Origin: Rhodospirillaceae bacterium SYSU D60007
Lineage (GTDB): Bacteria; Pseudomonadota; Alphaproteobacteria; Reyranellales; Reyranellaceae
Assembly: GCA_003574685.1 (NCBI GenBank)
Contig: QOCQ01000004.1
Span: 186,001 to 250,000 of the forward strand
Length of the DNA stretch: 64,000 nt
Direction: 5' to 3'
Below, piece after piece: positions 1 through 64,000 of this stretch (position 1 is the stretch's first letter; the number at the start of each line of letters is the position of its first letter). Under the pieces are notes generated by a model. The model was given only the letters and a program-made list of their open reading frames with translations. It had not been told where the DNA came from and ran no database searches. Both the position numbers and the translations under genes were made by a program.

Positions 1-34
1 GCTTTCATTGCCGGCGGCACCCGAGGAGGATCAC

Positions 35-487
35 GTGGCAGGCTTGTGGTTCGAGGAGTTCAGGGAAGGCATGGTGTTCGAGCATCCCTGGACGCGCACC
101 GTCACGGAAATGGACAACGTGCTCTTCAGCACGCTCACCATGAACGTCCAGCCGCTGCATCTGGACGAGGAGTTCGCCTCCAAGACCGAGTTCGGCCAGC
201 GCATCGTCAACAGCCTGTTCACGCTGGGCCTGATGATCGGCATTTCGGTAAACGACACCACGCTCGGTACCACCGTGGCCAATCTCGGCATGACGGACAC
301 GCGCTTCCCGCGGCCGGTGTTTCATGGCGACACGCTGCGCGCGCAAACGACCGTGGTGTCGGTGCGCGAAAGCAGGTCGCGGCCCAACGCCGGCATCGTT
401 GAATTCGAGCACCGCGCATTCAACCAGCGGGGCGAGGAGGTTGCCTTCTGCCGCCGCCAGGCCCTCATGCGCAGGAAGCCGGCGTAG
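35..487 (+). CDS. MaoC-family acyl-CoA hydratase/dehydratase
   Basis: A 150-residue single hot-dog-fold protein of the MaoC type, a family that hydrates enoyl-CoA thioesters. It reads through an N-terminal 'GLWFEEF' segment and a typical MaoC core with a 'HLDEEFA' stretch, the usual place for the D/H pair of the hydratase active site. A GTG at 35 is preceded by GAGGAGG five bases upstream and is preferred over an in-frame TTG at 8. The gene lies at the window edge, so its upstream operon partners are not visible. Acyl-CoA genes follow nearby (APH-like kinase, acyl-CoA synthetase), which fits a role in acyl-CoA catabolism. The substrate cannot be read from the sequence. Confidence 0.85.
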
Positions 488-493
488 CCACGT

Positions 494-595
494 TTCCCGT
501 CATCCCTCGCTGCGGCACGCGGAGGCGAGGCACAGCGCGGAAATGGCCTTCACATCGCTTAGCGGTGCCAGCCGGCGTGTTCGGGGTGACGGGAA
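494..595. repeat. Palindrome-ended intergenic repeat (GTCATCCC type)
   Basis: The arms TTCCCGTCATCCC (494-506) and GGGGTGACGGGAA (583-595) are inverted copies with one mismatch. They enclose about 75 bases in the gap between two convergent genes. The arms share the GTCATCCC core with repeats at 2661, 2796, 37386 and 41547. The position suggests a dispersed element that may also act as a transcript end. Confidence 0.5.
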
Positions 596-601
596 TATCT
601 G

Positions 602-1666
602 CTACGCGCGGTGCTTCACCAGATCCCAGGCCATGTCGGCCATGCCGCGGGCGCGGTTGCCGTATTTCGTGGCTGTCGTTGAGGATGCATTGCCGTCAAT
701 GCCGCGCTTGTAGACGCCTTGCACGATGCCTGCCAGGCGGAAGAGCGAGAAGGCCATGTAGAAGTCCCAGTCCGGGATTTCCTTGCGGCCGGTACGCCGT
801 GCGTAGGCGGCGAGATACTCCTGCTCGCCGGGGATGCCCAGCACCTTGAGGTCCTTGCCGGCATAGCCGCTGGCCGCGCCGTAGCCCTCGCCGAAATGAT
901 AGGTCATGCAGTTGTAGGCGAGGTCGGCCAGCGGATGGCCCAGCGTGCTCAGCTCCCAGTCCAGAACCGCGATGATGCGCGGTTCGGTCGGATGCACGAT
1001 GGTGTTTCCCAGACGGTAGTCGCCGTGGCTGACGCGCGTCTCGTCGCCGGGCGGAATGTTGGCCGGCATCCACTTCTTCAGCAGCTCCATCGATTCGATA
1101 TGCTCGGTCTGCGCGAGATCATACTGGCTGGTCCAGCGCGCGATCTGTCGCTGGATGTACTGGCCCTCGCGGCCGAAATCGCCCAGCCCCACGGCCTTGT
1201 GGTCGACGTTGTGCAGCCGCGCCAGCACGTCGTTCATGGAGTCGACGATCCTGCCACGGTCAGCGGGAGAAATGCCCGGCATCAGCGGATCGGCAAGGAT
1301 TCGTCCGGGCAGGAACTCCATGATGTAGAAATCGACGCCGACGACAGCCGGATCCTGGCAGAGCGCATAGGCCTTGGGCACGGGCACATCGGTATGATCC
1401 CCCAGCGCCTTGATGACCCGATACTCGCGGTCGACCTGATGGGCCGAGGGCAGCAGCTTGCCGGGCGGCTTCTTGCGCATGACGTAGCGGCGTCCGTCGC
1501 CATCGGTCAGCAGGAAGGTGGGATTGGATTGTCCTCCCTCGAACTGCAGGACCTGCAGCGGGTCCTTGTAGCCTTCGACCTTCTCTTTCATGAAGGCGGC
1601 AAGCTTCGCTTCGTCGAACACGTGCGCAGGGCGCACGGGCGTAAGGTTGTCGGGGAGATCGTTCAT
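602..1666 (-). CDS. APH-like phosphotransferase (ACAD10/FadE36-type)
   Basis: A 354-residue aminoglycoside-phosphotransferase-fold kinase of the kind found with acyl-CoA dehydrogenases, thought to phosphorylate hydroxyacyl or related small molecules. The nucleotide loop region is 'FEGGQSNPTF' near residue 43. The catalytic loop is HGDYRLGN at 214-221, and the metal-binding Asp is in DWE at 236-238. Length and motifs match the ACAD10 kinase-domain family and not antibiotic-resistance kinases. The ATG at 1666 is the family-typical start. It is convergent with the MaoC gene and divergent from the VOC gene, close to an acyl-CoA synthetase. The substrate is unknown. Confidence 0.85.
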   Translation of the reverse strand: MNDLPDNLTPVRPAHVFDEAKLAAFMKEKVEGYKDPLQVLQFEGGQSNPTFLLTDGDGRRYVMRKKPPGKLLPSAHQVDREYRVIKALGDHTDVPVPKAYALCQDPAVVGVDFYIMEFLPGRILADPLMPGISPADRGRIVDSMNDVLARLHNVDHKAVGLGDFGREGQYIQRQIARWTSQYDLAQTEHIESMELLKKWMPANIPPGDETRVSHGDYRLGNTIVHPTEPRIIAVLDWELSTLGHPLADLAYNCMTYHFGEGYGAASGYAGKDLKVLGIPGEQEYLAAYARRTGRKEIPDWDFYMAFSLFRLAGIVQGVYKRGIDGNASSTTATKYGNRARGMADMAWDLVKHRA

Positions 1667-1820
1667 GGCGCGCTTCCGTGACTGATGCTGAACGCCTGTT
1701 TACCGCCCGTTGCCGGCCGCGTCGATGCTCCGCTGCAAAAGTTCCGGTGTGCGGCAAGGGCTTGATCCGGGTGGTTTGCGGAGCGAGCATGAGAGCATCC
1801 GCTCCAGCCCGGAGGAAGCC

Positions 1821-2507
1821 ATGACCAAACCCGACGGCGTGCACCATCTGGCCATCGCCACGGCCGATATAAAGGCCCAGATCGCATTCTTTACCGATGT
1901 GCTGGGGACGGAGCTGGTCGCGCTCTACTGGATGCACGGCGTGAAGGGCGCGTGGCACGGCTTCGTAAAGTTGAACGATCACTGCTCGATTGCCTTCGTG
2001 CAGTCCCCGGACATCGCCAGCATTCCCCGGGAAATCGGCCGCAGCCATGCCGGCAATCCGGGTGCGCCCTGTGCCGGTGGCGCCATGCAGCATCTGGCGC
2101 TGAACTGCCGCAGCGACGAGGAGCTGCTGGCGCTGCGCGATCGCATCCGCTCGCGGGGCGTGAACGTCTTCGGGCCGATCGACCACGGGTTCTGCAAGTC
2201 GATCTATTTTGCCGGCCCGGAAAACCTCAGCCTGGAGATCTCGACGTCACGCGCGGCGATCGATGCCCGCGCCTGGATCGATCCTGAGGTGGTAAGCCTG
2301 GCGGGCATCTCCGAGCTGGAGCTGGCGCGCTACAAATCGCCGGCGCGCTATGACAGCGAAGGCGGCCGGGTGCCGCAGCCGCCGATGGACCCGGACAAGC
2401 CGCACATGGTCTATCCCGAGCGCCGCTATCGCGAAATGCTGGCGATGCCCGACGAGGAGTACACGCGCCAGCGCAGCGAAACCACGCCGCCGGTCAAGGT
2501 GGCATAG
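1821..2507 (+). CDS. VOC-family (glyoxalase/bleomycin-resistance fold) protein
   Basis: A 228-residue protein with an N-terminal VOC module: 'VHHLAIATADI' at residues 7-17, then the FFTDVLG segment typical of extradiol dioxygenase and glyoxalase folds. A C-terminal extension of about 80 residues is rich in charged residues and Pro. The ATG at 1821 is preceded by GGAGGAAG, so the longer ORF from 1710 is not used. Family members bind a divalent metal through paired His and Glu residues and act as dioxygenases, isomerases or lyases. The substrate cannot be assigned. The gene is transcribed alone, away from the APH-like kinase gene. Confidence 0.8.
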   Translation: MTKPDGVHHLAIATADIKAQIAFFTDVLGTELVALYWMHGVKGAWHGFVKLNDHCSIAFVQSPDIASIPREIGRSHAGNPGAPCAGGAMQHLALNCRSDEELLALRDRIRSRGVNVFGPIDHGFCKSIYFAGPENLSLEISTSRAAIDARAWIDPEVVSLAGISELELARYKSPARYDSEGGRVPQPPMDPDKPHMVYPERRYREMLAMPDEEYTRQRSETTPPVKVA

Positions 2508-2567
2508 CGGCGAGACCGCACCGGGCAGACTCTCCGTCCCAGGGGATTCGCATATGGCTTTCATAAG

Positions 2568-2765
2568 CCTTCCCCCGGAGGGGGAAGGTGGCGCGCCAGC
2601 GCCGGAAGGGGGATGCCTCAACAAGCATGGCGCCGGTACTGCGTGGCGAGTACCGCTGTCGTCATCCCGAACAAAGCTCGGGATGACGACACTCTATGCG
2701 CGACGCCGAGCGGGTTGAGACATCCCCCTTCCGCCCTTCGGGCACCTTCCCCCTCCGGGGGAAGG
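2568..2765. repeat. Composite inverted repeat, GGGGGAAGG type
   Basis: A 21-base near-palindrome at 2568-2588 and the following segment to 2616 reappear in inverted, diverged form at 2721-2765, where CATCCCCCTTCCG opens the right arm. The two arms enclose the 2661-2687 hairpin. This arrangement looks like one repeat nested inside another. Confidence 0.65.
2661..2687. repeat. Perfect 10-bp hairpin, GTCATCCCGA type
   Basis: GTCATCCCGA (2661-2670) and TCGGGATGAC (2678-2687) are exact inverted copies with a 7-base spacer. This is the shortest form of the repeat core also seen at 2796-2880, 37386-37452 and 41547-41633. Confidence 0.7.
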
Positions 2766-2795
2766 ATTTTTGATCATATGCGAATGCCCTGCTCC

Positions 2796-2880
2796 TCATC
2801 CCGAGCGCCAGCGAGGGATCTTCCGCGAATAACGCACGGTGTCACTGCCGCAGGAGATCCTCGCTGGCGCTCGGGATGAC
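2796..2880. repeat. Palindrome-ended repeat, CATCCCGAGCG type
   Basis: The left arm at 2796-2820 and right arm at 2856-2880 are inverted copies of about 25 bases, separated by 35 bases. The arm core is CATCCCGAGCGCCAGCGAGG. The upstream flank ATGCGAATGCCCTG is shared with the copy at 41547. It lies just past the stop of the TetR gene. Confidence 0.75.
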
Positions 2881-2892
2881 AGGACTGGGAGG

Positions 2893-3525
2893 TCAAGTGC
2901 GGCAACCGACCAGGCGCAGGGCGAGGGCGGCGTAGCGGTCGGCGACAGCGTGCGGTGCCAGCCGGCCGCCGGGGCGATACCAGCCGGCCACGGCGGTGCA
3001 CATGGTGGTGATGGCCAAAACCGCCTCGGCAGGATGCGGACAGTCGAACTGTCCCTGGTCGCGGCCTTCGGCAATCACCTGCTTGAAGATCGCAGATACC
3101 TGGTCGCGCAGGCCGATCACGGATGCGCGATCCCGCGCCGACAGGCTGCGCAGCTCGCTGTTGCCGACGAAGGACTCCCTCTGCCGCTCCGTGTGCAGCA
3201 GCACGTGCGCGCGCACGATCGCGGCGAGTTGCGCCCCGGGCTGCTGATCGGCCGCCGCACGGGCCGCTTCCAGGGCGGCGATCAAGTCCCTGGTGACATC
3301 CACCATGATGCGCTGGAGCAGGGCGGCCTTGGAGGGGAAGTAGTAATAGGCCGCCGAGACGCTCATGCCCGCGCGCGCCGCGATGTCGCGCATTGAGGTG
3401 CCATGAAAGCCCTGCTCGGCGAAGGCTTCCAGCGCAGCCATGAGCACGACACGGCGTCCGCCGGCATCCTCGCCCGGCATATTGGCAGGGCTGGTGCCGG
3501 CATGGCGCGGTGCCCGGGAGGCCAT
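2893..3525 (-). CDS. TetR/AcrR-family transcriptional regulator
   Basis: A 210-residue regulator. The N-terminal helix-turn-helix domain includes 'MRDIAARAGMSVSAAYYYF', the classic TetR recognition-helix region, followed by a C-terminal ligand-binding domain. The start at 3525 lies 7 bases after the stop of the upstream amidohydrolase gene, so translation is probably coupled. Its position as the last gene of the acyl-CoA synthetase and amidohydrolase set suggests that it controls that set in response to an acyl-CoA or amide ligand. This is inferred from context only. Confidence 0.88.
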   Translation of the reverse strand: MASRAPRHAGTSPANMPGEDAGGRRVVLMAALEAFAEQGFHGTSMRDIAARAGMSVSAAYYYFPSKAALLQRIMVDVTRDLIAALEAARAAADQQPGAQLAAIVRAHVLLHTERQRESFVGNSELRSLSARDRASVIGLRDQVSAIFKQVIAEGRDQGQFDCPHPAEAVLAITTMCTAVAGWYRPGGRLAPHAVADRYAALALRLVGCRT

Positions 3526-3532
3526 GGCGGGC

Positions 3533-5260
3533 TCAGGCGGCGCGGGCTGTGGCCGGGGATCTGCCGACGCCGTGGCGCAGGAGCCAGCCGGAGCAGACGC
3601 CGGTCTGCTGATCGTCGCGGATCGTGACCTCGCCGTTCACCAGCACGTAGCGATAGCCGCGCGCCCGCTGGATCCGCCGCCATTCGCCACCGGGCAGATC
3701 GTGCACGATCTCGTCCGGCATCACGGCGAGATTTTCAAAATCGTAGACGACGATATCGGCTGGTGCGCCTTTTCGCAGAACGCCGCGGCCCTCGAAGCCC
3801 GCGACCTGGGCGGGCAGGGCGGAAAGCCGCCAGTGCGCTTCCTCCAGCGAGATCATGCAGTGCTCCCGCACGACCTTGCACAGCGTTTCGGTCGGATAGC
3901 GGCCCGCCGTCAGGAATTTGGTGTGGGCGCCTCCGTCGGACACGCCGAACAGGACATAGGGATCATCGACGATCTCCTTGAGATACTCGATGTTGCCATT
4001 GGGCGGCGCAGCGAAGAACTCTGTCTTCAGGTCTTCCTCGACCGCCATGTCGAGCATTACGTCGACCGGGTGCTTGCCCATCTTCTTGCCGGCAAGGGCC
4101 AGCGTGTGGTCGAGCCAGGGCTTGTTCCTGTCGAGCCGGGGACCGACGATCACGATCTCCGGCAGCGGTCCCGTGGCCGTGCGCGGCATGTTGTCCTTCA
4201 AGGCCTGGCGGCGCGCAGGGTCGGCCAGCTTCTGTTTGCGTTCTTCGAGCGAGCCGGTAGTGGCATCGCACCACGGCTGGGAATCGTCGAACAGGTTCCA
4301 GTTCTCGAAGGTGAACGTGAAGCCAGCGTCCGTCGTCAGCCCCTGACCGACGACACGGATGCCACGCTCGCGGCAGCTTCTCAGCCATGCCAGCACGCGG
4401 CGATGGATTTCCGGCCTGTGGTCGAAGGCCTGCACCACGTTCATGATCATCGGCCGGCCGCTGATCTCGGCCATCTCCTCGTAGAAGCGCTGGTCTTGCG
4501 CGTTGTCGCCGGAGATCAGCAGCATCTGCATGAAGCCCTGGTTACGCCGCCGCAGCACGCGGGCCAGCTCCCGGCAGGTATCGTCATGCATCACGTCCGT
4601 CGGCATCGGGCTGCCGTCGAAGTCGCGCTGCACGCAGGCCGGACCTGTCGGCAGCATCCGTTGTGCCGACCACCCGCAGCCGCCGGCATCCATCGCCTCG
4701 TCGAGCAGGCGGCAGAGCTCGCGATGCTGCGCTTCCGTGGGGCGCCGACCCTCCTTCGCGGCTTCGAATCCGAGGACCCAGATCAGCAGCGGCGCGATCG
4801 GCACATAGGGCAGGATGTTGATGGCCTTCGGCGCGCGCTCGACGCTGTCGAGAAACTCCGGGAACGTCACCCAGTCCCATGGCATGCCCTGTTTCATCGA
4901 GGCCATGGGGATCGCTTCAACGCGCGTCATGGTCATCATCGCCCGCTCGCGCATGTCGGGACGAACCGGCGCGAAGCCGAAGCCGCAATTGCCGATGACC
5001 ACGGAGGTGATGCCATGCCATCCCGAGAGCGTGCAGTACGGATCCCAGAAAAGCTGGGCGTCGTAGTGGGTATGCAGGTCGACGAAGCCCGGCGCCACGA
5101 TCAGGCCGTCGGCATCGATCACCTCGTCGGCATCGGCGGGATCAATGTGGCCGATCTCTGCGATGCGGCCGGCCCGGATGCCGATATCGCCGCGAAACCG
5201 CGGCAGCCGCGAGCCATCGATGATGGTGCCATTGCGGATCACACGTTCGTAGCGGGCCAT
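3533..5260 (-). CDS. N-acyl-D-amino-acid deacylase-type amidohydrolase
   Basis: A 575-residue member of the amidohydrolase superfamily. Metal-binding HTH is at residues 63-65 in 'DLHTHYDAQLFWDP', and the family motif GNCGFG contains Cys92, typical of the D-aminoacylase group. A late 'VSDGGAH' segment supplies the Asp of the active site. Relatives hydrolyse N-acyl-D-amino acids or related amides and carbamoyl compounds in the cytoplasm. The gene lies 53 bases downstream of an acyl-CoA synthetase gene and 7 bases upstream of a tetR-type gene, so the three probably form one transcript. The true substrate is unknown; the pairing suggests that an acyl group released here could be activated to a CoA thioester. 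Confidence 0.85.
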   Translation of the reverse strand: MARYERVIRNGTIIDGSRLPRFRGDIGIRAGRIAEIGHIDPADADEVIDADGLIVAPGFVDLHTHYDAQLFWDPYCTLSGWHGITSVVIGNCGFGFAPVRPDMRERAMMTMTRVEAIPMASMKQGMPWDWVTFPEFLDSVERAPKAINILPYVPIAPLLIWVLGFEAAKEGRRPTEAQHRELCRLLDEAMDAGGCGWSAQRMLPTGPACVQRDFDGSPMPTDVMHDDTCRELARVLRRRNQGFMQMLLISGDNAQDQRFYEEMAEISGRPMIMNVVQAFDHRPEIHRRVLAWLRSCRERGIRVVGQGLTTDAGFTFTFENWNLFDDSQPWCDATTGSLEERKQKLADPARRQALKDNMPRTATGPLPEIVIVGPRLDRNKPWLDHTLALAGKKMGKHPVDVMLDMAVEEDLKTEFFAAPPNGNIEYLKEIVDDPYVLFGVSDGGAHTKFLTAGRYPTETLCKVVREHCMISLEEAHWRLSALPAQVAGFEGRGVLRKGAPADIVVYDFENLAVMPDEIVHDLPGGEWRRIQRARGYRYVLVNGEVTIRDDQQTGVCSGWLLRHGVGRSPATARAA

Positions 5261-5313
5261 CGGCGGTCCTCCTGAACGAACGTTCGATTATTCCGGCGGG
5301 CCTGTCAACGGGC

Positions 5314-6873
5314 TCAGTTGATCTGCCGCTCCTTGCCTTCCCAGTAAGGCTTGCGCAGCTCACGCTTCAGGATCTTGCCAGTCGGATTGCGGGGCAGGGT
5401 GTCCACGAAATCCACGGACTTGGGCAGCTTGTAGCCGGCGATGCGCTCGCGCGCCCAGGCGATCAGCTCGCCCGCACCAAGTTCGGCGCCGGGCTTCTTG
5501 ACCACGACAGCCTTCACGGCTTCGCCCCAGCGCTCGTCGGGAATACCGATCACGGCCACGTCGGCAACGGCCGGATGCCCGAACAGCGCGCTCTCGACTT
5601 CGGCGGGGTAAATGTTCTCGCCGCCGCTTACGATCATGTCCTTCACCCGGTCGTAGATGTAGAGATAGCCTTTCTCGTCGAGGTAGCCGGCGTCGCCGGT
5701 GAACAGCCAGCCATCGCGCATGGCGCGCCGGCTTGCGTCCGGCAGCTTCCAGTAGCCCTTCATGACCTGCGGCGAACGGATCGCGATCTCGCCGACCTGG
5801 TTCGGCGCGCAGGCGCTGCCGTCTTCGCCAACGATGCGCAGCTCGACGCCTTTCTGGGCGTAGCCGCACGACAGAAGCTTCTTCGGGTCGTCGGGGTCGT
5901 GATCTTCCGGCGGCAACAGCGTGACGGCGCCGGTGCTTTCGGTCAGGCCGTAGACCTGCTGGAAGCCGCACGGGAAGATCTTGAGCGCCTGCCGCAGCAG
6001 GTCGGCCGGAATCGGCGCAGCGCCGTAGACAATGAGCTTCAGGCTGGACAGATCTGTCTCGTGGATCCGCGGCGCCTGCACCAGAAACAGGATGATGGCG
6101 GGCACGAAGAGCGCGACGGCGATGCGTTCCTGCTGGATGAGGTTGAGGATCTCCAGCGGCACCACGTCGCGCGTGACGTAGTTGGTGCAGCCGGCGTAGA
6201 GGCCGGCCAACGCCCAGCCGGCGCCGCCGATATGGAACATCGGCAGCACCACGAGATTGCGGACGGCCGGTCCCATCTGCCAGGTCGGGGTCCATGTCGG
6301 CAGCAGGTGCAGCAGGTTCCTGTTGGTGAGTTGCGCGCCCTTGGGCAACCCGGTGGTGCCGGACGTGTAGAACTGCACCGCGACGTCGTCCGGGGCGGTC
6401 GGCAGCTTCGGATCGCTGTCGGGATGGCGGTCGCGCCAGCGCACAAAAGGCTCCAGCTCGGGATGATCGCCGCCCAGGGCGACAATGGTCCGCACAGTGG
6501 TGAGCTGGGCGCGAATCCTGTCCAGGACGGGCAAGTACTCCTCGCCCACGAACAGAATCTCGGCTTCCGCGTCATTGATGATGTGCAGGATCTCCGGCGC
6601 GGCCAGCCGCCAGTTCACCGACACCATGACGCAGTTCGCCTTGGCGCAGCCGAAGAACAGCTCGAAGAAGGCATCGTCGCTCTTGTCCAGGTGCGCCACG
6701 CGCGCTTGCGGTTTCAAGCCCGCCGCGATCAGGCCATTGGCAACCTGGCTCGCCCGGCGGTCGAGCGTGGCATAGTCCGTCGCGCGGCCGCGGTATACCA
6801 CGGCCGGCGTGTCGCCCAGCCGCTTCGCGTGCAGACGGGCAATCTCGGCGATGGACCGGGGCACTGTCGTCAA
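5314..6873 (-). CDS. AMP-dependent acyl-CoA synthetase (FadD-like)
   Basis: About 519 residues of the ANL superfamily, which activates carboxylic acids through an acyl-adenylate to CoA thioesters. The ATP loop [11 protein letters not shown] is at residues 169-179. The hinge region reads '[18 protein letters not shown]' followed by '[13 protein letters not shown]', and the C-terminal catalytic Lys is in '[12 protein letters not shown]'. A TTG at 6873 is preceded by GGAGGA with a 5-base spacer and is preferred; a longer TTG frame starts at 6897 and a GTG lies at 6864. It is the first gene of the minus-strand set with the amidohydrolase and TetR genes. Chain length of the substrate cannot be read. 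Confidence 0.88.
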
Positions 6874-6994
6874 GATTTTCCTCCATAGTGGTGTCAACGC
6901 GCAGCATAGACGGGCATGTCAGCTTGTCCTACCCCATGCCCCCGCAGTAGCTTCCTGCCTCACGCCTTTTCCGGACAGTCCAGCGAGACATCCC

Positions 6995-7948
6995 ATGCCA
7001 AAACGGGTTCTGGTAACCGGCGGCGCCGGTTTCCTGGGGTCACACCTGTGCGAGCGGCTGCTGAACGACGGCCATGACGTGCTGTGCGTCGACAACTATT
7101 TTACCGGCACTAAGCGCAATCTTGTGCCCTTGCTGGACCATCCGCACTTCGAGGTGATGCGCCACGACGTGACGTTTTCGCTCTATGTCGAGGTCGACGA
7201 GATCTACAACCTCGCCTGTCCGGCGTCGCCCATCCACTACCAGCACGATCCGGTGCAAACCACCAAGACCAGCGTGCATGGCGCCATCAACATGCTCGGC
7301 CTTGCCAAGCGCACGCGGGCCAAGATCTTCCAGGCGTCCACCAGCGAGGTGTATGGCGATCCCGACGTCCATCCCCAGCCCGAGGGCTACCGCGGCAACG
7401 TCAATCCGATCGGGCCGCGCGCCTGCTACGACGAGGGCAAGCGCTGCGCCGAAACACTCTTCTTCGATTACCACCGCCAGCACAGGCTGCGGATCCGGGT
7501 GGCGCGCATCTTCAATACCTATGGTCCACGCATGCATCCCAATGACGGGCGGGTGGTTTCCAACTTCATCGTCCAGGCGCTGAAGAACCAGCCGATCTCG
7601 ATCTACGGCGACGGCAAGCAGACCCGCTCGTTCTGCTACGTCGATGACCTGATCGAGGGCTTTGTCCGCTTGATGTCGGCGCCGGACTCCGTCACCGGTC
7701 CCATCAACCTCGGCAACCCGGGTGAGTTTACCATCCGGCAACTGGCCGAAACGGTGATCAGGCTGACCAACTCGAAATCGCGGCTGATCCGCAAGCCCCT
7801 GCCGGCGGACGATCCGATGCAGCGTCAGCCCGACATCCGGATGGCGAAGCGGGTCCTGAAATGGCAACCGAAGGTGAAGCTTGAGGACGGGCTGATCCGC
7901 ACCATTGCCTATTTCGACCATCTGCTTTCGGCTGGCGTTCCCTACTGA
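6995..7948 (+). CDS. UDP-glucuronate decarboxylase (UDP-xylose synthase)
   Basis: A 317-residue extended SDR. The NAD loop [10 protein letters not shown] starts at residue 9, the catalytic TSE triad is near residues 116-118, and YDEGK is at 145-149 within the family signature '[14 protein letters not shown]', which is characteristic of UXS enzymes. It would convert UDP-glucuronate to UDP-xylose in the cytoplasm for glycan synthesis. The ATG at 6995 begins the NAD-binding strand directly, so the longer upstream frame is not used. It stands alone on the plus strand and overlaps the following convergent MFS gene by 7 bases. Confidence 0.92.
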
Positions 7949-9153
7949 CGCGACCGGTCCAGCCGCTGCTCTGTGCGATGCAGCACCCACGCCGCAAGTA
8001 CCGCGCCAGCAAGTGTCGGCGTTGTAAAACAGAGTGCCCAGGGCCAACCGCCGGCGGAGACCAGCGCCGCCACAATGGGCGGACCCAGCAACGAGCCGAC
8101 ATTCGAACCCTGCATCAGGATGCCCGTCGTGGCGCCGACCAGCGCGGGACGGGGCGCATGCACGGGAACGGCGGCGAAGAGGGCGCCCGGGATGGCACTG
8201 GCCACAGCCGAAAACAGGAACGCCATGGCCAGCCGCAGCACGGGCGGCAGCAGGTCGAGAAATACGCCGGCTGCGGTCAGCGCCATGATGACCGCGGTCC
8301 CGGCCAGGATGGTGAACCGGCGCCAGCCCTGGTGGAGCAGCCAGCCTGCCGTAATCGAACCCGTCACGTTGACGACGATCACGCCGGCGGTGATCGCGGC
8401 CGCAGTTGCCGGATCGAACCCCAGACGCTCGACCTGCAGCGTCGGCAGGAAGCCGATCAGGGCAAACCAGCTTCCGGCATAGCAGCCGAAACACGCACCA
8501 ATGGCCAGCGCGCCGCGAGAGCCCGCGGCATCGAGCATATCGCGCCCCAGCGAGCGGCCGCTGCGTGGCAGCGCGTTGGCATCCCGCCCGGCCCGCGAGT
8601 GAAACAGGACACAGGCCATTACCACGAGCACTGCGGCTGAAACCCACCACACGCCGCGCCAGCCCACGGTAGGCAGCAGCCCCGCCGAGGCCAGCGCCAT
8701 CAGGCCGGCGCCGCCGGGCAGATAAGCACCCCAGAGCGCCATCGCCTGGCGCGCGTCGCTTGCCGTGCTTAGGCGCAGCACGAGCGGCGGCATCGACACG
8801 GCTACGGCAAGGAATCCGAGACCCTCGACGGCGCGGCTGAGGAAGAGCGCGGTGGGGGAATGCACCATTGCACCCAGAGCGCTGGCCAGCGCGCCGGCGA
8901 GGAGGCCTGTCATGGCGAGGCGTCGGTGGCCCACACGGTCGGCGGCCAGCGCCATCAGCGTGCCGCCAAGCGCTGTCATCAGGTTCACCAGCGAGACAAA
9001 CCAGCCCGCGGCACGCAAGTCGATGTCCAGCTCTGCGCGAATGGCGGGCAGGGCCGGCGGCGCCTTTCCGACCAGCGATGCGATGGCAAATCCCGCCAGG
9101 ACCAGCACCCAGACAAGGCGCCAGTCGGTCGAGGTGCGAGGGGGCGGATTCAT
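7942..9153 (-). CDS. MFS transporter
   Basis: A 403-residue, twelve-segment major facilitator, recognisable by the long alternating hydrophobic helices and the loop 2-3 motif '[14 protein letters not shown]' near residues 67-80. The ATG at 9153 starts just before the first membrane helix ('[13 protein letters not shown]'); the longer frame to 9387 would add a non-hydrophobic extension overlapping the divergent SDR gene. The overall look resembles cyanate/nitrate-type or sugar-efflux MFS proteins, but no substrate can be assigned. Confidence 0.85.
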
Positions 9154-9234
9154 TCGGGCGAGAGGGAAGACGTTTGCCAGAACGGGAGGGATGCCTATAA
9201 CGGCGCCGCGGCATGAAACAGGGGTGGCGTTCGC

Positions 9235-10002
9235 ATGTCCAAGATATTCGATCTTAGCGGCAAGGTGGCGCTGGTGACCGGCGCGTCCTCGGGCCTGGGT
9301 ACGCATTTCGCGCGGACTCTCTCGGCCAATGGTGCCGCCGTGGCGCTCGCAGCGCGCCGCCGCGAACGGCTCGAGGCGCTGGTGCATGAATTTCAGAGTG
9401 CTGGTGGCAAGGCCGCTGCCGTTGCGATGGACGTGATGTCAGGCGAGTCGATCCGCGCTGGCTACACGGCGGCGGAGGATGCCCTGGGAAAGATCGACAT
9501 CGTGATCAACAACGCCGGCATCTCGATCGTGAAGCCGGCGCTGGAGATGCCCGAGGCGGATTGGGATGAAGTGGTGAACACCAACCTGCGCGGCGCCTGG
9601 CTGGTGGCGCAGACCGCGGCCCAGCGCATGGTGGAAGCCAAACGCGGCGGGCGCATCATCAACATCGCCTCGATCCTGGGTCTGAGGACGATCGGGCAGG
9701 TGGCGCCCTACAACGCCGCCAAGGCCGGGTTGCTGCACCTCACGCGCGCGCTGGCGATGGAATGGGCCCGGCATGGCATCCAGGTGAATGCCATCTCGCC
9801 CGGCTACATTGAAACCGAGATGAACGCCGCGTTCTGGCAGACGGCAGCGGGAAAGCGGCTGATTGAGCGGGTGCCGCAGCGGCGCCTGGGCCAACTGGCC
9901 GACCTCGACGGTCCGCTATTGCTGCTGGCGTCCGATGCCGGGGCTTTCATGACCGGCGCCAACATCGTCGTTGACGGCGGCCACACGGTGAACTCGCTAT
10001 AG
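9235..10002 (+). CDS. SDR-family NAD(P)-dependent oxidoreductase
   Basis: A 255-residue classical short-chain dehydrogenase: cofactor loop GASSGLG near residue 16, NNAG near residue 90, catalytic Ser in 'NIASILG' and the YNAAK active-site pair. The C-terminal 'GANIVVDGGHT' is typical of 3-oxoacyl-ACP reductase-like members. The substrate is not evident. A perfect hairpin follows its stop. Confidence 0.9.
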   Translation: MSKIFDLSGKVALVTGASSGLGTHFARTLSANGAAVALAARRRERLEALVHEFQSAGGKAAAVAMDVMSGESIRAGYTAAEDALGKIDIVINNAGISIVKPALEMPEADWDEVVNTNLRGAWLVAQTAAQRMVEAKRGGRIINIASILGLRTIGQVAPYNAAKAGLLHLTRALAMEWARHGIQVNAISPGYIETEMNAAFWQTAAGKRLIERVPQRRLGQLADLDGPLLLLASDAGAFMTGANIVVDGGHTVNSL

Positions 10003-10003
10003 C

Positions 10004-10029
10004 GCCGGGCGGCCCTGACGCCGCCCGGC
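10004..10029. terminator. Bidirectional terminator-like hairpin
   Basis: GCCGGGCGGC (10004-10013) and GCCGCCCGGC (10020-10029) are exact inverted copies with a 6-base loop. The hairpin sits between the stops of two convergent genes. No T-tract follows on the plus strand, so intrinsic termination strength is uncertain. Confidence 0.6.
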
Positions 10030-10042
10030 AACAACGTCCAAT

Positions 10043-10285
10043 CTAGTAGTAGTAGCCGCGATCGCGGTAGTAGCGCCGCTTCGGCGTGGTGGCCGCGCCG
10101 ACGCCCGCGCCGACCGCGCCGCCGATCAGTGCACCCGGAAGCACGCCCACGTCAGTGGCCCCACCGATCAGGGCGCCTGATCCGGCGCCGATGGCGCCAC
10201 CGGTTACGGCGCGCTGACCCCAAGTGTCGCCGCAAGCGCTGGCAAGCACTGCGGCAAGCGACAGGGCGACAATGTTCTTGATCAT
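10043..10285 (-). CDS. Glycine-zipper lipoprotein
   Basis: An 80-residue envelope protein. The signal sequence MIKNIVALSLAAVLASAC ends in a lipobox (ASAC), so the mature N-terminus should be a lipidated Cys18. It is followed by glycine-zipper repeats such as 'GGAIGAGSGALIGG' and 'GGAVGAGVGA', a pattern associated with packed helices at the outer membrane. The C-terminus is rich in Arg and Tyr (RRYYRDRGYYY). AGGAGGAG precedes the ATG. The specific role is unknown. Confidence 0.85.
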   Translation of the reverse strand: MIKNIVALSLAAVLASACGDTWGQRAVTGGAIGAGSGALIGGATDVGVLPGALIGGAVGAGVGAATTPKRRYYRDRGYYY

Positions 10286-10403
10286 TTGCTCCTCCTACCC
10301 GGACGCGCCGGACATACGGGCAGGATGTTGGAAACCAATATGGCCGGCGCCGGGGAATGTTCATGGCTAAAGCTGGGCCTTTGCGCCCACAATCCGCCGC
10401 GAT

Positions 10404-11414
10404 TCAGCGCAGCGTGCGCCCGAAGAAGTCGAGCATCCCGGCATTGATAGTCGCATGAACGGCCTCGCGATCGATGCCGGGCGGATTGCGGCAGATCTCA
10501 TCCGCGCGGCCTGGTGCACAGGGTGCCAGGAAGATCAGGTGCGGCCCAGGCACGACGTGGTATTCAGGCTTTCGGCCCAGCGCTTCGGCAATCCATTCCT
10601 CGCTGAAGGGATGGCGGATGGCCTGGTCGTTTGCAGCCCGGTAAATCAGCACCGGTCGGGTCACCGCCTGCAGCGTCTTGCGCGAAAACATGAAGCCCAA
10701 TCCGGGTGCCATCAGCACCGCGGCCTTGACGCGCGGATCGGGCGTCTGGCGCCAGTCCGGTCGTTCAATGCGGACCTTGCCCTCGAGGCCACCGGAGCAG
10801 GCGACTCCGTCATCGGGATTGCCTTGGCAGTATTCCGTGAGCCGCGCGAAATCCGGTACGGCGCCCAGCACGGTGAGCGCCGTGAAGCCGCCGGCGGAGA
10901 AACCCGCCATGCCGATGCGCTGGGGATCGACCAGCGGGCCCATGACGGGGTCGCGCAGTACACCGTCGATCACGCGCGCAATGTGCCTGGAGCGTCCGAC
11001 GAGCTGCAGGTCGGAGTAGGTGCCGGAACTGTCGGCATTGTTGTCGCGCGGATGCATGGGCGTTGCCACCACATAGCCGCGCGCCGCGAGGTATTCCGCG
11101 AAGTGATGCAGGCCGAAGACATAGCCGAAGCTGCCATGCGACAGCACGACGAGCGGCTTTGGCCCGGGAATCGGCGCGGCATCCTTGCGTGTTTGCACCA
11201 GGTAGGCATTGGCCATCCACGGTTCGGGCTGTGCCCGCGTCGGGTACCAGAGCCATGTGCGGATGCCGGCCGGCTCCTGATCGTCCGGGTACACGACCTC
11301 GCGCAGCCCGACATGGGCAAGCCCTGCTGATGCTTTGGGTGTCTGCGCCAGTGCAGATGCCTGGGCGGACCACGCGAGCATGGTCACGAGGAACAACGCA
11401 TCCCTTAGCTGCAT
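10404..11414 (-). CDS. Exported alpha/beta hydrolase (dienelactone hydrolase/PAF-AH-like)
   Basis: 336 residues with a cleavable signal peptide (cleavage likely after 'ASALAQ', near residue 24). The nucleophile elbow is GFSAGG, and a late His in 'VVPGPHLIF' completes the expected triad. The sequence resembles a paralogue encoded 450 bases further right (11868-12962): both share the elbow followed by a TAL..VxG.xPDF segment and the pattern 'VVPGxHxxFxxPC'. The substrate is unknown, and a periplasmic location is expected. It follows the RidA-type gene on the same strand by 35 bases. Confidence 0.8.
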   Translation of the reverse strand: MQLRDALFLVTMLAWSAQASALAQTPKASAGLAHVGLREVVYPDDQEPAGIRTWLWYPTRAQPEPWMANAYLVQTRKDAAPIPGPKPLVVLSHGSFGYVFGLHHFAEYLAARGYVVATPMHPRDNNADSSGTYSDLQLVGRSRHIARVIDGVLRDPVMGPLVDPQRIGMAGFSAGGFTALTVLGAVPDFARLTEYCQGNPDDGVACSGGLEGKVRIERPDWRQTPDPRVKAAVLMAPGLGFMFSRKTLQAVTRPVLIYRAANDQAIRHPFSEEWIAEALGRKPEYHVVPGPHLIFLAPCAPGRADEICRNPPGIDREAVHATINAGMLDFFGRTLR

Positions 11415-11449
11415 GCAAACAAACTCCGATGCAAAACGGCGGCGAGCAC

Positions 11450-11836
11450 TCAGGCAGCGGCGATCACTTCGATCTCGACCAGCCAGTCGGATGACAGGGT
11501 CTGGACGACGATGGCGGTCGTGGGGATCAGGCGGTTACCCAGCGCGTGCACGCGAGCGGCCGCGTTGGCCTCGGCATAGGTTGCATCGCGCAGGTAGCTC
11601 GTCAGGCGGACGATATTGTCGGTGGTCATGTCGGCGCTCGCGAGGATCGTCCGGATATTCGACCAGATGAGTCGAAGCTGCTCGTCGAGCGTTGAGCCCG
11701 CGATGCCCCGCTCGTCCAGTCCCATCGTGCCGCTGACGAACAGCAGCCGGCTGGCTTCGCGTACCTCGGTGGCGTGAACGTAGTCCGGAGTCGCCGCGTA
11801 GATTCCTTTCGCTGGATTGTGCGTCACGGTCTTCAT
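11450..11836 (-). CDS. RidA/YjgF/YER057c/UK114-family protein
   Basis: A 128-residue trimer-forming small protein. The start 'MKTVTHNPAKGIYAAT' and the region 'LFVSGTMGLDERG' are family-typical. True RidA enzymes hydrolyse reactive enamine/imine intermediates through a conserved Arg, here best matched by 'VRLTSYLRDA' in the middle-to-late region. Length is normal for the family. GGGAG precedes the ATG at 11836, so the frame extending to 11899 is not used. It sits between the genes of two paralogous exported hydrolases on the same strand. A subgroup role other than deaminase is possible. Confidence 0.85.
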   Translation of the reverse strand: MKTVTHNPAKGIYAATPDYVHATEVREASRLLFVSGTMGLDERGIAGSTLDEQLRLIWSNIRTILASADMTTDNIVRLTSYLRDATYAEANAAARVHALGNRLIPTTAIVVQTLSSDWLVEIEVIAAA

Positions 11837-11867
11837 TGCTGCTCCCTGTTCACTGCTGCCACGATCC

Positions 11868-12962
11868 TTACCGGCCGAGGGTGCGGTCGAAGAAATCACG
11901 AATCTCGGCTTTCAGACGGCGGTGGATCGCTACGCGATCGACGCCCGCAGGATCGCGGCACAGCATGGCCGGCGAGGGGCGACGGCAGGGGGACACGAAC
12001 ACGAAATGGCCGCCGGGCACAACGGCATACTCGGGTGGCCGCGGCAGTGCCCGGCGTAACTGATCCTCATTGTACGGATGGAGGACCACCTGGTCCGCCT
12101 CGGCGCGGTACATGCGCACGGCCGCCTTCACGTCAGCCAGTCCGCGCCTGTCAAAAAACACGCCATAGGCTGGCGCCAGCAGCACAGCAGCGCGCACGCG
12201 CGGGTCATGTGCAATGGTCCAGTCCGGCCGCAGGCGCTGGATGCCGCCGCGGCGCATCCAGCCGCAGAACATGCGATCGCGCTCGGTGCGCGCGCAGTGC
12301 TCCGGCCCGAGCGCGAAGTCCGGCCGACCGCCGATCACCACCAGCGCCGTATAGCCCCCCGCGGAGTAGCCGATAATGCCGATGCGAGCCGGGTCGATCA
12401 GCGGGCCAAGCTGGGGATGTGCCAGCAGCGCATCGATGCTCCGCACGATGTGGCGCGGGCGGCCGATGAGCTGCAGGTCGGTTCCCGGTCCCGAGTGATC
12501 GGTAACGTTGTCGTAGGGATGCAGTGGGCCAGCCACGATCGAGCCACTGGCGGCCAGGTGCAGGATCAGATCGCGCTGGTTCAGGGGCATGCCGCCAGAG
12601 CCATGCGACAGCATGATCAGACGCCGGCGGCCGGGCAGGGGATGTACCGGACCGCCGGCCGGTTCACCGTTGTCGTTTACACCGGACACACTCGCCGGAT
12701 ACCAGACCTGCACGGGAATGGGCGGCTCACCGGGCTGGTCGTCAGCATTGAAGGTCAGTGCACCAACCGGTGCCTGCGCCTGAGCATTCATTGCAAGCAG
12801 CGCGATCAGCAGCAGGGCGCACGGCAAGAAGGTCCAGCGTTGAAGTGTGCCGGGAGCGCGGGCGTCCCGCCCGCATCGGCGCGCAGCGCCGAAGTATTTT
12901 CGCCTTCCGCTTGCGCTGCGGGCGATGCGGGCAAGATGTCCGCGTTCCCAGGGCGTGTTCAA
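11868..12962 (-). CDS. Exported alpha/beta hydrolase, paralogue of the 10404-11414 product; start uncertain
   Basis: An alpha/beta hydrolase with the elbow GYSAGG, flanked by 'GIIG' and 'TALVVIG', and a late His in 'VVPGGHFVF'. The hydrophobic signal segment 'LPCALLLIALLA' lies about 45 residues into the open frame. No ATG precedes it: the frame opens with TTG at 12962, a TTG lies at 12827 just before the signal segment, and the first ATG (12791) is inside it. The first ~40 codons coincide with an inverted-repeat element at 12851-12951. The true start is probably 12827 or a repeat-derived upstream codon. The reading frame itself is clear; the substrate is unknown. Confidence 0.75.
   Translation of the reverse strand: MNTPWERGHLARIARSASGRRKYFGAARRCGRDARAPGTLQRWTFLPCALLLIALLAMNAQAQAPVGALTFNADDQPGEPPIPVQVWYPASVSGVNDNGEPAGGPVHPLPGRRRLIMLSHGSGGMPLNQRDLILHLAASGSIVAGPLHPYDNVTDHSGPGTDLQLIGRPRHIVRSIDALLAHPQLGPLIDPARIGIIGYSAGGYTALVVIGGRPDFALGPEHCARTERDRMFCGWMRRGGIQRLRPDWTIAHDPRVRAAVLLAPAYGVFFDRRGLADVKAAVRMYRAEADQVVLHPYNEDQLRRALPRPPEYAVVPGGHFVFVSPCRRPSPAMLCRDPAGVDRVAIHRRLKAEIRDFFDRTLGR
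12851..12951. repeat. Palindrome-ended repeat, GGGCGTCCCGCCC type, within coding frame
   Basis: The left end CGGGAGCGCGG (12851-12861) and right end CCGCGTTCCCAG (near 12940-12951) are inverted copies with one mismatch. The interior carries GCGGGCGTCCCGCCCGC (12858-12874), itself nearly palindromic. It lies exactly where the adjacent hydrolase gene should have its ribosome-binding site and start. Confidence 0.6.
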
Positions 12963-12992
12963 CGGACCGCAACCTCGCGCTTCATGCGCCCT

Positions 12993-14129
12993 TTACCAGC
13001 CGTTGATGCGGTCGTAGGTGGCAACGATGGTGCGGCCGTCACTCTCTTCGCTGTCAACCACGTGATAGCGATCATAGGCAGCGGCCGTGATGCACGCATG
13101 GTTGGGCCATATGCGCACGCGGCTGCCAATCGGCAGCTTGTCGTAGGGCAGGGGCTGGTCGGCCTGCACGAAGCCATGCTCCTGCGAGCAGGCCACGACG
13201 GCGAGGTCCTTGACCGGCGCATCCTTGATGAAGCCATAGCCGGCCTTGGGCATGAACTCCTGGGCGCTGATGTCCTTGGAGAGCGCGAGCGCACCGGCAT
13301 CGATCAGGAGCTGGTTGCGGTGCGGATAGTGGCCGATGACCGAAGCCATTACAGAGAGCGCCAGATCGCCGGCGCCGCACGAACCGATACCAGCCTGGTC
13401 GAGGTCGTTGAACACGAACACGCCCGGGCGCATCTCCGTTACGCCCTCGAAGCTGCGGGCATGCATCGCCGTGGGTGTCGAGCCGGCGCTGACGATCGGG
13501 CAGGGCAGGCCGGCTGCCCGCAATGTCTCGGCGGCGGTGACGACGGCCAGCCGTTCCTGCTCGGCGACGCGCGCAATGCCCGCGGGCGTGCTCTCGTGAT
13601 AGGAGTGGCCGGCGTGGGTCATGACGCCGGCGAGCTCGACGTTCGGCGCATCGTGCAGAACGCGGCCGATATCGACCAGCCCCGGAAGCTCGGGGAAAGG
13701 CAGCCCCGCGCGGCCGGCGCCGCTGTCGATCTCGATGAATACCGAAAAGCTGTCGCCGGCCGCGGCTGCGTCCGCGATGGCGCGCGCCACGGGCAGGTTG
13801 TCCGTCACGATCCGCAGATTGACGCCCTCGCGCCGGATCGCCGTCACGGCTGGCAGCTTGGAGGGCACGATGCCGACTCCGTAGAGAATGTCGCGGAAGC
13901 CGCCGGCCGCAAAGTACCTGGCTTCGGCCAGGGTCGAGACGGTGATGCGGCCGTCGAACGCGGCCGTGGCCATGCGGCCGATCTCGACGGACTTGGCGGT
14001 CTTCAGATGCGGGCGGAGCTGAACGTCGGCGGGTTTCAGGCGTTCGGTGATCCGCCTCACATTGCGCCGCAGGATCGCGCGGTCGAGGATCAGGCAGGGC
14101 GTCGGCAGGGTGTCGAGCGTGTCGGTCAT
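12993..14129 (-). CDS. PLP-dependent D-threonine aldolase/D-serine dehydratase-type enzyme
   Basis: A 378-residue alanine-racemase-fold type III PLP enzyme. The Schiff-base Lys is most likely Lys43 in 'RPHLKTAK'. The late PNHAC motif (His344, Cys346) matches the zinc-binding His-x-Cys of D-serine dehydratase and D-threonine aldolase relatives. These enzymes cleave D-beta-hydroxy amino acids to glycine plus an aldehyde, or dehydrate them. Which reaction occurs here is not decided. The ATG at 14129 gives a family-typical N-terminus; longer frames reach 14237 but overlap the divergent CYTH gene. Confidence 0.85.
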   Translation of the reverse strand: MTDTLDTLPTPCLILDRAILRRNVRRITERLKPADVQLRPHLKTAKSVEIGRMATAAFDGRITVSTLAEARYFAAGGFRDILYGVGIVPSKLPAVTAIRREGVNLRIVTDNLPVARAIADAAAAGDSFSVFIEIDSGAGRAGLPFPELPGLVDIGRVLHDAPNVELAGVMTHAGHSYHESTPAGIARVAEQERLAVVTAAETLRAAGLPCPIVSAGSTPTAMHARSFEGVTEMRPGVFVFNDLDQAGIGSCGAGDLALSVMASVIGHYPHRNQLLIDAGALALSKDISAQEFMPKAGYGFIKDAPVKDLAVVACSQEHGFVQADQPLPYDKLPIGSRVRIWPNHACITAAAYDRYHVVDSEESDGRTIVATYDRINGW

Positions 14130-14214
14130 GGCCGGGCATTTCGCCATGCCCGCAGGCGCTGGAGCAACAAAAAGTGCATCGCTGCGTGGTACTTTAGCGT
14201 AGAAGGGCCGGCAA

Positions 14215-14739
14215 ATGCCGATTGAGAACGAGCGCAAGTTCGTGCTGCGCGATCCGGATGGGGCGCTGGAGCGAGCCTTGACCGCGGCCTGTCCGCCATG
14301 GACCAGGCATGCCGTGCGGCAAGCCTATCTCGACGCGCCTGGATTGCGCATCCGCCGGTTCCAAGACGCCGATGGTGTTCGGCACATCTTCTCGTTCAAG
14401 CGCACAATCGGCGGCGAGATGGTCGAGATTGAAACCGACATGTCGGCCGCCGATTTCGAGCGGCTCTGGACTCTGCGGCGCGAGGCGCTGGAGAAAGTGC
14501 GATTCCACCTCGCCGATAGCGATTGCGGCTGGGACGTCGATTTCTTCAAGACCGCCCGGCAGACCTATTTTGCGCTGGCCGAAGTCGAGATGCCGGAGGG
14601 CCGTGACGAACCACCGGCACCGCCACCACTGCTGGCACCGTACGTCGCGCTTCTCGTACCCCGAGGCGACGAGCGTTTCGCTTCCAAGAAGCTTGCTGAC
14701 GTCACCTACGCCAAGCGGCTCGCCGGCGAGTTGACCTAG
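14215..14739 (+). CDS. CYTH domain protein (triphosphate tunnel fold)
   Basis: A 174-residue protein opening with 'IENERKF', which fits the ExExK hallmark of the CYTH superfamily at the entrance of a beta-tunnel. Basic and acidic residues continue through 'FSFKRT' and 'VEIETDM'. Family members bind triphosphates and metal ions and act as inorganic triphosphatases, thiamine triphosphatases or, rarely, adenylate cyclases. Tripolyphosphatase activity is the commonest bacterial role. It overlaps the following convergent gene by 4 bases at the stop codons. Confidence 0.8.
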   Translation: MPIENERKFVLRDPDGALERALTAACPPWTRHAVRQAYLDAPGLRIRRFQDADGVRHIFSFKRTIGGEMVEIETDMSAADFERLWTLRREALEKVRFHLADSDCGWDVDFFKTARQTYFALAEVEMPEGRDEPPAPPPLLAPYVALLVPRGDERFASKKLADVTYAKRLAGELT

Positions 14740-15770
14740 ACCGTGGCGATGGCGTTGGCGGGCGAGCCGACAGCACCGGGCAGGCGCAAGGGGGGTGCCG
14801 TCAGCAGGAAGCGGGAGCGGTTGTTGGCGCGCAGCCACATGGCGAGATCGTGCAGGTACCACATCTCGCCGAGATTGATGCCCAGCTTGAACAGGCAGTG
14901 GTGGTGCAGCGGGAGGGCAGGCTGTTCTCCGGTGCCTGCGTCCCTGGCCGGCACGGCCTCCACGCCGTAATTGTCGGCAATTAGCGAGACGATGCCGCTA
15001 TCGGTGATCCATTGCAGCAGGCGCTGGTCGCGGCCGTCGAGCGCGGCGCACATGGCATGGACCTTCTTCGGGTCCGGCTTGCCGTTCATCTCAACCAGCA
15101 TGGTGGCGAAGCCGGTATGGAGCAGCAGCATGTCGCCGGTTTCGACAACCACCCGGTCGGCGTCGAGGATGCGCATGAACTGCTCGTAGTCGACCAGACG
15201 GTGATCGCGGCCGAGGTGCTTCTCGAGATCGACGAGCACGCCGCGTCCCTGGATCGGCTTCTCGGCCATGTTCTCGACGCCAAGCTTGTGCGCGTAGCAC
15301 ATGTGGCCGCAACCGTCGGCACCAGCGTCCTGTTGCGGGCCCACGACATCCGTGCCGGCACGGAAGCCGTTGTAATAGACCGCTTCCGGCTTGCCATCGC
15401 CGTCCGCGTCGAACAGGCCACCGACATGGGCCAGCGTGTCCCATTGCGAGGAGTATTGCAGGGTCAGGATCACGCGGTCATCGGACACGACGTCGGTATG
15501 TCGCGCATCCAGCTTGCCCGTCAGGAAATTGAAGCGCCAGCCATTCTGGTCGCCCGTTGGCGAGAGCACCGGCGGTAGGCGGCGCGGATTGAGGACATTA
15601 CCGCCCGGCAGATCGAGCGGCAGGCTCAGGCAGAAGCTGCGGCCTTCCTTCACTTCGGCAACGCCCTGCAGGACTTTCTGCGGCGTGAGAAGGTTGAGGC
15701 GGCCGAGCTGGTCGTCTTCGCCCCAGTCACCCCAGGTCGACCCCTCGGGACGTCGCGTCCACCGCTTCAT
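14736..15770 (-). CDS. Cyclase-family (kynurenine formamidase-like) hydrolase
   Basis: 344 residues of the 'putative cyclase' fold, which includes kynurenine formamidases and isatin hydrolases. The metal-binding region appears as 'SQWDTLAHVGG' in place of the more usual HxGTHxDxP motif. This variant occurs in a bacterial subgroup and keeps the Asp and His ligands. Expected chemistry is metal-dependent hydrolysis of an amide, lactone or lactam; the substrate is unknown. The ATG at 15770 is preceded by a GGGAGG stretch. It is divergent from the small exported protein gene at 15935. Confidence 0.75.
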   Translation of the reverse strand: MKRWTRRPEGSTWGDWGEDDQLGRLNLLTPQKVLQGVAEVKEGRSFCLSLPLDLPGGNVLNPRRLPPVLSPTGDQNGWRFNFLTGKLDARHTDVVSDDRVILTLQYSSQWDTLAHVGGLFDADGDGKPEAVYYNGFRAGTDVVGPQQDAGADGCGHMCYAHKLGVENMAEKPIQGRGVLVDLEKHLGRDHRLVDYEQFMRILDADRVVVETGDMLLLHTGFATMLVEMNGKPDPKKVHAMCAALDGRDQRLLQWITDSGIVSLIADNYGVEAVPARDAGTGEQPALPLHHHCLFKLGINLGEMWYLHDLAMWLRANNRSRFLLTAPPLRLPGAVGSPANAIATV

Positions 15771-15910
15771 GCTTGCCTCCCAGTTGCGGCAGGTACCTTG
15801 GCGGCATGTTTGCGGTTCTGCAAACCTGCACGGGCGCGCAACACGAAACGCAGTTATGCATCGGCAAGCCGGTGACGCAGAGTTGAAGAAACGCGAGTGG
15901 CATGACCCGC

Positions 15911-15934
15911 GAGAACAGGCATAACGCTGTTCTC
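15911..15934. promoter_or_regulatory. Perfect 8-bp inverted repeat abutting a start codon
   Basis: GAGAACAG (15911-15918) and CTGTTCTC (15927-15934) are exact inverted copies separated by 8 bases. The right arm ends directly before the ATG at 15935. It could be an operator or an RNA hairpin that masks the start; no ribosome-binding site is otherwise apparent. Confidence 0.4.
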
Positions 15935-16210
15935 ATGAAGCGACACATCTGGCTACCGGTAACGCTGGTTGCCCTCGTTGCCGCCCTGCCGGCGGCAGGT
16001 CAGGCGCCGTCCGGTGATGATCTGGCGCGGTGCGAGGATCTGTACGCCAAGTATGTGCGATACAGCAATCCCGGTGGCGAGGGCCGGTCGGGCAGCGCCT
16101 TTAGTGCGGTCGAGGCACAGAGCGCTGTGGAGCAATGCCGCCGGGGCAACACACGCGAAGGCATTGCCGTGCTGGAACGCAAGTTGCGTGCGCTGGGATT
16201 CAAAATCTGA
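15935..16210 (+). CDS. Small exported protein of unknown function
   Basis: A 91-residue protein with a signal peptide (MKRHIWLPVTLVALVAALPA, cleavage near 'AAGQA'), leaving about 68 residues with two Cys (in 'LARCEDLYAKY' and 'VEQCRRGN') that could form a disulfide in the periplasm. The ATG at 15935 places the signal peptide at the N-terminus; an upstream ATG at 15902 would bury it. The downstream MFS gene starts 129 bases later. The family is not identified and no function is proposed. Confidence 0.65.
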   Translation: MKRHIWLPVTLVALVAALPAAGQAPSGDDLARCEDLYAKYVRYSNPGGEGRSGSAFSAVEAQSAVEQCRRGNTREGIAVLERKLRALGFKI

Positions 16211-16339
16211 TGCAATCATGCATGACAGACCTGCCATGAAGTGCAGCCGATCGCCTGGAGGGAGTGGATAACGTAATCTCCGGTTGCGCCGTGCGTGGCT
16301 TCCGGCATGCGGGCGCGCCCGTTTGAGCCGGGGAGCTTC

Positions 16340-17554
16340 ATGTCTGTCGCCTTGTCGCAATCGCTCGCCCGCGATGCCCGGGTCATCGGCATCATCGGCA
16401 TCGCCCACGGGCTGAGCCATTTCTACCAGTTGGCGCTGGCGACGTTGCTGATCGTGGTCATGCCCGATTTCGAGCTGAGCTACGCGCAGGTGGGCGCGCT
16501 GGGCGCGGTCTTCTACGGCATCTCGGGGGTTGGGCAGACGGTGGCGGGTTTCGCCGTGGACCGGTTTGGCGCACGTCCGGTGCTGGCGTTTGGCCTGCTG
16601 GCTGCTGCCACTGCCTTTGCCCTGGTTGCCGCCCTGGCTTCCGGGTTCTGGAGCCTGGTGCCGATGGTGGCGCTCGCCGGCATTGGCAATTGCGTCTTCC
16701 ATCCCGCCGACTTTGCCATTCTCAACGCTTCGGTGAACGAGGGCCGGCTTGGCCGCGCCTACAGCGTGCACGGGCTGGGTGGCACGCTGGGGTGGGCACC
16801 GGCCGCGCCGGCTATCTACTTCCTTTCGGGTGCAATCGGCTGGCAGGCGACTGCTCTCATCGTGTCGGCCTTGGGCCTGCTGGTCGCGCTGGCGGTGGCC
16901 ACCCAGGGCAGCGTCATGGTGGACCATCGCGTGGCGCGATCGGAGTCCCGCAAGGCGGGGCAGTTTGACATGTCGGCGTTGCTGGCGCCGCCAATCCTGA
17001 TCTGCATGCTCTATTTCGCGTTCATCGCCATCACGGTGGTGGGCATCCAGCAGTTCGCCGTGCCGGCGCTTCGGGAAATGTATCCCGTCACGCTGGAAGC
17101 CGCCGCCGCCGCCCTGGCTGCATTGCTGATCGGCTCCGCGGTGGGTGTGGTGATTGGCGGCTGGATTGCCGACCGTGCCGTGCGTCATGACGCGGTGGCG
17201 GCCGGAGGGCTGTTCGCCGCCGGCGCCCTGACCGCGGTCATCGCCACCGGCGGGATCGCGCCGTGGCTGGTGCTGCCGCTGATGGCGCTGAGCGGCTTTG
17301 CGGGCGGGCTGACGGGCCCCTCGCGCGACATGATCGTGCGCGGCGCCACGCCGCCGGGCTCCTCCGGCAAGGTGTTCGGCTTCGTCTATTCCGGGCTGGA
17401 TGTCGGCTCGATGATCTCGCCACCGGTCTTCGGCTGGCTGATGGACCACCATATGCCGCACGCGATCTTCTGGGGTGCCTTCGCCATCTACATGCTGAAC
17501 GTGCTGACGGTGCTGCAGATCAGGCGGTTCAACCGCGCCCCGGCCGCGGCGTAG
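16340..17554 (+). CDS. MFS transporter
   Basis: A 404-residue major facilitator with about twelve hydrophobic segments. The loop 2-3 region reads 'GFAVDRFGARPVL' and a later pore segment is 'HGLGGTLGWAPAAPA'. The latter pattern and the general layout resemble fosmidomycin-resistance/cyanate-type MFS proteins. The ATG at 16340 has GGGAG five bases upstream and is chosen over the frame starting at 16295. The substrate is unknown. Confidence 0.82.
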   Translation: MSVALSQSLARDARVIGIIGIAHGLSHFYQLALATLLIVVMPDFELSYAQVGALGAVFYGISGVGQTVAGFAVDRFGARPVLAFGLLAAATAFALVAALASGFWSLVPMVALAGIGNCVFHPADFAILNASVNEGRLGRAYSVHGLGGTLGWAPAAPAIYFLSGAIGWQATALIVSALGLLVALAVATQGSVMVDHRVARSESRKAGQFDMSALLAPPILICMLYFAFIAITVVGIQQFAVPALREMYPVTLEAAAAALAALLIGSAVGVVIGGWIADRAVRHDAVAAGGLFAAGALTAVIATGGIAPWLVLPLMALSGFAGGLTGPSRDMIVRGATPPGSSGKVFGFVYSGLDVGSMISPPVFGWLMDHHMPHAIFWGAFAIYMLNVLTVLQIRRFNRAPAAA

Positions 17555-17587
17555 CGCCTGCCGCATACCCGGCAAAGCGTAGAATAG

Positions 17588-17669
17588 CCTTCATGGTGAG
17601 CTTGTCGAACCATGAAGGCGTCGCACAGCGGTGGGGGCCCCTTCATGGTTCGACAAGCTCACCATGAAG
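17588..17669. repeat. Palindrome-ended repeat, CATGGTGAGCTTGTCGAACC type
   Basis: Left arm 17588-17618 and right arm 17640-17669 are inverted copies of about 30 bases with a GC-rich 21-base centre, lying between two convergent genes. The segment 17588-17631 is identical over 44 bases to the reverse complement of 41427-41470. Confidence 0.8.
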
Positions 17670-17701
17670 CGGTTTTCGAACTCCAGCATCTTGAGTGTGA
17701 A

Positions 17702-19597
17702 CTACGCGGCGTCGGCGTTTTCCGCCTGTTCGAGCGCTTCCTGGCTTGCCAGCCACGCCTCTTCGGCCACGCTGAGCTGTCTCACGATCTCGCTGAGCTC
17801 GATCTGCAGCGCGGTCACCGCGTCGGGCGTGCTGCTGTAGAGCGCGGGATCGTTGAGGCGGGCTTCGAGTGCCACACGCTTTGCCGTCAGAGTGCCGAGA
17901 TCTTTCTCGGCACGCTCGACGGCGCGGCGCAGCGGTGCCAGCCGGTTGCGTGCGTGAGCCGCCTGTCGGCGTTGTTCCTTGCGTCCGCTGCCGCCAGGCT
18001 TGACATCCTCAGAACCGTTCGTGTTGCGGCCGCCGCGCTCGTTCAGCAGCCGCCGCTCGTAGTCGTCGAGATCGCCATCGAAGGACGTACACGTGCCGTC
18101 CGCGACCAGCCACAGCCGGTCGGCCACCAGGCGCACCAGATGCGCATCGTGGCTTACCAGGATCACCGCGCCCTCGTACTCGTTGAGCGCCTCCACCAGG
18201 GCCGTGCGGGAATCCATGTCCAGGTGATTGGTGGGCTCGTCCAGCAGCAGGATATGGGGCGCATCGCGCGTCATGAGGGCGAACAGCAGACGCGTCTTCT
18301 CTCCACCTGAGAGCGAACGGACGGCCTGATCGGCTCTTGCGCCCGAGAACATGAACCGGCCGAGCTGGGCGCGCACGGCGGTTGGTGTCGCATCCGGCAT
18401 CAGCCGGCGCATGTGCTCGAACGGCGTGCCATCGAGGTCCAGCTCTTCTTCCTGCTGCTGGGAGAAGTATCCGACGCGCAGCCGCGGTGACTTGCGCAAT
18501 ATACCTTCCTGCGGCCTGAGCCTGTCGGCCAGCAGCCTGATGAAGGTCGACTTGCCATTGCCGTTCTGGCCCAGCAGGGCAATGCGGTCGTCCATGTCAA
18601 TGCGCAGATCAAGCCGGCGCAGGACCGGCTTGCCGGGCACATAGCCGACGGCAACGCGGTCCATGGTGATGAGCGGCGGCGCCAGCTTGTCGGGGCCGGG
18701 AAAGGCGAATTCGACCGGCGTTTCCTCGGCCACCGGCACGATCGGCTCCATCTTCTCCAGCAGCTTGATGCGCGACTGGGCCTGGCGGGCCTTGCTGGCC
18801 TTGGCACGGAAGCGATCGACGAAGGCCTGGATGCGCTTGCGCTCGGCAATCTGGCGCGCCTGCAGAGCCGCCTGACGTTCGGCCCGTTCGCGCCGCGTCC
18901 GTTCGAAGCTGTCGTAGTTGCCGTCGTAGGCGACGAGCTTGCCCTGGTCGATGTGGACGATCCGGTTGCAGACGGCGTTCAGCAGCTCGCGATCGTGGCT
19001 GACCAGCAGCAGGGTATGGCGATAGGTCCTAAGGTAGTCCGCCAGCCACAACCGGGCCTCGATATCGAGATGGTTGCTGGGCTCGTCCAGCAGCAGCAGG
19101 TCAGGCTCGGCGAAGAGTGCCTGGGCAAGCGCAATACGCATGCGCCAGCCGCCCGAGAACGTATCGCAAGGCTGGCTCTGGGCGTGGTGGTCGAAACCCA
19201 GGCCGCTCAGGATGGCAGCGGCCCGCGCCGGCGCGGCGTGCGCGCCGATATCGGCCAGGCGCGTATGAATTTCGGCCACCCGGTGAGGATCGCTTGCCGT
19301 TTCGGCTTCGGCCAGCAGCTCTGTCCGCTCGCGATCGGCCTTCAGCACTGTATCGAGCACCGGCTGATCTCCGCCCGGGGCCTCCTGGGCCACCTCGCCG
19401 ACACGGGCGCGGTTACGGACCTGGATCGAGCCGCCGTCGATGGCTGCATCGCCACGGATCAGGCGCAGCAGCGTCGACTTGCCCGTGCCGTTACGCCCGA
19501 CCAGGCCGACACGGTGCCCGTCAGCGATGGCCACCGTGGCGCGGTCAAACAGCAGCCGCCCGGCGATGCGGTAGACCAGATCGTTGATGTGCAGCAT
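17702..19597 (-). CDS. ABC-F family ATPase (YheS/Uup-like)
   Basis: 631 residues with two ABC ATPase domains and no membrane segments. Walker A loops are GRNGTGKST (34-42) and GQNGNGKST, signatures are SGGWRMR and SGGEKTR, and Walker B motifs are '[12 protein letters not shown]' and '[11 protein letters not shown]'. A charged linker separates the domains and a C-terminal coiled coil follows. Two domains without transmembrane partners define the ABC-F class, which binds the ribosomal E site to modulate translation. Length and coiled coil best match the YheS group. It is divergent from ndk. Confidence 0.92.
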
Positions 19598-19647
19598 GGC
19601 CGCGCGTTTAGCATGGACCCGGCAAGGCGCAAAGCGAGAGGGGCCGG

Positions 19648-19676
19648 TTGCCTGCCCGCGGCCGACACACTATAAG
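19648..19676 (+). promoter_or_regulatory. Predicted sigma-70-type promoter for ndk
   Basis: TTGCCT (19648-19653) and TATAAG (19671-19676) are separated by 17 bases. Transcription would start near 19683, giving a leader of about 36 bases before the ndk ATG at 19719. Confidence 0.45.
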
Positions 19677-19718
19677 GCGCGCCACCGAATCGACCGCCCG
19701 CTGAACACGGAGACCACG

Positions 19719-20141
19719 ATGGCGCTGGAGCGCACCTTCTCGATCATCAAGCCGGATGCCACGCGGCGTAATCTGACCGGCAAGATCAACGAGCGCTTCG
19801 AGGCGGCTGGCCTGCGCGTCATCGCCCAGAAGCGCATCCGCATGACGCAGCAGCAGGCCGAAACGTTCTACGCCGTGCACAAGGAGAGGCCGTTCTTTAA
19901 CGGTCTGGTTTCCTTCATGACGTCCGGTCCCGTGGTGGTCCAGGTCCTGGAGGGCGAGAACGCCATCGCGCGCAACCGCGAGATCATGGGCGCCACCAAT
20001 CCCGCCAACGCCGCCCCGGGAACCATCCGCAAGGACTTCGCCGAATCGGTCGAGGCCAATTCGGTGCACGGCTCCGACTCGCCGGAAAACGCCGCTACCG
20101 AAATCGCCTACTTCTTCGCCGGCTGCGAACTGGTGGGCTGA
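19719..20141 (+). CDS. ndk: Nucleoside-diphosphate kinase
   Basis: A 140-residue enzyme balancing NTP pools by phosphate transfer through a catalytic His. The N-terminus '[11 protein letters not shown]' is family-typical. The active-site His is in '[11 protein letters not shown]' (near residue 117), with the Arg and Lys residues of the nucleotide site around it. Length is standard for bacterial Ndk. The ATG at 19719 gives the conserved N-terminus; the longer frame from 19584 overlaps the divergent ABC-F gene. Confidence 0.97.
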
Positions 20142-20158
20142 CGGCTGACAGAAAGGCG

Positions 20159-20362
20159 TCAGCGCCTGACGGCAGCGACGATGGTGAGCGCGACCAGCGC
20201 GACGAACATCGCCACGATCGCGGACCAGCCCATCTTGGCCACCACGCCGAACACCAGGCCCAGCAACACGATCAGGATCGCCAGGATGGTGTAACCCGTC
20301 AGCTTCATCACGCTGGCATAGGTTTCGCGATGCTGTCGCATGTCGAAGTCGGTATCAGCCAT
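20159..20362 (-). CDS. aa3-type cytochrome c oxidase subunit IV-like membrane peptide
   Basis: A 67-residue protein with a short hydrophilic N-terminus containing 'DFDMRQHRETYASVMKLTGY' and two hydrophobic helices. This arrangement matches the small bacterial aa3 oxidase subunit IV family common in alphaproteobacteria, although no oxidase genes are adjacent. The ATG at 20362 is preceded by GGGGAGA. A stand-alone small membrane protein of another kind remains possible. Confidence 0.75.
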   Translation of the reverse strand: MADTDFDMRQHRETYASVMKLTGYTILAILIVLLGLVFGVVAKMGWSAIVAMFVALVALTIVAAVRR

Positions 20363-20460
20363 GGTTCTCCCCGACGGAACTGATGCAGTGGGAGCGGCAG
20401 AGGCCGCAGTGGCGCTCTTATAGCCAGACACGGCGGTAGGGAAAAGAGCCCGGCTCGGGT

Positions 20461-21120
20461 CTAGGGCCGCCAGAGCAGGGCGGCGTCGGGTGCGACGCCG
20501 TCAATCACCACCCGCGGAATTTTGCCTGCAACCGGCTCCAGCCGCACCCGCCCTTCGGCGAACCAGCGCAATACCAGCGGATAGAGTTCGTGCTCTGCTG
20601 CCAGGATACGTGCTGCCAGCTTCTCGGCGGTGTCGCCCTGGTGTACCGGCACCGCGGCCTGCGCCACGATGGGGCCTGCATCGAGATCGGGCGTCACCAG
20701 ATGCACCGTCGCGCCACTGACCCGAACGCCGGCGTCGATCGCCTGCTGATGGACGTCCAGGCCCTTGAAAGAAGGCAGCAGCGAGGGATGGATGTTCAGG
20801 ATCCGGTTGGCCCAGCGGGTGGGGAACCAGGGGCTGAAAATGCGCATGAAACCCGCAAGGCAGACCAACTCGACGCCATGCGACTCCAGCACGGTGCTGA
20901 CAGCCCGATCGAAGCTTTCACGATTAGAATAATCGCGGTGCGAGATGACTGTTTTGGGCACGCCGAAGCGGTCCGCGTGTGCGAGGCCGGCGGCATCGGC
21001 ATGGCTGCTGACCACCACCGCAACAGAGGCGGGAAAATCCGGTTCCGCGCAGGCCCGCAACAGCGACAGCAGGTTGCTGCCGCGGCCGGAAATCAGCACC
21101 CCAGCCTTCAGCTTCGCCAT
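20461..21120 (-). CDS. purN: Phosphoribosylglycinamide formyltransferase
   Basis: A 219-residue enzyme catalysing the third step of purine synthesis: it transfers a formyl group from 10-formyl-THF to GAR. It shows '[14 protein letters not shown]' near the N-terminus and the '[12 protein letters not shown]' active-site segment with the catalytic Asn and His, followed by 'GATVHLV' with the Asp-containing 'DAGPIV'. The ATG at 21120 overlaps the purM stop by 13 bases, showing a coupled purM-purN unit. A longer frame to 21147 is less likely. Confidence 0.95.
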
Positions 21121-22199
21121 AGCGCGTCGGCGTGGACGATGATGCAATCGGGCTCTGCCGTCGGCGCCTGTTCGATGACCCCCACCAGGCTGACGGTTTC
21201 ACCGGCCTGACGCAGACAGGCTGCGACGCGATCGGCATCGGCCGGCGCCACGGCCACGACCATGCCCAGTCCGCAGTTGAACGTGCGAAGCATGTCGTCC
21301 GTCGGGACATTGCCGGCTTCGCGCAGCCAGCGGAATACAGGCGGCACTGACCATGCTGTGGCGTCGAGCCGGGCGCGCAGGCCTTGCGGCAGCATGCGCG
21401 GCACATTGCCGGGCAAGCCGCCGCCCGTAATGTGGGCTAGCCCCTTCACCGCCGCGGTGCTGCGGATCGCCGCCAGTACAGGCCGGACATAGATCCGGGT
21501 CGGCGTCAGCAGGGCGGCGGCCAGTGGTTGCCCGGCCGCGAAGGGGGCCGCTGCGTCCGGGGCAAGACCGCTGCGCTGCAGGACGCGGCGCACCAGCGAG
21601 AAGCCGTTGGAATGCGCACCGGCCGACGCCACGCCGAGCAATACGTCGCCGACGGCCATGTCGGGCCGTGGCAGGATCCCGGCCCGCTCAACGGCGCCGA
21701 CGGCAAAACCGGCGAGGTCATAGTCGCCGTCCGGGTACATGCCGGGCATTTCGGCGGTTTCGCCGCCCACGAGCGCACAGCCTGCCTGCCGGCAACCTTC
21801 CGCGATACCCGAGACAATCGCCCGGCCCGCCGCAATGTCGAGCTTTCCCGTCGCGTAGTAGTCGAGGAAGAACAGCGGCTCGGCACCCTGGACGACGATA
21901 TCGTTGACGCACATCGCCACCAGATCGATGCCGACCGTGTCGTGCAGGCCCGAGTCGATGGCGAGTCGCAGCTTGGTGCCGACGCCATCGGTCCCCGAGA
22001 CGAGGATCGGATCGTTGAAGCCGGCGGCCTTGAGGTCGAAAAGCGCGCCAAAGCCTCCCAGACCGCCCATAACGCCGGGACGAAGCGTCGATTTCGCCAG
22101 CGGCTTGATCTGCTCGACCAGCGAATCACCGGCCTCGATGTCCACCCCCGCATCCTTGTAGGTGAGCGGGGGTGCGTTGTGGTCCTTCGGGAGGTTCAA
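21108..22199 (-). CDS. purM: Phosphoribosylformylglycinamidine cyclo-ligase
   Basis: About 363 residues of the PurM/AIR synthetase family, which closes the imidazole ring of AIR using ATP. The N-terminus '[14 protein letters not shown]' and '[16 protein letters not shown]' are diagnostic, with '[11 protein letters not shown]' in the middle. No ATG lies near the conserved start. A TTG at 22199 is the best candidate and gives normal family length; a TTG at 22259 is an alternative that would overlap the ATG of the divergent DUF2066 gene. purN follows with a 13-base overlap. Confidence 0.93.
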
Positions 22200-22258
22200 G
22201 AGGTCGCCGTTCGTGCTAGGAATCGGGCCGGAAAATATCCGAACAAGAGGGCTTTGCA

Positions 22259-23350
22259 ATGGCGGCCGACATCTTTGCCTTCCCCTGGCGGGGTGGACGG
22301 CTTGTCCTGTTGCTGCTGCTGGGCCTGGCTGCCGCGCCGGCATTGGCACAAAGGCCTGTTGATGACCCGGTTTTCACGGTCACCAACGTGCCGGTGGAAG
22401 CCAGTGCTGCCAACCCGCTACAGGCCCGTGAAAAGGCCCTGATCGAGGGCGAAAAGCGCGCATTCGACATCCTGGTGCGACGCCTTGTCGCCGATGCCGA
22501 CGTGGAGCGGGTTGTCATTCCCTCGGACGCCGAGCTGGAGATGATGGTCAAGGGCTTCGAGTTCGCCGAGGAACGCACCGCACCCGGAAAATACATCGCG
22601 CTGCTATCGGTGGTTTTCTATCCCGACCGTGTCGCTGGCCTGCTGCGCAACGCAGGCGTTCCTTATGTCGATGCCTCCGGCCCGCCAGTACTGACGATTC
22701 CCTTGCTGCGCACCAGCACCGGCGTTGTGCCGTTGGCCGAGGCAAACCCTTGGCGCGAAGCGTGGAGCCGCGTTTCCCGTGCTGGCGGGCTGGTACCCAC
22801 ACCGCTATTGCGTGGCGATGAGGCTGATACGAAGGCGATCGAGCCGGAGCAGGCTTTTGTCGGCGACGTGGCTGCCCTGGGGAAGGTGGCGGAACGCTAT
22901 CGCGCCCGACGGGTCCTGGTGAGCATTGCCACCGGAGAATCCGAAGGGCCGTTCGCCGTTTCAGGCACGCTCTACGATCTTGCGACCGGCGATAAGCTGG
23001 CCATGCCGGCCCGCGCGAACGTTCCGGCCGACAAGCTGACGGAAGCTGCGGTCCAGCAACGTACGCGTCTTGAGGAGGACTGGAAGTCGGTGGCGGCTCT
23101 CTCCCGGGATATTTCTGACGTGCTGGTTGCTGTCGTGCCGCTGCGCGATCTGGCCGACTGGGTCAATATCCGCCGCCGGATTGCTGCGGCTGCCGCCGTG
23201 CGCAAGGTCCAGGTACAGGCGCTGGAGGAGGGGCGTGCCATCGTTGTGGTCAGCTTCATCGGCACCCGCCTGCAACTCGAGAAGGCCTTGGAGCGGCAGG
23301 GCCTCGGTATCGTGGATAGCGGCGCCGGACCGTCCATTGTGGCTAGATAA
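22259..23350 (+). CDS. DUF2066 domain exported protein
   Basis: 363 residues with an N-terminal signal peptide containing the run '[18 protein letters not shown]', then a DUF2066-type region ('[21 protein letters not shown]', residues about 40-60). The family sits beside purM and hda in many alphaproteobacteria and has no established function. It is divergent from purM, with starts 60 bases apart, and is the first gene of a plus-strand run reaching gmk. Confidence 0.8.
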
Positions 23351-23362
23351 AAGGAGGGCGGT

Positions 23363-24697
23363 ATGGCGTTCAGGAAGCAAGGGCGTGGGTTGCTTGCAGC
23401 TTTCGCGCTCGCCGGACTCTGCAGCGCCAGTGCCGCTGCCGATACGGGGTCGATCGAGGCGCGCATCGATGCAGCGGCGGATGCCGTCGAATCCAAAGTG
23501 ATCGCCTGGCGGCGTGACATTCATCAGCACCCTGAACTCGGCTACCAGGAAGTGCGCACGGCCGCCTTGGTCGCTGAGCACCTGAAGAGTCTCGGCTACG
23601 AGGTCAAAACCGGGGTTGGCCGAACCGGTGTGGTCGCTGTGCTGCGCGGTGGCCGGTTCGGGCCGGTGGTGGCGCTGCGTGCCGATATGGACGCTCTGCC
23701 CGTCAAGGAGGAAGTCGATGTTCCGTTCGCCTCCCGGGTGATGGCCACCTGGCGGGGTCGGGAGGTTCCGGTCATGCACGCCTGTGGTCACGACGCGCAC
23801 GTGGCGATCCTGATGGGCGTGGCGGAGGTGCTCGCTTCGTTGCGGGCTGATTTGCCGGGCACGGTCAAGTTGCTGTTTCAGCCCGCCGAAGAGGGGTCCG
23901 GCGACGGCTCACCCAGCGGGGCGGCACTGATGTTGCGCGATGGCGCCATGGCGGACCCCAAGCCGGATGCGATCTTCGGGCTGCACGTCACGTCCGGCTT
24001 GAACGTCGGCAGCATCGCGCTGCGTCCGGCCGGCCTGATGGCCAGCTCGGACGGCCTGCGCATCGAGATCAAGGGCAGCCAGACGCACGGCGCGATGCCT
24101 TGGGCAGGTGTTGATCCCATCGTCACCGCGGCCCAGGTGGTGCTGGCGCTGCAGACCATTCCCAGCCGGCAGATCGATGTCACCCGCTCGCCCGTTGTCG
24201 TCACGATCGGCAGCATCAATGGCGGCAATCGCGGCAACATCATCCCCGACAAGGTGGTGATGGAAGGCACGATCCGGACCCACGATGAGAGCATCCGCAC
24301 GAAGGTGCATGAGAAGGTCAAGGAAGTGGCCGAGTTGACCGCGCGCGCCGCCGGAGCAGAGGCAACCGTGCGGATCGCCCGGGGCTATCCCGTGACCTAT
24401 AACGATCCGTCGCTCACGGCCTGGGCTAGCGCTTCGCTCGGCCGCGCGGCCGGCGCCGACAAGACCCACGAATCGCCACCCGTGATGGGCGCCGAGGATT
24501 TCTCGCTGTTGGCGAAGGAGGCGCCGGGCGTGTTCTTCTTTCTTGGCGTCACGCCGGCCGACAAGCGGCCGGGGACGGGCATGGGTGGTGCGGCGCCCAA
24601 TCACTCGCCGCGGTTCTTTGTCGACGAGTCCGGGTTGAAACTTGGAGTCCGGGCACTGTCGCGCCTTGCGGTGGACTTCCTCGGACGTTCGCCTTGA
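23363..24697 (+). CDS. M20-family metallopeptidase/amidohydrolase, exported
   Basis: 444 residues with a signal peptide (cleavage near 'SAAADTGS'). M20 features: 'DIHQHPELGYQE', 'RADMDALPV', the metal motif 'HACGHDAH' and 'LFQPAEEGSGDG', which carries the catalytic Glu, then a late 'GAEDF' ligand region. The dimerisation domain lies in the middle. Relatives hydrolyse N-acyl amino acids, hippurate or indole-acetyl amino acids (ILR1/HipO type). An exported version may act on imported amides. The DUF2066 gene precedes it by 12 bases. Confidence 0.88.
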   Translation: MAFRKQGRGLLAAFALAGLCSASAAADTGSIEARIDAAADAVESKVIAWRRDIHQHPELGYQEVRTAALVAEHLKSLGYEVKTGVGRTGVVAVLRGGRFGPVVALRADMDALPVKEEVDVPFASRVMATWRGREVPVMHACGHDAHVAILMGVAEVLASLRADLPGTVKLLFQPAEEGSGDGSPSGAALMLRDGAMADPKPDAIFGLHVTSGLNVGSIALRPAGLMASSDGLRIEIKGSQTHGAMPWAGVDPIVTAAQVVLALQTIPSRQIDVTRSPVVVTIGSINGGNRGNIIPDKVVMEGTIRTHDESIRTKVHEKVKEVAELTARAAGAEATVRIARGYPVTYNDPSLTAWASASLGRAAGADKTHESPPVMGAEDFSLLAKEAPGVFFFLGVTPADKRPGTGMGGAAPNHSPRFFVDESGLKLGVRALSRLAVDFLGRSP

Positions 24698-24746
24698 CGC
24701 ACCGGGCCATCCCTCGCAACGGTACCGGCGAGTCTCCCGCAGGTCC

Positions 24747-25322
24747 ATGATTGCCCATGTCCCCAATCTCCTGAGCCTCGCGCGACTGGGTGCGGTGCCG
24801 GTCGTGGTGTGGTGCGTGCTGGCCGAAGAAAATGTACTCGCCTTCTGGATCTTCCTGGCAGCGGGCGTGTCGGATGCACTGGACGGGCTGATCGCGAAGC
24901 GCTTCAACGCCACCAGCCGCTTCGGCGCCTGGCTTGATCCGCTGGCCGACAAGGCGCTGCTGGTTGGCGTGTACGTCGCGCTTGCTGTCCGCGACGCATT
25001 GCCGATGTGGCTCGTCATTCTTGTGGTCTTTCGCGACGTGCTGATCGTGGGTGGCGCGCTGACCGTTCAGGCCCTGACCCAGCGTTTTCACGTCGAGCCG
25101 ATGATGATCAGCAAGATCAACACGGCGCTTCAGATCGGCCTCATCGTCGTGGTTCTGGTCGAACGGGCCTATCTGCCCCTGCCGGCCGAGGTTATCCTTG
25201 CGGGCGCGGTCGTGGTCGCGGCAACGACTGTCCTGTCGGGTGCGGCGTACGTGGTAACGTGGTCGCGGCGCGTCATCGCCTGGGAACAGGAGCGCCACGA
25301 CGGGGAAGGGCGGGGCGAATGA
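24747..25322 (+). CDS. CDP-alcohol phosphatidyltransferase family protein
   Basis: A 191-residue integral membrane enzyme. The motif D-A-L-D-G...A-K-R...G...D-P-L-A-D (near residues 43-70) matches the CDP-alcohol phosphotransferase signature that binds the divalent metal and CDP-diacylglycerol. Several hydrophobic helices follow. It probably makes a phospholipid such as phosphatidylglycerol phosphate, but the alcohol acceptor is not deduced. Its stop overlaps the next ATG by 3 bases (ATGA), indicating coupled translation. Confidence 0.85.
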   Translation: MIAHVPNLLSLARLGAVPVVVWCVLAEENVLAFWIFLAAGVSDALDGLIAKRFNATSRFGAWLDPLADKALLVGVYVALAVRDALPMWLVILVVFRDVLIVGGALTVQALTQRFHVEPMMISKINTALQIGLIVVVLVERAYLPLPAEVILAGAVVVAATTVLSGAAYVVTWSRRVIAWEQERHDGEGRGE

Positions 25323-26416
25323 CCACGGCGCAGCAGGTCCGGTTCTGGCTGATCGGAGCGGTTATCGCCGGCCTGTTGCTTTGGCTGCTGCGCGACATGC
25401 TCCTGCCGTTCGTGGCTGGTCTGGCGATCGCCTATTTCCTCAACCCCGTGACCGACCGGGTAGAGACGCTGGTCCGCTCCCGCACACTGGCAACGACGCT
25501 TATCGTGGTGTGTGCAACCTTGGTGGCGGTCGGCGTGCTGCTGGCCATGGCGCCGATGGTGTCGGACCAGATCGCCACCCTGGCGCGCAAGCTGCCGGAA
25601 TATACGGCCCGTCTGTACAACCGCCTGCTGCCCATCCTGCAGACACTGCAGGACCGCTTCGATATCGATCCCGTCAGCGTCAAGGAGTTCGAGAAGGTGT
25701 TGGCCGCGCGCGCCGGCGACGCCCTGAGGGTGGTGGGTACCGTCCTGGGTTCGTTGCTCACCAGCGGTATTGCTTTCCTGAACCTGATGGCGCTGCTGTT
25801 CCTGACGCCGGTCATTGCGTTCTATCTGATGCGCGACTGGCCCCGGCTTCTTGAGGCCGTCGATCGCCACGTCCCGCGCCAGCATGCCGAAACCATCCGC
25901 CGTCTTGCGCGGGAGTCCAACACCGCCATTGCCGGCTATGTCCGCGGGCAGGCCAGCGTCTGTGCGGTGCTCGCGGTCTATTACGGCGTCATGCTCATGC
26001 TTGTCGGGCTCGATTTCGGCCTGATCATCGGCATCATCATCGGGCTGATCACGTTCATTCCCTATGTCGGAAGTTTCATCGGGGCGATCCTTTCGATTGG
26101 CATGGCGCTGGCGCAGTTCCCGCCCGATTGGCTGAGCGTGGCCAAGGTGATTGCAGTGTTTGCCTTCGGGCAGTTCATCGAAGGCAACGTGCTGCAACCG
26201 AAGCTGGTCGGCGACAGCATCGGCATCCATCCCGTCTGGCTGATGTTCGCACTGCTGGCAGGCGGCTCGCTCTTCGGCTTCGTCGGCCTTCTGCTATCCG
26301 TGCCAGTGGCGGCGGTAGTGGGCGTGCTCGTGCGGTTTGCGCTCGGCGAATACCGCGACAGCTCCTACTATCGCGGCACCGCAGAGCGCCTGCTGGTTGA
26401 CGGAAATCACGACTGA
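25319..26416 (+). CDS. AI-2E family (PerM-like) membrane protein
   Basis: A 365-residue polytopic protein with about seven or eight hydrophobic segments. The layout of two N-terminal helices, a long hydrophilic loop, then clustered helices with 'GLITFIPYVGSFIGAIL' and 'GQFIEGNVLQPKLVGDSIGIHPVW' is diagnostic for the family, whose members export autoinducers, sodium or other solutes. The ATG at 25319 overlaps the upstream stop. The hda gene follows after 11 bases; this neighbour order is common in alphaproteobacteria. Confidence 0.88.
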   Translation: MTTAQQVRFWLIGAVIAGLLLWLLRDMLLPFVAGLAIAYFLNPVTDRVETLVRSRTLATTLIVVCATLVAVGVLLAMAPMVSDQIATLARKLPEYTARLYNRLLPILQTLQDRFDIDPVSVKEFEKVLAARAGDALRVVGTVLGSLLTSGIAFLNLMALLFLTPVIAFYLMRDWPRLLEAVDRHVPRQHAETIRRLARESNTAIAGYVRGQASVCAVLAVYYGVMLMLVGLDFGLIIGIIIGLITFIPYVGSFIGAILSIGMALAQFPPDWLSVAKVIAVFAFGQFIEGNVLQPKLVGDSIGIHPVWLMFALLAGGSLFGFVGLLLSVPVAAVVGVLVRFALGEYRDSSYYRGTAERLLVDGNHD

Positions 26417-26427
26417 CAGCGACGCTG

Positions 26428-27144
26428 ATGCCGCGGCAGCTTTCCCTTCACCTGGCGGTCCCGCCATCCTACGGCCGTGCCGATTTTCTGCCGGCAGCGG
26501 CCAACGAGGCGGCCTTGGCATGGATCGACCGCTGGCCCGACTGGCCGGGACCCGCCGCGGCGCTGGCCGGACCGGCCGGCAGCGGCAAGACCCACCTGCT
26601 GCATCTGTGGGCGGAGCGGGCGCAGGCGCTCATCCTGCAGGGAGCCGCTCTGGATCAGCCGTTGTTCTCAGCAATAGTCGACTCGCTGGGTGGTTCGCGA
26701 TGCGTCGCCGTGGACGATGCACAGACAATAGCTGGTCGGCCTGACGGGGAGCGACAGCTCTTCCATCTCTACAACTGGATCTACGAACGGCGGGGCTCTC
26801 TGCTGCTGGCGGCGCGCGAGGCACCGGCGCGCTGGCAGATACGGCTGCCGGACCTTGCTTCGCGTTTGCGGACGGCGACGCTGGTTACGATCGGTGCGCC
26901 GGACGATTCCCTGTTGTCCGCAGTGCTGGTCAAACTCTTTCACGACCGGCAGATCACGGTGGGCCAGGACGTCATCCGCTACCTGGTGGCGCACATGGAG
27001 CGCTCCCTGTCGGCGGCATGTGTGGTAGTGGATTGGCTGGATCGGGAGGCGCTGGCCGACAGGCGCGCGGTTTCAGTTCGATTGGCCTCGTCCGTGCTGG
27101 CAGCTATCATGGAAACTCGAAGCACGGCTGAAGACGAAAGCTGA
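26428..27144 (+). CDS. hda: DnaA regulatory protein HdaA
   Basis: 238 residues of the Hda type: a lone AAA+ domain related to DnaA but without its DNA-binding domain. The N-terminal QLSLHL is a beta-clamp binding motif like that of E. coli Hda. The Walker A is 'AGPAGSGKTHLLHLW', and the sensor region is near 'REAPARW'. With the clamp it stimulates ATP hydrolysis by DnaA and prevents over-initiation. The position after the AI-2E gene is typical for alphaproteobacteria. A plain DnaA paralogue is excluded by length. Confidence 0.9.
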   Translation: MPRQLSLHLAVPPSYGRADFLPAAANEAALAWIDRWPDWPGPAAALAGPAGSGKTHLLHLWAERAQALILQGAALDQPLFSAIVDSLGGSRCVAVDDAQTIAGRPDGERQLFHLYNWIYERRGSLLLAAREAPARWQIRLPDLASRLRTATLVTIGAPDDSLLSAVLVKLFHDRQITVGQDVIRYLVAHMERSLSAACVVVDWLDREALADRRAVSVRLASSVLAAIMETRSTAEDES

Positions 27145-27162
27145 TGTGATCAGGAGGACGCA

Positions 27163-27942
27163 ATGGATCTGGGCATTAAGGGTCGCAAGGCGATTGTGTG
27201 CGCTGCGAGCAAGGGGCTCGGCAAGGGATGTGCCATGGCGCTGGCCCGGGAAGGCGTCGACGTCGTGATCAGCGCCCGCACGGCCGACGTCCTGGAGAAG
27301 ACAGCCGACGAGATCCGCAAGGCGACAGGGGTCAAGGTCACCGCCGTGACCTGCGATGTCACCAAGCCGGAAGGGCGCGAGGCTGTCCTGAAGGCGTGTC
27401 CGGAGCCCGACATCGTGGTCAACAATGCCGGCGGGCCACCCCCCGGAGATTTTCGTGACTGGACCCGGGATCACTGGATCGCCGCCGTCGACGCCAACAT
27501 GCTGACGCCGATCGAGTTCATCAAGGCAACCGTTGACGGGATGATGGCGCGCGGCTTCGGTCGCATCGTCAACATCACCTCGAGTGCCGTGAAGGCGCCG
27601 ATCGACATTCTCGGTCTCAGCAACGGCGCGCGATCGGGCCTGACAGGCTTCGTTGCCGGCATTTCCCGCAAGACGGTCAAGAACGGTGTCACGATCAACG
27701 GCCTGCTGCCGGGGCCGTTCGATACCGACCGTCTGCGCGGCACGATGATGTCGCGCGCCAAGGCAGCCAACCGCAGCTTTGAAGAGGAAATGCGCATCGG
27801 AGCGGCGGCCAATCCAGCCGGACGTTTCGGCACGGCCGATGAGTTCGGTGCCATGTGCGCCTTCCTGTGCAGCGTCCATGCCGGCTACATAACGGGCCAG
27901 AACATCCTGATGGATGGCGGCCAGTATCCCGGAACCTACTGA
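27163..27942 (+). CDS. Atypical SDR-family protein lacking the YxxxK catalytic pair
   Basis: 259 residues with an SDR fold: cofactor region 'CAASKGLGKGCA', NNAG at 87-90 and 'NITSSAVKAP' carrying Ser140/Ser141. At the expected Tyr and Lys positions the protein has Ser153 and Arg157 (S-N-G-A-R). The C-terminal 'NILMDGGQYPGT' is otherwise normal. A subfamily of SDR proteins shares this variant, so it may be inactive, use other residues, or bind NAD(P) as a regulator. It lies 18 bases after hda and 10 bases before yicC in the same run. Confidence 0.82.
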   Translation: MDLGIKGRKAIVCAASKGLGKGCAMALAREGVDVVISARTADVLEKTADEIRKATGVKVTAVTCDVTKPEGREAVLKACPEPDIVVNNAGGPPPGDFRDWTRDHWIAAVDANMLTPIEFIKATVDGMMARGFGRIVNITSSAVKAPIDILGLSNGARSGLTGFVAGISRKTVKNGVTINGLLPGPFDTDRLRGTMMSRAKAANRSFEEEMRIGAAANPAGRFGTADEFGAMCAFLCSVHAGYITGQNILMDGGQYPGTY

Positions 27943-27952
27943 GGACCAGCAT

Positions 27953-28852
27953 TTGGTTGTCGCCAGCATGACTGGCTACGCGCGTGCCGAAGGCAGCGAC
28001 GGGCCGGTATCGTTCGTGTGGGAGGCGCGCAGCGTCAACGGCCGCACACTGGAGACACGGCTGCGCGTACCCCCGGGTTACGAACGGCTGGAACATCAGG
28101 CCCGTACCGCGGTTGCCGAGACCGTACGCCGCGGCAACGTATCGGTTTCCCTGCAGGTCGCGGAACGGCGCCAGCAACAGCCGGTGCGCATCAATCACGA
28201 GCTGGTGCGCGACCTCCTGGCTGTGGTCGATGAGCTGCGCACGCACGGCGAAATTGCTCCGCCCACTGCTGACGGGCTCCTGCGCGTGCGGGGCGTGATT
28301 GAGGAAGACCTGCCCCAGGCATTGTCCGAAGAGGAGATCACGGCGCGTGACAGCAGGATGCTGGAGGCGCTGCGCCGGGCGCTTGCCGGTCTGGTGGAAG
28401 CGCGCGTTGCCGAGGGCGCGAGACTGACAAGCGTCTTGCACACTCATCTCGATACCATCGCCGGATTGCGCAACAAGGCCGCAGCCCGTGCGGCGGCGCA
28501 GGTGGACGTCATTCGCGCGCGCTTCGGCGCCCAGCTTCAGGAGATGCTCGACAGGCTGCCGCCGCTCACGCCGGAGCGCATGGCTCAGGAGGTGGCGCTG
28601 CTGGTGGGCAAGGCCGATGTCCGCGAGGAGCTTGACCGGCTGGAAGCCCACATTGCGGCCGCGCACGAGTTGATGAAAGCGGCAGCGCCGACCAACCCGA
28701 TCGGCCGCAAGTTTGACTTCCTGTGCCAGGAGTTCAACCGCGAGGCCAATACCCTGTGCTCGAAGTCGGCCGACATCGAGCTGACGCGCATCGGCATCGA
28801 GCTGAAGAGTGCGGTCGAGCAGATGCGCGAGCAGGTCCAGAATGTCGAGTAG
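27953..28852 (+). CDS. yicC: YicC-family endoribonuclease-like protein
   Basis: 299 residues matching YicC: 'ASMTGYARAEG' at the N-terminus, 'WEARSVNGR..ETRLRVP', and the C-terminal 'PIGRKFDFLCQEFNREANTLCSKS'. The family is implicated in RNA turnover and in the stationary phase and stress. A TTG at 27953 with GAGGA eight bases upstream is preferred because it adds the few residues seen before MTGFAR in relatives; the ATG at 27968 is an alternative. Its stop overlaps the gmk start by 11 bases, and yicC-gmk is a common bacterial pair. Confidence 0.88.
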   Translation: MVVASMTGYARAEGSDGPVSFVWEARSVNGRTLETRLRVPPGYERLEHQARTAVAETVRRGNVSVSLQVAERRQQQPVRINHELVRDLLAVVDELRTHGEIAPPTADGLLRVRGVIEEDLPQALSEEEITARDSRMLEALRRALAGLVEARVAEGARLTSVLHTHLDTIAGLRNKAAARAAAQVDVIRARFGAQLQEMLDRLPPLTPERMAQEVALLVGKADVREELDRLEAHIAAAHELMKAAAPTNPIGRKFDFLCQEFNREANTLCSKSADIELTRIGIELKSAVEQMREQVQNVE

Positions 28853-29573
28853 CCCGGTGCAGCAGGCGCAGCCACCGGAGGCGGCGGGTCAGGGCATGCG
28901 CCGGCGCCGCAGTGTGGCGGGGCCGGCGCGGGACTCTGCTGCGGTTCCCATCCTGCGGCGTGGCCTGATGCTGGTGCTGTCTTCGCCGTCCGGCGCCGGC
29001 AAAACGACCCTGTCGCGCCTGCTGCTGCAGCAGGAACCGGACATCGAGCTCTCGGTGTCGGTGACGACCCGCCCAAAGCGGCCGGCGGAACGCGACGGCA
29101 TCGACTATTGCTTTGTCGATGAAGCTGATTTCCGCCGCATGATCGCGCGCGACGAACTGCTCGAATACGCCCAGGTGTTCGATCATTTCTACGGCACGCC
29201 GCGTGCACCCGTGGAGCGCACCCTGTCGTCCGGCCGCGACATGCTGTTTGATATCGACTGGCAGGGGACGCAGCAGCTTGCCGAACGGGCACGCCAGGAT
29301 CTCGTAAGCGTTTTCATCCTGCCGCCATCGACCGCCGAGCTGGAACGCCGCCTGGTAACGCGGGCACAGGATACGCCGGGCGTGGTGGCGCGCCGCATGG
29401 CCAAGGCGGCCGACGAGATGAGCCACTGGGCCGAGTACGACTACGTGATCGTCAACGAGCAGGTGGACCGCAGCTTGGGCCAGATCAAGGCGATCCTCAC
29501 GGCCGAGCGGCTGAGGCGCACCCGGCAGGTCGGCTTGTCTGAGTTCGTGAAGTCGCTGCGTACCGGCCAGTGA
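28842..29573 (+). CDS. gmk: Guanylate kinase
   Basis: 243 residues. The GMP-kinase ATP loop is 'SSPSGAGKTT', and the GMP-binding segments 'SVTTRPKRPAERDGIDYCFV' and 'YAQVFDHFYGTP' are diagnostic. It phosphorylates GMP to GDP. The ATG at 28842 overlaps yicC by 11 bases and gives a basic N-terminal extension of about 40 residues compared with many relatives; an internal ATG near 28896 is an alternative start. It ends the long plus-strand run, 3 bases before a convergent gene. Confidence 0.95.
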   Translation: MSSSPVQQAQPPEAAGQGMRRRRSVAGPARDSAAVPILRRGLMLVLSSPSGAGKTTLSRLLLQQEPDIELSVSVTTRPKRPAERDGIDYCFVDEADFRRMIARDELLEYAQVFDHFYGTPRAPVERTLSSGRDMLFDIDWQGTQQLAERARQDLVSVFILPPSTAELERRLVTRAQDTPGVVARRMAKAADEMSHWAEYDYVIVNEQVDRSLGQIKAILTAERLRRTRQVGLSEFVKSLRTGQ

Positions 29574-29576
29574 AGG

Positions 29577-30359
29577 TCACTGCAACGGTGAGATAATCCG
29601 GCAGGGTGCGTTGTCGACGAACTGCGCCGTCGGCGGTCCGGAGACCTCGGCCGCCACCTTCTCGCCGCCGCGCACGCTGCGCAGGATCACGGTGAGGTCG
29701 CTGACCTTCCGGTTGCCGTTGTTGAAGGAGCAGCCGATGGTGACATCGAACGTCCGGCTGGTGTTATTGGCCAGCAGCATCGATAGCTGCCATCGATAGT
29801 CCGGGCCCGGCCGCAGCCCCGGCAATTCCAGCGTCACCACCGGTATCTGCGAGCCCGGGACCGAGCGCATGGGCACGGCGCCGACCCGCCGCCACTGCGG
29901 CTCGACGACGGCCGGACCCTGCTGTGCGCCAGGCAAGACCACCCCCGGCGCAGCCCCGATGGTCGAGCCGGGCACGCCGCCCTGGGCACGCGGGTCGAAA
30001 GCGCGGTCCTCCGGCGATACGGGCTTGTCGTCCTTGCCGACCTTGGAAGGGTCGGGGATCGGGTCGGACGGGGGTGCCGGGCGCGGCGCCGCCGCGGCCG
30101 GTGGTGCTGGCGCGGGCGCGGCGCGCGGCGCGGGAGCGGGTGAGGGCGCCGGGGCGGGACCCGGCGCGGGAGCAGATCCCGACTCGACGCGGTCGAAACA
30201 GGCGAGGCGCTGCGCCGCGTCGGTGATCTCGGCACACAGCTTCAACTGGCGCGTCATGGTGTCGAGCATCTCGCTCGACCGGTCGAGCGATTGGGCCAAT
30301 ACGGGGCCACTGACCAGCGCAGCCGACAGGGCGATACTGGCAAGGGCGGCAGGGCGCAT
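29577..30359 (-). CDS. Exported Pro/Ala-rich protein of unknown function
   Basis: 260 residues with a signal peptide (cleavage near 'VLAQS'), a region with two Cys in 'LKLCAEITDAAQRLACFDRV' that recalls VasI-type and other small secreted proteins, then a Pro/Ala-rich linker (residues about 62-100) and a C-terminal domain containing 'TIGCSFNNGNRKV'. Such a linker suggests a tether between two folded parts outside the membrane. GGGGAGA precedes the ATG at 30359. No function is assigned. Confidence 0.7.
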   Translation of the reverse strand: MRPAALASIALSAALVSGPVLAQSLDRSSEMLDTMTRQLKLCAEITDAAQRLACFDRVESGSAPAPGPAPAPSPAPAPRAAPAPAPPAAAAPRPAPPSDPIPDPSKVGKDDKPVSPEDRAFDPRAQGGVPGSTIGAAPGVVLPGAQQGPAVVEPQWRRVGAVPMRSVPGSQIPVVTLELPGLRPGPDYRWQLSMLLANNTSRTFDVTIGCSFNNGNRKVSDLTVILRSVRGGEKVAAEVSGPPTAQFVDNAPCRIISPLQ

Positions 30360-30451
30360 GACGTATCTCCCCGGAGATGGGACGCGAGGGTCCATCGGCT
30401 TGCGGATGGCTGCGACTTTGGTGCCGGAAGTGGCAAAAATGTGGCCGTGCA

Positions 30452-31774
30452 TTAGCCGGGTGGCCACAGCCTGGCATCGCGGAAGATGACCCGCCCATCG
30501 ACGACCGTCATCAGTGCGCGGCCCTGGGTCGGGCGTTCGTCGAAGGCCGTATTGCCGGTCTTGCTGCTGAACTGCTCAGGGTCCACCACCCATGCGACAT
30601 CGGGGTCGAACAGCACCAGATCGGCCGGCGCGCCTTTTTCGAAGCGCCCGCCGGGCAGGCCGAAGAGCTTCGCCGGCGTGCTGGCGAGGCGCTGCCAGAT
30701 GGCCGGCAGGGTCATGTGTTGATTGTGATAGAGCTCCAGCGACACGGGCAGCAGCGTCTCCAGTCCGACGACGCCGGGCTGGGCCATCGCAAAGGGCAGC
30801 CGTTTGCTCTCGACATCCTGCGGGCGATGGTCCGACACGATGCAGTCGATCGTGCCGTCCCGCAGGCCTTCGACGATGGCGCGCCGGTCATTCTCCCCCC
30901 GCAGCGGCGGCACGACCTTGGCGAACGTCCGGTAATCGCCCACGGCAATCTCGTTGAGGGCGAAATAGTGCGGCGCGGTATCGCAGGTAACGTTGAGGCC
31001 GCGCGCCTTTGCGCGGCGCATGACCTCGACGCCTTCTTCGGTCGAGATTTTGCTGGCGTGGTAGCGCGCACCCGTCATCTCGACCAGACGCAGGTCGCGC
31101 TCCAGCATGATTGCCTCGGCGAGCCTGTGGTTGCCGGCCAGGCCCAGCCGCGTGGCCAGCTCGCCACTGTTCATGTGGCCTGTCGATAGCGTCGGCTCCT
31201 GCGGCAGATGCACGATCAGAGCGCCGAAGCTCTTGGCGTAGTAGAGGGCGCGACGCATGATCTGGGCGTTGCCCAGCGGCCTGTCCGCATCGGTGAAGGC
31301 AACCGCGCCGGCCTCCTGCAGCAGGCCCAGCTCAGCAAGCTGCTCGCCCTGGAGATCCATGGTGAGCGCGCCATAGGCGTACATTTTCGAAAGGCGCACT
31401 TGCCGCGATCGGCGGTGCACGAACTCGATCAGCGAGGCGTCGTCGAACGGCGGATCCGTGTCGGGAAGGACGCACATCGACGTCACGCCGCCAGCAGCGG
31501 CCGCCTGGCCGGCGGTGTCGAGTGTTTCCTTGTGCTCCTCGCCGGGTTCGCCGGTATGCACGCGCAGGTCCACGATACCCGGCGCAAGGCAATGGCGCTG
31601 GCAGTCGACCGTCTCGATGCCCCAGGGCGCGCCGCTGGCGAACAGGCTGGAGCCGAAATCGGCGATCTTGCCGTCGGCGCCGACCAGCAGGCTGCCCGGC
31701 TGGTCGGTGCCGGCAACGGGGTCGATCAGGCGGGCATTGATGTAGGCGACAGGCGCGCCGGTTCCGTTCGCCAT
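30452..31774 (-). CDS. Dihydroorotase-like protein, probably non-catalytic (PyrX/PyrC'-type)
   Basis: 440 residues of the class I dihydroorotase fold, directly after pyrB with a 1-base gap. The metal motif that should be HxH reads R71-V-H73 in 'DLRVHTGEPGEEH'. The later H-V-S-T ligand region reads 'HASKIST', with Lys in place of the metal His, and the HAED-type region reads 'VHLPQEP'. These losses match the PyrX type, which forms a complex with aspartate carbamoyltransferase but does not close the ring. A separate active dihydroorotase would then be needed elsewhere. Confidence 0.8.
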   Translation of the reverse strand: MANGTGAPVAYINARLIDPVAGTDQPGSLLVGADGKIADFGSSLFASGAPWGIETVDCQRHCLAPGIVDLRVHTGEPGEEHKETLDTAGQAAAAGGVTSMCVLPDTDPPFDDASLIEFVHRRSRQVRLSKMYAYGALTMDLQGEQLAELGLLQEAGAVAFTDADRPLGNAQIMRRALYYAKSFGALIVHLPQEPTLSTGHMNSGELATRLGLAGNHRLAEAIMLERDLRLVEMTGARYHASKISTEEGVEVMRRAKARGLNVTCDTAPHYFALNEIAVGDYRTFAKVVPPLRGENDRRAIVEGLRDGTIDCIVSDHRPQDVESKRLPFAMAQPGVVGLETLLPVSLELYHNQHMTLPAIWQRLASTPAKLFGLPGGRFEKGAPADLVLFDPDVAWVVDPEQFSSKTGNTAFDERPTQGRALMTVVDGRVIFRDARLWPPG

Positions 31775-31775
31775 G

Positions 31776-32756
31776 TCAGTGCATGCCCCCGGCGTCGGCG
31801 GTCCGCTCGTCGAAATTGCGCAGCCCGCCGACCAGTGCGTCGAGGCAGGCCATGCGCACGGCGACGCCCATCTCCACCTGCTCGTGAATGACGCTGCGCT
31901 GGAGATCGTCGGCCACCGCCGAATCGATTTCGACGCCACGGTTCATCGGGCCGGGATGCATCACCAGTACGTCGGGCTTGGCCACCCGCAGCTTCTCGGC
32001 ATCGAGCCCGAAAAAGCGGAAATACTCGCTGACGGTCGGTACGAACGAGCCGCTCATGCGCTCGGTCTGCAGGCGCAGCATCATCACGATATCCGCATCC
32101 TTCAGGCCGCTCTTCATGCTGAAATGCGGTTCCACACCCAGACGCTCGACTTCCGTCGGCATCAGCGTGGCCGGCGCTACGACCCGCACGCGCGCTCCCA
32201 TGATGTTGAGCAGGTGGATATTGGAGCGCGCCACACGACTGTGCAGCACATCACCACAGATCGCGACCGTGAGGCCCTGCAGGCGGCCCTTGCGGCGGCG
32301 GATGGTGAGCGCGTCGAGCAATGCCTGGGTGGGGTGTTCGTGCTGGCCGTCGCCGCCGTTGATCACCGCGCAATTGACCTTCTGCGAGAGCAGGTTCACG
32401 GCGCCGGAATCCTGGTGGCGCACGACCAGCGCGTCGGGCAGCATGGCATTGAGCGTCATCGCCGTATCCAGCAGGGTTTCACCCTTGCGCGTGGACGACG
32501 TCTGCACCTCCATGTTGACGACATCGGCGCCAAGCCGCTTGGCCGCTACCTCAAAGGAGGTTCTGGTCCGGGTGCTGGCTTCGAAGAACAGGTTGATGAT
32601 GGTCCGTCCGGCCAGCACGTCGCGCTTCTTCACGACGGAACGGCTGGTGTCGATGTAGCTCTCGGAAAGGTCCAGCAAGGCCGCAATGGTGGCGACCGAC
32701 AGACCTTCGATGCCGAGCAGATGCCGCGGCATCCCGGGGATCGGGGGACGAGTCAT
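31776..32756 (-). CDS. pyrB: Aspartate carbamoyltransferase catalytic subunit
   Basis: 326 residues catalysing carbamoyl-aspartate formation in pyrimidine synthesis. '[16 protein letters not shown]' binds carbamoyl phosphate, '[13 protein letters not shown]' is the family signature, and 'MHPGPMNRG' is near the C-terminus. No regulatory chain gene is seen nearby; instead it is followed by the dihydroorotase-like gene, an arrangement known for bacteria with a pyrBC'-type complex. About 200 bases containing an inverted repeat precede its start. Confidence 0.95.
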
Positions 32757-32826
32757 TAAAGGCGGACACTATGCAGAGCGAGCCCGCCGATGCAAGAGCG
32801 CGCTCAGCCGGTTGTGCGCCTTTTCT

Positions 32827-32952
32827 CGTCGTCCTGAGCGAAGCGAAGGACCTCGCGGTGGTTCGGCCAAGAAATGACGGCCACGGTGATTCACCGGTTC
32901 CATCGTCACCTATCGTATGCCCGCAAGGTCCTTCGCTTCGCTTAGGACGACG
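32827..32952. repeat. Palindrome-ended repeat, CGTCGTCCTGAGCG type
   Basis: Left arm 32827-32852 and right arm 32927-32952 are near-perfect inverted copies of 26 bases, about 75 bases apart. They share their sequence (CGTCGTCCTGAGCG..GCGAAGGACC) with the pair at 41157-41182/41257-41282. The repeat lies between pyrB and the oxygenase gene. Confidence 0.75.
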
Positions 32953-32960
32953 GCAAATCA

Positions 32961-33866
32961 TCAATGCGGCGGACGGCCGTAGTTGAGGTCGCGATACCAG
33001 GCCATGTACTCGACGTAAGTGATCGGTTCATAGCGCTGCGGATTGTCGGCCGACCGGCAGGTCGGCAGGCATTCGATGCGGAATTCGGCGGCGCAGTCGA
33101 AGAAAAATGGAATGGCATAGCGCTCCTGGCCCGAGCGGTTGAGCACGCGATGCGGCGTGGCGAGGAACCGGTCGTTGGTCCAGCGGCGCAGCAGGTCGCC
33201 GCCATTCACCAGGAAGGCGCCGTCGATGGCCGGTGCATCCACCCATCGACCTGTGGGCAGTCGGATGGAGAGGCCGGGAATGCGGTTCTGGGCCAGCAGG
33301 GTCATGAAGCTGGTATCCGTGTGCGGCGCTATCCCGAATTCGTTTTCTGCCGGCGCGTCGTGCCGCGGATAGTGCGACATGCGCAGCGTGTACATCGGTT
33401 TGGCAAAAGGAAGGTCGAAATAGTCCGCCGGCAGGTCGAGAGCCACGGCATAGAGGGGCAGCAGGGACTTCGCGAGCCGTTCCATCGCGTTGTGATAGGC
33501 CACCACGGTTTCGCGGAAGCCGGGCAGATCTTCGGGCCACTGGTTGGCACAGCGGAACGGCTTGTTTGCCAACACGTCCGGGTGGTCCGGCGGCAGGTCG
33601 CGCTTGGCGAAGAAAGCCTCGTTCACGCTGGGTTTGTTGCCGACGTTGATCTGCGAGTGCCGGGTGGTCTCGCCGCCCATCGGCAGGTAGCCGACATTGT
33701 GGCGATTGATGCGCAGTGCAAGCTTGCGGTCGAGCGGCAGGCTGTGGAAGCGCGCTGCCTCGGCGAAGACCGCATCGACAAGACTGCGGGGCACGCCATG
33801 ATTGATCACGAAGTAAAAGCCGATCTCTTCGAACGCGCGGCGCAACTCGCCGCCCAGCCGCGTCAT
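32961..33866 (-). CDS. Fe(II)/2-oxoglutarate-type oxygenase of the isopenicillin N synthase family
   Basis: 301 residues. The core iron ligands appear in 'APHTDTSFMTLLAQN' (His and Asp) and 'TPHRVLNRSG' (distal His), with 'ERYAIPFF' in the cosubstrate region. 'FEEIGFYFVINHGVP' near the N-terminus is family-typical. The usual strand of about 20-25 residues before it (of the type 'IPVIDL..') is missing: the ATG at 33866 comes 17 bases after the stop of the upstream FAD oxidase gene. The protein may be slightly truncated or start at an unrecognised codon inside the upstream gene. Its partner is likely the FAD oxidase. Confidence 0.78.
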   Translation of the reverse strand: MTRLGGELRRAFEEIGFYFVINHGVPRSLVDAVFAEAARFHSLPLDRKLALRINRHNVGYLPMGGETTRHSQINVGNKPSVNEAFFAKRDLPPDHPDVLANKPFRCANQWPEDLPGFRETVVAYHNAMERLAKSLLPLYAVALDLPADYFDLPFAKPMYTLRMSHYPRHDAPAENEFGIAPHTDTSFMTLLAQNRIPGLSIRLPTGRWVDAPAIDGAFLVNGGDLLRRWTNDRFLATPHRVLNRSGQERYAIPFFFDCAAEFRIECLPTCRSADNPQRYEPITYVEYMAWYRDLNYGRPPH

Positions 33867-33882
33867 GCCAAGGGGGTGGGAA

Positions 33883-35175
33883 TCACACCTCCCTTGCGTC
33901 GCGGCGGCGGTAGAGCCAGAGCATGCCCCGCGACAGTCTCTTCGCAAGGCCATGGGCAGGGACCGGCTGCAACGGCGTTGCCGGTAGCGCGAGCTCGTCA
34001 ATGCCCGCATCGCCGGCTGCCCAGCGCGCCAGCTCCGGCCCCATGGCCGTGGCCAGCGCCACGCCCCGGCCATTACAGCCGATCCAGGTGGCGACGCCGG
34101 GCGCAAGCTCGTGCAGGCGCGGGAAATAGTCGGTGGTCATCCCCACGTAGCCGCACCACACATGGCTGAAACTGACCTCGCCCAACTGCGGAAAGAGCCC
34201 CTGAAGGCGCTTCGCAACATGCGCCCGCAACCGGCGGTCCATGTCGCCGCGCCACAGGAGCGGCGCTCCCGTCACCAGCCGGTGGTCCTGCGTGTAGCGG
34301 CAGAAATGCAGGTCGCCCCGGGTGTCGCTCATCGCCTGACGGCCGGGTAGCAGGGTCTTGCGGATATTGTCGGACAGCGGCTCGGTTGCCATCTGGAAGC
34401 TGAAGACCGGCACAACCTCGCGCTTCAGACCGGGCCAGAGGTCGTCCGTATAGGCATTGGTTGCGATGACCACGCGCGCGGCGCGCAGCGACCCGCGGGG
34501 TGTGCGTACCCGCCAGCCGTTCCCGGCGCGCTCGACCGATTGCGCTGGCGAGTCGGTGAAGATGGCAGCGCCCTTGTTGAGTGCCGCCTGCGCGAGGCCA
34601 CGGGCGAAGGCCAGCGGATTAATATGGCCGCCCGTGCGGTTGAGCCATGCGCCAAACCAGGCGTCGCTGCCCAGAAGGGCAGCCGTCTGCTGGCCGTCCA
34701 GCAACTCGACCGGCGCGCCGAGCGCGCGCCATTCCTCGAAGCGGCGGCGCGCCACCTTTTCCACGCGTCCGGGAGAATGGGCCGGCTGAACCCAGCCTGT
34801 CTGCTCGGCGGCGCAGTCAATGCCGTGGCGGCGCACGAGGTCGAACAGGATTTGCGCCGAATCCCGCACCAGGCCTGCAAAGCGCTCGCCGCGCGCCTTG
34901 CCGAACTTGGCGACCATCGCGGAAGGATCGGCCCGGCTCATGGTGGGAATCACCTGGCCATTGTTGCGGCCGGAGGCGCCGAAGCCGATCTCGCCCGCTT
35001 CGACCACGGCACACGATACGCCGGCCTCGGCCAGATGCAGGGCGGTCGACAGACCGGTGAAGCCGCCACCGACGATGGCGACCTCGACGTTGCGATCACC
35101 CTCGAGGACGGTGGTTGGTGGCGCGGCCGGCGCCGAAGCGGCCCAGAAGGAGGCGGACAGGTCGGTGGATATCAT
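33883..35175 (-). CDS. FAD-dependent amine/amino-acid oxidase (DadA/PuuB-like)
   Basis: 430 residues with the FAD motif 'VAIVGGGFTGLSTALHLAEAG' near residue 33 and 'GFGASGRNNGQVIP' following, typical of gamma-glutamylputrescine oxidase-type enzymes. It would oxidise amines or amino acids, passing electrons to O2 or an acceptor. The ATG at 35175 is chosen over a longer frame. It overlaps no gene but lies 16 bases before the Fe(II) oxygenase start, suggesting a two-gene oxidative unit. The substrate is unknown. Confidence 0.83.
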   Translation of the reverse strand: MISTDLSASFWAASAPAAPPTTVLEGDRNVEVAIVGGGFTGLSTALHLAEAGVSCAVVEAGEIGFGASGRNNGQVIPTMSRADPSAMVAKFGKARGERFAGLVRDSAQILFDLVRRHGIDCAAEQTGWVQPAHSPGRVEKVARRRFEEWRALGAPVELLDGQQTAALLGSDAWFGAWLNRTGGHINPLAFARGLAQAALNKGAAIFTDSPAQSVERAGNGWRVRTPRGSLRAARVVIATNAYTDDLWPGLKREVVPVFSFQMATEPLSDNIRKTLLPGRQAMSDTRGDLHFCRYTQDHRLVTGAPLLWRGDMDRRLRAHVAKRLQGLFPQLGEVSFSHVWCGYVGMTTDYFPRLHELAPGVATWIGCNGRGVALATAMGPELARWAAGDAGIDELALPATPLQPVPAHGLAKRLSRGMLWLYRRRDAREV

Positions 35176-35225
35176 GGGCCCGATGGTAGCGGGCCGTAAG
35201 GGCGGCGTCAGCGTTGCTTCCCATG

Positions 35226-35254
35226 TTCCCACATCGCCGTTTCCGGACTAGAAT
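35226..35254 (+). promoter_or_regulatory. Predicted promoter, possibly leaderless transcript
   Basis: TTCCCA (35226-35231) and TAGAAT (35249-35254) are 17 bases apart. Transcription would begin close to 35261, almost at the ATG (35262) of the response-regulator gene, which has no clear ribosome-binding site. Confidence 0.35.
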
Positions 35255-35261
35255 CAGACCA

Positions 35262-35954
35262 ATGCGATTGCTGCTGGTAGAAGACGAGGCGGAACTGGCC
35301 AGGCTGGTTCGTGCCAACCTTGTGCGCGAGGGGTTTGCCGTCGATGTGGCGCCGACTTGCGAGGAGGCCCGCACGGCGACATCAACCGCGCGCTACGACG
35401 TCATTCTGCTGGATCTCTCGATGCCCGATGGTGACGGCCTCGACCTGCTGTCGGAATGGCGTCGGGGCGGGGACGGCACGCCCGTGATCGCCGTGACGGC
35501 GCGCGATGCCATCGATGAGCGGGTGCAGGGGCTCAACGTCGGTGCCGACGACTATCTGGGCAAGCCCTATGCCCAGAGCGAGCTGGTGGCCCGCATCCGC
35601 GCCCTGCTGCGACGTCCCAACGGCGCGCTGGGCATGCGGCTGAAGGCAGGCAATCTGGAGTTCGACGCCTCCAGCAGCGCGGTGAGCGTCGGCGGCGACA
35701 GCCTGCCGCTGCCGCGCCGCGAGTTGACGTTGCTGGAGCTGCTGATGCGGCGCGTCGGCCAGGTGGTAACTCGCCAGACGATTGAAAACGGGCTTTACGG
35801 CTTCGATGACGATGTGGATTCCAACGCCATGGAGGCGAGTGTTTCCCGCCTGCGCAAGCGGCTGGTGCTGGCCGGCGCGACAGTGAACATCCACACGGTA
35901 CGCGGTGTTGGCTACATGCTGACCGCCGACCGTCCGGCATCGGCGGTGCGATGA
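35262..35954 (+). CDS. OmpR-family response regulator
   Basis: 230 residues. The receiver domain shows acidic E8/D9, the phospho-Asp in 'VILLDLSMPDGDG', conserved Thr in 'VIAVTARD' and Lys in 'GKPYAQSEL'. The C-terminal winged helix contains 'LPRRELTLLELLMRR' and 'DVDSNAMEASVSRLRKRL'. It would bind DNA after phosphorylation by the adjacent sensor kinase, with which it overlaps by 4 bases (ATGA). The stimulus is unknown. The layout resembles QseB/TctD-type regulators. Confidence 0.93.
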   Translation: MRLLLVEDEAELARLVRANLVREGFAVDVAPTCEEARTATSTARYDVILLDLSMPDGDGLDLLSEWRRGGDGTPVIAVTARDAIDERVQGLNVGADDYLGKPYAQSELVARIRALLRRPNGALGMRLKAGNLEFDASSSAVSVGGDSLPLPRRELTLLELLMRRVGQVVTRQTIENGLYGFDDDVDSNAMEASVSRLRKRLVLAGATVNIHTVRGVGYMLTADRPASAVR

Positions 35955-37378
35955 CGGGCGGGGCTGCGCTGTCGATCCGCCGGCGCCTGCTGCGCAATTT
36001 CTCGCTGTTGTTCGTCGGCACCATCGTCGTGCTGGCCCTGTTCTACGTCTGGGCGTCGTGGAACAACCGTGACACGGTGGCTGACGAGGAGCTGGAGGAA
36101 ATCGCCACCCTCATCGTCAGCAAGGCCGAGCGCCTGCAGGACGGCCGGGCGAGGCTCACCCTGAGTCCGGACAAGCAGGCCCGCATGGCACAGGTGCCCG
36201 GCCTGCAAGCCTTCGTCTACGATCCCACCCATAAGGAGGTGCTGCTCGAACATCCGGCGCGCATGCGCGAGTTGCTGCCGATCTCGCCCGAAATCGGGTG
36301 GAAGTGGGCGTATCTCGTGATCGACCGGGCCGGCATCACGGATCAGCCTCGGCTGCAGATGCTGCTGGCCACGATACAGACGCGTGCCGGACCGCTGCGT
36401 GTCGCGGTTGGGCGCGACGAGCCGACGGAAGAGTTCAGCGCGCGCTGGGTCTTCAACGTCATGCTGGAGGAGGCCTTGCCGGTGCTGGGCCCGGTCCTGC
36501 TTCTGGCGATCGGTATTGCGCTCTATACGCTGCGCAAGGCGCTGTCGCCGGTGGCGCGGGCGGCCGAAGACGCCAACCGCATCACGGTCGATACCATGGG
36601 CAAGCGCCTCAACACCGCCGTGCCGGCCGAGATCCGCCCGCTGGTGGCGGCGGTCAACCGCGCCCTGGAAAGACTCGACGCCGGCTTTGCCGAGCAGCGC
36701 CGCTTCACCGCCAATGCGGCCCATGAGCTGCGCACGCCGCTGGCCTTGCTGCGCGCACGCCTCGACGGGATGACCGACACCGAGGCGGCCGACGCGATCC
36801 GGCCCGATCTGGAGCGCATGACACGGCTGATCGAGCAGTTGCTGGCGGTCTCGCGCCTGGACTCGCACCTGCCGATGGCCAAGGCCGATGTCGATCTCGT
36901 CGCCGTTGCGGGCGATATCGTGGCGCAGCTTGCGCCGCTGGCGGTTTCCCAGGACAAGCAGGTATCGCTGACCGCACCCGACCATCCCGTGCGGCTTGTC
37001 GGCAATGCGGATGCGCTGGCCGCTGCGATTCGCAATCTGGTCGAGAACGCGCTTCGCTTCACGCCGGCTGACTCCGCGGTGGAGGTCGTTGTCACGGACG
37101 GGCCGCGCATTGAGGTGCACGACGCCGGCCCCGGCATCAGGCCCGAAGATCGGCCGCATCTCTTCGAGCGGTTCTGGCGCGGGCGCGACCGGCGAGGCGG
37201 CGCCGGCCTGGGGCTGGCCATCGTGGCCGAGATCGCTGCCCAGCATCGGGGCCGCATCTCGGTGGGCCGCAGCCCACTGGGTGGCGCGCTGTTCACGATC
37301 GACTTCTCGCCATTTGCAGCGGTCGACGCACCGGCCGCACCTTCCACGCCACCACCCCTCAAGGCTGCCGCGGAGTAG
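35951..37378 (+). CDS. Sensor histidine kinase
   Basis: 475 residues with a membrane helix near 13-34 and another near 178-198, enclosing a periplasmic region of about 140 residues. The phosphoacceptor His is in 'NAAHELRTPLALL', the N-box is 'NLVENALRFTP', and ATP-lid glycines are in 'DAGPGI' and 'GGAGLGLAIVAEI'. It phosphorylates the response regulator encoded immediately upstream. The C-terminus is extended with Pro/Ala. The topology, with a moderately sized periplasmic sensor, fits the QseC/TctE-like class. Confidence 0.92.
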   Translation: MTGGAALSIRRRLLRNFSLLFVGTIVVLALFYVWASWNNRDTVADEELEEIATLIVSKAERLQDGRARLTLSPDKQARMAQVPGLQAFVYDPTHKEVLLEHPARMRELLPISPEIGWKWAYLVIDRAGITDQPRLQMLLATIQTRAGPLRVAVGRDEPTEEFSARWVFNVMLEEALPVLGPVLLLAIGIALYTLRKALSPVARAAEDANRITVDTMGKRLNTAVPAEIRPLVAAVNRALERLDAGFAEQRRFTANAAHELRTPLALLRARLDGMTDTEAADAIRPDLERMTRLIEQLLAVSRLDSHLPMAKADVDLVAVAGDIVAQLAPLAVSQDKQVSLTAPDHPVRLVGNADALAAAIRNLVENALRFTPADSAVEVVVTDGPRIEVHDAGPGIRPEDRPHLFERFWRGRDRRGGAGLGLAIVAEIAAQHRGRISVGRSPLGGALFTIDFSPFAAVDAPAAPSTPPPLKAAAE

Positions 37379-37385
37379 CCCTATC

Positions 37386-37452
37386 TGTCATCCCGAGCGC
37401 AGCGAGGGACCTTTCCGCCGCCCCAGGATCCCTCGCTTCGCTCGGGATGACA
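37386..37452. repeat. Palindrome-ended repeat, GTCATCCCGAGCG type
   Basis: Left arm 37386-37411 and right arm 37426-37452 are inverted copies of about 26 bases around a GC-rich centre. They share the core GTCATCCCGAGCG with repeats at 2796 and 41547. The repeat lies between the convergent histidine-kinase and adenylate-cyclase genes. Confidence 0.75.
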
Positions 37453-37473
37453 GCAGTGTCGGAGGAAGGTTGC

Positions 37474-38577
37474 TCAAGTGAGCCGCAGGGCTGCGACGGG
37501 GAGGGGCCTTTCCTTGCCGCGCAGGTGGGCTGCCTTCAGCGGCTGCACGGCGAGTCCGGCCGGCAGGCGCAGCCGGGCTGCCAGATCACCGGAGACGACC
37601 ACGTCGAGGCCGCGCTCGCGGGCCACGTCCATCAGCCGCGCCGCGGTGTTCAGGGTGTCGCCGACGAAGGCGATCTCTCGTTTCATGGCCCCCATTTCGC
37701 CGGCCACGATCTCGCCGGCATGCAGCACCGCGCGAAAGCCTGGCACAAAGCCAAAGCGCTGGCTGAATTCCGCGGCCGTGCGTTGGAGACGGCGCTCTAA
37801 GCCGAAGGGACAGAGCGCGCACCGGGCGCCGCGCAAGGCCATGTCCTCGGGCCAGGTCAGGATCGCCTCGTCGCCGATGTACTTGTGGATCTCCGCGCCG
37901 TGATCGTAAGCCGCATCAGCGACGCTGCGGAAAAAGCTATTCAGAAGCTGGTGGAAGCGGAGATCGCCCAGACGTTCGGCCGCGGCGGTCGAATCCTTCA
38001 TGTCGATCATGAGAAAGACGCGGCGCTCCTGGCGGGGCTGCAAATAGCGGCCGGTCAGCACGCGCCGCATTTCGCGAAAGCCGACGAGGCGGCCGATCTC
38101 GACAATCACGTTGATCACGATTGACATGCCGCCGGCAAAGGCCATGATCTCGAAGAAGCGCCGGTCGAACGCCATGGACTGGGGGTTCACGGGATCGAAC
38201 AGCAGCCGGCAGAGCTGGATCGATGCCACGATGAGGACGATGTAGGCAGCGATTTTCACCAGCAGGTAAACCCAGAACGGCCAGGTCCGCATCCTGCGCA
38301 TCAGATGCGATCGGCTGCCGGCCACCTCGATCCAGATTACCGGGACGGAAACCATCAGCGAATTGACGATTCCCTGAAGCCCGCTCAGCAAGCGGTCATC
38401 CAGTTCCGGGTCCGAGGCCATCACGACCCCAAAACCAAAGCTGATGGCCGCGCCGATCCCGGCGATCGCGCGCACGATCCGCCACTCCGCACGGCGCTGG
38501 TTACGGTCCTCGGCGTCGAGCAGGGCCGCGGCGATGCCGCTGCTGTCGGATGAAGCCGCCGGCGCCGGCATTGTCAT
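37474..38577 (-). CDS. Membrane-bound class III adenylate/guanylate cyclase
   Basis: 367 residues with four or so hydrophobic helices in the first ~180 residues ('FWVYLLVKIAAYIVLIVASI' among them) and a C-terminal class III cyclase domain. The metal Asp is in 'LMIDMKDSTAAAERL' and a second Asp in 'HKYIGDEAILTWP'. The transition-state region is 'VGDTLNTAARL', with Asn and Arg present, so the enzyme is likely active, making cAMP. The start ATG at 38577 overlaps the upstream threonine-dehydratase stop by 4 bases, giving coupled translation. Confidence 0.88.
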   Translation of the reverse strand: MTMPAPAASSDSSGIAAALLDAEDRNQRRAEWRIVRAIAGIGAAISFGFGVVMASDPELDDRLLSGLQGIVNSLMVSVPVIWIEVAGSRSHLMRRMRTWPFWVYLLVKIAAYIVLIVASIQLCRLLFDPVNPQSMAFDRRFFEIMAFAGGMSIVINVIVEIGRLVGFREMRRVLTGRYLQPRQERRVFLMIDMKDSTAAAERLGDLRFHQLLNSFFRSVADAAYDHGAEIHKYIGDEAILTWPEDMALRGARCALCPFGLERRLQRTAAEFSQRFGFVPGFRAVLHAGEIVAGEMGAMKREIAFVGDTLNTAARLMDVARERGLDVVVSGDLAARLRLPAGLAVQPLKAAHLRGKERPLPVAALRLT

Positions 38578-39575
38578 CCGGACTGTGGGCGCGCTGCGGT
38601 GGCAAGCGCCGCGCGGAACATTTCGCCATCGACGTTGCCGCCGGAGCAGATGACGCAGACCGTACGGTCCTTGACTGGCAGGCGCTCCTTCAGGACACAG
38701 GCAAGCCCCACGGCGCCGCCAGGTTCCACCACCAGCTTGAATTCGCGGAATGCCAGCTCCATGGCGGCAGCGACCTCCTCGTCGGTGGCGACGAGGCTGC
38801 CGGCCAGGTGACGCTTCGCCAGCGGGAAGGTGTAGTTGCCGGGGCAGGGGGCCAGCAGGGCATCGCAGAACGAGCCGGTGAGACGCTCGTTGCGCTGGAT
38901 CGTGCCTGATGCCAGCGACCGCGCCAGATCGTCGAAGCCCGCCGGTTCGGCTGCGAAACACTGCGTTTGCGGACTGATCGCCTTCACCGCCATCGCAATG
39001 CCCGTGGAGAGCCCGCCGCCGCTGCACGGCGCAATCACCGCATCGAGCGTGGCGCCCAGTGCGCCCGCCTGGTCGATCACCTCGGAGCCGATCGTACCCT
39101 GGCCCGCGATGATCCAGGGATGATCGTAGGGCGGGACCGGCGTGCGGCCTTCACGATCGGCCAGTGCGCGTGCGATGGCCTCGCGATCGTCCTTGAGGCG
39201 GTCATAGAACACCACCCGCGCGCCGCTCGCCCGGGTATTGGCGACCTTGATGGCAGGCGCATCGTGCGGCATCACGATCGTGGCTGGCGTCCTGAGCGCG
39301 CGTGCGGCCTCGGCCACGCCCTGCGCGTGATTGCCGGACGACCAGGCGACGACGCCGGGCTGCCGCTGCGCCGCGCCGAGCTGGCTGATGAAATTGTAGG
39401 CGCCGCGGAACTTGAACGAGCCCGTGCGCTGAAGTGGCTCCGCCTTGATCAGCAATCTGCCGCCGAGACGGTCGTTGACGCGGGGGTTCTCCAGCAGCGG
39501 CGTACGGATCGCGGCGCCCTCGATGCGCTGCGCGGCGGCCTCGATGTCGGCATAGACAGGCAGGTTCAGATCCAT
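38574..39575 (-). CDS. PLP-dependent threonine/serine dehydratase-like enzyme
   Basis: 333 residues of fold type II. The PLP Lys lies in 'RTGSFKFRGAYN', the phosphate-binding glycine loop is 'CSGGGLSTG', and 'SSGNHAQGVA' binds the substrate. It would deaminate threonine or serine to a 2-keto acid plus ammonia. It lacks the C-terminal ACT regulatory domain of biosynthetic IlvA, so the short catabolic or racemase-like form is expected. The ATG at 39575 fits the family length. It is coupled to the cyclase gene. Confidence 0.88.
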   Translation of the reverse strand: MDLNLPVYADIEAAAQRIEGAAIRTPLLENPRVNDRLGGRLLIKAEPLQRTGSFKFRGAYNFISQLGAAQRQPGVVAWSSGNHAQGVAEAARALRTPATIVMPHDAPAIKVANTRASGARVVFYDRLKDDREAIARALADREGRTPVPPYDHPWIIAGQGTIGSEVIDQAGALGATLDAVIAPCSGGGLSTGIAMAVKAISPQTQCFAAEPAGFDDLARSLASGTIQRNERLTGSFCDALLAPCPGNYTFPLAKRHLAGSLVATDEEVAAAMELAFREFKLVVEPGGAVGLACVLKERLPVKDRTVCVICSGGNVDGEMFRAALATAARPQSG

Positions 39576-39708
39576 CGCTTCTTCCAGTGACACAGTGCGC
39601 CGTACCTTAGCTTCGCGGCGCGCGGGATGCACGTCATGGCGTGCGCTTGACCCCGCTGCCGTCACCCTGTCAGATCGTCGCTGCAAGGAAGAGCGAGAGG
39701 GCGTGCCG

Positions 39709-41130
39709 ATGGCGGTGATCGAAGCCGATTTCCTGCAGCGCGAAGAGGACAAGAGGGCGCTGCTGGCGGCCGGCATGGACGCGGCCCGCACGCAGGCATG
39801 GATCGCGGCGAGACCTGCCGCCCTGTCGAGCTTCGGCGCCGATCGCATTTCGTGGAGCCGCTATTGGGAGCTGGGCCGGCAGCTTCTCGCCAGCCTGCCG
39901 CGCCGGCCGGAGCGCAGCGAGGCCGAGCAGATGGCCGCGATGCGCCTGCTGAAGGCCGGCCGCGAGACACGCCAGCGCTTCATGGCGGCGCATGCACTGG
40001 ACGTGTACAGCGCGCTGACTGACAACATGCGGCGGTTCGAGCGCGTGGAGCGGCTTGTGACGACGGCCGCCACGCTGGTCCCCGGCCTGGTGCCGACGCC
40101 GGAAGACGTGGCTGCCGAGGCGCAATACCGGCAGGGCGAGAAGGACGGGATCGAGATCGACCAGGGGATCTTCTGCCACGCGGTGCTGGCGCGGCCCGAC
40201 ACCGGAACGCACCTTTGCCACGCGATGCTGCTGCCGCGGATCGAGGCGCGCCGGCGCCTGCCGGAGCTGGAGGCGGCGGGAAAGGTCGATCTCGGTCATG
40301 CCGAGGTCGAGCGGATGGGCAAGGCCTCGTACGTCACGCTGAAGAACCCGCGCTACCTGAACGCCGAGGATGATTTCACCATGGATCCGCTGGAGATCGC
40401 GGTGGATCTCGCGCTGCTTGACCCGCAGACCCAGGTCTGCGTCATGCGCGGCGGCTTCGTCGATCATCCCAAATACAAGGGCCGGCGCATTTTCCAGGCG
40501 GGCATCAACCTGACACACATCTACAATGGCAAAATTCCTTACATCTGGTACGTCCGGCGTGATCTGGGCTGGGTCAACAAGGTGATGCGTGGCCACGCCA
40601 GCGAGACGATCTCGCCCGACGAGGCCACGGGCGAGACTCACGAGAAGCTGTGGATCGCGCAGCTTGATACCTTCGCGATCGGCGGCGGCTGCCAGGCGCT
40701 GCTGGTGATGGACTACAACATCGCTGGCGCGGACTCCTACATGACCCTGCCGGCGCGCAAGGAAGGCATCATCCCCGGCATGGCGAACCTGCGCCTGTGG
40801 CGCTTCGTGGGCGATCGTATCGCGCGGCAGGCGATCCTGTACGAACGTGGCCTGCCCTGCGCCAGCCCCGAGGGCCGCATGATCATCGACCGCGTCGTGC
40901 CGCCCGATCAGACCGACGCGGCCGTGGCCGAGGCGGTGGAAGGGCTGACCAGCTCAGGCGTCGTCAGCGCGCGCGGCAACCGGGTCGCCATCCGCGCCTC
41001 GCAGGAGCCGCTGGACCTGTTCCGCCGCTATGCCGCCGTCTATGCGCGCGAGCAGGCCTGGTGCCATTTCAGCCCGGCGCTGATCGCCAACCTCGAACGC
41101 CACTGGAACGCCGCCCAACGGAAGATGTAG
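39709..41130 (+). CDS. DpgC-like cofactor-independent dioxygenase (crotonase fold)
   Basis: 473 residues of crotonase fold, resembling 3,5-dihydroxyphenylacetyl-CoA 1,2-dioxygenase (DpgC) from glycopeptide antibiotic pathways. Matches by recall include 'NPRYLNAEDD', 'GRRIFQAGINLTHIYNG' (around residue 264), 'FAIGGGCQALLVMDYN' (around 325), 'LPARKEGIIPGMANLRL' and 'SGVVSARGNR', with the C-terminal 'EPLDLFRRYAAVYAREQAWCHFSPALI'. DpgC uses O2 directly, without metal or flavin, to make an arylglyoxylate from an aryl-acetyl-CoA. The start at 39709 has GAGAGG upstream. The substrate is unknown, and no peptide-antibiotic genes are adjacent. Confidence 0.85.
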   Translation: MAVIEADFLQREEDKRALLAAGMDAARTQAWIAARPAALSSFGADRISWSRYWELGRQLLASLPRRPERSEAEQMAAMRLLKAGRETRQRFMAAHALDVYSALTDNMRRFERVERLVTTAATLVPGLVPTPEDVAAEAQYRQGEKDGIEIDQGIFCHAVLARPDTGTHLCHAMLLPRIEARRRLPELEAAGKVDLGHAEVERMGKASYVTLKNPRYLNAEDDFTMDPLEIAVDLALLDPQTQVCVMRGGFVDHPKYKGRRIFQAGINLTHIYNGKIPYIWYVRRDLGWVNKVMRGHASETISPDEATGETHEKLWIAQLDTFAIGGGCQALLVMDYNIAGADSYMTLPARKEGIIPGMANLRLWRFVGDRIARQAILYERGLPCASPEGRMIIDRVVPPDQTDAAVAEAVEGLTSSGVVSARGNRVAIRASQEPLDLFRRYAAVYAREQAWCHFSPALIANLERHWNAAQRKM

Positions 41131-41156
41131 GGCCGCGTAGCCATGTGGCGATTTGG

Positions 41157-41282
41157 CGTCGTCCTGAGCGCAGCGAAGGACCTTGCGATCGCCCAAATGT
41201 GAGCGCTGCTGGCGGTGAATCACCGATTCTGCCAGTCTTAATCCGAACCATCGCAGGGTCCTTCGCTGCGCTCAGGACGACG
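41157..41282. repeat. Palindrome-ended repeat, CGTCGTCCTGAGCG type
   Basis: Left arm 41157-41182 and right arm 41257-41282 are inverted copies with about 75 bases between them. They differ from the 32827-32952 copy at only a few arm positions, and the spacer is of similar length. Confidence 0.75.
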
Positions 41283-41362
41283 ACAAATACGGCGTTAAGG
41301 TCATATGCGAATCTGATTACCCGGCTGGCTCTGCCGGACGATGTTCGTCGGTAGAAAACTGC

Positions 41363-41470
41363 CTCATGGTGAGCACAGGTGGATGCTTTGCATCCACCGG
41401 GTCGAACCATGAAGCAGCCGGCACTGCCGCTGTGCGACGCCTTCATGGTTCGACAAGCTCACCATGAAGG
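41363..41470. repeat. Interrupted CATGGTGAG-type repeat with nested hairpin
   Basis: The right part, 41427-41470, is the exact reverse complement of 17588-17631. The left arm is split: CATGGTGAG and GTCGAACCATGAAG are separated by an extra ~27 bases holding a perfect 9-bp hairpin at 41378-41398 (GGTGGATGC, TTT loop, GCATCCACC). This indicates one repeat type inserted into another. Confidence 0.78.
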
Positions 41471-41546
41471 CTATTTCGACGCCGTACCTCGCCTCCACAT
41501 GCATCGGCGGAGCCAGCCGTGTAATCAGGAATGCGAATGCCCTGCC

Positions 41547-41633
41547 GTCATCCCGAGCGCCGGCGAGGGATCTGCTGCGGCGTGAGGACGGCGCGTCATG
41601 CGCGGGAGATCCCTCGCTGGCGCTCGGGATGAC
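41547..41633. repeat. Palindrome-ended repeat, CATCCCGAGCGCC type
   Basis: Arms 41547-41572 and 41608-41633 are inverted copies of 26 bases. Both the arms and the flank ATGCGAATGCCCTG match the copy at 2796-2880. It lies 30 bases beyond the stop of the convergent 537-residue gene. Confidence 0.75.
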
Positions 41634-41663
41634 GCGGTGAACTTGCTGGCGCAGTTTCCGCCC

Positions 41664-43277
41664 TTACTGCAATCCGGCCACGCCCATGGCGTCGCCGAAG
41701 CGTCGGGCGCACTCCAGGAAATCGCCGTACTTGCGATGCCGCGCCGTGTGCTGCGCGCAGGCCAGCAACAGCCAGTCGCGGCCGGGTGCCCGGTTCCGCC
41801 GCCAGTCGTCGCTCAGGCACTGGGCGATTTCCTGGTTATGCGGATCGTTGCCGATGCGTGTCGCCGCCAGCGCCAGTCGTCCGATCAGGGCCTCGCGGTC
41901 GGTGCTGTTTTCCAGGCAGGCCTGCGTCCAGGCGACGGATTGCGGTCCGTCGAGCGCCAGGATCGCGGCCTCCAGCCGATCGAGAATCTGGCCCATTGTC
42001 ATCTTCGCCGCCTCAGCCGGAGCGCGCACTGCGACTTCGTGCATGTCGCCAGTGTGCCGCTGATGCCAGGCGTTGCGGTTGAGGAACGACGCGGCGACGT
42101 AAATCAGCTTCAGCCGCTGCGGATGCCGGAAATTGTCGTAGAACCAGCCGAGCGTGCTGCAGTATTCGGCGCAGTGCTGCGGGATCGAGAAGTTGATGTC
42201 GGTCTGGGTGCGCACCAGCACCTGGGCGGCGCCGACCTGCAGCACATCGAGGATCTGCCGCGGCCCCTTGCCGGCCAGCAGCAGGGCGCTGATCCGCTCG
42301 ATATAAGCCGGCTCGTGCTGGTTCAGCACGGCATCGAGGAGGTCGGCGGCTTCCTGCGCATCGAGCGGCGTGCAGTTCGCCAGCATGGCACGCTCGCGTT
42401 CGGTCGTGCCGCTGTAGGGCACTGCATGCAGCTCCTGTCCTTCGATGTAGACCGTGACGGCATTGCAGGCCATCTCGTAGGTCGAGTACCAGCGCGGGCC
42501 CACCGCAATGTCGAGCGCACCGGCATAGACGATGTCGTGCGAATTGTCCCAGCCCACGGCATCGCCCAACTCGACCGTCGAGCGGGCACGGAACGATTTG
42601 TGACCCGTCGTGTAGGACCGGTTCTGGAAGGCGCGGTCCTGCACGTCGATCAGGCCGGCGAAGACCAGCTCGGCCAGCGCGTCGCGGCGATGAGCCTTGT
42701 CCTGCATCAGGCCGAGGAACACGCGGTAGGCGTCGATCACTTGGCCGCGATGCACCAGCGTCATCCAGTGTCCCAGCCGTTCCTTCAGGCTGCCGTCCAG
42801 CGCCAGCGGCTCCTGATCTGGCCAGTAGACCACCGGCGCTGGCGGCGGGCCCGGCTGCGCCTTGAAACCGCGCGCGTAGTGGCCAGGCGCCCTGACGATC
42901 TTCTGGTTCCAGATGTCCAGCCCGGTGGGGATGTACCAGATGGTCTGCGCCATCGGCAGGGCGGCCAGCGGCCCCGCCGGCAGCATGCGCGCGAGGTTCA
43001 GCGTGGCGCGCGCCGAGAGCAGGCAGTGGTCGTTGTTGACGAAGTTCACATAGCCGTCGTCGATCCGCTCGTGATAGGGCACGTGCGTGTAGGGCGCGTG
43101 TATGCGTACAGCTTCCGTCAACAGCTCCTGAAGCGGCCGTCCGGCGCGGACGAGATCGTAGTAGGCGCGACTGGCCCCGATCTGGTCGCGCTGCAGGATG
43201 CTGTCCTCCAGCGCCGCGTACAGGACGTCGGTGGCTGCGTCGCGGTTCGAGCCTGGGGACAGGGTTGCCGTGGCCAT
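41664..43277 (-). CDS. Unrecognised 537-residue protein, His-rich N-terminal motif
   Basis: A 537-residue soluble-looking protein. I do not recognise the family with confidence. A clustered His motif lies at residues 60-84: His60, His65, His69 and His84 in 'HAPYTHVPYHE' and 'NNDHC'. Further His residues occur in mid-protein ('SVTTGHK'-like and 'DNSHDIVY' regions) and near the C-terminus ('AQHTARHRKYGDF'). Such motifs could bind a metal or heme. No signal peptide or membrane segment is seen. GGGAGGA lies 7 bases before the ATG, so the start is secure. It converges on the DpgC-like gene and is divergent from no gene; ruvX lies upstream on the same strand. Confidence 0.7.
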   Translation of the reverse strand: MATATLSPGSNRDAATDVLYAALEDSILQRDQIGASRAYYDLVRAGRPLQELLTEAVRIHAPYTHVPYHERIDDGYVNFVNNDHCLLSARATLNLARMLPAGPLAALPMAQTIWYIPTGLDIWNQKIVRAPGHYARGFKAQPGPPPAPVVYWPDQEPLALDGSLKERLGHWMTLVHRGQVIDAYRVFLGLMQDKAHRRDALAELVFAGLIDVQDRAFQNRSYTTGHKSFRARSTVELGDAVGWDNSHDIVYAGALDIAVGPRWYSTYEMACNAVTVYIEGQELHAVPYSGTTERERAMLANCTPLDAQEAADLLDAVLNQHEPAYIERISALLLAGKGPRQILDVLQVGAAQVLVRTQTDINFSIPQHCAEYCSTLGWFYDNFRHPQRLKLIYVAASFLNRNAWHQRHTGDMHEVAVRAPAEAAKMTMGQILDRLEAAILALDGPQSVAWTQACLENSTDREALIGRLALAATRIGNDPHNQEIAQCLSDDWRRNRAPGRDWLLLACAQHTARHRKYGDFLECARRFGDAMGVAGLQ

Positions 43278-43311
43278 TGCGAAATCCTCCCGCCTGCGAC
43301 CCGACAGAGGT

Positions 43312-43815
43312 TCAGGTTATATGCCTGAGACGGTCAAGGGCCGCCTGCAGAATCCAGGCGGCTGCTGCGGCATCGATGCGTGCCTCGCGCTTGCGGCGGG
43401 ACATGTCGTAGCCCTCGATCATCGTGCGCTCAACGCCGGCGGTCGAGAGCCGCTCGTCCTGCAGGACAATCGGCAGGTCTGCGAACCGGTGGCAGGGCGG
43501 CCCAATGTCGAGGTTGACCGCCATCAGGTTGGCAACGAACTGGCGCACCGACTGGCATCGCGGGCCTTCGCTGCCGTCCATGTTCAGCGGCAGGCCGACG
43601 ATCAGGGCCGCGATCTGCTCGCGACGCACGATCTCGGCGAGCCGCGTGGCATCTTTCGTAAACTTCGTGCGCGCGATGGTTTCCAGCGGCGTTGCCAGCG
43701 AGCGCAGCGCATCCGACGTGGCAAGCCCGATGGTGCGCGTGCCGACGTCAAGCCCCAGCAGCCGGCCGTGAGGCGGCAGGACAGCATTCAGGCCGGCGAA
43801 ATCGACGAGCGCCAT
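43312..43815 (-). CDS. ruvX: YqgF/RuvX-type Holliday-junction resolvase-like/pre-16S rRNA nuclease
   Basis: 167 residues. 'LLGLDVGTRTIGLATSDAL' is the metal-binding opening of the RNase H fold, 'IVGLPLNMDGSEGPR' is the family signature and 'DERLST' carries a further acidic residue. The enzyme matures 16S rRNA and is also annotated as a resolvase. It overlaps the preceding alpha/beta hydrolase gene by 28 bases. In many alphaproteobacteria ruvX lies near gatC-gatA, and both are within 3.5 kb here. Confidence 0.92.
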   Translation of the reverse strand: MALVDFAGLNAVLPPHGRLLGLDVGTRTIGLATSDALRSLATPLETIARTKFTKDATRLAEIVRREQIAALIVGLPLNMDGSEGPRCQSVRQFVANLMAVNLDIGPPCHRFADLPIVLQDERLSTAGVERTMIEGYDMSRRKREARIDAAAAAWILQAALDRLRHIT

Positions 43816-44621
43816 GCGCCTTCCGCGGCCGGGGCGTCCACATCGCGCACGGCCAGCGGCATGCGCTCCAGCCAGTCCGCTGCATAGGCTGCGACGTCCT
43901 GCCAGCCGGGTTGCCCCAGCACCCAATGTCCCTGGCCCGCGAATTCCTTGTAGGCGGATACGCGTGCGTAGCGCCGCGCCACCTTGCGTACGGTTGACGC
44001 CGGCGTCAGCCGGTCCTTCGCGGTGCCGATCACCAGCAAGGGACAATCGATCGCGGCCGGATCGACGCGCGCGGCCTGCCGCGAATCGAGGAAGGGCAGG
44101 CCGATTTCCAGCAGCACTCGGCCGGAATCGTGCACGAAACGGGCGTATTCGCGGCCGCACTCCAGACGGTCGGTGCAGGTGTTGAAGGTGCCGTACAGGG
44201 CCTCCTTCCACGTCGCGCGATGGGGCAGGTTCCACCAGCCCCAGGTGAACTGTATGCGCCGGAAGGCCCGCAGCACGGAAGGATGCAACGCAAAGACGCC
44301 CGCCGGCGGCGCCGGGCAAAGCAGGACGGCCGCCGTGCACAGACGCCGCGCCGCCAGGATCTGTGCCAACAAGCCGCCCATGGAATGACCGATCACAACC
44401 GGCTTGTCCGGCAGCGCAGCGATGCAGGCCTCAAGATCGGCGGCATAGTCGAGCAGTGACGTGGTGCCGAGTTCCGGCGGTGGCTTCAGCGGCGGCGCCT
44501 CGTGGTGGCGCAGCGCCGGCGTCAGGACTTCCCAGCCGCGCTCCTCGAAATAGGCCCGCCAGCGGCGCCATGCGATGGGCGTCGCCCACATGCCATGAAT
44601 CATCACCACGACACGCTGCAT
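43788..44621 (-). CDS. Alpha/beta hydrolase
   Basis: 277 residues with 'MIHGMWATP' forming the oxyanion region and the nucleophile elbow GHSMGG. The late catalytic Asp and His are likely in 'GTAKDRLTP' and 'GQGHWVLG'. No signal peptide is seen, so a cytosolic location is expected. The substrate is unknown. The ATG at 44621 is preceded by AAGGTAA; an alternative ATG lies at 44645. It overlaps ruvX by 28 bases at its end. Confidence 0.82.
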   Translation of the reverse strand: MQRVVVMIHGMWATPIAWRRWRAYFEERGWEVLTPALRHHEAPPLKPPPELGTTSLLDYAADLEACIAALPDKPVVIGHSMGGLLAQILAARRLCTAAVLLCPAPPAGVFALHPSVLRAFRRIQFTWGWWNLPHRATWKEALYGTFNTCTDRLECGREYARFVHDSGRVLLEIGLPFLDSRQAARVDPAAIDCPLLVIGTAKDRLTPASTVRKVARRYARVSAYKEFAGQGHWVLGQPGWQDVAAYAADWLERMPLAVRDVDAPAAEGAWRSSISPA

Positions 44622-44692
44622 GCTGCACGTTACCTTGTTCGGCATTGCGCCAACAGCGCGCGTTCATGATGCATCACAACATAAGCCGTGAA

Positions 44693-44704
44693 TGCAAATT
44701 TGCA
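44693..44704. promoter_or_regulatory. 12-base perfect palindrome in divergent intergenic region
   Basis: TGCAAATTTGCA is an exact palindrome, AT-rich against the GC-rich surroundings, midway between two divergent genes (hydrolase start at 44621 and SH3 protein at 44794). It could be an operator. Confidence 0.35.
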
Positions 44705-44793
44705 GGGCAGCATTGCGGGCGCGGCCTTGGCGGCGGAACGCCGCACGCCCTCGCGCTTTGGATAGTCACGAGTGGGATCGACAGGAGATCACC

Positions 44794-45441
44794 ATGACCA
44801 TCAAGCGCATTCTGCTGGCCGGTGCAGCCGGCGTTGCGATGCTGGCGGTTTCAGCATCCGGCGCCCTGGCGGGCACCGGCGATATCTACAAAGTGTCGGG
44901 CGAGCGGGTGAACCTGCGCGGCGGGCCTTCGAACCAAGCGGCGATCCGCGGCCAGCTTCTCCAGGGTGAGGAGCTGATTGAACTGACGCAGCATGGCGGC
45001 TGGCTGGGCGTGCGCGTGGCACGGACCGGCGAGGAGGGCTGGATCTTCTCTGATCTGGTGCGCCGGGTTTCGCAGAGCTCGTTGAACCGGATGCCCTCGG
45101 CTGGCGGCTTTCAGCGCTATTCGCGCGACTTCGACGTGATGGTCGAGGCCATCGACCGGCAGCTCGGTATCCCAATGGTGGCCGAGATCAACCAGGGGCC
45201 GAACAATACCCTGCGCGTGACGCCGACTGCCGAATGGATGCTGGGCACCAGCCGCGACGCCAAGCTCTATGCCGCGCTGGCCCTGTGGCAGATGTGGAAA
45301 AGCAGCAGCCGCGACCGGCCGGCCAATGTCGCGATCGTGCTGGGCGGTGCCAACTACATCAGCATCAACGACACGCCCAACGGCCCCACGCTGGGCATCG
45401 AGCCGCCCAACGTCGGTGCGCTGACCGGCAGCACGCGCTGA
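44794..45441 (+). CDS. Exported SH3-like domain protein
   Basis: 215 residues with a signal peptide (cleavage after 'ASGALA', near residue 24), then a bacterial SH3 domain: 'VSGERVNLRGGPSNQAAIRGQLLQGEEL' and 'GGWLGVRVARTGEEGWIFSDLV'. A C-terminal region of about 100 residues has no recognised domain. SH3b domains often bind cell-wall peptides. AGGAG precedes the ATG. It is likely periplasmic; its partner is unknown. Confidence 0.8.
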   Translation: MTIKRILLAGAAGVAMLAVSASGALAGTGDIYKVSGERVNLRGGPSNQAAIRGQLLQGEELIELTQHGGWLGVRVARTGEEGWIFSDLVRRVSQSSLNRMPSAGGFQRYSRDFDVMVEAIDRQLGIPMVAEINQGPNNTLRVTPTAEWMLGTSRDAKLYAALALWQMWKSSSRDRPANVAIVLGGANYISINDTPNGPTLGIEPPNVGALTGSTR

Positions 45442-45448
45442 ATGTCCC

Positions 45449-45486
45449 CCGGAGGGCAAGGCCGGCGTGGGCCGGCTGCCCTCCGG
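45449..45486. terminator. Terminator-like hairpin between convergent genes
   Basis: CCGGAGGGCA..GCCGGC (45449-45466) pairs with GCCGGC..GCCCTCCGG (45471-45486) with a small bulge and a 4-base loop. It is 8 bases past the SH3-protein stop and just past the stop of the convergent RTX gene. No clear T-tract is present. Confidence 0.45.
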
Positions 45487-45494
45487 CCGCATGG

Positions 45495-47042
45495 CTAGGC
45501 AATGAACAGGCTGTCGACCTCGATGGTGACGTCGAGGAAAGCCAGGAACTCGACATTCTCGACGAAGTCCCAGTCACCGCTCGAGTCGATGACGGGGAAA
45601 AGTCCGCCTGGAGATCCGGGTTCCAGGATCGTGAACTCAGCCAGAATTCCGTCGAACACCGCTGTATCCGTACCCTCGCCGCCGTCAAGCGAGTCCCCTC
45701 CGGCGCCGCCGGCAAGAACGTCGTCACCATCGCCGCCAGTCAGGGTGTCAGTGCCGTTGCCGCCATCGAGGCTGTCATTGTCGGCCCCACCGTCGAGGAT
45801 ATCGTTGCCACTGGAGCCGAACAGGGAGTCACTCCCGGCGTCACCGTTCAGGCGGTCGTTGCCGCCCAGGCCGTTATCAGTGTCGGCCGTGTCTTCAAAG
45901 ATCAGTTCGTCACCATAGAGCCGATCATTGCCCTCGCCGCCGAACAGCCGGTCGTCGCCGCCGGCAGCGTCCGGTCCTTCGATGCTCCAGGCATCGCCGA
46001 TCAGCAGATCGTTGCCGCTGCCGCCGAGCAGCGTGTCGGCACCGCCGCTTCCCTGCGGATCGAAGCTGGTACGGAAGGGCTGACCAAAATCAAAGGCGTC
46101 GCCGACAATCGTGTCGTTGCCGTCGCCGCCGTCGAGATAGTCATCACCGCCCGAGGCAAACCCGCTCATGCCGGTATCCGGGAACATGAAGCCGCCGTTT
46201 CCGGATGGAACTGTCTGGTAGCCGGTGTAGGCATCGCCGTACAGGCGATCGTCGCCCGCGCCGCCGCGCAGAACATCATCGCCACCCAGGCCGGTGCCAG
46301 TGATCGAACCTGCGTCGCCGATCAGAATGTCATTGCCGGTACCGCCATCCAGTTCATCGTTGCCGCCCACACTCGACAGGGTGCCACCGACAGGGGCGGG
46401 CAGCCCGGGTTCGGCAGGGCTGAAGGTGATGAAGGGCACATCTTCCCAGATGGTCATGCCGGTATCGCCCGACAGCAGATCGTCGCCATCGCCGCCAACC
46501 AGGAAGTCGTCGCTACAGGCAGTCGCGGCATCGCCATCGCCGCTCAGTTCGTCGGTGCCAGCGTTCCCGGAAATGCGGTCGCGGCCTTCGCCGCCAATGA
46601 CCATGTCGTCGCCCGGCAGTCCCCAGAGCTCGTCGTCGCCGGTGCCGCCGTCGATCAGGTCATGGCCGAAGCCGCCGTTGATGAAATCCCGGCCGGCACG
46701 GCCATAGAGCGTATCGTCGCCGTCGTCGCCCATGATCTGATCGCCGTCGTCGCCGCCATCGGCCAGGTCATTGCCCGCGCCGCCCGACAGATGGTCGCGT
46801 CCCGCGTTGCCGAAGAGGCGATCCGATCCATCGCCCCCGAGGACAGTGTCGTCGCCCGGCAGCCCCCAGAGCTCATCGTTGCCGGGACCGCCGTCGATCC
46901 AGTCATTGCCAAAGCCGCCGTTGATGAAATCCCGGCCGTCGCGGCCATACAGGGTATCGTTACCGCCTTCACCCAGAATCTGATCCCCGTCCTCGCTGCC
47001 GTTGAGCACGTCATCGTTTTCGGTGCCATTGATCAGTGCCAT
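45495..47042 (-). CDS. RTX-type calcium-binding repeat protein
   Basis: 515 residues made mostly of glycine- and aspartate-rich nonapeptide repeats (GGxGxDxLx, e.g. 'GGAGNDLADGG', 'GGDGDDLLSG'). These fold into calcium-binding beta-rolls and are typical of type I secreted proteins. There is no N-terminal signal peptide; the C-terminal 'FLDVTIEVDSLFIA' could act as the secretion signal. Residues 18-98 and 99-179 are near-identical (81-residue period), a recent internal duplication. GGGAGGG precedes the ATG at 47042. No type I exporter gene is adjacent. A catalytic domain is not apparent. Confidence 0.88.
   Translation of the reverse strand: MALINGTENDDVLNGSEDGDQILGEGGNDTLYGRDGRDFINGGFGNDWIDGGPGNDELWGLPGDDTVLGGDGSDRLFGNAGRDHLSGGAGNDLADGGDDGDQIMGDDGDDTLYGRAGRDFINGGFGHDLIDGGTGDDELWGLPGDDMVIGGEGRDRISGNAGTDELSGDGDAATACSDDFLVGGDGDDLLSGDTGMTIWEDVPFITFSPAEPGLPAPVGGTLSSVGGNDELDGGTGNDILIGDAGSITGTGLGGDDVLRGGAGDDRLYGDAYTGYQTVPSGNGGFMFPDTGMSGFASGGDDYLDGGDGNDTIVGDAFDFGQPFRTSFDPQGSGGADTLLGGSGNDLLIGDAWSIEGPDAAGGDDRLFGGEGNDRLYGDELIFEDTADTDNGLGGNDRLNGDAGSDSLFGSSGNDILDGGADNDSLDGGNGTDTLTGGDGDDVLAGGAGGDSLDGGEGTDTAVFDGILAEFTILEPGSPGGLFPVIDSSGDWDFVENVEFLAFLDVTIEVDSLFIA
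46505..46991. repeat. Tandem duplication of about 243 bp inside the RTX gene
   Basis: Two consecutive copies, each about 81 codons, show near-identical DNA: the segment GTTGATGAAATCCCGGCCG occurs at about 46677 and again about 243 bases later near 46920. The two copies share the surrounding codons. This implies recent expansion by unequal crossing-over. Confidence 0.7.
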
Positions 47043-47245
47043 GGGGGCCCTCCCACCATCCGGAGCCGCCAGTAACCCGGGAGAATTGTTGGGCGTCCAG
47101 TGCATCCAGCGGTTGTCACCGGAATCCTACAGGGACCGATCTGCCAGCAACGGTCTTGCCGCGGTGCGGCAAAACCGGCTAGGTGCACGCCGTCCCCGGG
47201 CTTCCCCGGCGGGACAGGCGGACGCTTGTTTGCTGGAGTCGGTGC

Positions 47246-47563
47246 ATGTCGATCGATGTCGATACCGTGGCCAAAATCGCGCGGCTGGCGCGGCTGAGAG
47301 TGCCGGAGGCGGAGCAGCCCCAGCTTGCGAAGGAGCTGTCGGGCATCCTGACCTGGATCGACCAACTCAACGAGGTGGACACCGGCGGTGTGGCGCCCCT
47401 GGCCAGCGTGTCGGACATCACCTTGCCGATGCGCGAAGACGTCGTCACCGACGGCGGAATCGCCGGCAAGGTGCTGGCCAATGCGCCCGGCGGCGCGGTG
47501 TACCTGGAACCGGGCCATCCTGATGCCGGCGGCTTCTTCGTGGTGCCTAAGGTGGTGGAGTAG
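47246..47563 (+). CDS. gatC: Aspartyl/glutamyl-tRNA amidotransferase subunit C
   Basis: 105 residues, the small subunit that stabilises GatA/GatB. The sequence 'MSIDVDTVAKIARLARLRVPE' and 'ILTWIDQLNEVDTGGVAPL' are family-typical, ending with 'FVVPKVVE'. The complex amidates Glu-tRNA(Gln) or Asp-tRNA(Asn). The ATG at 47246 has GGAG upstream. The gene ends 3 bases before gatA, so the two are coupled. Confidence 0.96.
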   Translation: MSIDVDTVAKIARLARLRVPEAEQPQLAKELSGILTWIDQLNEVDTGGVAPLASVSDITLPMREDVVTDGGIAGKVLANAPGGAVYLEPGHPDAGGFFVVPKVVE

Positions 47564-47566
47564 GTG

Positions 47567-49036
47567 ATGACAGATCTTGCCGATCTCACCATCGCCGAGA
47601 TGCGTACGGCACTCGCCCGCGGGGATACCACGGCGGGTGGCCTGACCGAAGCCTTCCTCGGCCGTATGGAGGCGCACCGGCAGCTGAATGCCTTCATCAC
47701 CGAGACGCCGGAGCGGGCCCTTGACATGGCCAGGGCGTCGGATGCGCGCCGCGCCCGCGGCGAGGCCGGGCTGCTGGAGGGCGTGCCGCTCGCGATCAAG
47801 GATCTCTTCTGCACCGACGGGGTGCGCACGACCGCCGCCTCGCACATCCTCGACGGCTTCACGCCACCCTACGAGTCGACGGTCACAGCCAACCTGTGGA
47901 AGGCTGGCGCGGTGCTGCTGGGCAAGACCAATCTCGACGAGTTCGCCATGGGCTCGTCGAACATGACCAGCTACTTCGGCGGCGTGGAGAACCCCTGGAA
48001 ACGCCGCGGCGACAACCACAAGCTGGTGCCCGGCGGCAGCTCCGGCGGCTCGGCAGCCGCAGTAGCAGCTCGCCTGGCGCCGGGCGCTACAGGCACGGAT
48101 ACCGGCGGCTCGATCCGCCAGCCGGCCAGTTTCTGTGGCATCGTCGGAATCAAGCCGACGTATGGCCGCTGCTCGCGCTGGGGTATCGTGGCGTTCGCCA
48201 GTTCGCTCGACCAGGCAGGTCCGTTCGCCCACACGGTGCTGGATGCTGCCCTGCTGCTGCAGGCCATGGCCGGACACGATCCGAAGGACTCGACGTCTGC
48301 GCCGCTTGAGGTACCGGATTTCGCCGCGGCTTGCACCGGCGAGGTCCGCGGCCTGCGGGTCGGCATCCCGAAGGAGTATCGGGTCGACGGGATGTCCCCG
48401 GAAATTGAGGCGCTGTGGCGGAAGGGCGTGGAAATGCTGCGGGCAGCCGGCGCAGAGCCTGTCGACGTGTCGCTGCCGCACACGAAATACGCGCTCGCGA
48501 CCTACTACATCGTCGCGCCGGCGGAGTGTTCATCGAACCTCGCACGCTACGACGGCGTGCGCTTCGGGTTGCGGGTACCCGGCAAGGATCTCAAGGAGAT
48601 GTACGACAACACGCGGGCTGCCGGTTTCGGCGCAGAGGTGCGCCGGCGCATCCTGATCGGCACCTACGTGCTATCGGCAGGCTATTACGAGGCCTACTAC
48701 AACAAGGCGCAGCGTGTGCGCAGCCTGATCGCCCGCGATTTCAGCCAGGCCTTCGAGAAGTGCGATGTCATCCTCACGCCGACGGCACCGACGGCTGCAT
48801 TCGCCGCGGGCGACAAGATGGACGATCCGGTGACGATGTACCTCAACGACGTCTTCACCGTGCCCACATCGATGGCGGGCCTGCCCGGCATTTCCGTACC
48901 GGCGGGGCTGGATAATGATGGCCTGCCGCTGGGCCTGCAGCTCATCGGCCGGGCGTTTGACGAGGTCACACTGTTTCGCGCCGCCTCGGCGCTGGAGAAG
49001 GCCGCGGCCTTCACCGCGCGCCCGGCGGGGTTCTGA
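47567..49036 (+). CDS. gatA: Aspartyl/glutamyl-tRNA amidotransferase subunit A
   Basis: 489 residues with the amidase signature '[21 protein letters not shown]' and '[17 protein letters not shown]' containing the catalytic Ser pair; the Lys is in 'PLAIKDLF'. It releases ammonia from glutamine for tRNA transamidation. The ATG at 47567 follows a GTG at 47564, either of which may be used. gatB is not downstream; the next gene is on the opposite strand and belongs to the glycan region. Confidence 0.96.
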
Positions 49037-49113
49037 CCGCCGGGTGCATGGCCTGCGCCAGACTGTGAAGGGGCAGCGCTGGGGCGCGGCGCGACAGCAC
49101 AGCCCTTGCCCTG

Positions 49114-50082
49114 TCAGCAACCATGGTACTCCCTGAACCAGCGGACGAATCTTGGCACGCCTTCATCGATGGTTGTCAGCGGCTTCCAGCCCAGATCGCA
49201 CGTTGTTGCCTCGACATCGGCGTAAGTTTCCGACACGTCGCCAGACTGCGCCGGCAACAGCTCGATGCGAGCCTTCCTGCCAGTCTCCTGCTCCAGCAAC
49301 TGGATGAACCGCATGAGCTCTTCGCTGTGATTGGTGCCCAGGTTGTACAGGCGATGGCCGGGTCCCGATCCTGGGTTGTCGTAGCAGGCCAGGAGCCCAC
49401 GCGTGATGTCGCCGATGTAGCTGAAGTCACGCTTTGATCTGCCGAAGTTGTATATCGGGATCGTCTCATTGGAGAATATGGCCTTGCAGAAGATGTAGGG
49501 TGCCATGTCCGGCCGGCCCCAGGCGCCGTATACCGTGAAGAGCCGCAAGCCTGAGAGCCGCAGTCCGTACAGCCCGGCATAGGCCTCGGACATGAGCTCG
49601 TCGGCGCGCTTGGTCGCCGCGTAAAGGGAGCGCGGGCGATCAACCGGATCGCCGACCGCAGACGGCTTCTTGTGCGTGTCTCCATAGACAGATGACGACG
49701 ATGCGTAGACGAAGTGCTGCAGTGCAGGCAAGTGACGGGCCATCTCCAGCATCACGAGATGGCCCATCACGTTGGCCTCGACATAGGCGTAAGGATTGAT
49801 CAGCGAATGGCGCACGCCGGGCTGGCCTGCAAGATGGATGATGCCGGTTATGTCGGGATACTGCTCCGCCATCACCTGCATGGCGGAGCGATCGGCGATG
49901 CTGGCTTCAATGAAAGTAAACTGGCCCCGGTCGCCCAGTCTGGAGAGACGAGCCCGCTTCAGTGCTGGATCGTAGTAGGGATTGAGATTGTCGACGGCAA
50001 GCACCGCGTCACCGCGTGCCAAAAGCGCACGACAAACATGGTAGCCGATGAAGCCGGCCGCACCTGTTACCAGGATCGCCAT
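49114..50082 (-). CDS. NAD-dependent epimerase (UDP-glucuronate 4-epimerase-like)
   Basis: 322 residues of extended SDR type. The NAD loop GAAGFIGYHVCRAL starts near residue 7, the catalytic region 'YASSSSVYG' and the YAATK pair are present, and 'RLFTVYGAWGRPDMAPYIF' is typical of UDP-glucuronate/UDP-galacturonate epimerases. It would supply an activated uronic acid for surface glycan. The ATG at 50082 is preferred over a longer frame. It is the first gene of the right-hand glycan region, convergent with gatA. Confidence 0.87.
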   Translation of the reverse strand: MAILVTGAAGFIGYHVCRALLARGDAVLAVDNLNPYYDPALKRARLSRLGDRGQFTFIEASIADRSAMQVMAEQYPDITGIIHLAGQPGVRHSLINPYAYVEANVMGHLVMLEMARHLPALQHFVYASSSSVYGDTHKKPSAVGDPVDRPRSLYAATKRADELMSEAYAGLYGLRLSGLRLFTVYGAWGRPDMAPYIFCKAIFSNETIPIYNFGRSKRDFSYIGDITRGLLACYDNPGSGPGHRLYNLGTNHSEELMRFIQLLEQETGRKARIELLPAQSGDVSETYADVEATTCDLGWKPLTTIDEGVPRFVRWFREYHGC

Positions 50083-50571
50083 GGAGTCCACATCTTCTTC
50101 CAGGCCAGTGTCCGGCAGTCTGCCTCTTTTGCGGGCTTCGTTACTTGTCCAATTGGCTGCTTTGCCTGTGATCAATTTGCGACGTATAGAAACTCTGTTT
50201 GTTCGGTGGGCACTTCGGCATCTTGATCATATCCCGCATGAAGAGTGGGGGCGATGACTTAGAGTAATATCGTATCGACAACCGCCAGCACGTTGAGTCT
50301 GCGGCGGAAGTCACAGACCTATAGTGCTTCAACGCCGAGCCGGACCGATTCTTGATAGCGCGACCACTCTTTTGATTCGGGCAATTGAATGCGCAACGGG
50401 CTGCGAAGCATGTAGTGTCATATGGGGAGCTGTGCGGCCGTCAACCCGCAGTTCGGTCGCAGCGGTGGCAGCCTGGACGCGGGATCAGTTGGTGCGGGAG
50501 TTGCACCCGTGGGCGAGCATCGTGGCGCTGTCCGTCAATCGCGTCTACGCGAGACTGGTATCGGCTTTGCT
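50083..50571. other. Intergenic region, 489 bases, divergent promoters likely
   Basis: No gene is supported. The stretch 50140-50330 is noticeably AT-richer than its surroundings, and both flanking genes are transcribed away from it, so it should carry promoters for the epimerase (left) and the SGNH-type gene (right). No clear paired hexamers or operator palindromes could be picked out by eye. Confidence 0.6.
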
Positions 50572-51609
50572 ATGACGGTGGCCAGCGTGGTTCTCGCGCT
50601 GCTTGCTGCCGAGATCGGGATCCGGTTGTTCTCTGCGCACGTTGATCTGTTGGAGCTGCGAAATTATGTGGACGAACCGCCACTGCTCGAGGGGCGGTCG
50701 CGGAGCATGACACCAGACCCGGTTCTCGGGTACGTACCGACCCCCGGCTATACCGGCACGGACCACGGAGGCGTGCCGCTTACGTTCGACCAGCACGGGC
50801 TGCGCGCCCATCGCCTCCGCCAGCCACCGCCGTTGCCCGCAAAGCCCGTTCTGGTGGTCGGTGACTCGTTTGCCATGGGCATGGAAGTGGCAGACGACGA
50901 GACATGGCCAGCGCACCTGGAGGGGCTGCTCAACAGGCCCGTTCTCAATGGCGGGGTGCGGGGTTACGGGATCGACCAGATGGTCCTGCGGGCCGAGCGC
51001 CTCGTGCCGATACATCGCCCTGATGAGCTGTTGGTCAGCGTCATCGCTGACGACGTGGACCGCGCGGAAAGTCGCGTCATGTGGGGCGAGCAAAAACCGT
51101 ACTTCGATATCGTCAACGGCGAGCTGGCCCTGCGCAATATACCTATCAAGCCACCAAAACATCTGGACGACCCGTTGGACCCGACGCGACGCATCCTGGG
51201 GTATTCGTATCTCATCAAATGGACAATGGACAGGCTCGGCCTGCACGCCTACTGGCATCGTGGTCTGCTGCCCCGCAGCCGGGTCCACAATCAAGGAGAT
51301 CGCGTTGCCTGCCTGCTGATGGATCGCCTCGCGATGCTCGGCCGGGCGTACGACATGAACATCACCATCATTGCACAGTATTCAGTAAACGTTTGGCACC
51401 TGGCAACGGCGCGCGACTACGAGCGCGACGTCATCGCGAAGCTGTTGGCATGCGCCCGAGAGGCCGGACTCGACACGGTCGATACCTACGCGGCGATCGA
51501 TGCCGCGGTGCAGGCTGACGGCGTGTCAAGCTACTACCTCGAGCAACACCTGAGCGGGCGCGGCAACAGGCTCACAGCCGAGGTGATCGCAAGGCACCTT
51601 CAGCAATGA
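50572..51609 (+). CDS. SGNH/GDSL-type hydrolase-like membrane-anchored protein
   Basis: 345 residues with an N-terminal hydrophobic segment ('VASVVLALLAAEIGIRL') and then 'VLVVGDSFAMGMEV', which resembles block I (GDS) of SGNH hydrolases, and 'NGGVRGYGIDQM' near block II. A C-terminal His is in 'YLEQHLSGRGN', as expected of block V (DxxH variants). Relatives de-acetylate or acylate surface glycans. The start is uncertain: ATG 50572 lacks a good ribosome site. The gene precedes a SAF-domain oxidoreductase gene. Confidence 0.7.
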   Translation: MTVASVVLALLAAEIGIRLFSAHVDLLELRNYVDEPPLLEGRSRSMTPDPVLGYVPTPGYTGTDHGGVPLTFDQHGLRAHRLRQPPPLPAKPVLVVGDSFAMGMEVADDETWPAHLEGLLNRPVLNGGVRGYGIDQMVLRAERLVPIHRPDELLVSVIADDVDRAESRVMWGEQKPYFDIVNGELALRNIPIKPPKHLDDPLDPTRRILGYSYLIKWTMDRLGLHAYWHRGLLPRSRVHNQGDRVACLLMDRLAMLGRAYDMNITIIAQYSVNVWHLATARDYERDVIAKLLACAREAGLDTVDTYAAIDAAVQADGVSSYYLEQHLSGRGNRLTAEVIARHLQQ

Positions 51610-51688
51610 TGTCCGGCGTGCCAGGTTATTGGCAGAGTCATCGGCCGACATACAGGGAATCAGGCCCTGAGCTGGTAAGGAATCGCAT

Positions 51689-53038
51689 ATGCTGATTGTA
51701 GACAAGGCCCTGGAGAAGCGCGCGGCGGCTGGGCGTCCGATCAGCGTTGGCATGATCGGCGCGGGCTTCATGGCGCGCGGCATCGCCTTGCAGATCGCCA
51801 CAGCCGTCCCCGGCATGCGACTGGTTGCCATCGCGAACCGGACGCTTGTGCGTGCCTGGCGCGCGTTCGCCGAGTCAGGACACCGGGAAATTCGATCTGT
51901 CGATTCGGTCGGTGCGCTGCACGCGGCAAAAGCAGAAGGAGTACCGGCGATCACGGAGGATTGGCGGCTGCTCTGTGAGTCAGACGAGATCGATATCATC
52001 CTCGAGGTTACCGGCTCGATAGAGTATGCCGCCCATGTAGTTTGCACGGCCATTGACCGCGGCAAGCATGTGGTTCTTATGAACGCCGAACTCGACGGCA
52101 CGGTCGGGCCGCTCCTGAAGCGCCGCGCCGATGCCGCCGGTGTCGTGTACAGCAACACGGACGGCGACCAGCCCGGCGTGATCATGAACCTGTACAGGTT
52201 CGTGCGCGGCATTGGCGTGCGTCCGGTGCTGTGCGGAAACATCAAGGGATTGCATGATCCCTATCGCAATCCGGTGACGCAGGAGGCCTTCGCGCGCAAG
52301 TGGAAACAGAATCCATCGATGGTGACGTCCTTTGCCGATGGCACGAAGATTTCGTTCGAACAGGCGATAGTCGCCAACGCCACAGGCATGAGAGTCGGAC
52401 GTCGGGGGATGTTTGGTCCGACAGTGCCTGCCGGCACGCCGATCGAGGAGGCATCGAAGAAGCTTCCGGTGCATGAGAGCAGCAACGGACCGGGCATCGT
52501 GGACTACGTCGTCGGCGCCGTCCCCAGCCCCGGTGTGTTCGTTCTCGGGACGATCGAGCATCCCGTCCAGCGGCACTACCTCAATCTCTACAAGCTGGGA
52601 GAGGGGCCGTTCTATTGCTTCTATACGCCCTATCATCTGTGCCATTTCGAGGTCCCCACCACCATTGCTCGCGCGGTACTCTTCGGCGATGCCGCGATTG
52701 CTCCTGCGGGCCCGCCATGCGTCGAGGTGATCGCAGCAGCCAAGATCGACCTCAAGGCGGGTGAGGTGTTGGATGACATTGGTCAGTTCAAGACATACGG
52801 GTTGTGCGAGAACGCGGATGTGGTCCGTCGTGAGCGTCTCTTGCCCATGGGGATAGCGGGCGGTTGCCGGTTGCTGCGCGACGTTGCCAAGGACGATGTA
52901 CTCAAGTACAGCGATGTTGAGCTGCCGACCGGGCGCTTGATTGACAGACTGCGTGCCGAGCAAGATGAGATCTTCGCTGACTGTCTGTCACCCTCAGAAT
53001 ACAGTCCGCCTCCTCTTGATGTGGCTGCTGACCGTTAG
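51689..53038 (+). CDS. SAF-domain NAD(P)-dependent oxidoreductase (COG4091-type)
   Basis: 449 residues with an N-terminal Rossmann segment 'VGMIGAGFMARGIALQIA' near residue 20 and a C-terminal SAF-like domain with 'LKAGEVLDDIGQFKTYGL'. The family is annotated as predicted homoserine-dehydrogenase-like proteins and recurs beside glucose-1-phosphate cytidylyltransferase and RmlC genes in sugar clusters. A role in making an unusual sugar is inferred from that association. Its stop overlaps the convergent glycosyltransferase stop by 4 bases. Confidence 0.82.
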   Translation: MLIVDKALEKRAAAGRPISVGMIGAGFMARGIALQIATAVPGMRLVAIANRTLVRAWRAFAESGHREIRSVDSVGALHAAKAEGVPAITEDWRLLCESDEIDIILEVTGSIEYAAHVVCTAIDRGKHVVLMNAELDGTVGPLLKRRADAAGVVYSNTDGDQPGVIMNLYRFVRGIGVRPVLCGNIKGLHDPYRNPVTQEAFARKWKQNPSMVTSFADGTKISFEQAIVANATGMRVGRRGMFGPTVPAGTPIEEASKKLPVHESSNGPGIVDYVVGAVPSPGVFVLGTIEHPVQRHYLNLYKLGEGPFYCFYTPYHLCHFEVPTTIARAVLFGDAAIAPAGPPCVEVIAAAKIDLKAGEVLDDIGQFKTYGLCENADVVRRERLLPMGIAGGCRLLRDVAKDDVLKYSDVELPTGRLIDRLRAEQDEIFADCLSPSEYSPPPLDVAADR

Positions 53039-53997
53039 CGCCTGGCTAAGAGGTGGCGGTAGAGCTTGCCGGGGTGGACAACAGACTGGCCAAGCTCGGC
53101 AATAGCTGCCGCGAACAGGTCACGAAAAGCGGGTGGACATCCTGCCTGTCTCAGGCCGGCGATGTGGTAGTTCCAAAACTCCCGGTCGCCGCTGGTCAGG
53201 AACCTGCGGACCAGGACTCGATGATAGCGCCGCAGGAAGTCGCGCTCGACGCTTGCCAGCTCGTCCCCGGCGAAGAGCCGCGGGCCGTATTCACGCAGCA
53301 TGGGCAGCCATTCCTTCAGGATGGTCTGCTTTTTCTCGGCAATCGTCGCGGTGATTGAGTTCTCGTGCTTGCGCGAAAAAGACAAGACCTCATGGACGAA
53401 GCCGAAATCGTGTGTCGCCAGGATGTCGAAGTAGGCGGCAAGGTCGGCATGCAGATACGTGCTGGGATAGAAGGGCCGGCGCGCCCTCACCAGGTCCGCG
53501 CGAATGAATCCGGAAGTTGGCGCGAGAGCGAACACGTCCTGTCGGATAAACATGCGTGCGACCGTCGCGCCATCGAAGACTTCCTGGTCTGCGGGCAATC
53601 CCTGACACTCGATGGTATCCCCGCGGAGCCTCAGCGAACCGACCACAGCGACGGACGGATGGCGCAGGGCGACGCCGACCATCTTCTCCAGGCAATCGGG
53701 CATCATGGTATCGTCGGCATGCAGGATCTTGCAGTAATGCGTGTCCGGCGAGATGTGCTGGAGCGCACGATTCCAGTTGTCGATAACCCAGAGTGTGGTT
53801 TGGTTGCGATTGACCCGAATGCGGCTGTCGCGCCGCGCATATTGCGCGATGATGGCAGCCGTGTCGTCGGTACTGCCGTTGTCGAGAATGACGTACTCGA
53901 AATGGCGGTAGGTCTGACCGAGCACACTCTCGATGCATTCGGAAATGAATCGGCCGCCATTGTACACTGGCGTCACCACGCTCACTGTCGCTTGCAT
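53035..53997 (-). CDS. Glycosyltransferase family 2
   Basis: 320 residues with a GT-A fold opening 'VSVVTPVYNGGRFISECIESVL' and 'YVILDNGSTDDT', and the metal-binding D-x-D-like 'LHADDTMMPD' near residue 91. It would add a sugar from a nucleotide donor to a growing glycan at the cytoplasmic membrane face. GGAGG precedes the ATG at 53997. It is divergent from the GT4-type gene that follows; the 419 bases between presumably hold promoters. Confidence 0.88.
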   Translation of the reverse strand: MQATVSVVTPVYNGGRFISECIESVLGQTYRHFEYVILDNGSTDDTAAIIAQYARRDSRIRVNRNQTTLWVIDNWNRALQHISPDTHYCKILHADDTMMPDCLEKMVGVALRHPSVAVVGSLRLRGDTIECQGLPADQEVFDGATVARMFIRQDVFALAPTSGFIRADLVRARRPFYPSTYLHADLAAYFDILATHDFGFVHEVLSFSRKHENSITATIAEKKQTILKEWLPMLREYGPRLFAGDELASVERDFLRRYHRVLVRRFLTSGDREFWNYHIAGLRQAGCPPAFRDLFAAAIAELGQSVVHPGKLYRHLLARR

Positions 53998-54416
53998 GGG
54001 GTAGCCTCCGACGACGGCTTGTGTCGCACCGACACAGGGACTGTCCAGCTCAAATGACAGCAAAGCAGGGCGCCGTACGCAATCGGCGAGGGGTGCTGCA
54101 TCGCAGTATTGACTACCAGAAAGACACTGACTGTTCGCCCTCTGCACTCGGCGGTCACAGTTTTACTTTAGCGCGCACTCCGACGGAAGGACTTGTTCTT
54201 GGTAGTAAGGAAGTTCCGTTAACACCCGGCGGCGGGCGGTTGTTCGTTGATATCAGCTCTCCCCGACATGTTGAACAGCGCAAGTGCTTGTGCCTGTGAC
54301 ACAACTTGATCACTCGGCGCGGCTGCCAGTTCTCTGAGAGGGTTTCGACATTGCAACGGCGATTCTGCCACGGTCCTTGAGCCACACAGCGCGGCAATCG
54401 CGCGGAGATGTCATCA
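53998..54416. other. Divergent intergenic region, 419 bases
   Basis: No gene is supported. The region is AT-richer than the flanking genes and separates two divergent glycosyltransferase genes, so promoters are expected. No convincing paired hexamers or palindromes were found by eye. Confidence 0.55.
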
Positions 54417-55733
54417 ATGCGCGTCCTGCATCTCTCGCCAACAGACACGGAAGGAGGCGCGGCGAAAGGAGCGTATCAGTTGCACAGCGCTCTGAGGAGC
54501 GTCGGTGTCGACTCATTGATGCTGGTCCAGCGAAAATATGGCGATGATCCGTCGGTTCTGACTTTGGGCCGATCCAACGGCATGCTGGCAGACAAGCTAC
54601 GGGACAATCTGGATCGCCTGCCGCTGCGCTTCTTCAAATGGAAGCGCCAGAACTGGTGGACGGTCGGCTGGCTTCCGTTCGACATCAGCAGCAGGGTCGA
54701 TCAGATCAACCCTGACATCGTGCATCTGCACTGGGTTGGTCGGGGCGCCGCACCCGTGGAGTGTCTGGCGCGCCTCGGACGCCGTCCGCTCGTCTGGACA
54801 TTGCGCGACATGTGGCCATTGACGGGCGGCTGCCACTACTCGGTCGGCTGCACGAAGTTCCTCTCGGGTTGCGGCGCCTGCCCATTGTTGCGTTCGGCGC
54901 GCCGGCGCGACATCAGCAGCATGCTGTGGCGGCGCAAGTACCGCGCCTGGAATGGTGTGGAGGTGACCTACATCGCGCTCAGCAACTGGATGGCGGACCT
55001 GGCGCGTCGCAGTCCGTTGACGTTCGGGAATGACGTCACGGTGATTCCAACCGGAATTGATACGCGCCGGTTTGCACCTGTCGACAGGCAGACGGCCCGG
55101 GCCATCTGGGGGCTGCCCGCCGACCGGAAGATCATAATGTATGGTTCGTTGCACCCGAGTACGACCGATCCCCGCAAAGGATTCCTTTACCTGCGCGACG
55201 CGCTGAGGATCCTGGCATCGCAAGGATGGGACAAGCGGGCCAAGGTCGTCGTTTTCGGCGCCAACGATGCCAATCAGCAAACCGGGATGGAGATGCACTA
55301 TGCCGGCCGGCTGAACGACCATGTCAGCCTCGCGCTACTCTATTCCTGCGCCGACGTAATGGTCGTGCCCTCGACCGAAGAGAATCTCGGCAAGACGGCG
55401 CTCGAGGCGATGTCTTGCGGCGTGCCCGTTGCTGCATTCGCGAATACCGGCCAGTTCGACATTGTTGATCACAAGGTAAATGGCTACCTGGCCGAGAACC
55501 TGTCGTCGGCCGATCTTGCCCAGGGTATCGCCTGGTGCCTGGAGCAAACGGAAATGGGGGACGAGCTGGGCCGTCGAGCCCGTCTCAAGGTCCTCAATTG
55601 CTTCGATATCCGGGAGGCCGTCAAGCAACACGTGGCACTTTATCGGCGCGTCATCGAGGCGCGCCGCAAGGTGGAGGATCATAGCCCGTCAGTACCGGAG
55701 AGGACCGCGCAATTCGCGGGAGGTCACTCATGA
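54417..55733 (+). CDS. Glycosyltransferase family 4
   Basis: 438 residues of GT-B fold. '[17 protein letters not shown]' and '[10 protein letters not shown]' mark the N-terminal domain, and the C-terminal donor-site segment '[24 protein letters not shown]' contains the E-x7-E motif. It is retaining in type and uses a nucleotide sugar. The ATG at 54417 (GGAG nine bases upstream) is preferred over 54408. Its stop overlaps the next gene by 4 bases (ATGA), starting a coupled sugar-nucleotide block. Confidence 0.87.
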
Positions 55734-56503
55734 AGGTAGTCATATTGGCCGGCGGGTACGGGACCCGCATCAGTGAAGAGAGTGCCGTAAGGCCGAAACC
55801 GCTTGTTGAGATCGGCGGACAGCCCATCCTGTGGCACATCATGAAGATCTACTCGGCCCACGGGCTGAACGACTTTGTGATCTGCTGCGGCTACAAAGGC
55901 AACCTGATCAAGCAATATTTCCGCGACTACGCCTTGGCCAGGTGCGACATGACCTTCGACCTGCATGAGAACAGCATGCAGACCCACCGGAACGGCGTGG
56001 AGCCATGGCGGGTGACACTGGTCGACACCGGCGAGAAGACGATGACAGGCGGCCGCCTGAAGCGCGTCCGGCCGTATCTGGGCGAAGAGACATTCTGCCT
56101 CACCTACGGTGATGGCGTTGCCGATATCAATATTACCGAGCTCATCGGGTTCCACCGGAAATCAGGGGCGCTGGCCACGGTGTCGGCTGTGAGGCAACCG
56201 GGCCGCTTCGGCGCGCTCGGTTTGACATCTGACGGAGACTTCGTCTTCGGCTTTCGCGAGAAATCGAATGATGATGGCGTCTTCATCAACGGCGGCTTCT
56301 TCGTTCTGGAACCAGCCGTTCTCGACTATATCGCTGGCGACGAGACGTCATGGGAGCGCGAACCACTTGAAGCCCTGGCAAACGAGGGGCGACTTGCGGC
56401 GTATCGGCATCGCGGCTTCTGGCAGAACATGGATACACTTCGCGACAAGGCCATCCTTGAAGGGCTTTGGGAAACGGGGAACGCACGATGGAAGACCTGG
56501 TGA
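55730..56503 (+). CDS. rfbF: Glucose-1-phosphate cytidylyltransferase
   Basis: 257 residues matching RfbF: '[26 protein letters not shown]' holds the nucleotide-binding glycine loop and catalytic Lys, and '[11 protein letters not shown]' the Asp of the metal site. It makes CDP-glucose from CTP and glucose-1-phosphate. The next gene starts within its last 16 bases. The classical partner, CDP-glucose 4,6-dehydratase (RfbG), is not obvious in the adjacent product. Confidence 0.93.
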
Positions 56504-57591
56504 CGGCCCGAAGCGCCGCAGACCGGCAAATGGCTGTGCCACCGCCGGCCGGGTTGCGCGTCCTTGTGACCGGCGCTGATGGATTTATCGGTTCGGTTCT
56601 CACGCCTCTGCTGATGGAGCAGGGCTTCCATGTCGTCGGCCTGGACACCGGATACTACCGTGCTGGCTGGCTCTACCACGACGGAAAGGACCGGCCCGCT
56701 GTCCTGACACGGGATGTACGGAAGCTCGCGGCCCGCGATCTCGAAGGCTTCGATGCGGTGGTCCATCTCGCAGAGCTGTCGAACGATCCGCTCTGCCAGC
56801 ATGATCCGGAGAAGACGTACGACATCAACCACCGTGGCTCGGTTGCACTGGCCAAGGCCAGCAAGGAGGCCGGTGTCTCCCGCTTTGTCTACGCCTCGTC
56901 GTGCAGCGTCTACGGCGCGGCAGCGGACGGCGTCAGGACGGAAGAGTCGGAGCCGAATCCCCAGACGGCCTACGGCCACTGCAAGGTGCTGGTGGAGCGT
57001 GACGTCCGGCTCCTGGCCGACGACGACTTCAGCCCGACGTTCCTGCGCAATGCGACCGCATTCGGCGCCTCGCCGCGCATCCGCTTCGATATCGTGCTGA
57101 ACAATCTCTCGGGGCTGGCCTGGACAACCGGTCGCATCACAATGACCAGCGATGGCACGCCCTGGCGACCGCTCGTGCATGTTCAGGACATCTGCCGGGC
57201 GATCGTCGCTACGCTGCAGGCACCGCGCAGCACCGTCGCCAACCAGATCCTCAACGTCGGTGACGACAGCAACAACTACCGCGTCCGCGAGATTGCCAGC
57301 GCCGTACGCGACGCCTTTCCAAACTGCAAGGTCGAGTTTGGCGGCATGAGTGGTGACAATCGAAGCTATCGCGTCTCGTTCGAAAAGATCGGAAAGGTTC
57401 TGCCGGGATTCCGCTGCCAGTGGAGCGCACAGCGCGGCGCGCAGCAACTGCGTACGTTGTTCGAGCGCATCGGGATGACAGAGCAGGATTTCGATGCGCC
57501 ACCCTTTACCCGCCTGAAGCAGCTTGAACGGTTGCTGAGAAGCGGGCAGATCGATTCCAACTTTTATTGGCGGCCCCATGATTTTTCATGA
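56488..57591 (+). CDS. NAD-dependent epimerase/dehydratase-family protein
   Basis: 367 residues of the extended SDR family: '[13 protein letters not shown]' near residue 27, 'YASSCSVYG', and the YGHCK pair for catalysis. The sequence differs from canonical RfbG but sits where RfbG would. It may act on a CDP-sugar as dehydratase, reductase or epimerase. The start at 56488 overlaps rfbF by 16 bases and its end overlaps rfbC by 14, strongly suggesting one coupled pathway. Confidence 0.83.
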
Positions 57592-58174
57592 AACGGCACT
57601 GCCCGGCGCGTATGTCGTCGAGCTGGAGCCCTATAGCGACGAACGCGGTCAGTTTGCACGCGCATGGTGTCGTACCGAGTTCGCAGGTCATGGTGTCGTT
57701 CACGATTTTGTCCAGGGCAATGTGTCAATCAATCCGACGCGGGGCACGCTGCGTGGTATGCACTTTCAGGTCGACGGCTTTGGCGAGGTAAAACTCGTCC
57801 GCTGCGTGCGTGGCGCGCTTTATGATGTGATCATCGATGTCAGGCCGCAATCCCCGACCTATCTGCGGTGGATAGGAGTCGAACTCGCCCCGCATTCCAT
57901 GCGGATGCTGTACATTCCGGAAGGGTTCGCCCACGGGTTCCAGACCCTGACGGAGGATACGGAGGCGAACTATATGGTCTCCGCTCCTTACAATCGGGAG
58001 GCGAGCCGGGGCGTGCGCTATGACGATCCCGTCATAGGGATTGAATGGCCTCTGCCTGTCAGCCGGATTTCTGCCCAGGACCAGGCCTGGCCACTGCTGG
58101 ATCCGTCTTTAGGTCGTCGCGAAGGACGTGCGAAGTCAGCGGAAGCCTCCGGATTGCAGAGCCAGCACCAATAG
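57578..58174 (+). CDS. rfbC: dTDP-4-dehydrorhamnose 3,5-epimerase-family protein
   Basis: 198 residues of the RmlC cupin fold. The active His lies in 'TLRGMHFQ' and later residues in 'FAHGFQTL' and 'IPEGFAHG' fit the epimerase pocket. It epimerises C3/C5 of a 4-keto sugar. In this context the substrate may be a CDP-sugar made by the two upstream genes and not dTDP-4-keto-rhamnose; RmlA, RmlB and RmlD are not in the window. Confidence 0.88.
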   Translation: MIFHETALPGAYVVELEPYSDERGQFARAWCRTEFAGHGVVHDFVQGNVSINPTRGTLRGMHFQVDGFGEVKLVRCVRGALYDVIIDVRPQSPTYLRWIGVELAPHSMRMLYIPEGFAHGFQTLTEDTEANYMVSAPYNREASRGVRYDDPVIGIEWPLPVSRISAQDQAWPLLDPSLGRREGRAKSAEASGLQSQHQ

Positions 58175-58212
58175 GGACTTCACAGCGCGCCGGCAGTCTT
58201 TGCTCGCGCTAG

Positions 58213-59130
58213 CTAGGCAGTGAGGAGATAGCCGTGCGGCCGCGGTGCCATCGCATGGCGCGCGATCGGGATCATGCGCTGCAGCGAGATTGCGGCTGCG
58301 ATATGCGCCGGGCGCGCCACATACAGGTCGGCGTGCAGCCACCCCTCTGCCTCCTTGCCCGCAGGATCGATGCCGCGGCGCTGGAGGACTGACAGCGCGC
58401 GTTCCCGCTCGGCGGCGCTCTCGAAGCGGCGCTGCGCGAAGCTGGCCCCGTCGAAGCGTTCCGTGACGAGACCCAGCGGCGCCAGCGCAGCGGCGAGTTC
58501 GTCGGCCGGCATGGTACGGTTAATGAAGGCGGCGATCCAGGGCGGTTCGCGCAGCGGGGCAGCCGCAGCCGCAATCCGCGCCGCGGTGCGGGCACCGATC
58601 CGGCCGCAGGACACGATGATGTCAGTGCGCAGCAGTTCGGCAGCCAGCACTTCGTCGGGATCATCGCGCTCGAGATCCGCACAAATGCCGCTATCGACCG
58701 TGCCGACCCGGTGGGCGTAGGACACGGCGGACTCGCGGCCGTCGACACCAAGGTAGCGGTGCTCATCGCTGCGCGGCCAGCCGGCATAGTAAAGACGATC
58801 GAGTTCTTCCAGCTCCACCGGTTCCAGGGCCTGCATTTCGCGCGCCGTGTAGCGCGCCTGCAAGGTGGCGAAGCTCAGCGGAAAGCGCAGCAATGCCGTC
58901 CCTACGCCATACGCGCACCCCAGCTCGAGCACCTGGAGCGGCCGCCCCGCATGGACGGCACGTGCCGCAATGAGCTGGCGAAACACGCGGGCGCCAGCGT
59001 CAGCCAGTACATAGTCGAGACGCGCCAGCGCCCGCATTGTCGGGCGGGGATCGGGCTGCTGATAGGTGTGTTTGAGGCAGGTGCGGATGATTTCTGTGAG
59101 GAAGAGGGGGTTGTCCTTGGGCACGTTCAC
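58213..59130 (-). CDS. SAM-dependent methyltransferase-like protein
   Basis: 305 residues. 'PLQVLELGCAYGVGTALLRF' is the class I methyltransferase SAM-binding glycine motif near residue 64. The later motifs are weaker, so it may be a divergent or degenerate member. Its neighbours are glycosyltransferase and sugar genes, so methylation of a sugar or polyketide is possible. It is on the opposite strand to the flanking glycan genes. Confidence 0.6.
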   Translation of the reverse strand: MNVPKDNPLFLTEIIRTCLKHTYQQPDPRPTMRALARLDYVLADAGARVFRQLIAARAVHAGRPLQVLELGCAYGVGTALLRFPLSFATLQARYTAREMQALEPVELEELDRLYYAGWPRSDEHRYLGVDGRESAVSYAHRVGTVDSGICADLERDDPDEVLAAELLRTDIIVSCGRIGARTAARIAAAAAPLREPPWIAAFINRTMPADELAAALAPLGLVTERFDGASFAQRRFESAAERERALSVLQRRGIDPAGKEAEGWLHADLYVARPAHIAAAISLQRMIPIARHAMAPRPHGYLLTA

Positions 59131-59422
59131 TTTCCTCCTGCGTGATGCCGCGTGCTACGAAGCCAGCGCAGTGTGGCCAGAGTTTGGTGCACAACACGCG
59201 CAACCCGTCCGGCCGTATCCGCTGAGGCAGCGGCTCGCTGCTAGCGCAGATCGGTGACGCGGTGGTGACAGGCGGAGCGGCTGTTGACACGTAGCTGACG
59301 ATATACGCGCAAGCCGGCGAGTCGTTGCCCGTCGTTGTCGTTCCCTTGTCCCCCCTGGCCACCGCCTCTGCGCCTTGCGCTCGCTTGCATTTCGTGGCTT
59401 TGCGCAGTAACCGCGTGGCGGC

Positions 59423-60772
59423 ATGACGACGCCGCGAACCAGATCGAATGCCGCCGCGGGGCGTGTCGTCGATATTTCGCGGCTGCTCTGGCGGCTGCGC
59501 TTTCCGACGCCCACGGGAATCGACCGCGTCATGCTGGCCTATGCCCGGCACTACCTCGAACGTGCTGACGAACAGGCCGTGGGCTTTCTTGTGACGTCGC
59601 CCCTGAACACGGGTTTTCTGACGCCCGGCCTGGGCAAAGCGCTGGTCCGTACGGCGATCGCGCGCTGGTCGCGGCCGGCCGAGAGCCCGATGGCAGATTC
59701 CGCCTATCGCGATGTATGCGCGATCCTCGAAAGGCCGATCGGCGGCGAACATGCGCATCATAGGGTGAAGCCACAGGCTGCTGCCGGCCGTCCCGACGGG
59801 CGCGTGGCTGCGTTGCTGGCGTGCGCTTATGCACAGGCGGCCGCGGCGGGTGCCTTCCGGTCGCTGCCGGCCGCCGTGCGCGCCGGCGGCGGCTGGTACC
59901 TTCACGTCACACACATCAATCTCCATCGTGCGGCGCGGCTGGCCTGGCTCGGGAAGAGTGGCCTTCGCGGGGCCTTCCTGCTGCACGACCTGATCCCCAT
60001 CAGCCATCCGGAATACTTCCGCCCGGGCGAGGCCGCTCAGCATTTGCAGCGCATGACGACGCTTGCGCAGCACGCCGACGTCGTGATCTTCAACTCCTCG
60101 ACGACGCGCGCAGCCTGGCAGGCACATCTTGCGAAGGCTGGCATGCACGCGCCACCTGGCGAGGTGGTGCCGCTTGGAATCGAAGAGGCCTTCCTTTCAG
60201 GCGGCGATGGGCCGAAACCATCCGCACACACACCGTATTTCGTCGTGGTCGGAACCATCGAGGCGCGCAAGAACGTGGCGTTCCTGCTTCAGGCCTGGCG
60301 GCACTGGACCGAGGACGGGCGCCGCCCGCGTGCCCGCCTGGTGATCGTCGGGCGCCGCGGCTGGGAAAGCGAGAACGCGATTGATCTGCTGGACCGCAGC
60401 ACGGCGCTGGCACCAACCGTGGTCGAGATCGCGCAGCTCGGTGATCACGGGCTGGCAGCACTGCTGCGGGGCGCGCAGGCGCTGCTGATGCCTTCGCTGG
60501 CAGAAGGTTTCGGCTTGCCGATCGCGGAAGCGCTGGCGGTGGGCGTGCCGGTGATCGCCTCGGATATCGAAGCGCATCGCGAGGTCGGCGGCGCGTTGGT
60601 GGAATACGTCGATCCGATTGACGGCCCGGGGTGGATCAGCGCACTTGAAAACTATGCAAGCCCGGACTCGCCAAGGCGGCACGGCATGTGGCAACGTGTT
60701 CAGCACTATCGGCCCCGGACATGGGCGCAACACATCCAGGGCGTTGAAGAGGTACTTGCTGAAATCCGATGA
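59423..60772 (+). CDS. Glycosyltransferase family 4
   Basis: 449 residues of GT-B fold. An N-terminal DISRLLWRLRFPTPTGIDRV opening and the C-terminal donor-site segment 'MPSLAEGFGLPIAEALAVGVPVIASDI' with the E-x7-E motif match mannosyl/WbaZ-like family 4 enzymes. It lies 259 bases before the polyketide synthase gene and 292 bases after the start of the methyltransferase-like gene, with no overlap with either. Confidence 0.85.
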   Translation: MTTPRTRSNAAAGRVVDISRLLWRLRFPTPTGIDRVMLAYARHYLERADEQAVGFLVTSPLNTGFLTPGLGKALVRTAIARWSRPAESPMADSAYRDVCAILERPIGGEHAHHRVKPQAAAGRPDGRVAALLACAYAQAAAAGAFRSLPAAVRAGGGWYLHVTHINLHRAARLAWLGKSGLRGAFLLHDLIPISHPEYFRPGEAAQHLQRMTTLAQHADVVIFNSSTTRAAWQAHLAKAGMHAPPGEVVPLGIEEAFLSGGDGPKPSAHTPYFVVVGTIEARKNVAFLLQAWRHWTEDGRRPRARLVIVGRRGWESENAIDLLDRSTALAPTVVEIAQLGDHGLAALLRGAQALLMPSLAEGFGLPIAEALAVGVPVIASDIEAHREVGGALVEYVDPIDGPGWISALENYASPDSPRRHGMWQRVQHYRPRTWAQHIQGVEEVLAEIR

Positions 60773-61031
60773 GAAGTCCGGTATCGCGATGCAGTTCCGG
60801 CTCGTCGGCAAAGTGACTCTGCAACTTTAGCGCTATTTGCCGGTCGGTGCCTAGTGATTGTTCAGCCGACCGTCAATTATCCAAGCCGTTACAAAAGATT
60901 ACGAATGACGAAAGAAGCCAAGCTGGTTTATGACTTGGACGATTGCACTTCTTTTGCATCGATTGGAGGAAAGCTGACTTCGGCATCGTGCGCTTGAACG
61001 TCGGGGTAGCGTTGGGAGATTCGGTGAAGTT
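60773..61031. other. Intergenic region upstream of the polyketide synthase
   Basis: These 259 bases hold no gene. They are AT-richer than the adjacent coding sequences. GGAGGA lies at 60965-60970, but the frame after it closes quickly, and a second GGGAGA at 61014-61019 lies 12 bases before the PKS GTG. The region is the likely site of the PKS promoter. Confidence 0.5.
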
Positions 61032-64000
61032 GTGACCAAAAAATCCGATCGCAAGTCGGCGCAACGTTCAGTCGCCGTCATCGGTTACGCCCTCAGGGTC
61101 CCCGGCGCGCAGGACCGCCAGTCGTTCTGGCACCTGCTTGCGGATGGCCGCTGTGCCGTCACACGTGTGCCCGCCGACCGCTTCCCGCACGAGTCGTTCT
61201 ATCATCCGCGCGCCGGCGCGGAGGTCCCGGGCCGCAGCTATACATTCGCCGCCGGTGTGCTGGACGACGTCTGGAGTTTCGATCCGACGGTGTTCGGCAT
61301 CAGCCCGCGCGAGGCGGCACAGATGGATCCGCAGCAGCGCCATCTGCTGCAGGTCGTGTACGAGGCGATCGAGCACGCCGGGCTGCGCCCCTCGAAGCTC
61401 GCGGGCAGTCGCACCGGCGTCTATGTCGGCGCTTCGGCGTCGGATTACGCGACCCGCTTCATGTTCGACCCCAGCGCGGTCGATGTTCACATGATGACGG
61501 GCAACACGCTCAGCATCATTTCGAACCGCATCTCCTACTGTTTCGATCTGCGCGGGCCGAGCTTCACCGTCGATACGGCGTGCTCCTCGTCGCTGGTCGC
61601 GATGCACGTGGCGCTGGAGGCGATCCGCGACGGCAAGATCGATACCGCCATCGTGGGCGGCGTGAACCTGCTGCTATCGCCGTTCTCCTTCGTCGGCTTC
61701 TCGCGCGCCTCGATGCTGTCGCCGAGCGGCCTGTGCAAGGCGTTCGACGCCTCGGGCGACGGCTACGTGCGTGCCGAGGGCGCGCTGGCCCTTGTGCTGC
61801 GGGCGACCGATGCCGCCAAGCGAAACGGCGATTGCATTCACGCCGTCGTCGTCGGTTCCGGGATCAATCAGGACGGGCGTACGGCCGGCATGTCGCTGCC
61901 GTCGTCCGAAGCCCAGGCGGCTTTGCTCGCGCAGGTTTACCGCGACTTCGAGGTGGACGCGAAGGACCTTGCGTTCATCGAGGCCCACGGCACCGGGACA
62001 CGCGTGGGCGATCCTGCCGAGGCGGAGGCATTGGGCACTGTCCTGGGACAGCATCGCACCGCGCCGCTGCCGATCGGATCGGTGAAGACCAATATCGGCC
62101 ACCTGGAGCCGGGATCCGGTCTCGCGGGCGTCGTGAAATCAATCATGGCGCTCCAGAAGGGCGTGCTGCCGCCATCGCTGCATTTCAACGAGCCCAATCC
62201 CGACATTCGCTTCGACGAGCTGAACCTGAAGGTGGCGGCCCAGCCCGTAGGGCTGCCGAAGGGGCGCCGTCTGCGCCATGCCGGGATCAATTCCTTCGGG
62301 TTCGGCGGCTCGAACGCACACGTTGTCCTGCGTGAGCCGGACCGGGTGCCAGCGACGGCAAAAGCCAAACCGAACGGGGCCGCGCCGGCGCCGTTGATCC
62401 TTTCCGCCTATGGCGCCGAGTCGCTGAAGGCGCTGGCAGGGCGTTATGCCGCGCGCCTCGCGGATGGCCATGCGGCTGCCGTGGCCAACGCCGCCGCCCA
62501 TACCCGCGATCTGTTGCCGGATCGACTCGTGGTGGCCGGTACCGACATGCGGGCCATCCTTGCGGCGCATCTCAACGGCGGCGGCGCAGCGGGCACGTGG
62601 TCCGGCAAGGCGCTGGGCAGCGATCTCGATACGGCCTTTGTCTTCGCCGGCAACGGCTCGCAGTGGCCGGGCATGGGCCTCGCGGCATATCAGTCCAACG
62701 CGGCCTTCCGTGCTGCCCTTCAGCGGTTCGACGGCGTCTTCAGCAAGCTCGCCGGCTGGTCGGCGATCGAGGCGCTGCAGTCTAACGATCTTGCCGTCGA
62801 TATTCGCCGCGCCAGCCGCGCCCAGCCATTGCTGCTGGCGCTGCAGGTGGCGACGGTCGAGGCGCTGGCGGAGCACGGACTTGAGCCGGCCCTGGCCGTG
62901 GGCCACAGCGTCGGCGAGATCGCGGCGGCGTGGTGCGCCGGCGCACTCGATCTGGAGGACGCGATCCGCGTCGTGCTGGCCCGCAGTCAGCTCCAGGAGA
63001 TCACCCGCCACCAGGGCGGCATGGCGGCGGTGCTGGTCTCCGCCGGCGAAATGCAGCTCTTGCTGGAGCGGCACACCTTCGAGGGTCTTGAGGTCGCGGC
63101 CAACAACAGCGCGCGCAGCGTGACGGTCGCCGGTCCGATGGCGGCTCTGGATGCGTTCGTGAAGTATGCCGAGCAGGAGCGCTGGGGCGTCAAGCGCCTC
63201 GACATCGACTATCCCTATCACTGCGCGCTGGTCGATCCCATCCGGGACAAGCTGCTGGAAAGGCTGGCCGCCATTCAGCCGAAGGCGTCCCGCATCCCGC
63301 TGATCTCGACCGTTACCGGCGAGGAGATTGCCGGAGGGACGCTGGATGCCGGCTATTGGTGGCACAACGTGCGCCAGCCTGTGGCCTTCGAGGCCGGCAT
63401 GCGCGCGGTGTGCCGGCACGGGGTGCGCATCTTCGCCGAGATCGGCGGACGGCAGGTGCTGGGCGGTTACCTCAACGACGCCCTGCGCCGGCAGGGTATA
63501 GACGGCGCGGTCATCGACACGCTGGGCCGCGACCTGAAGGAACCGGTCGATGAGATCGTCGCCGCCGTGGCGCGCGCGCTGGTCGCTGGCGGCCGGGTCG
63601 ATCTCGACCGGTTCGTGGGTCCCAGACTTCAGCCGGCCGTCGAACTGCCCAACTATGCCTGGCTGCGCCAGCCGATCGGCTTTCCCGACACCGGCGAGGC
63701 CTTTCGTACCTATGATTCCCTTCCGCATCCGCTTCTCGGCACGGCCGTCCGCGGTGAATCGCGGGAGTGGTTCGCCACCATCGACCCCGGCCTGTTCCCC
63801 TGGCTGGAGGATCACCGGGTCGAGGATGCGGCCGTGTTTCCGGCAGCGGGTTTCGTCGAAATCGCGCTGGCGGCTGCCCGCGAAACGTATGGCGATGGTG
63901 CGCTGGAAGTGCGCGACCTTGAGATCCTTCAGCCGCTGGTGTTCGACGGGAATCGTTCGTTCGAGGTGATGACCCGCGTGTCGCACGACACGGGCGTCGT
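61032..64000 (+). CDS. Type I polyketide synthase, 5' part (KS-AT-DH...; truncated by window)
   Basis: 989 codons are visible and the gene continues beyond 64000. The ketosynthase (about 14-440) has active-site Cys184 in DTACSSS, His319 in HGTGT and His357 in KTNIGH. The acyltransferase (about 533-830) shows 'FVFAGNGSQWPGMG' and GHSVGE with Ser626. A dehydratase begins near 897; catalytic His928 sits in a H-RVE-D-AAVFP motif where the usual Gly is Asp. There is no upstream loading domain, and the GTG at 61032 gives a typical KS start. An iterative or modular role cannot be decided from this part. The neighbouring glycosyltransferases suggest a glycosylated product. Confidence 0.93.
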   Translation, partial: MTKKSDRKSAQRSVAVIGYALRVPGAQDRQSFWHLLADGRCAVTRVPADRFPHESFYHPRAGAEVPGRSYTFAAGVLDDVWSFDPTVFGISPREAAQMDPQQRHLLQVVYEAIEHAGLRPSKLAGSRTGVYVGASASDYATRFMFDPSAVDVHMMTGNTLSIISNRISYCFDLRGPSFTVDTACSSSLVAMHVALEAIRDGKIDTAIVGGVNLLLSPFSFVGFSRASMLSPSGLCKAFDASGDGYVRAEGALALVLRATDAAKRNGDCIHAVVVGSGINQDGRTAGMSLPSSEAQAALLAQVYRDFEVDAKDLAFIEAHGTGTRVGDPAEAEALGTVLGQHRTAPLPIGSVKTNIGHLEPGSGLAGVVKSIMALQKGVLPPSLHFNEPNPDIRFDELNLKVAAQPVGLPKGRRLRHAGINSFGFGGSNAHVVLREPDRVPATAKAKPNGAAPAPLILSAYGAESLKALAGRYAARLADGHAAAVANAAAHTRDLLPDRLVVAGTDMRAILAAHLNGGGAAGTWSGKALGSDLDTAFVFAGNGSQWPGMGLAAYQSNAAFRAALQRFDGVFSKLAGWSAIEALQSNDLAVDIRRASRAQPLLLALQVATVEALAEHGLEPALAVGHSVGEIAAAWCAGALDLEDAIRVVLARSQLQEITRHQGGMAAVLVSAGEMQLLLERHTFEGLEVAANNSARSVTVAGPMAALDAFVKYAEQERWGVKRLDIDYPYHCALVDPIRDKLLERLAAIQPKASRIPLISTVTGEEIAGGTLDAGYWWHNVRQPVAFEAGMRAVCRHGVRIFAEIGGRQVLGGYLNDALRRQGIDGAVIDTLGRDLKEPVDEIVAAVARALVAGGRVDLDRFVGPRLQPAVELPNYAWLRQPIGFPDTGEAFRTYDSLPHPLLGTAVRGESREWFATIDPGLFPWLEDHRVEDAAVFPAAGFVEIALAAARETYGDGALEVRDLEILQPLVFDGNRSFEVMTRVSHDTGV

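Follow-up and report, generated by a model that had tools for sequence, protein, structure and literature searches.

The Locus and Its Neighborhood

The window, i.e., the whole stretch of 64,000 nucleotides that was analyzed, belongs to an alphaproteobacterial soil genome of 5.3 Mb. An intact open reading frame on the plus strand, running from the ATG at 39709 to the stop codon ending at 41130 (39709..41130), encodes a protein of 473 aa, predicted on the basis of profile, PDB, tree, and model comparisons to be a DpgC-like arylacetyl-CoA dioxygenase. In the collections used, the closest named relative was Vineibacter terrae, whose protein is 86% identical.

The neighbors named in the first-pass annotation (a threonine dehydratase, a cyclase, and an unrecognized protein) were correctly recognized. 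The PALP-family threonine/serine-dehydratase-like gene (38574..39575, minus strand) is divergent from the dioxygenase gene and, like the gene of the cyclase-domain protein (37474-38577, minus strand), was assigned by family match. On the other side lies an open reading frame for a 537-aa orphan protein with no Pfam or NCBIfam match (41664-43277, minus strand), and a two-component pair is also found among the neighbors. Toward the dehydratase, Vineibacter and two genomes of a sister genus (g5) have the same order of genes; Reyranella does not. The dehydratase-like, cyclase, and 537-aa genes were rejected as clues to the substrate, being unconserved beyond Vineibacter-like genomes and one sister genus. 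The 537-aa protein shows 82–86% identity in Vineibacter and was detected in 30 of the 101 relatives, in most cases away from the dioxygenase gene; its structural model, built with four sequences, was unusable (pLDDT 42.6). Further downstream, 45495-47042 (minus strand) encodes a 515-aa protein consisting almost entirely of RTX calcium-binding repeats.

None of the genes for DpgA, DpgB, DpgD, or an aminotransferase adjoins the window gene, as opposed to the reference sets seen at three other loci (L190, L192, and L195). Likewise, the PglB/C, PglD, and PglE genes with their NRPS operon, present at L191, L194, and L196, are absent around it. The earlier statement that no peptide synthetase or chalcone-synthase-like gene lies beside 39709-41130 therefore stands for NRPS and type III PKS, but a type I PKS begins approximately 20 kb away. 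This gene (61032-64000, plus strand; 2535 aa, KS-AT-DH...) runs about 4.6 kb past the window end. It is preceded by glycosyltransferases and forms a separate biosynthetic cluster. As a partner of the dioxygenase it was rejected on account of the 20 kb distance and the family-wide presence of the dioxygenase.

Similarity to DpgC and Conservation of the Active Site

The resemblance to DpgC proposed in the first-pass annotation was borne out by several comparisons. The protein scored 411 bits (E 5e-123) against the NCBIfam DpgC model NF042432 and 55 bits against the next crotonase model; in the PDB sequence search, the DpgC chains were matched with E 1e-92 and the next chain with 1e-9. The score of 411 bits is below the equivalog cutoff of 530 bits, which was exceeded by no genome in the class (385) or phylum (398) samples. 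An AlphaFold2 model built with 30 homologues (mean pLDDT 87.5) was compared with known structures by Foldseek; the first 19 matches were all DpgC structures (E about 1e-33), ordinary crotonases following at 1e-9. Superposition on the DpgC chains gave TM scores of 0.92–0.93 by target (0.93 with 2np9/4ylh) and an rmsd of 2.6–2.9 over 414–435 aligned columns. The model has the DpgC fold including the N- and C-terminal parts, with the helical N-terminal region.

Alignment of 95 homologues showed E189, L237, R254, Q299, and A319 (DpgC numbering) to be invariant. They correspond in the window protein to E220 (codon 40366..40368, plus strand as all codons below), L268, R284 (40558..40560), Q329 (40693..40695), and A349 (40753..40755), and the same alignment places I266 (40504..40506) at I235 and I354 at I324. 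E189 and I235 are, we assume, active-site positions, I235 presumably contributing to the oxyanion hole. The PDB holds the DpgC mutants R254K (2pg8), A319C (5kaj), and V425T (5kah), as well as a xenon derivative (4ylh) that marks the oxygen path, and thus shows which residues structural workers regard as catalytic. The absence of DpgC-specific residues had been named beforehand as a finding that would speak against the assignment; of the catalytic and O2-site residues E189, R254, Q299, A319, I324, and V425, the alignment has all but V425 in place, this one being Leu as in the PglA-like proteins.

Membership in the crotonase superfamily (Pfam ECH_1 match) leaves room for an ordinary crotonase activity, such as that of an enoyl-CoA hydratase, an isomerase, or an acyl-CoA hydrolase, in a protein merely resembling DpgC. 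Comparison with an enoyl-CoA hydratase of the same genome showed that both hydratase glutamates are replaced, the first by Q329 and the second by A349, which makes ordinary hydration unlikely. The DpgC residues and the N- and C-terminal regions are present, and in the tree the protein falls outside the two hydratase outgroups, far from them and separated by a very long branch, not among ordinary enoyl-CoA hydratases. We regard this explanation as very improbable.

Two further positions separate the DpgC-like proteins. At position 425, Val occurs in all five DpgABCD-linked proteins, and Leu in the three PglA-like proteins of the phenylglycine clusters and in every proteobacterial member; in the window protein this is L458 (41080..41082). 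At position 238, DpgC has Lys, and the phenylglycine-cluster and proteobacterial proteins, the window protein included, have Thr. On account of Leu 425 and Thr 238, the window protein is, as judged from the alignment, closer at these sites to the phenylacetyl-CoA-type than to the dihydroxyphenyl-type enzymes. Relative to DpgC, the (3,5-dihydroxyphenyl)acetyl-CoA 1,2-dioxygenase (2np9, 2pg8, 4ylh), it shares the full-length fold, the helical N-terminal region, E189, I235, R254, Q299, A319, and I324, but differs in having approximately 40% identity, a sub-cutoff score, V425 replaced by Leu and K238 by Thr, a tree position outside the DpgC clade, and a locus without DpgABD or an aminotransferase. 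The protein appears to be a DpgC-like, presumably cofactor-independent dioxygenase encoded without Dpg or glycopeptide genes. Although it probably works like DpgC, it should not bear that name since its score lies under the curated cutoff and its gene context is a different one.

Phylogeny and Distribution

A scan of the collection for the DpgC-like gene gave 245 loci, the best 80 of which were retained. In the maximum-likelihood tree (quick search, SH-aLRT support), the DpgABCD-linked and PglBCDE-linked actinobacterial proteins formed one clade with support of 100. The window protein lies outside this clade of DpgABCD-linked and phenylglycine-pathway enzymes, in a separate group of 82 proteobacterial proteins with support of 94; some of the deep joins in the tree are uncertain, as long branches take part in them. 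The Reyranellaceae proteins are 55–60% identical to, and group with, proteins whose genes are linked to paaK.

Three Streptomyces plasmids (L191, L194, and L196) carry the order NRPS, DpgC-like gene, PDH E1 alpha, E1 beta, hydrolase, MbtH, and aminotransferase, which was read as NRPS-DpgC-like-PglB-PglC-PglD-MbtH-PglE, identical to the lpg operon. Because the gene order is the same, the plasmid DpgC-like gene is very probably the PglA equivalent, an assignment made from gene order and not from the PglA sequence. These dioxygenases are annotated merely as enoyl-CoA hydratases; that of L191, with a score of 523, falls just below the DpgC cutoff (530). In the phenylglycine pathway, PglB/C convert phenylpyruvate to phenylacetyl-CoA, which the 'Phg dioxygenase' PglA oxidizes before PglE carries out a transamination (PMC7089894). 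The PglA-type enzyme of L-phenylglycine and pristinamycin formation, with its predicted step from phenylacetyl-CoA to phenylglyoxylate (PMC7089894), resembles the window protein in Leu 425, in Thr 238, and in having as a partner an enzyme that forms phenylacetyl-CoA out of phenylpyruvate. It sits, however, in a biosynthetic NRPS operon with PglBCDE, whereas the window gene belongs to the separate group, whose members are linked to PaaK, IorAB, or Box genes.

The Tistrella proteins whose genes neighbor those for FAAL, ACP, and acyl-CoA dehydrogenase branch apart in the tree. These divergent DpgC-like proteins, encoded within the FAAL-ACP-acyl-CoA dehydrogenase operon (L193 8040-9215, also on plasmid pTM3; L048 9389-10564; L065; L066), have the oxyanion loop changed from GGG to GAA and are perhaps acyl-ACP oxygenases.

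The DpgC-like gene was detected in 58 of 61 Reyranellaceae genomes, in 10 of the 385 class genomes, and in 3 of the 398 phylum genomes. It is thus near-universal in Reyranellaceae and rare elsewhere. This distribution is unlike that of a patchy biosynthetic cluster and bears on the view that the same arylacetyl-CoA dioxygenase chemistry supplies an arylglycine, an arylglyoxylate, or an aryl aldehyde to a natural product yet to be discovered. Such a role would agree with the biosynthetic function of all the described relatives (DpgC, VemC, and PglA), with the type I PKS that starts 20 kb off in the window, and with the FAAL, ACP, and acyl-CoA dehydrogenase genes adjoining the Tistrella relatives. 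The type I PKS is not adjoining, the proteobacterial loci inspected had no recognizable aminotransferase, NRPS, or type III PKS gene next to the dioxygenase gene, and the latter co-occurs with those of BoxB and PaaK. We therefore consider a biosynthetic role improbable.

Gene Neighborhoods in the Relatives

A phenylacetate-CoA ligase gene, paaK, adjoins the dioxygenase gene in 22 of the 41 non-Reyranellaceae proteobacterial loci of the tree group, and both PaaK-adjoining members scanned exceeded the cutoff of the PaaK equivalog TIGR02155. Twenty-one of the 22 pairs are on the same strand, with intergenic gaps mostly between −4 and 129 bases and with both gene orders occurring, an arrangement that is hard to explain without a common function. 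In three beta-proteobacterial MAGs, IorA/IorB-type indolepyruvate oxidoreductase genes precede the dioxygenase gene, the space between them being occupied by a 4HBT thioesterase (L110 and L130) or an acyl-CoA ligase gene (L142). Physical linkage to BoxBC was seen in one MAG only (L106), in the order BoxC, BoxB, PaaK (reverse), DpgC-like, and FlK-like thioesterase; both BoxC and BoxB scored above their cutoffs. At a further locus (L074), the dioxygenase gene has genes for a ThDP enzyme and an aldehyde dehydrogenase as neighbors, recalling the VemC–VemE pair of venemycin.

Across the family the neighbors are DpgA, PglBC, PaaK, or IorAB. Arylacetyl-CoA is the product of the first three, and IorAB either makes it too or acts on arylglyoxylate. 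The first-pass annotation had left the natural substrate in this lineage open. The neighbors of the window gene do not reveal it, but the relatives beside PaaK, IorAB, BoxBC, DpgA, and PglBC, most of which make arylacetyl-CoA, narrow the choice, and an arylacetyl-CoA is likely the class of substrate.

Reyranella has a different conserved arrangement: next to the dioxygenase gene stand two divergently oriented genes, one for an acyl-CoA dehydrogenase and one for a trans-3-hydroxyproline-dehydratase-like protein (L043 10797-12940 and other loci). The catabolic model does not account for these neighbors. They would suit a DpgC-fold enzyme acting on another acyl-CoA, e.g., a branched or alicyclic one linked to the Reyranella acyl-CoA dehydrogenase, to give a 2-oxo acid, as would the threonine-dehydratase-like gene next to the Vineibacter copy and the varying pocket, half of the PaaK-linked proteins having His at the G297 position. 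Against this, the Reyranellaceae proteins are 55–60% identical to the PaaK-linked ones that they group with, and the active-site residues are identical, so that such a different acyl-CoA substrate seems unlikely.

Co-Occurrence with Genes of Aromatic Catabolism

Many of the carrier genomes are MAGs and the carriers are mostly larger soil genomes; moreover, the co-occurrence tests treat genomes as independent, which is not fully true. The fused indolepyruvate oxidoreductase was found in all 47 carriers versus 179 of the 385 class genomes, and BoxB, the benzoyl-CoA epoxidase, in 34 of the 37 carriers tested versus 6 of 50 class genomes, own genome included; both enzymes also act in other pathways. 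Among the non-Reyranellaceae genomes with a size of 3 Mb or more, BoxB occurred in 22 of 25 carriers versus 5 of 19 in the background (p 4e-5). PaaA, a subunit of the phenylacetyl-CoA epoxidase, was present in one of 47 carriers against a class background of 47/385, and the sole PaaA carrier (Methylocapsa S129) is one of the three carriers without BoxB. Outside Reyranellaceae the rarity of PaaA was not significant alone (1/29 vs. 47/375, p 0.23). When PaaK-positive genomes were compared, PaaA was found in 1 of 37 carriers and in 3 of 4 non-carriers (p 0.0015), a small control.

The window genome encodes two fused indolepyruvate oxidoreductases and has a BoxC-BoxB-benzoate-CoA ligase locus. On contig C8 of this genome, a single operon (L173 6596-10792) joins the genes for IorA and for IorB (of the long beta type, NF006179) to an open reading frame for a 4HBT-like thioesterase, the set that stands upstream of the dioxygenase gene in L110 and L130; this IorAB is a candidate arylglyoxylate oxidoreductase. 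PaaA was not found in the window genome, nor was PaaK at E 1e-80. Arylacetyl-CoA would therefore derive there from arylpyruvates. A phenylserine dehydratase giving phenylpyruvate would fit such a pathway, and 38574-39575 is a candidate for it; that the dehydratase-like gene is part of the same system as the dioxygenase is a conjecture. Since no partner gene adjoins the window gene and PaaK was not found in its genome, the link to catabolism rests on the relatives and on co-occurrence.

Altogether, the genes that adjoin the dioxygenase gene or co-occur with it in dozens of related bacteria point to a breakdown of phenylacetate-type compounds, and a catabolic role is probable. We favor, with some reserve and from sequence comparisons, the reading of the window gene as one for a cofactor-free arylacetyl-CoA 1,2-dioxygenase, most likely working in catabolism and not in antibiotic synthesis.

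A Possible Aerobic Route via Arylglyoxylate

The crotonase-fold enzyme, free of metal and flavin, would convert an arylacetyl-CoA (phenyl-, 4-hydroxyphenyl-, or indole-3-acetyl-CoA) and O2 to arylglyoxylate and free CoA. As in DpgC, the thioester-stabilized carbanion itself would reduce O2, and the peroxide formed would expel CoA. The substrate may be provided from arylpyruvates by indolepyruvate oxidoreductase or, in most relatives, from arylacetates by PaaK. Arylglyoxylate could then be turned into aroyl-CoA or benzoate, either by a 2-oxoacid oxidoreductase of the indolepyruvate type or by a ThDP decarboxylase together with an aldehyde dehydrogenase; for a dedicated enzyme leading to aroyl-CoA, candidates rather than a proven one can be named. 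Ring opening would be due to BoxB/BoxC. The analysis shows the intact gene, the fold, the residues, the tree position, the linkage in operons of relatives, and the pattern of co-occurrence; from these we infer the substrate, the product, and all the pathway steps, the later ones least firmly. The complete route, an undescribed aerobic sequence in soil alpha- and beta-proteobacteria from arylacetyl-CoA via arylglyoxylate and aroyl-CoA to Box in place of the PaaABCDE epoxidase, is put forward tentatively, at somewhat less than even chances.

The proposed route would be an aerobic analogue of the way in which phenylacetate is degraded anaerobically. In Aromatoleum and Thauera, the same intermediates are passed, phenylacetyl-CoA being converted via phenylglyoxylate to benzoyl-CoA, and the described aerobic route uses an epoxidase (PMC9765128). 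The IorAB of Aromatoleum can convert phenylpyruvate to phenylacetyl-CoA (PMC9765128). The anaerobic alpha-oxidation is carried out without O2 by a membrane molybdenum-iron-sulfur enzyme, whereas the proposed window enzyme would be O2-dependent and cofactor-free. With the aerobic PaaABCDE pathway the route would share the entry compound made by PaaK, but the epoxidase is missing from 46 of the 47 carriers, and the ring would be attacked at benzoyl-CoA by BoxB.

The occurrence of a DpgC-like gene outside a glycopeptide cluster, pointed out in the first-pass annotation, has precedents and is not in itself a novelty. In the venemycin pathway the DpgC homologue VemC acts outside glycopeptides, and the arylglyoxylate is then decarboxylated by the ThDP enzyme VemE (PMC5132015); PglA performs the matching phenylacetyl-CoA step (PMC7089894). 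VemC–VemE and the kendomycin DpgC homologues resemble the window gene in their setting outside glycopeptides but differ in being biosynthetic and in having a dihydroxyphenyl substrate derived from a type III PKS. Such homologues were thus already known, and it is the catabolic setting that appears to be new; a description of such a catabolic route was not found in the open-licence literature.

Cofactor-free oxygenases are few, and to our knowledge descriptions of the DpgC type are confined to pathways for antibiotics or other natural products. The homologues collected here offer many new sequences for studying O2 activation by proteins that use no cofactor, with Leu versus Val at position 425 as a simple marker. 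A catabolic branch, near-universal in one bacterial family and operonic with PaaK elsewhere, would explain how phenylacetyl-CoA is disposed of in PaaK-positive, PaaA-negative genomes, and DpgC chemistry would be part of the ordinary carbon turnover of phenylacetate and of auxin-like and amino-acid-derived aromatics.
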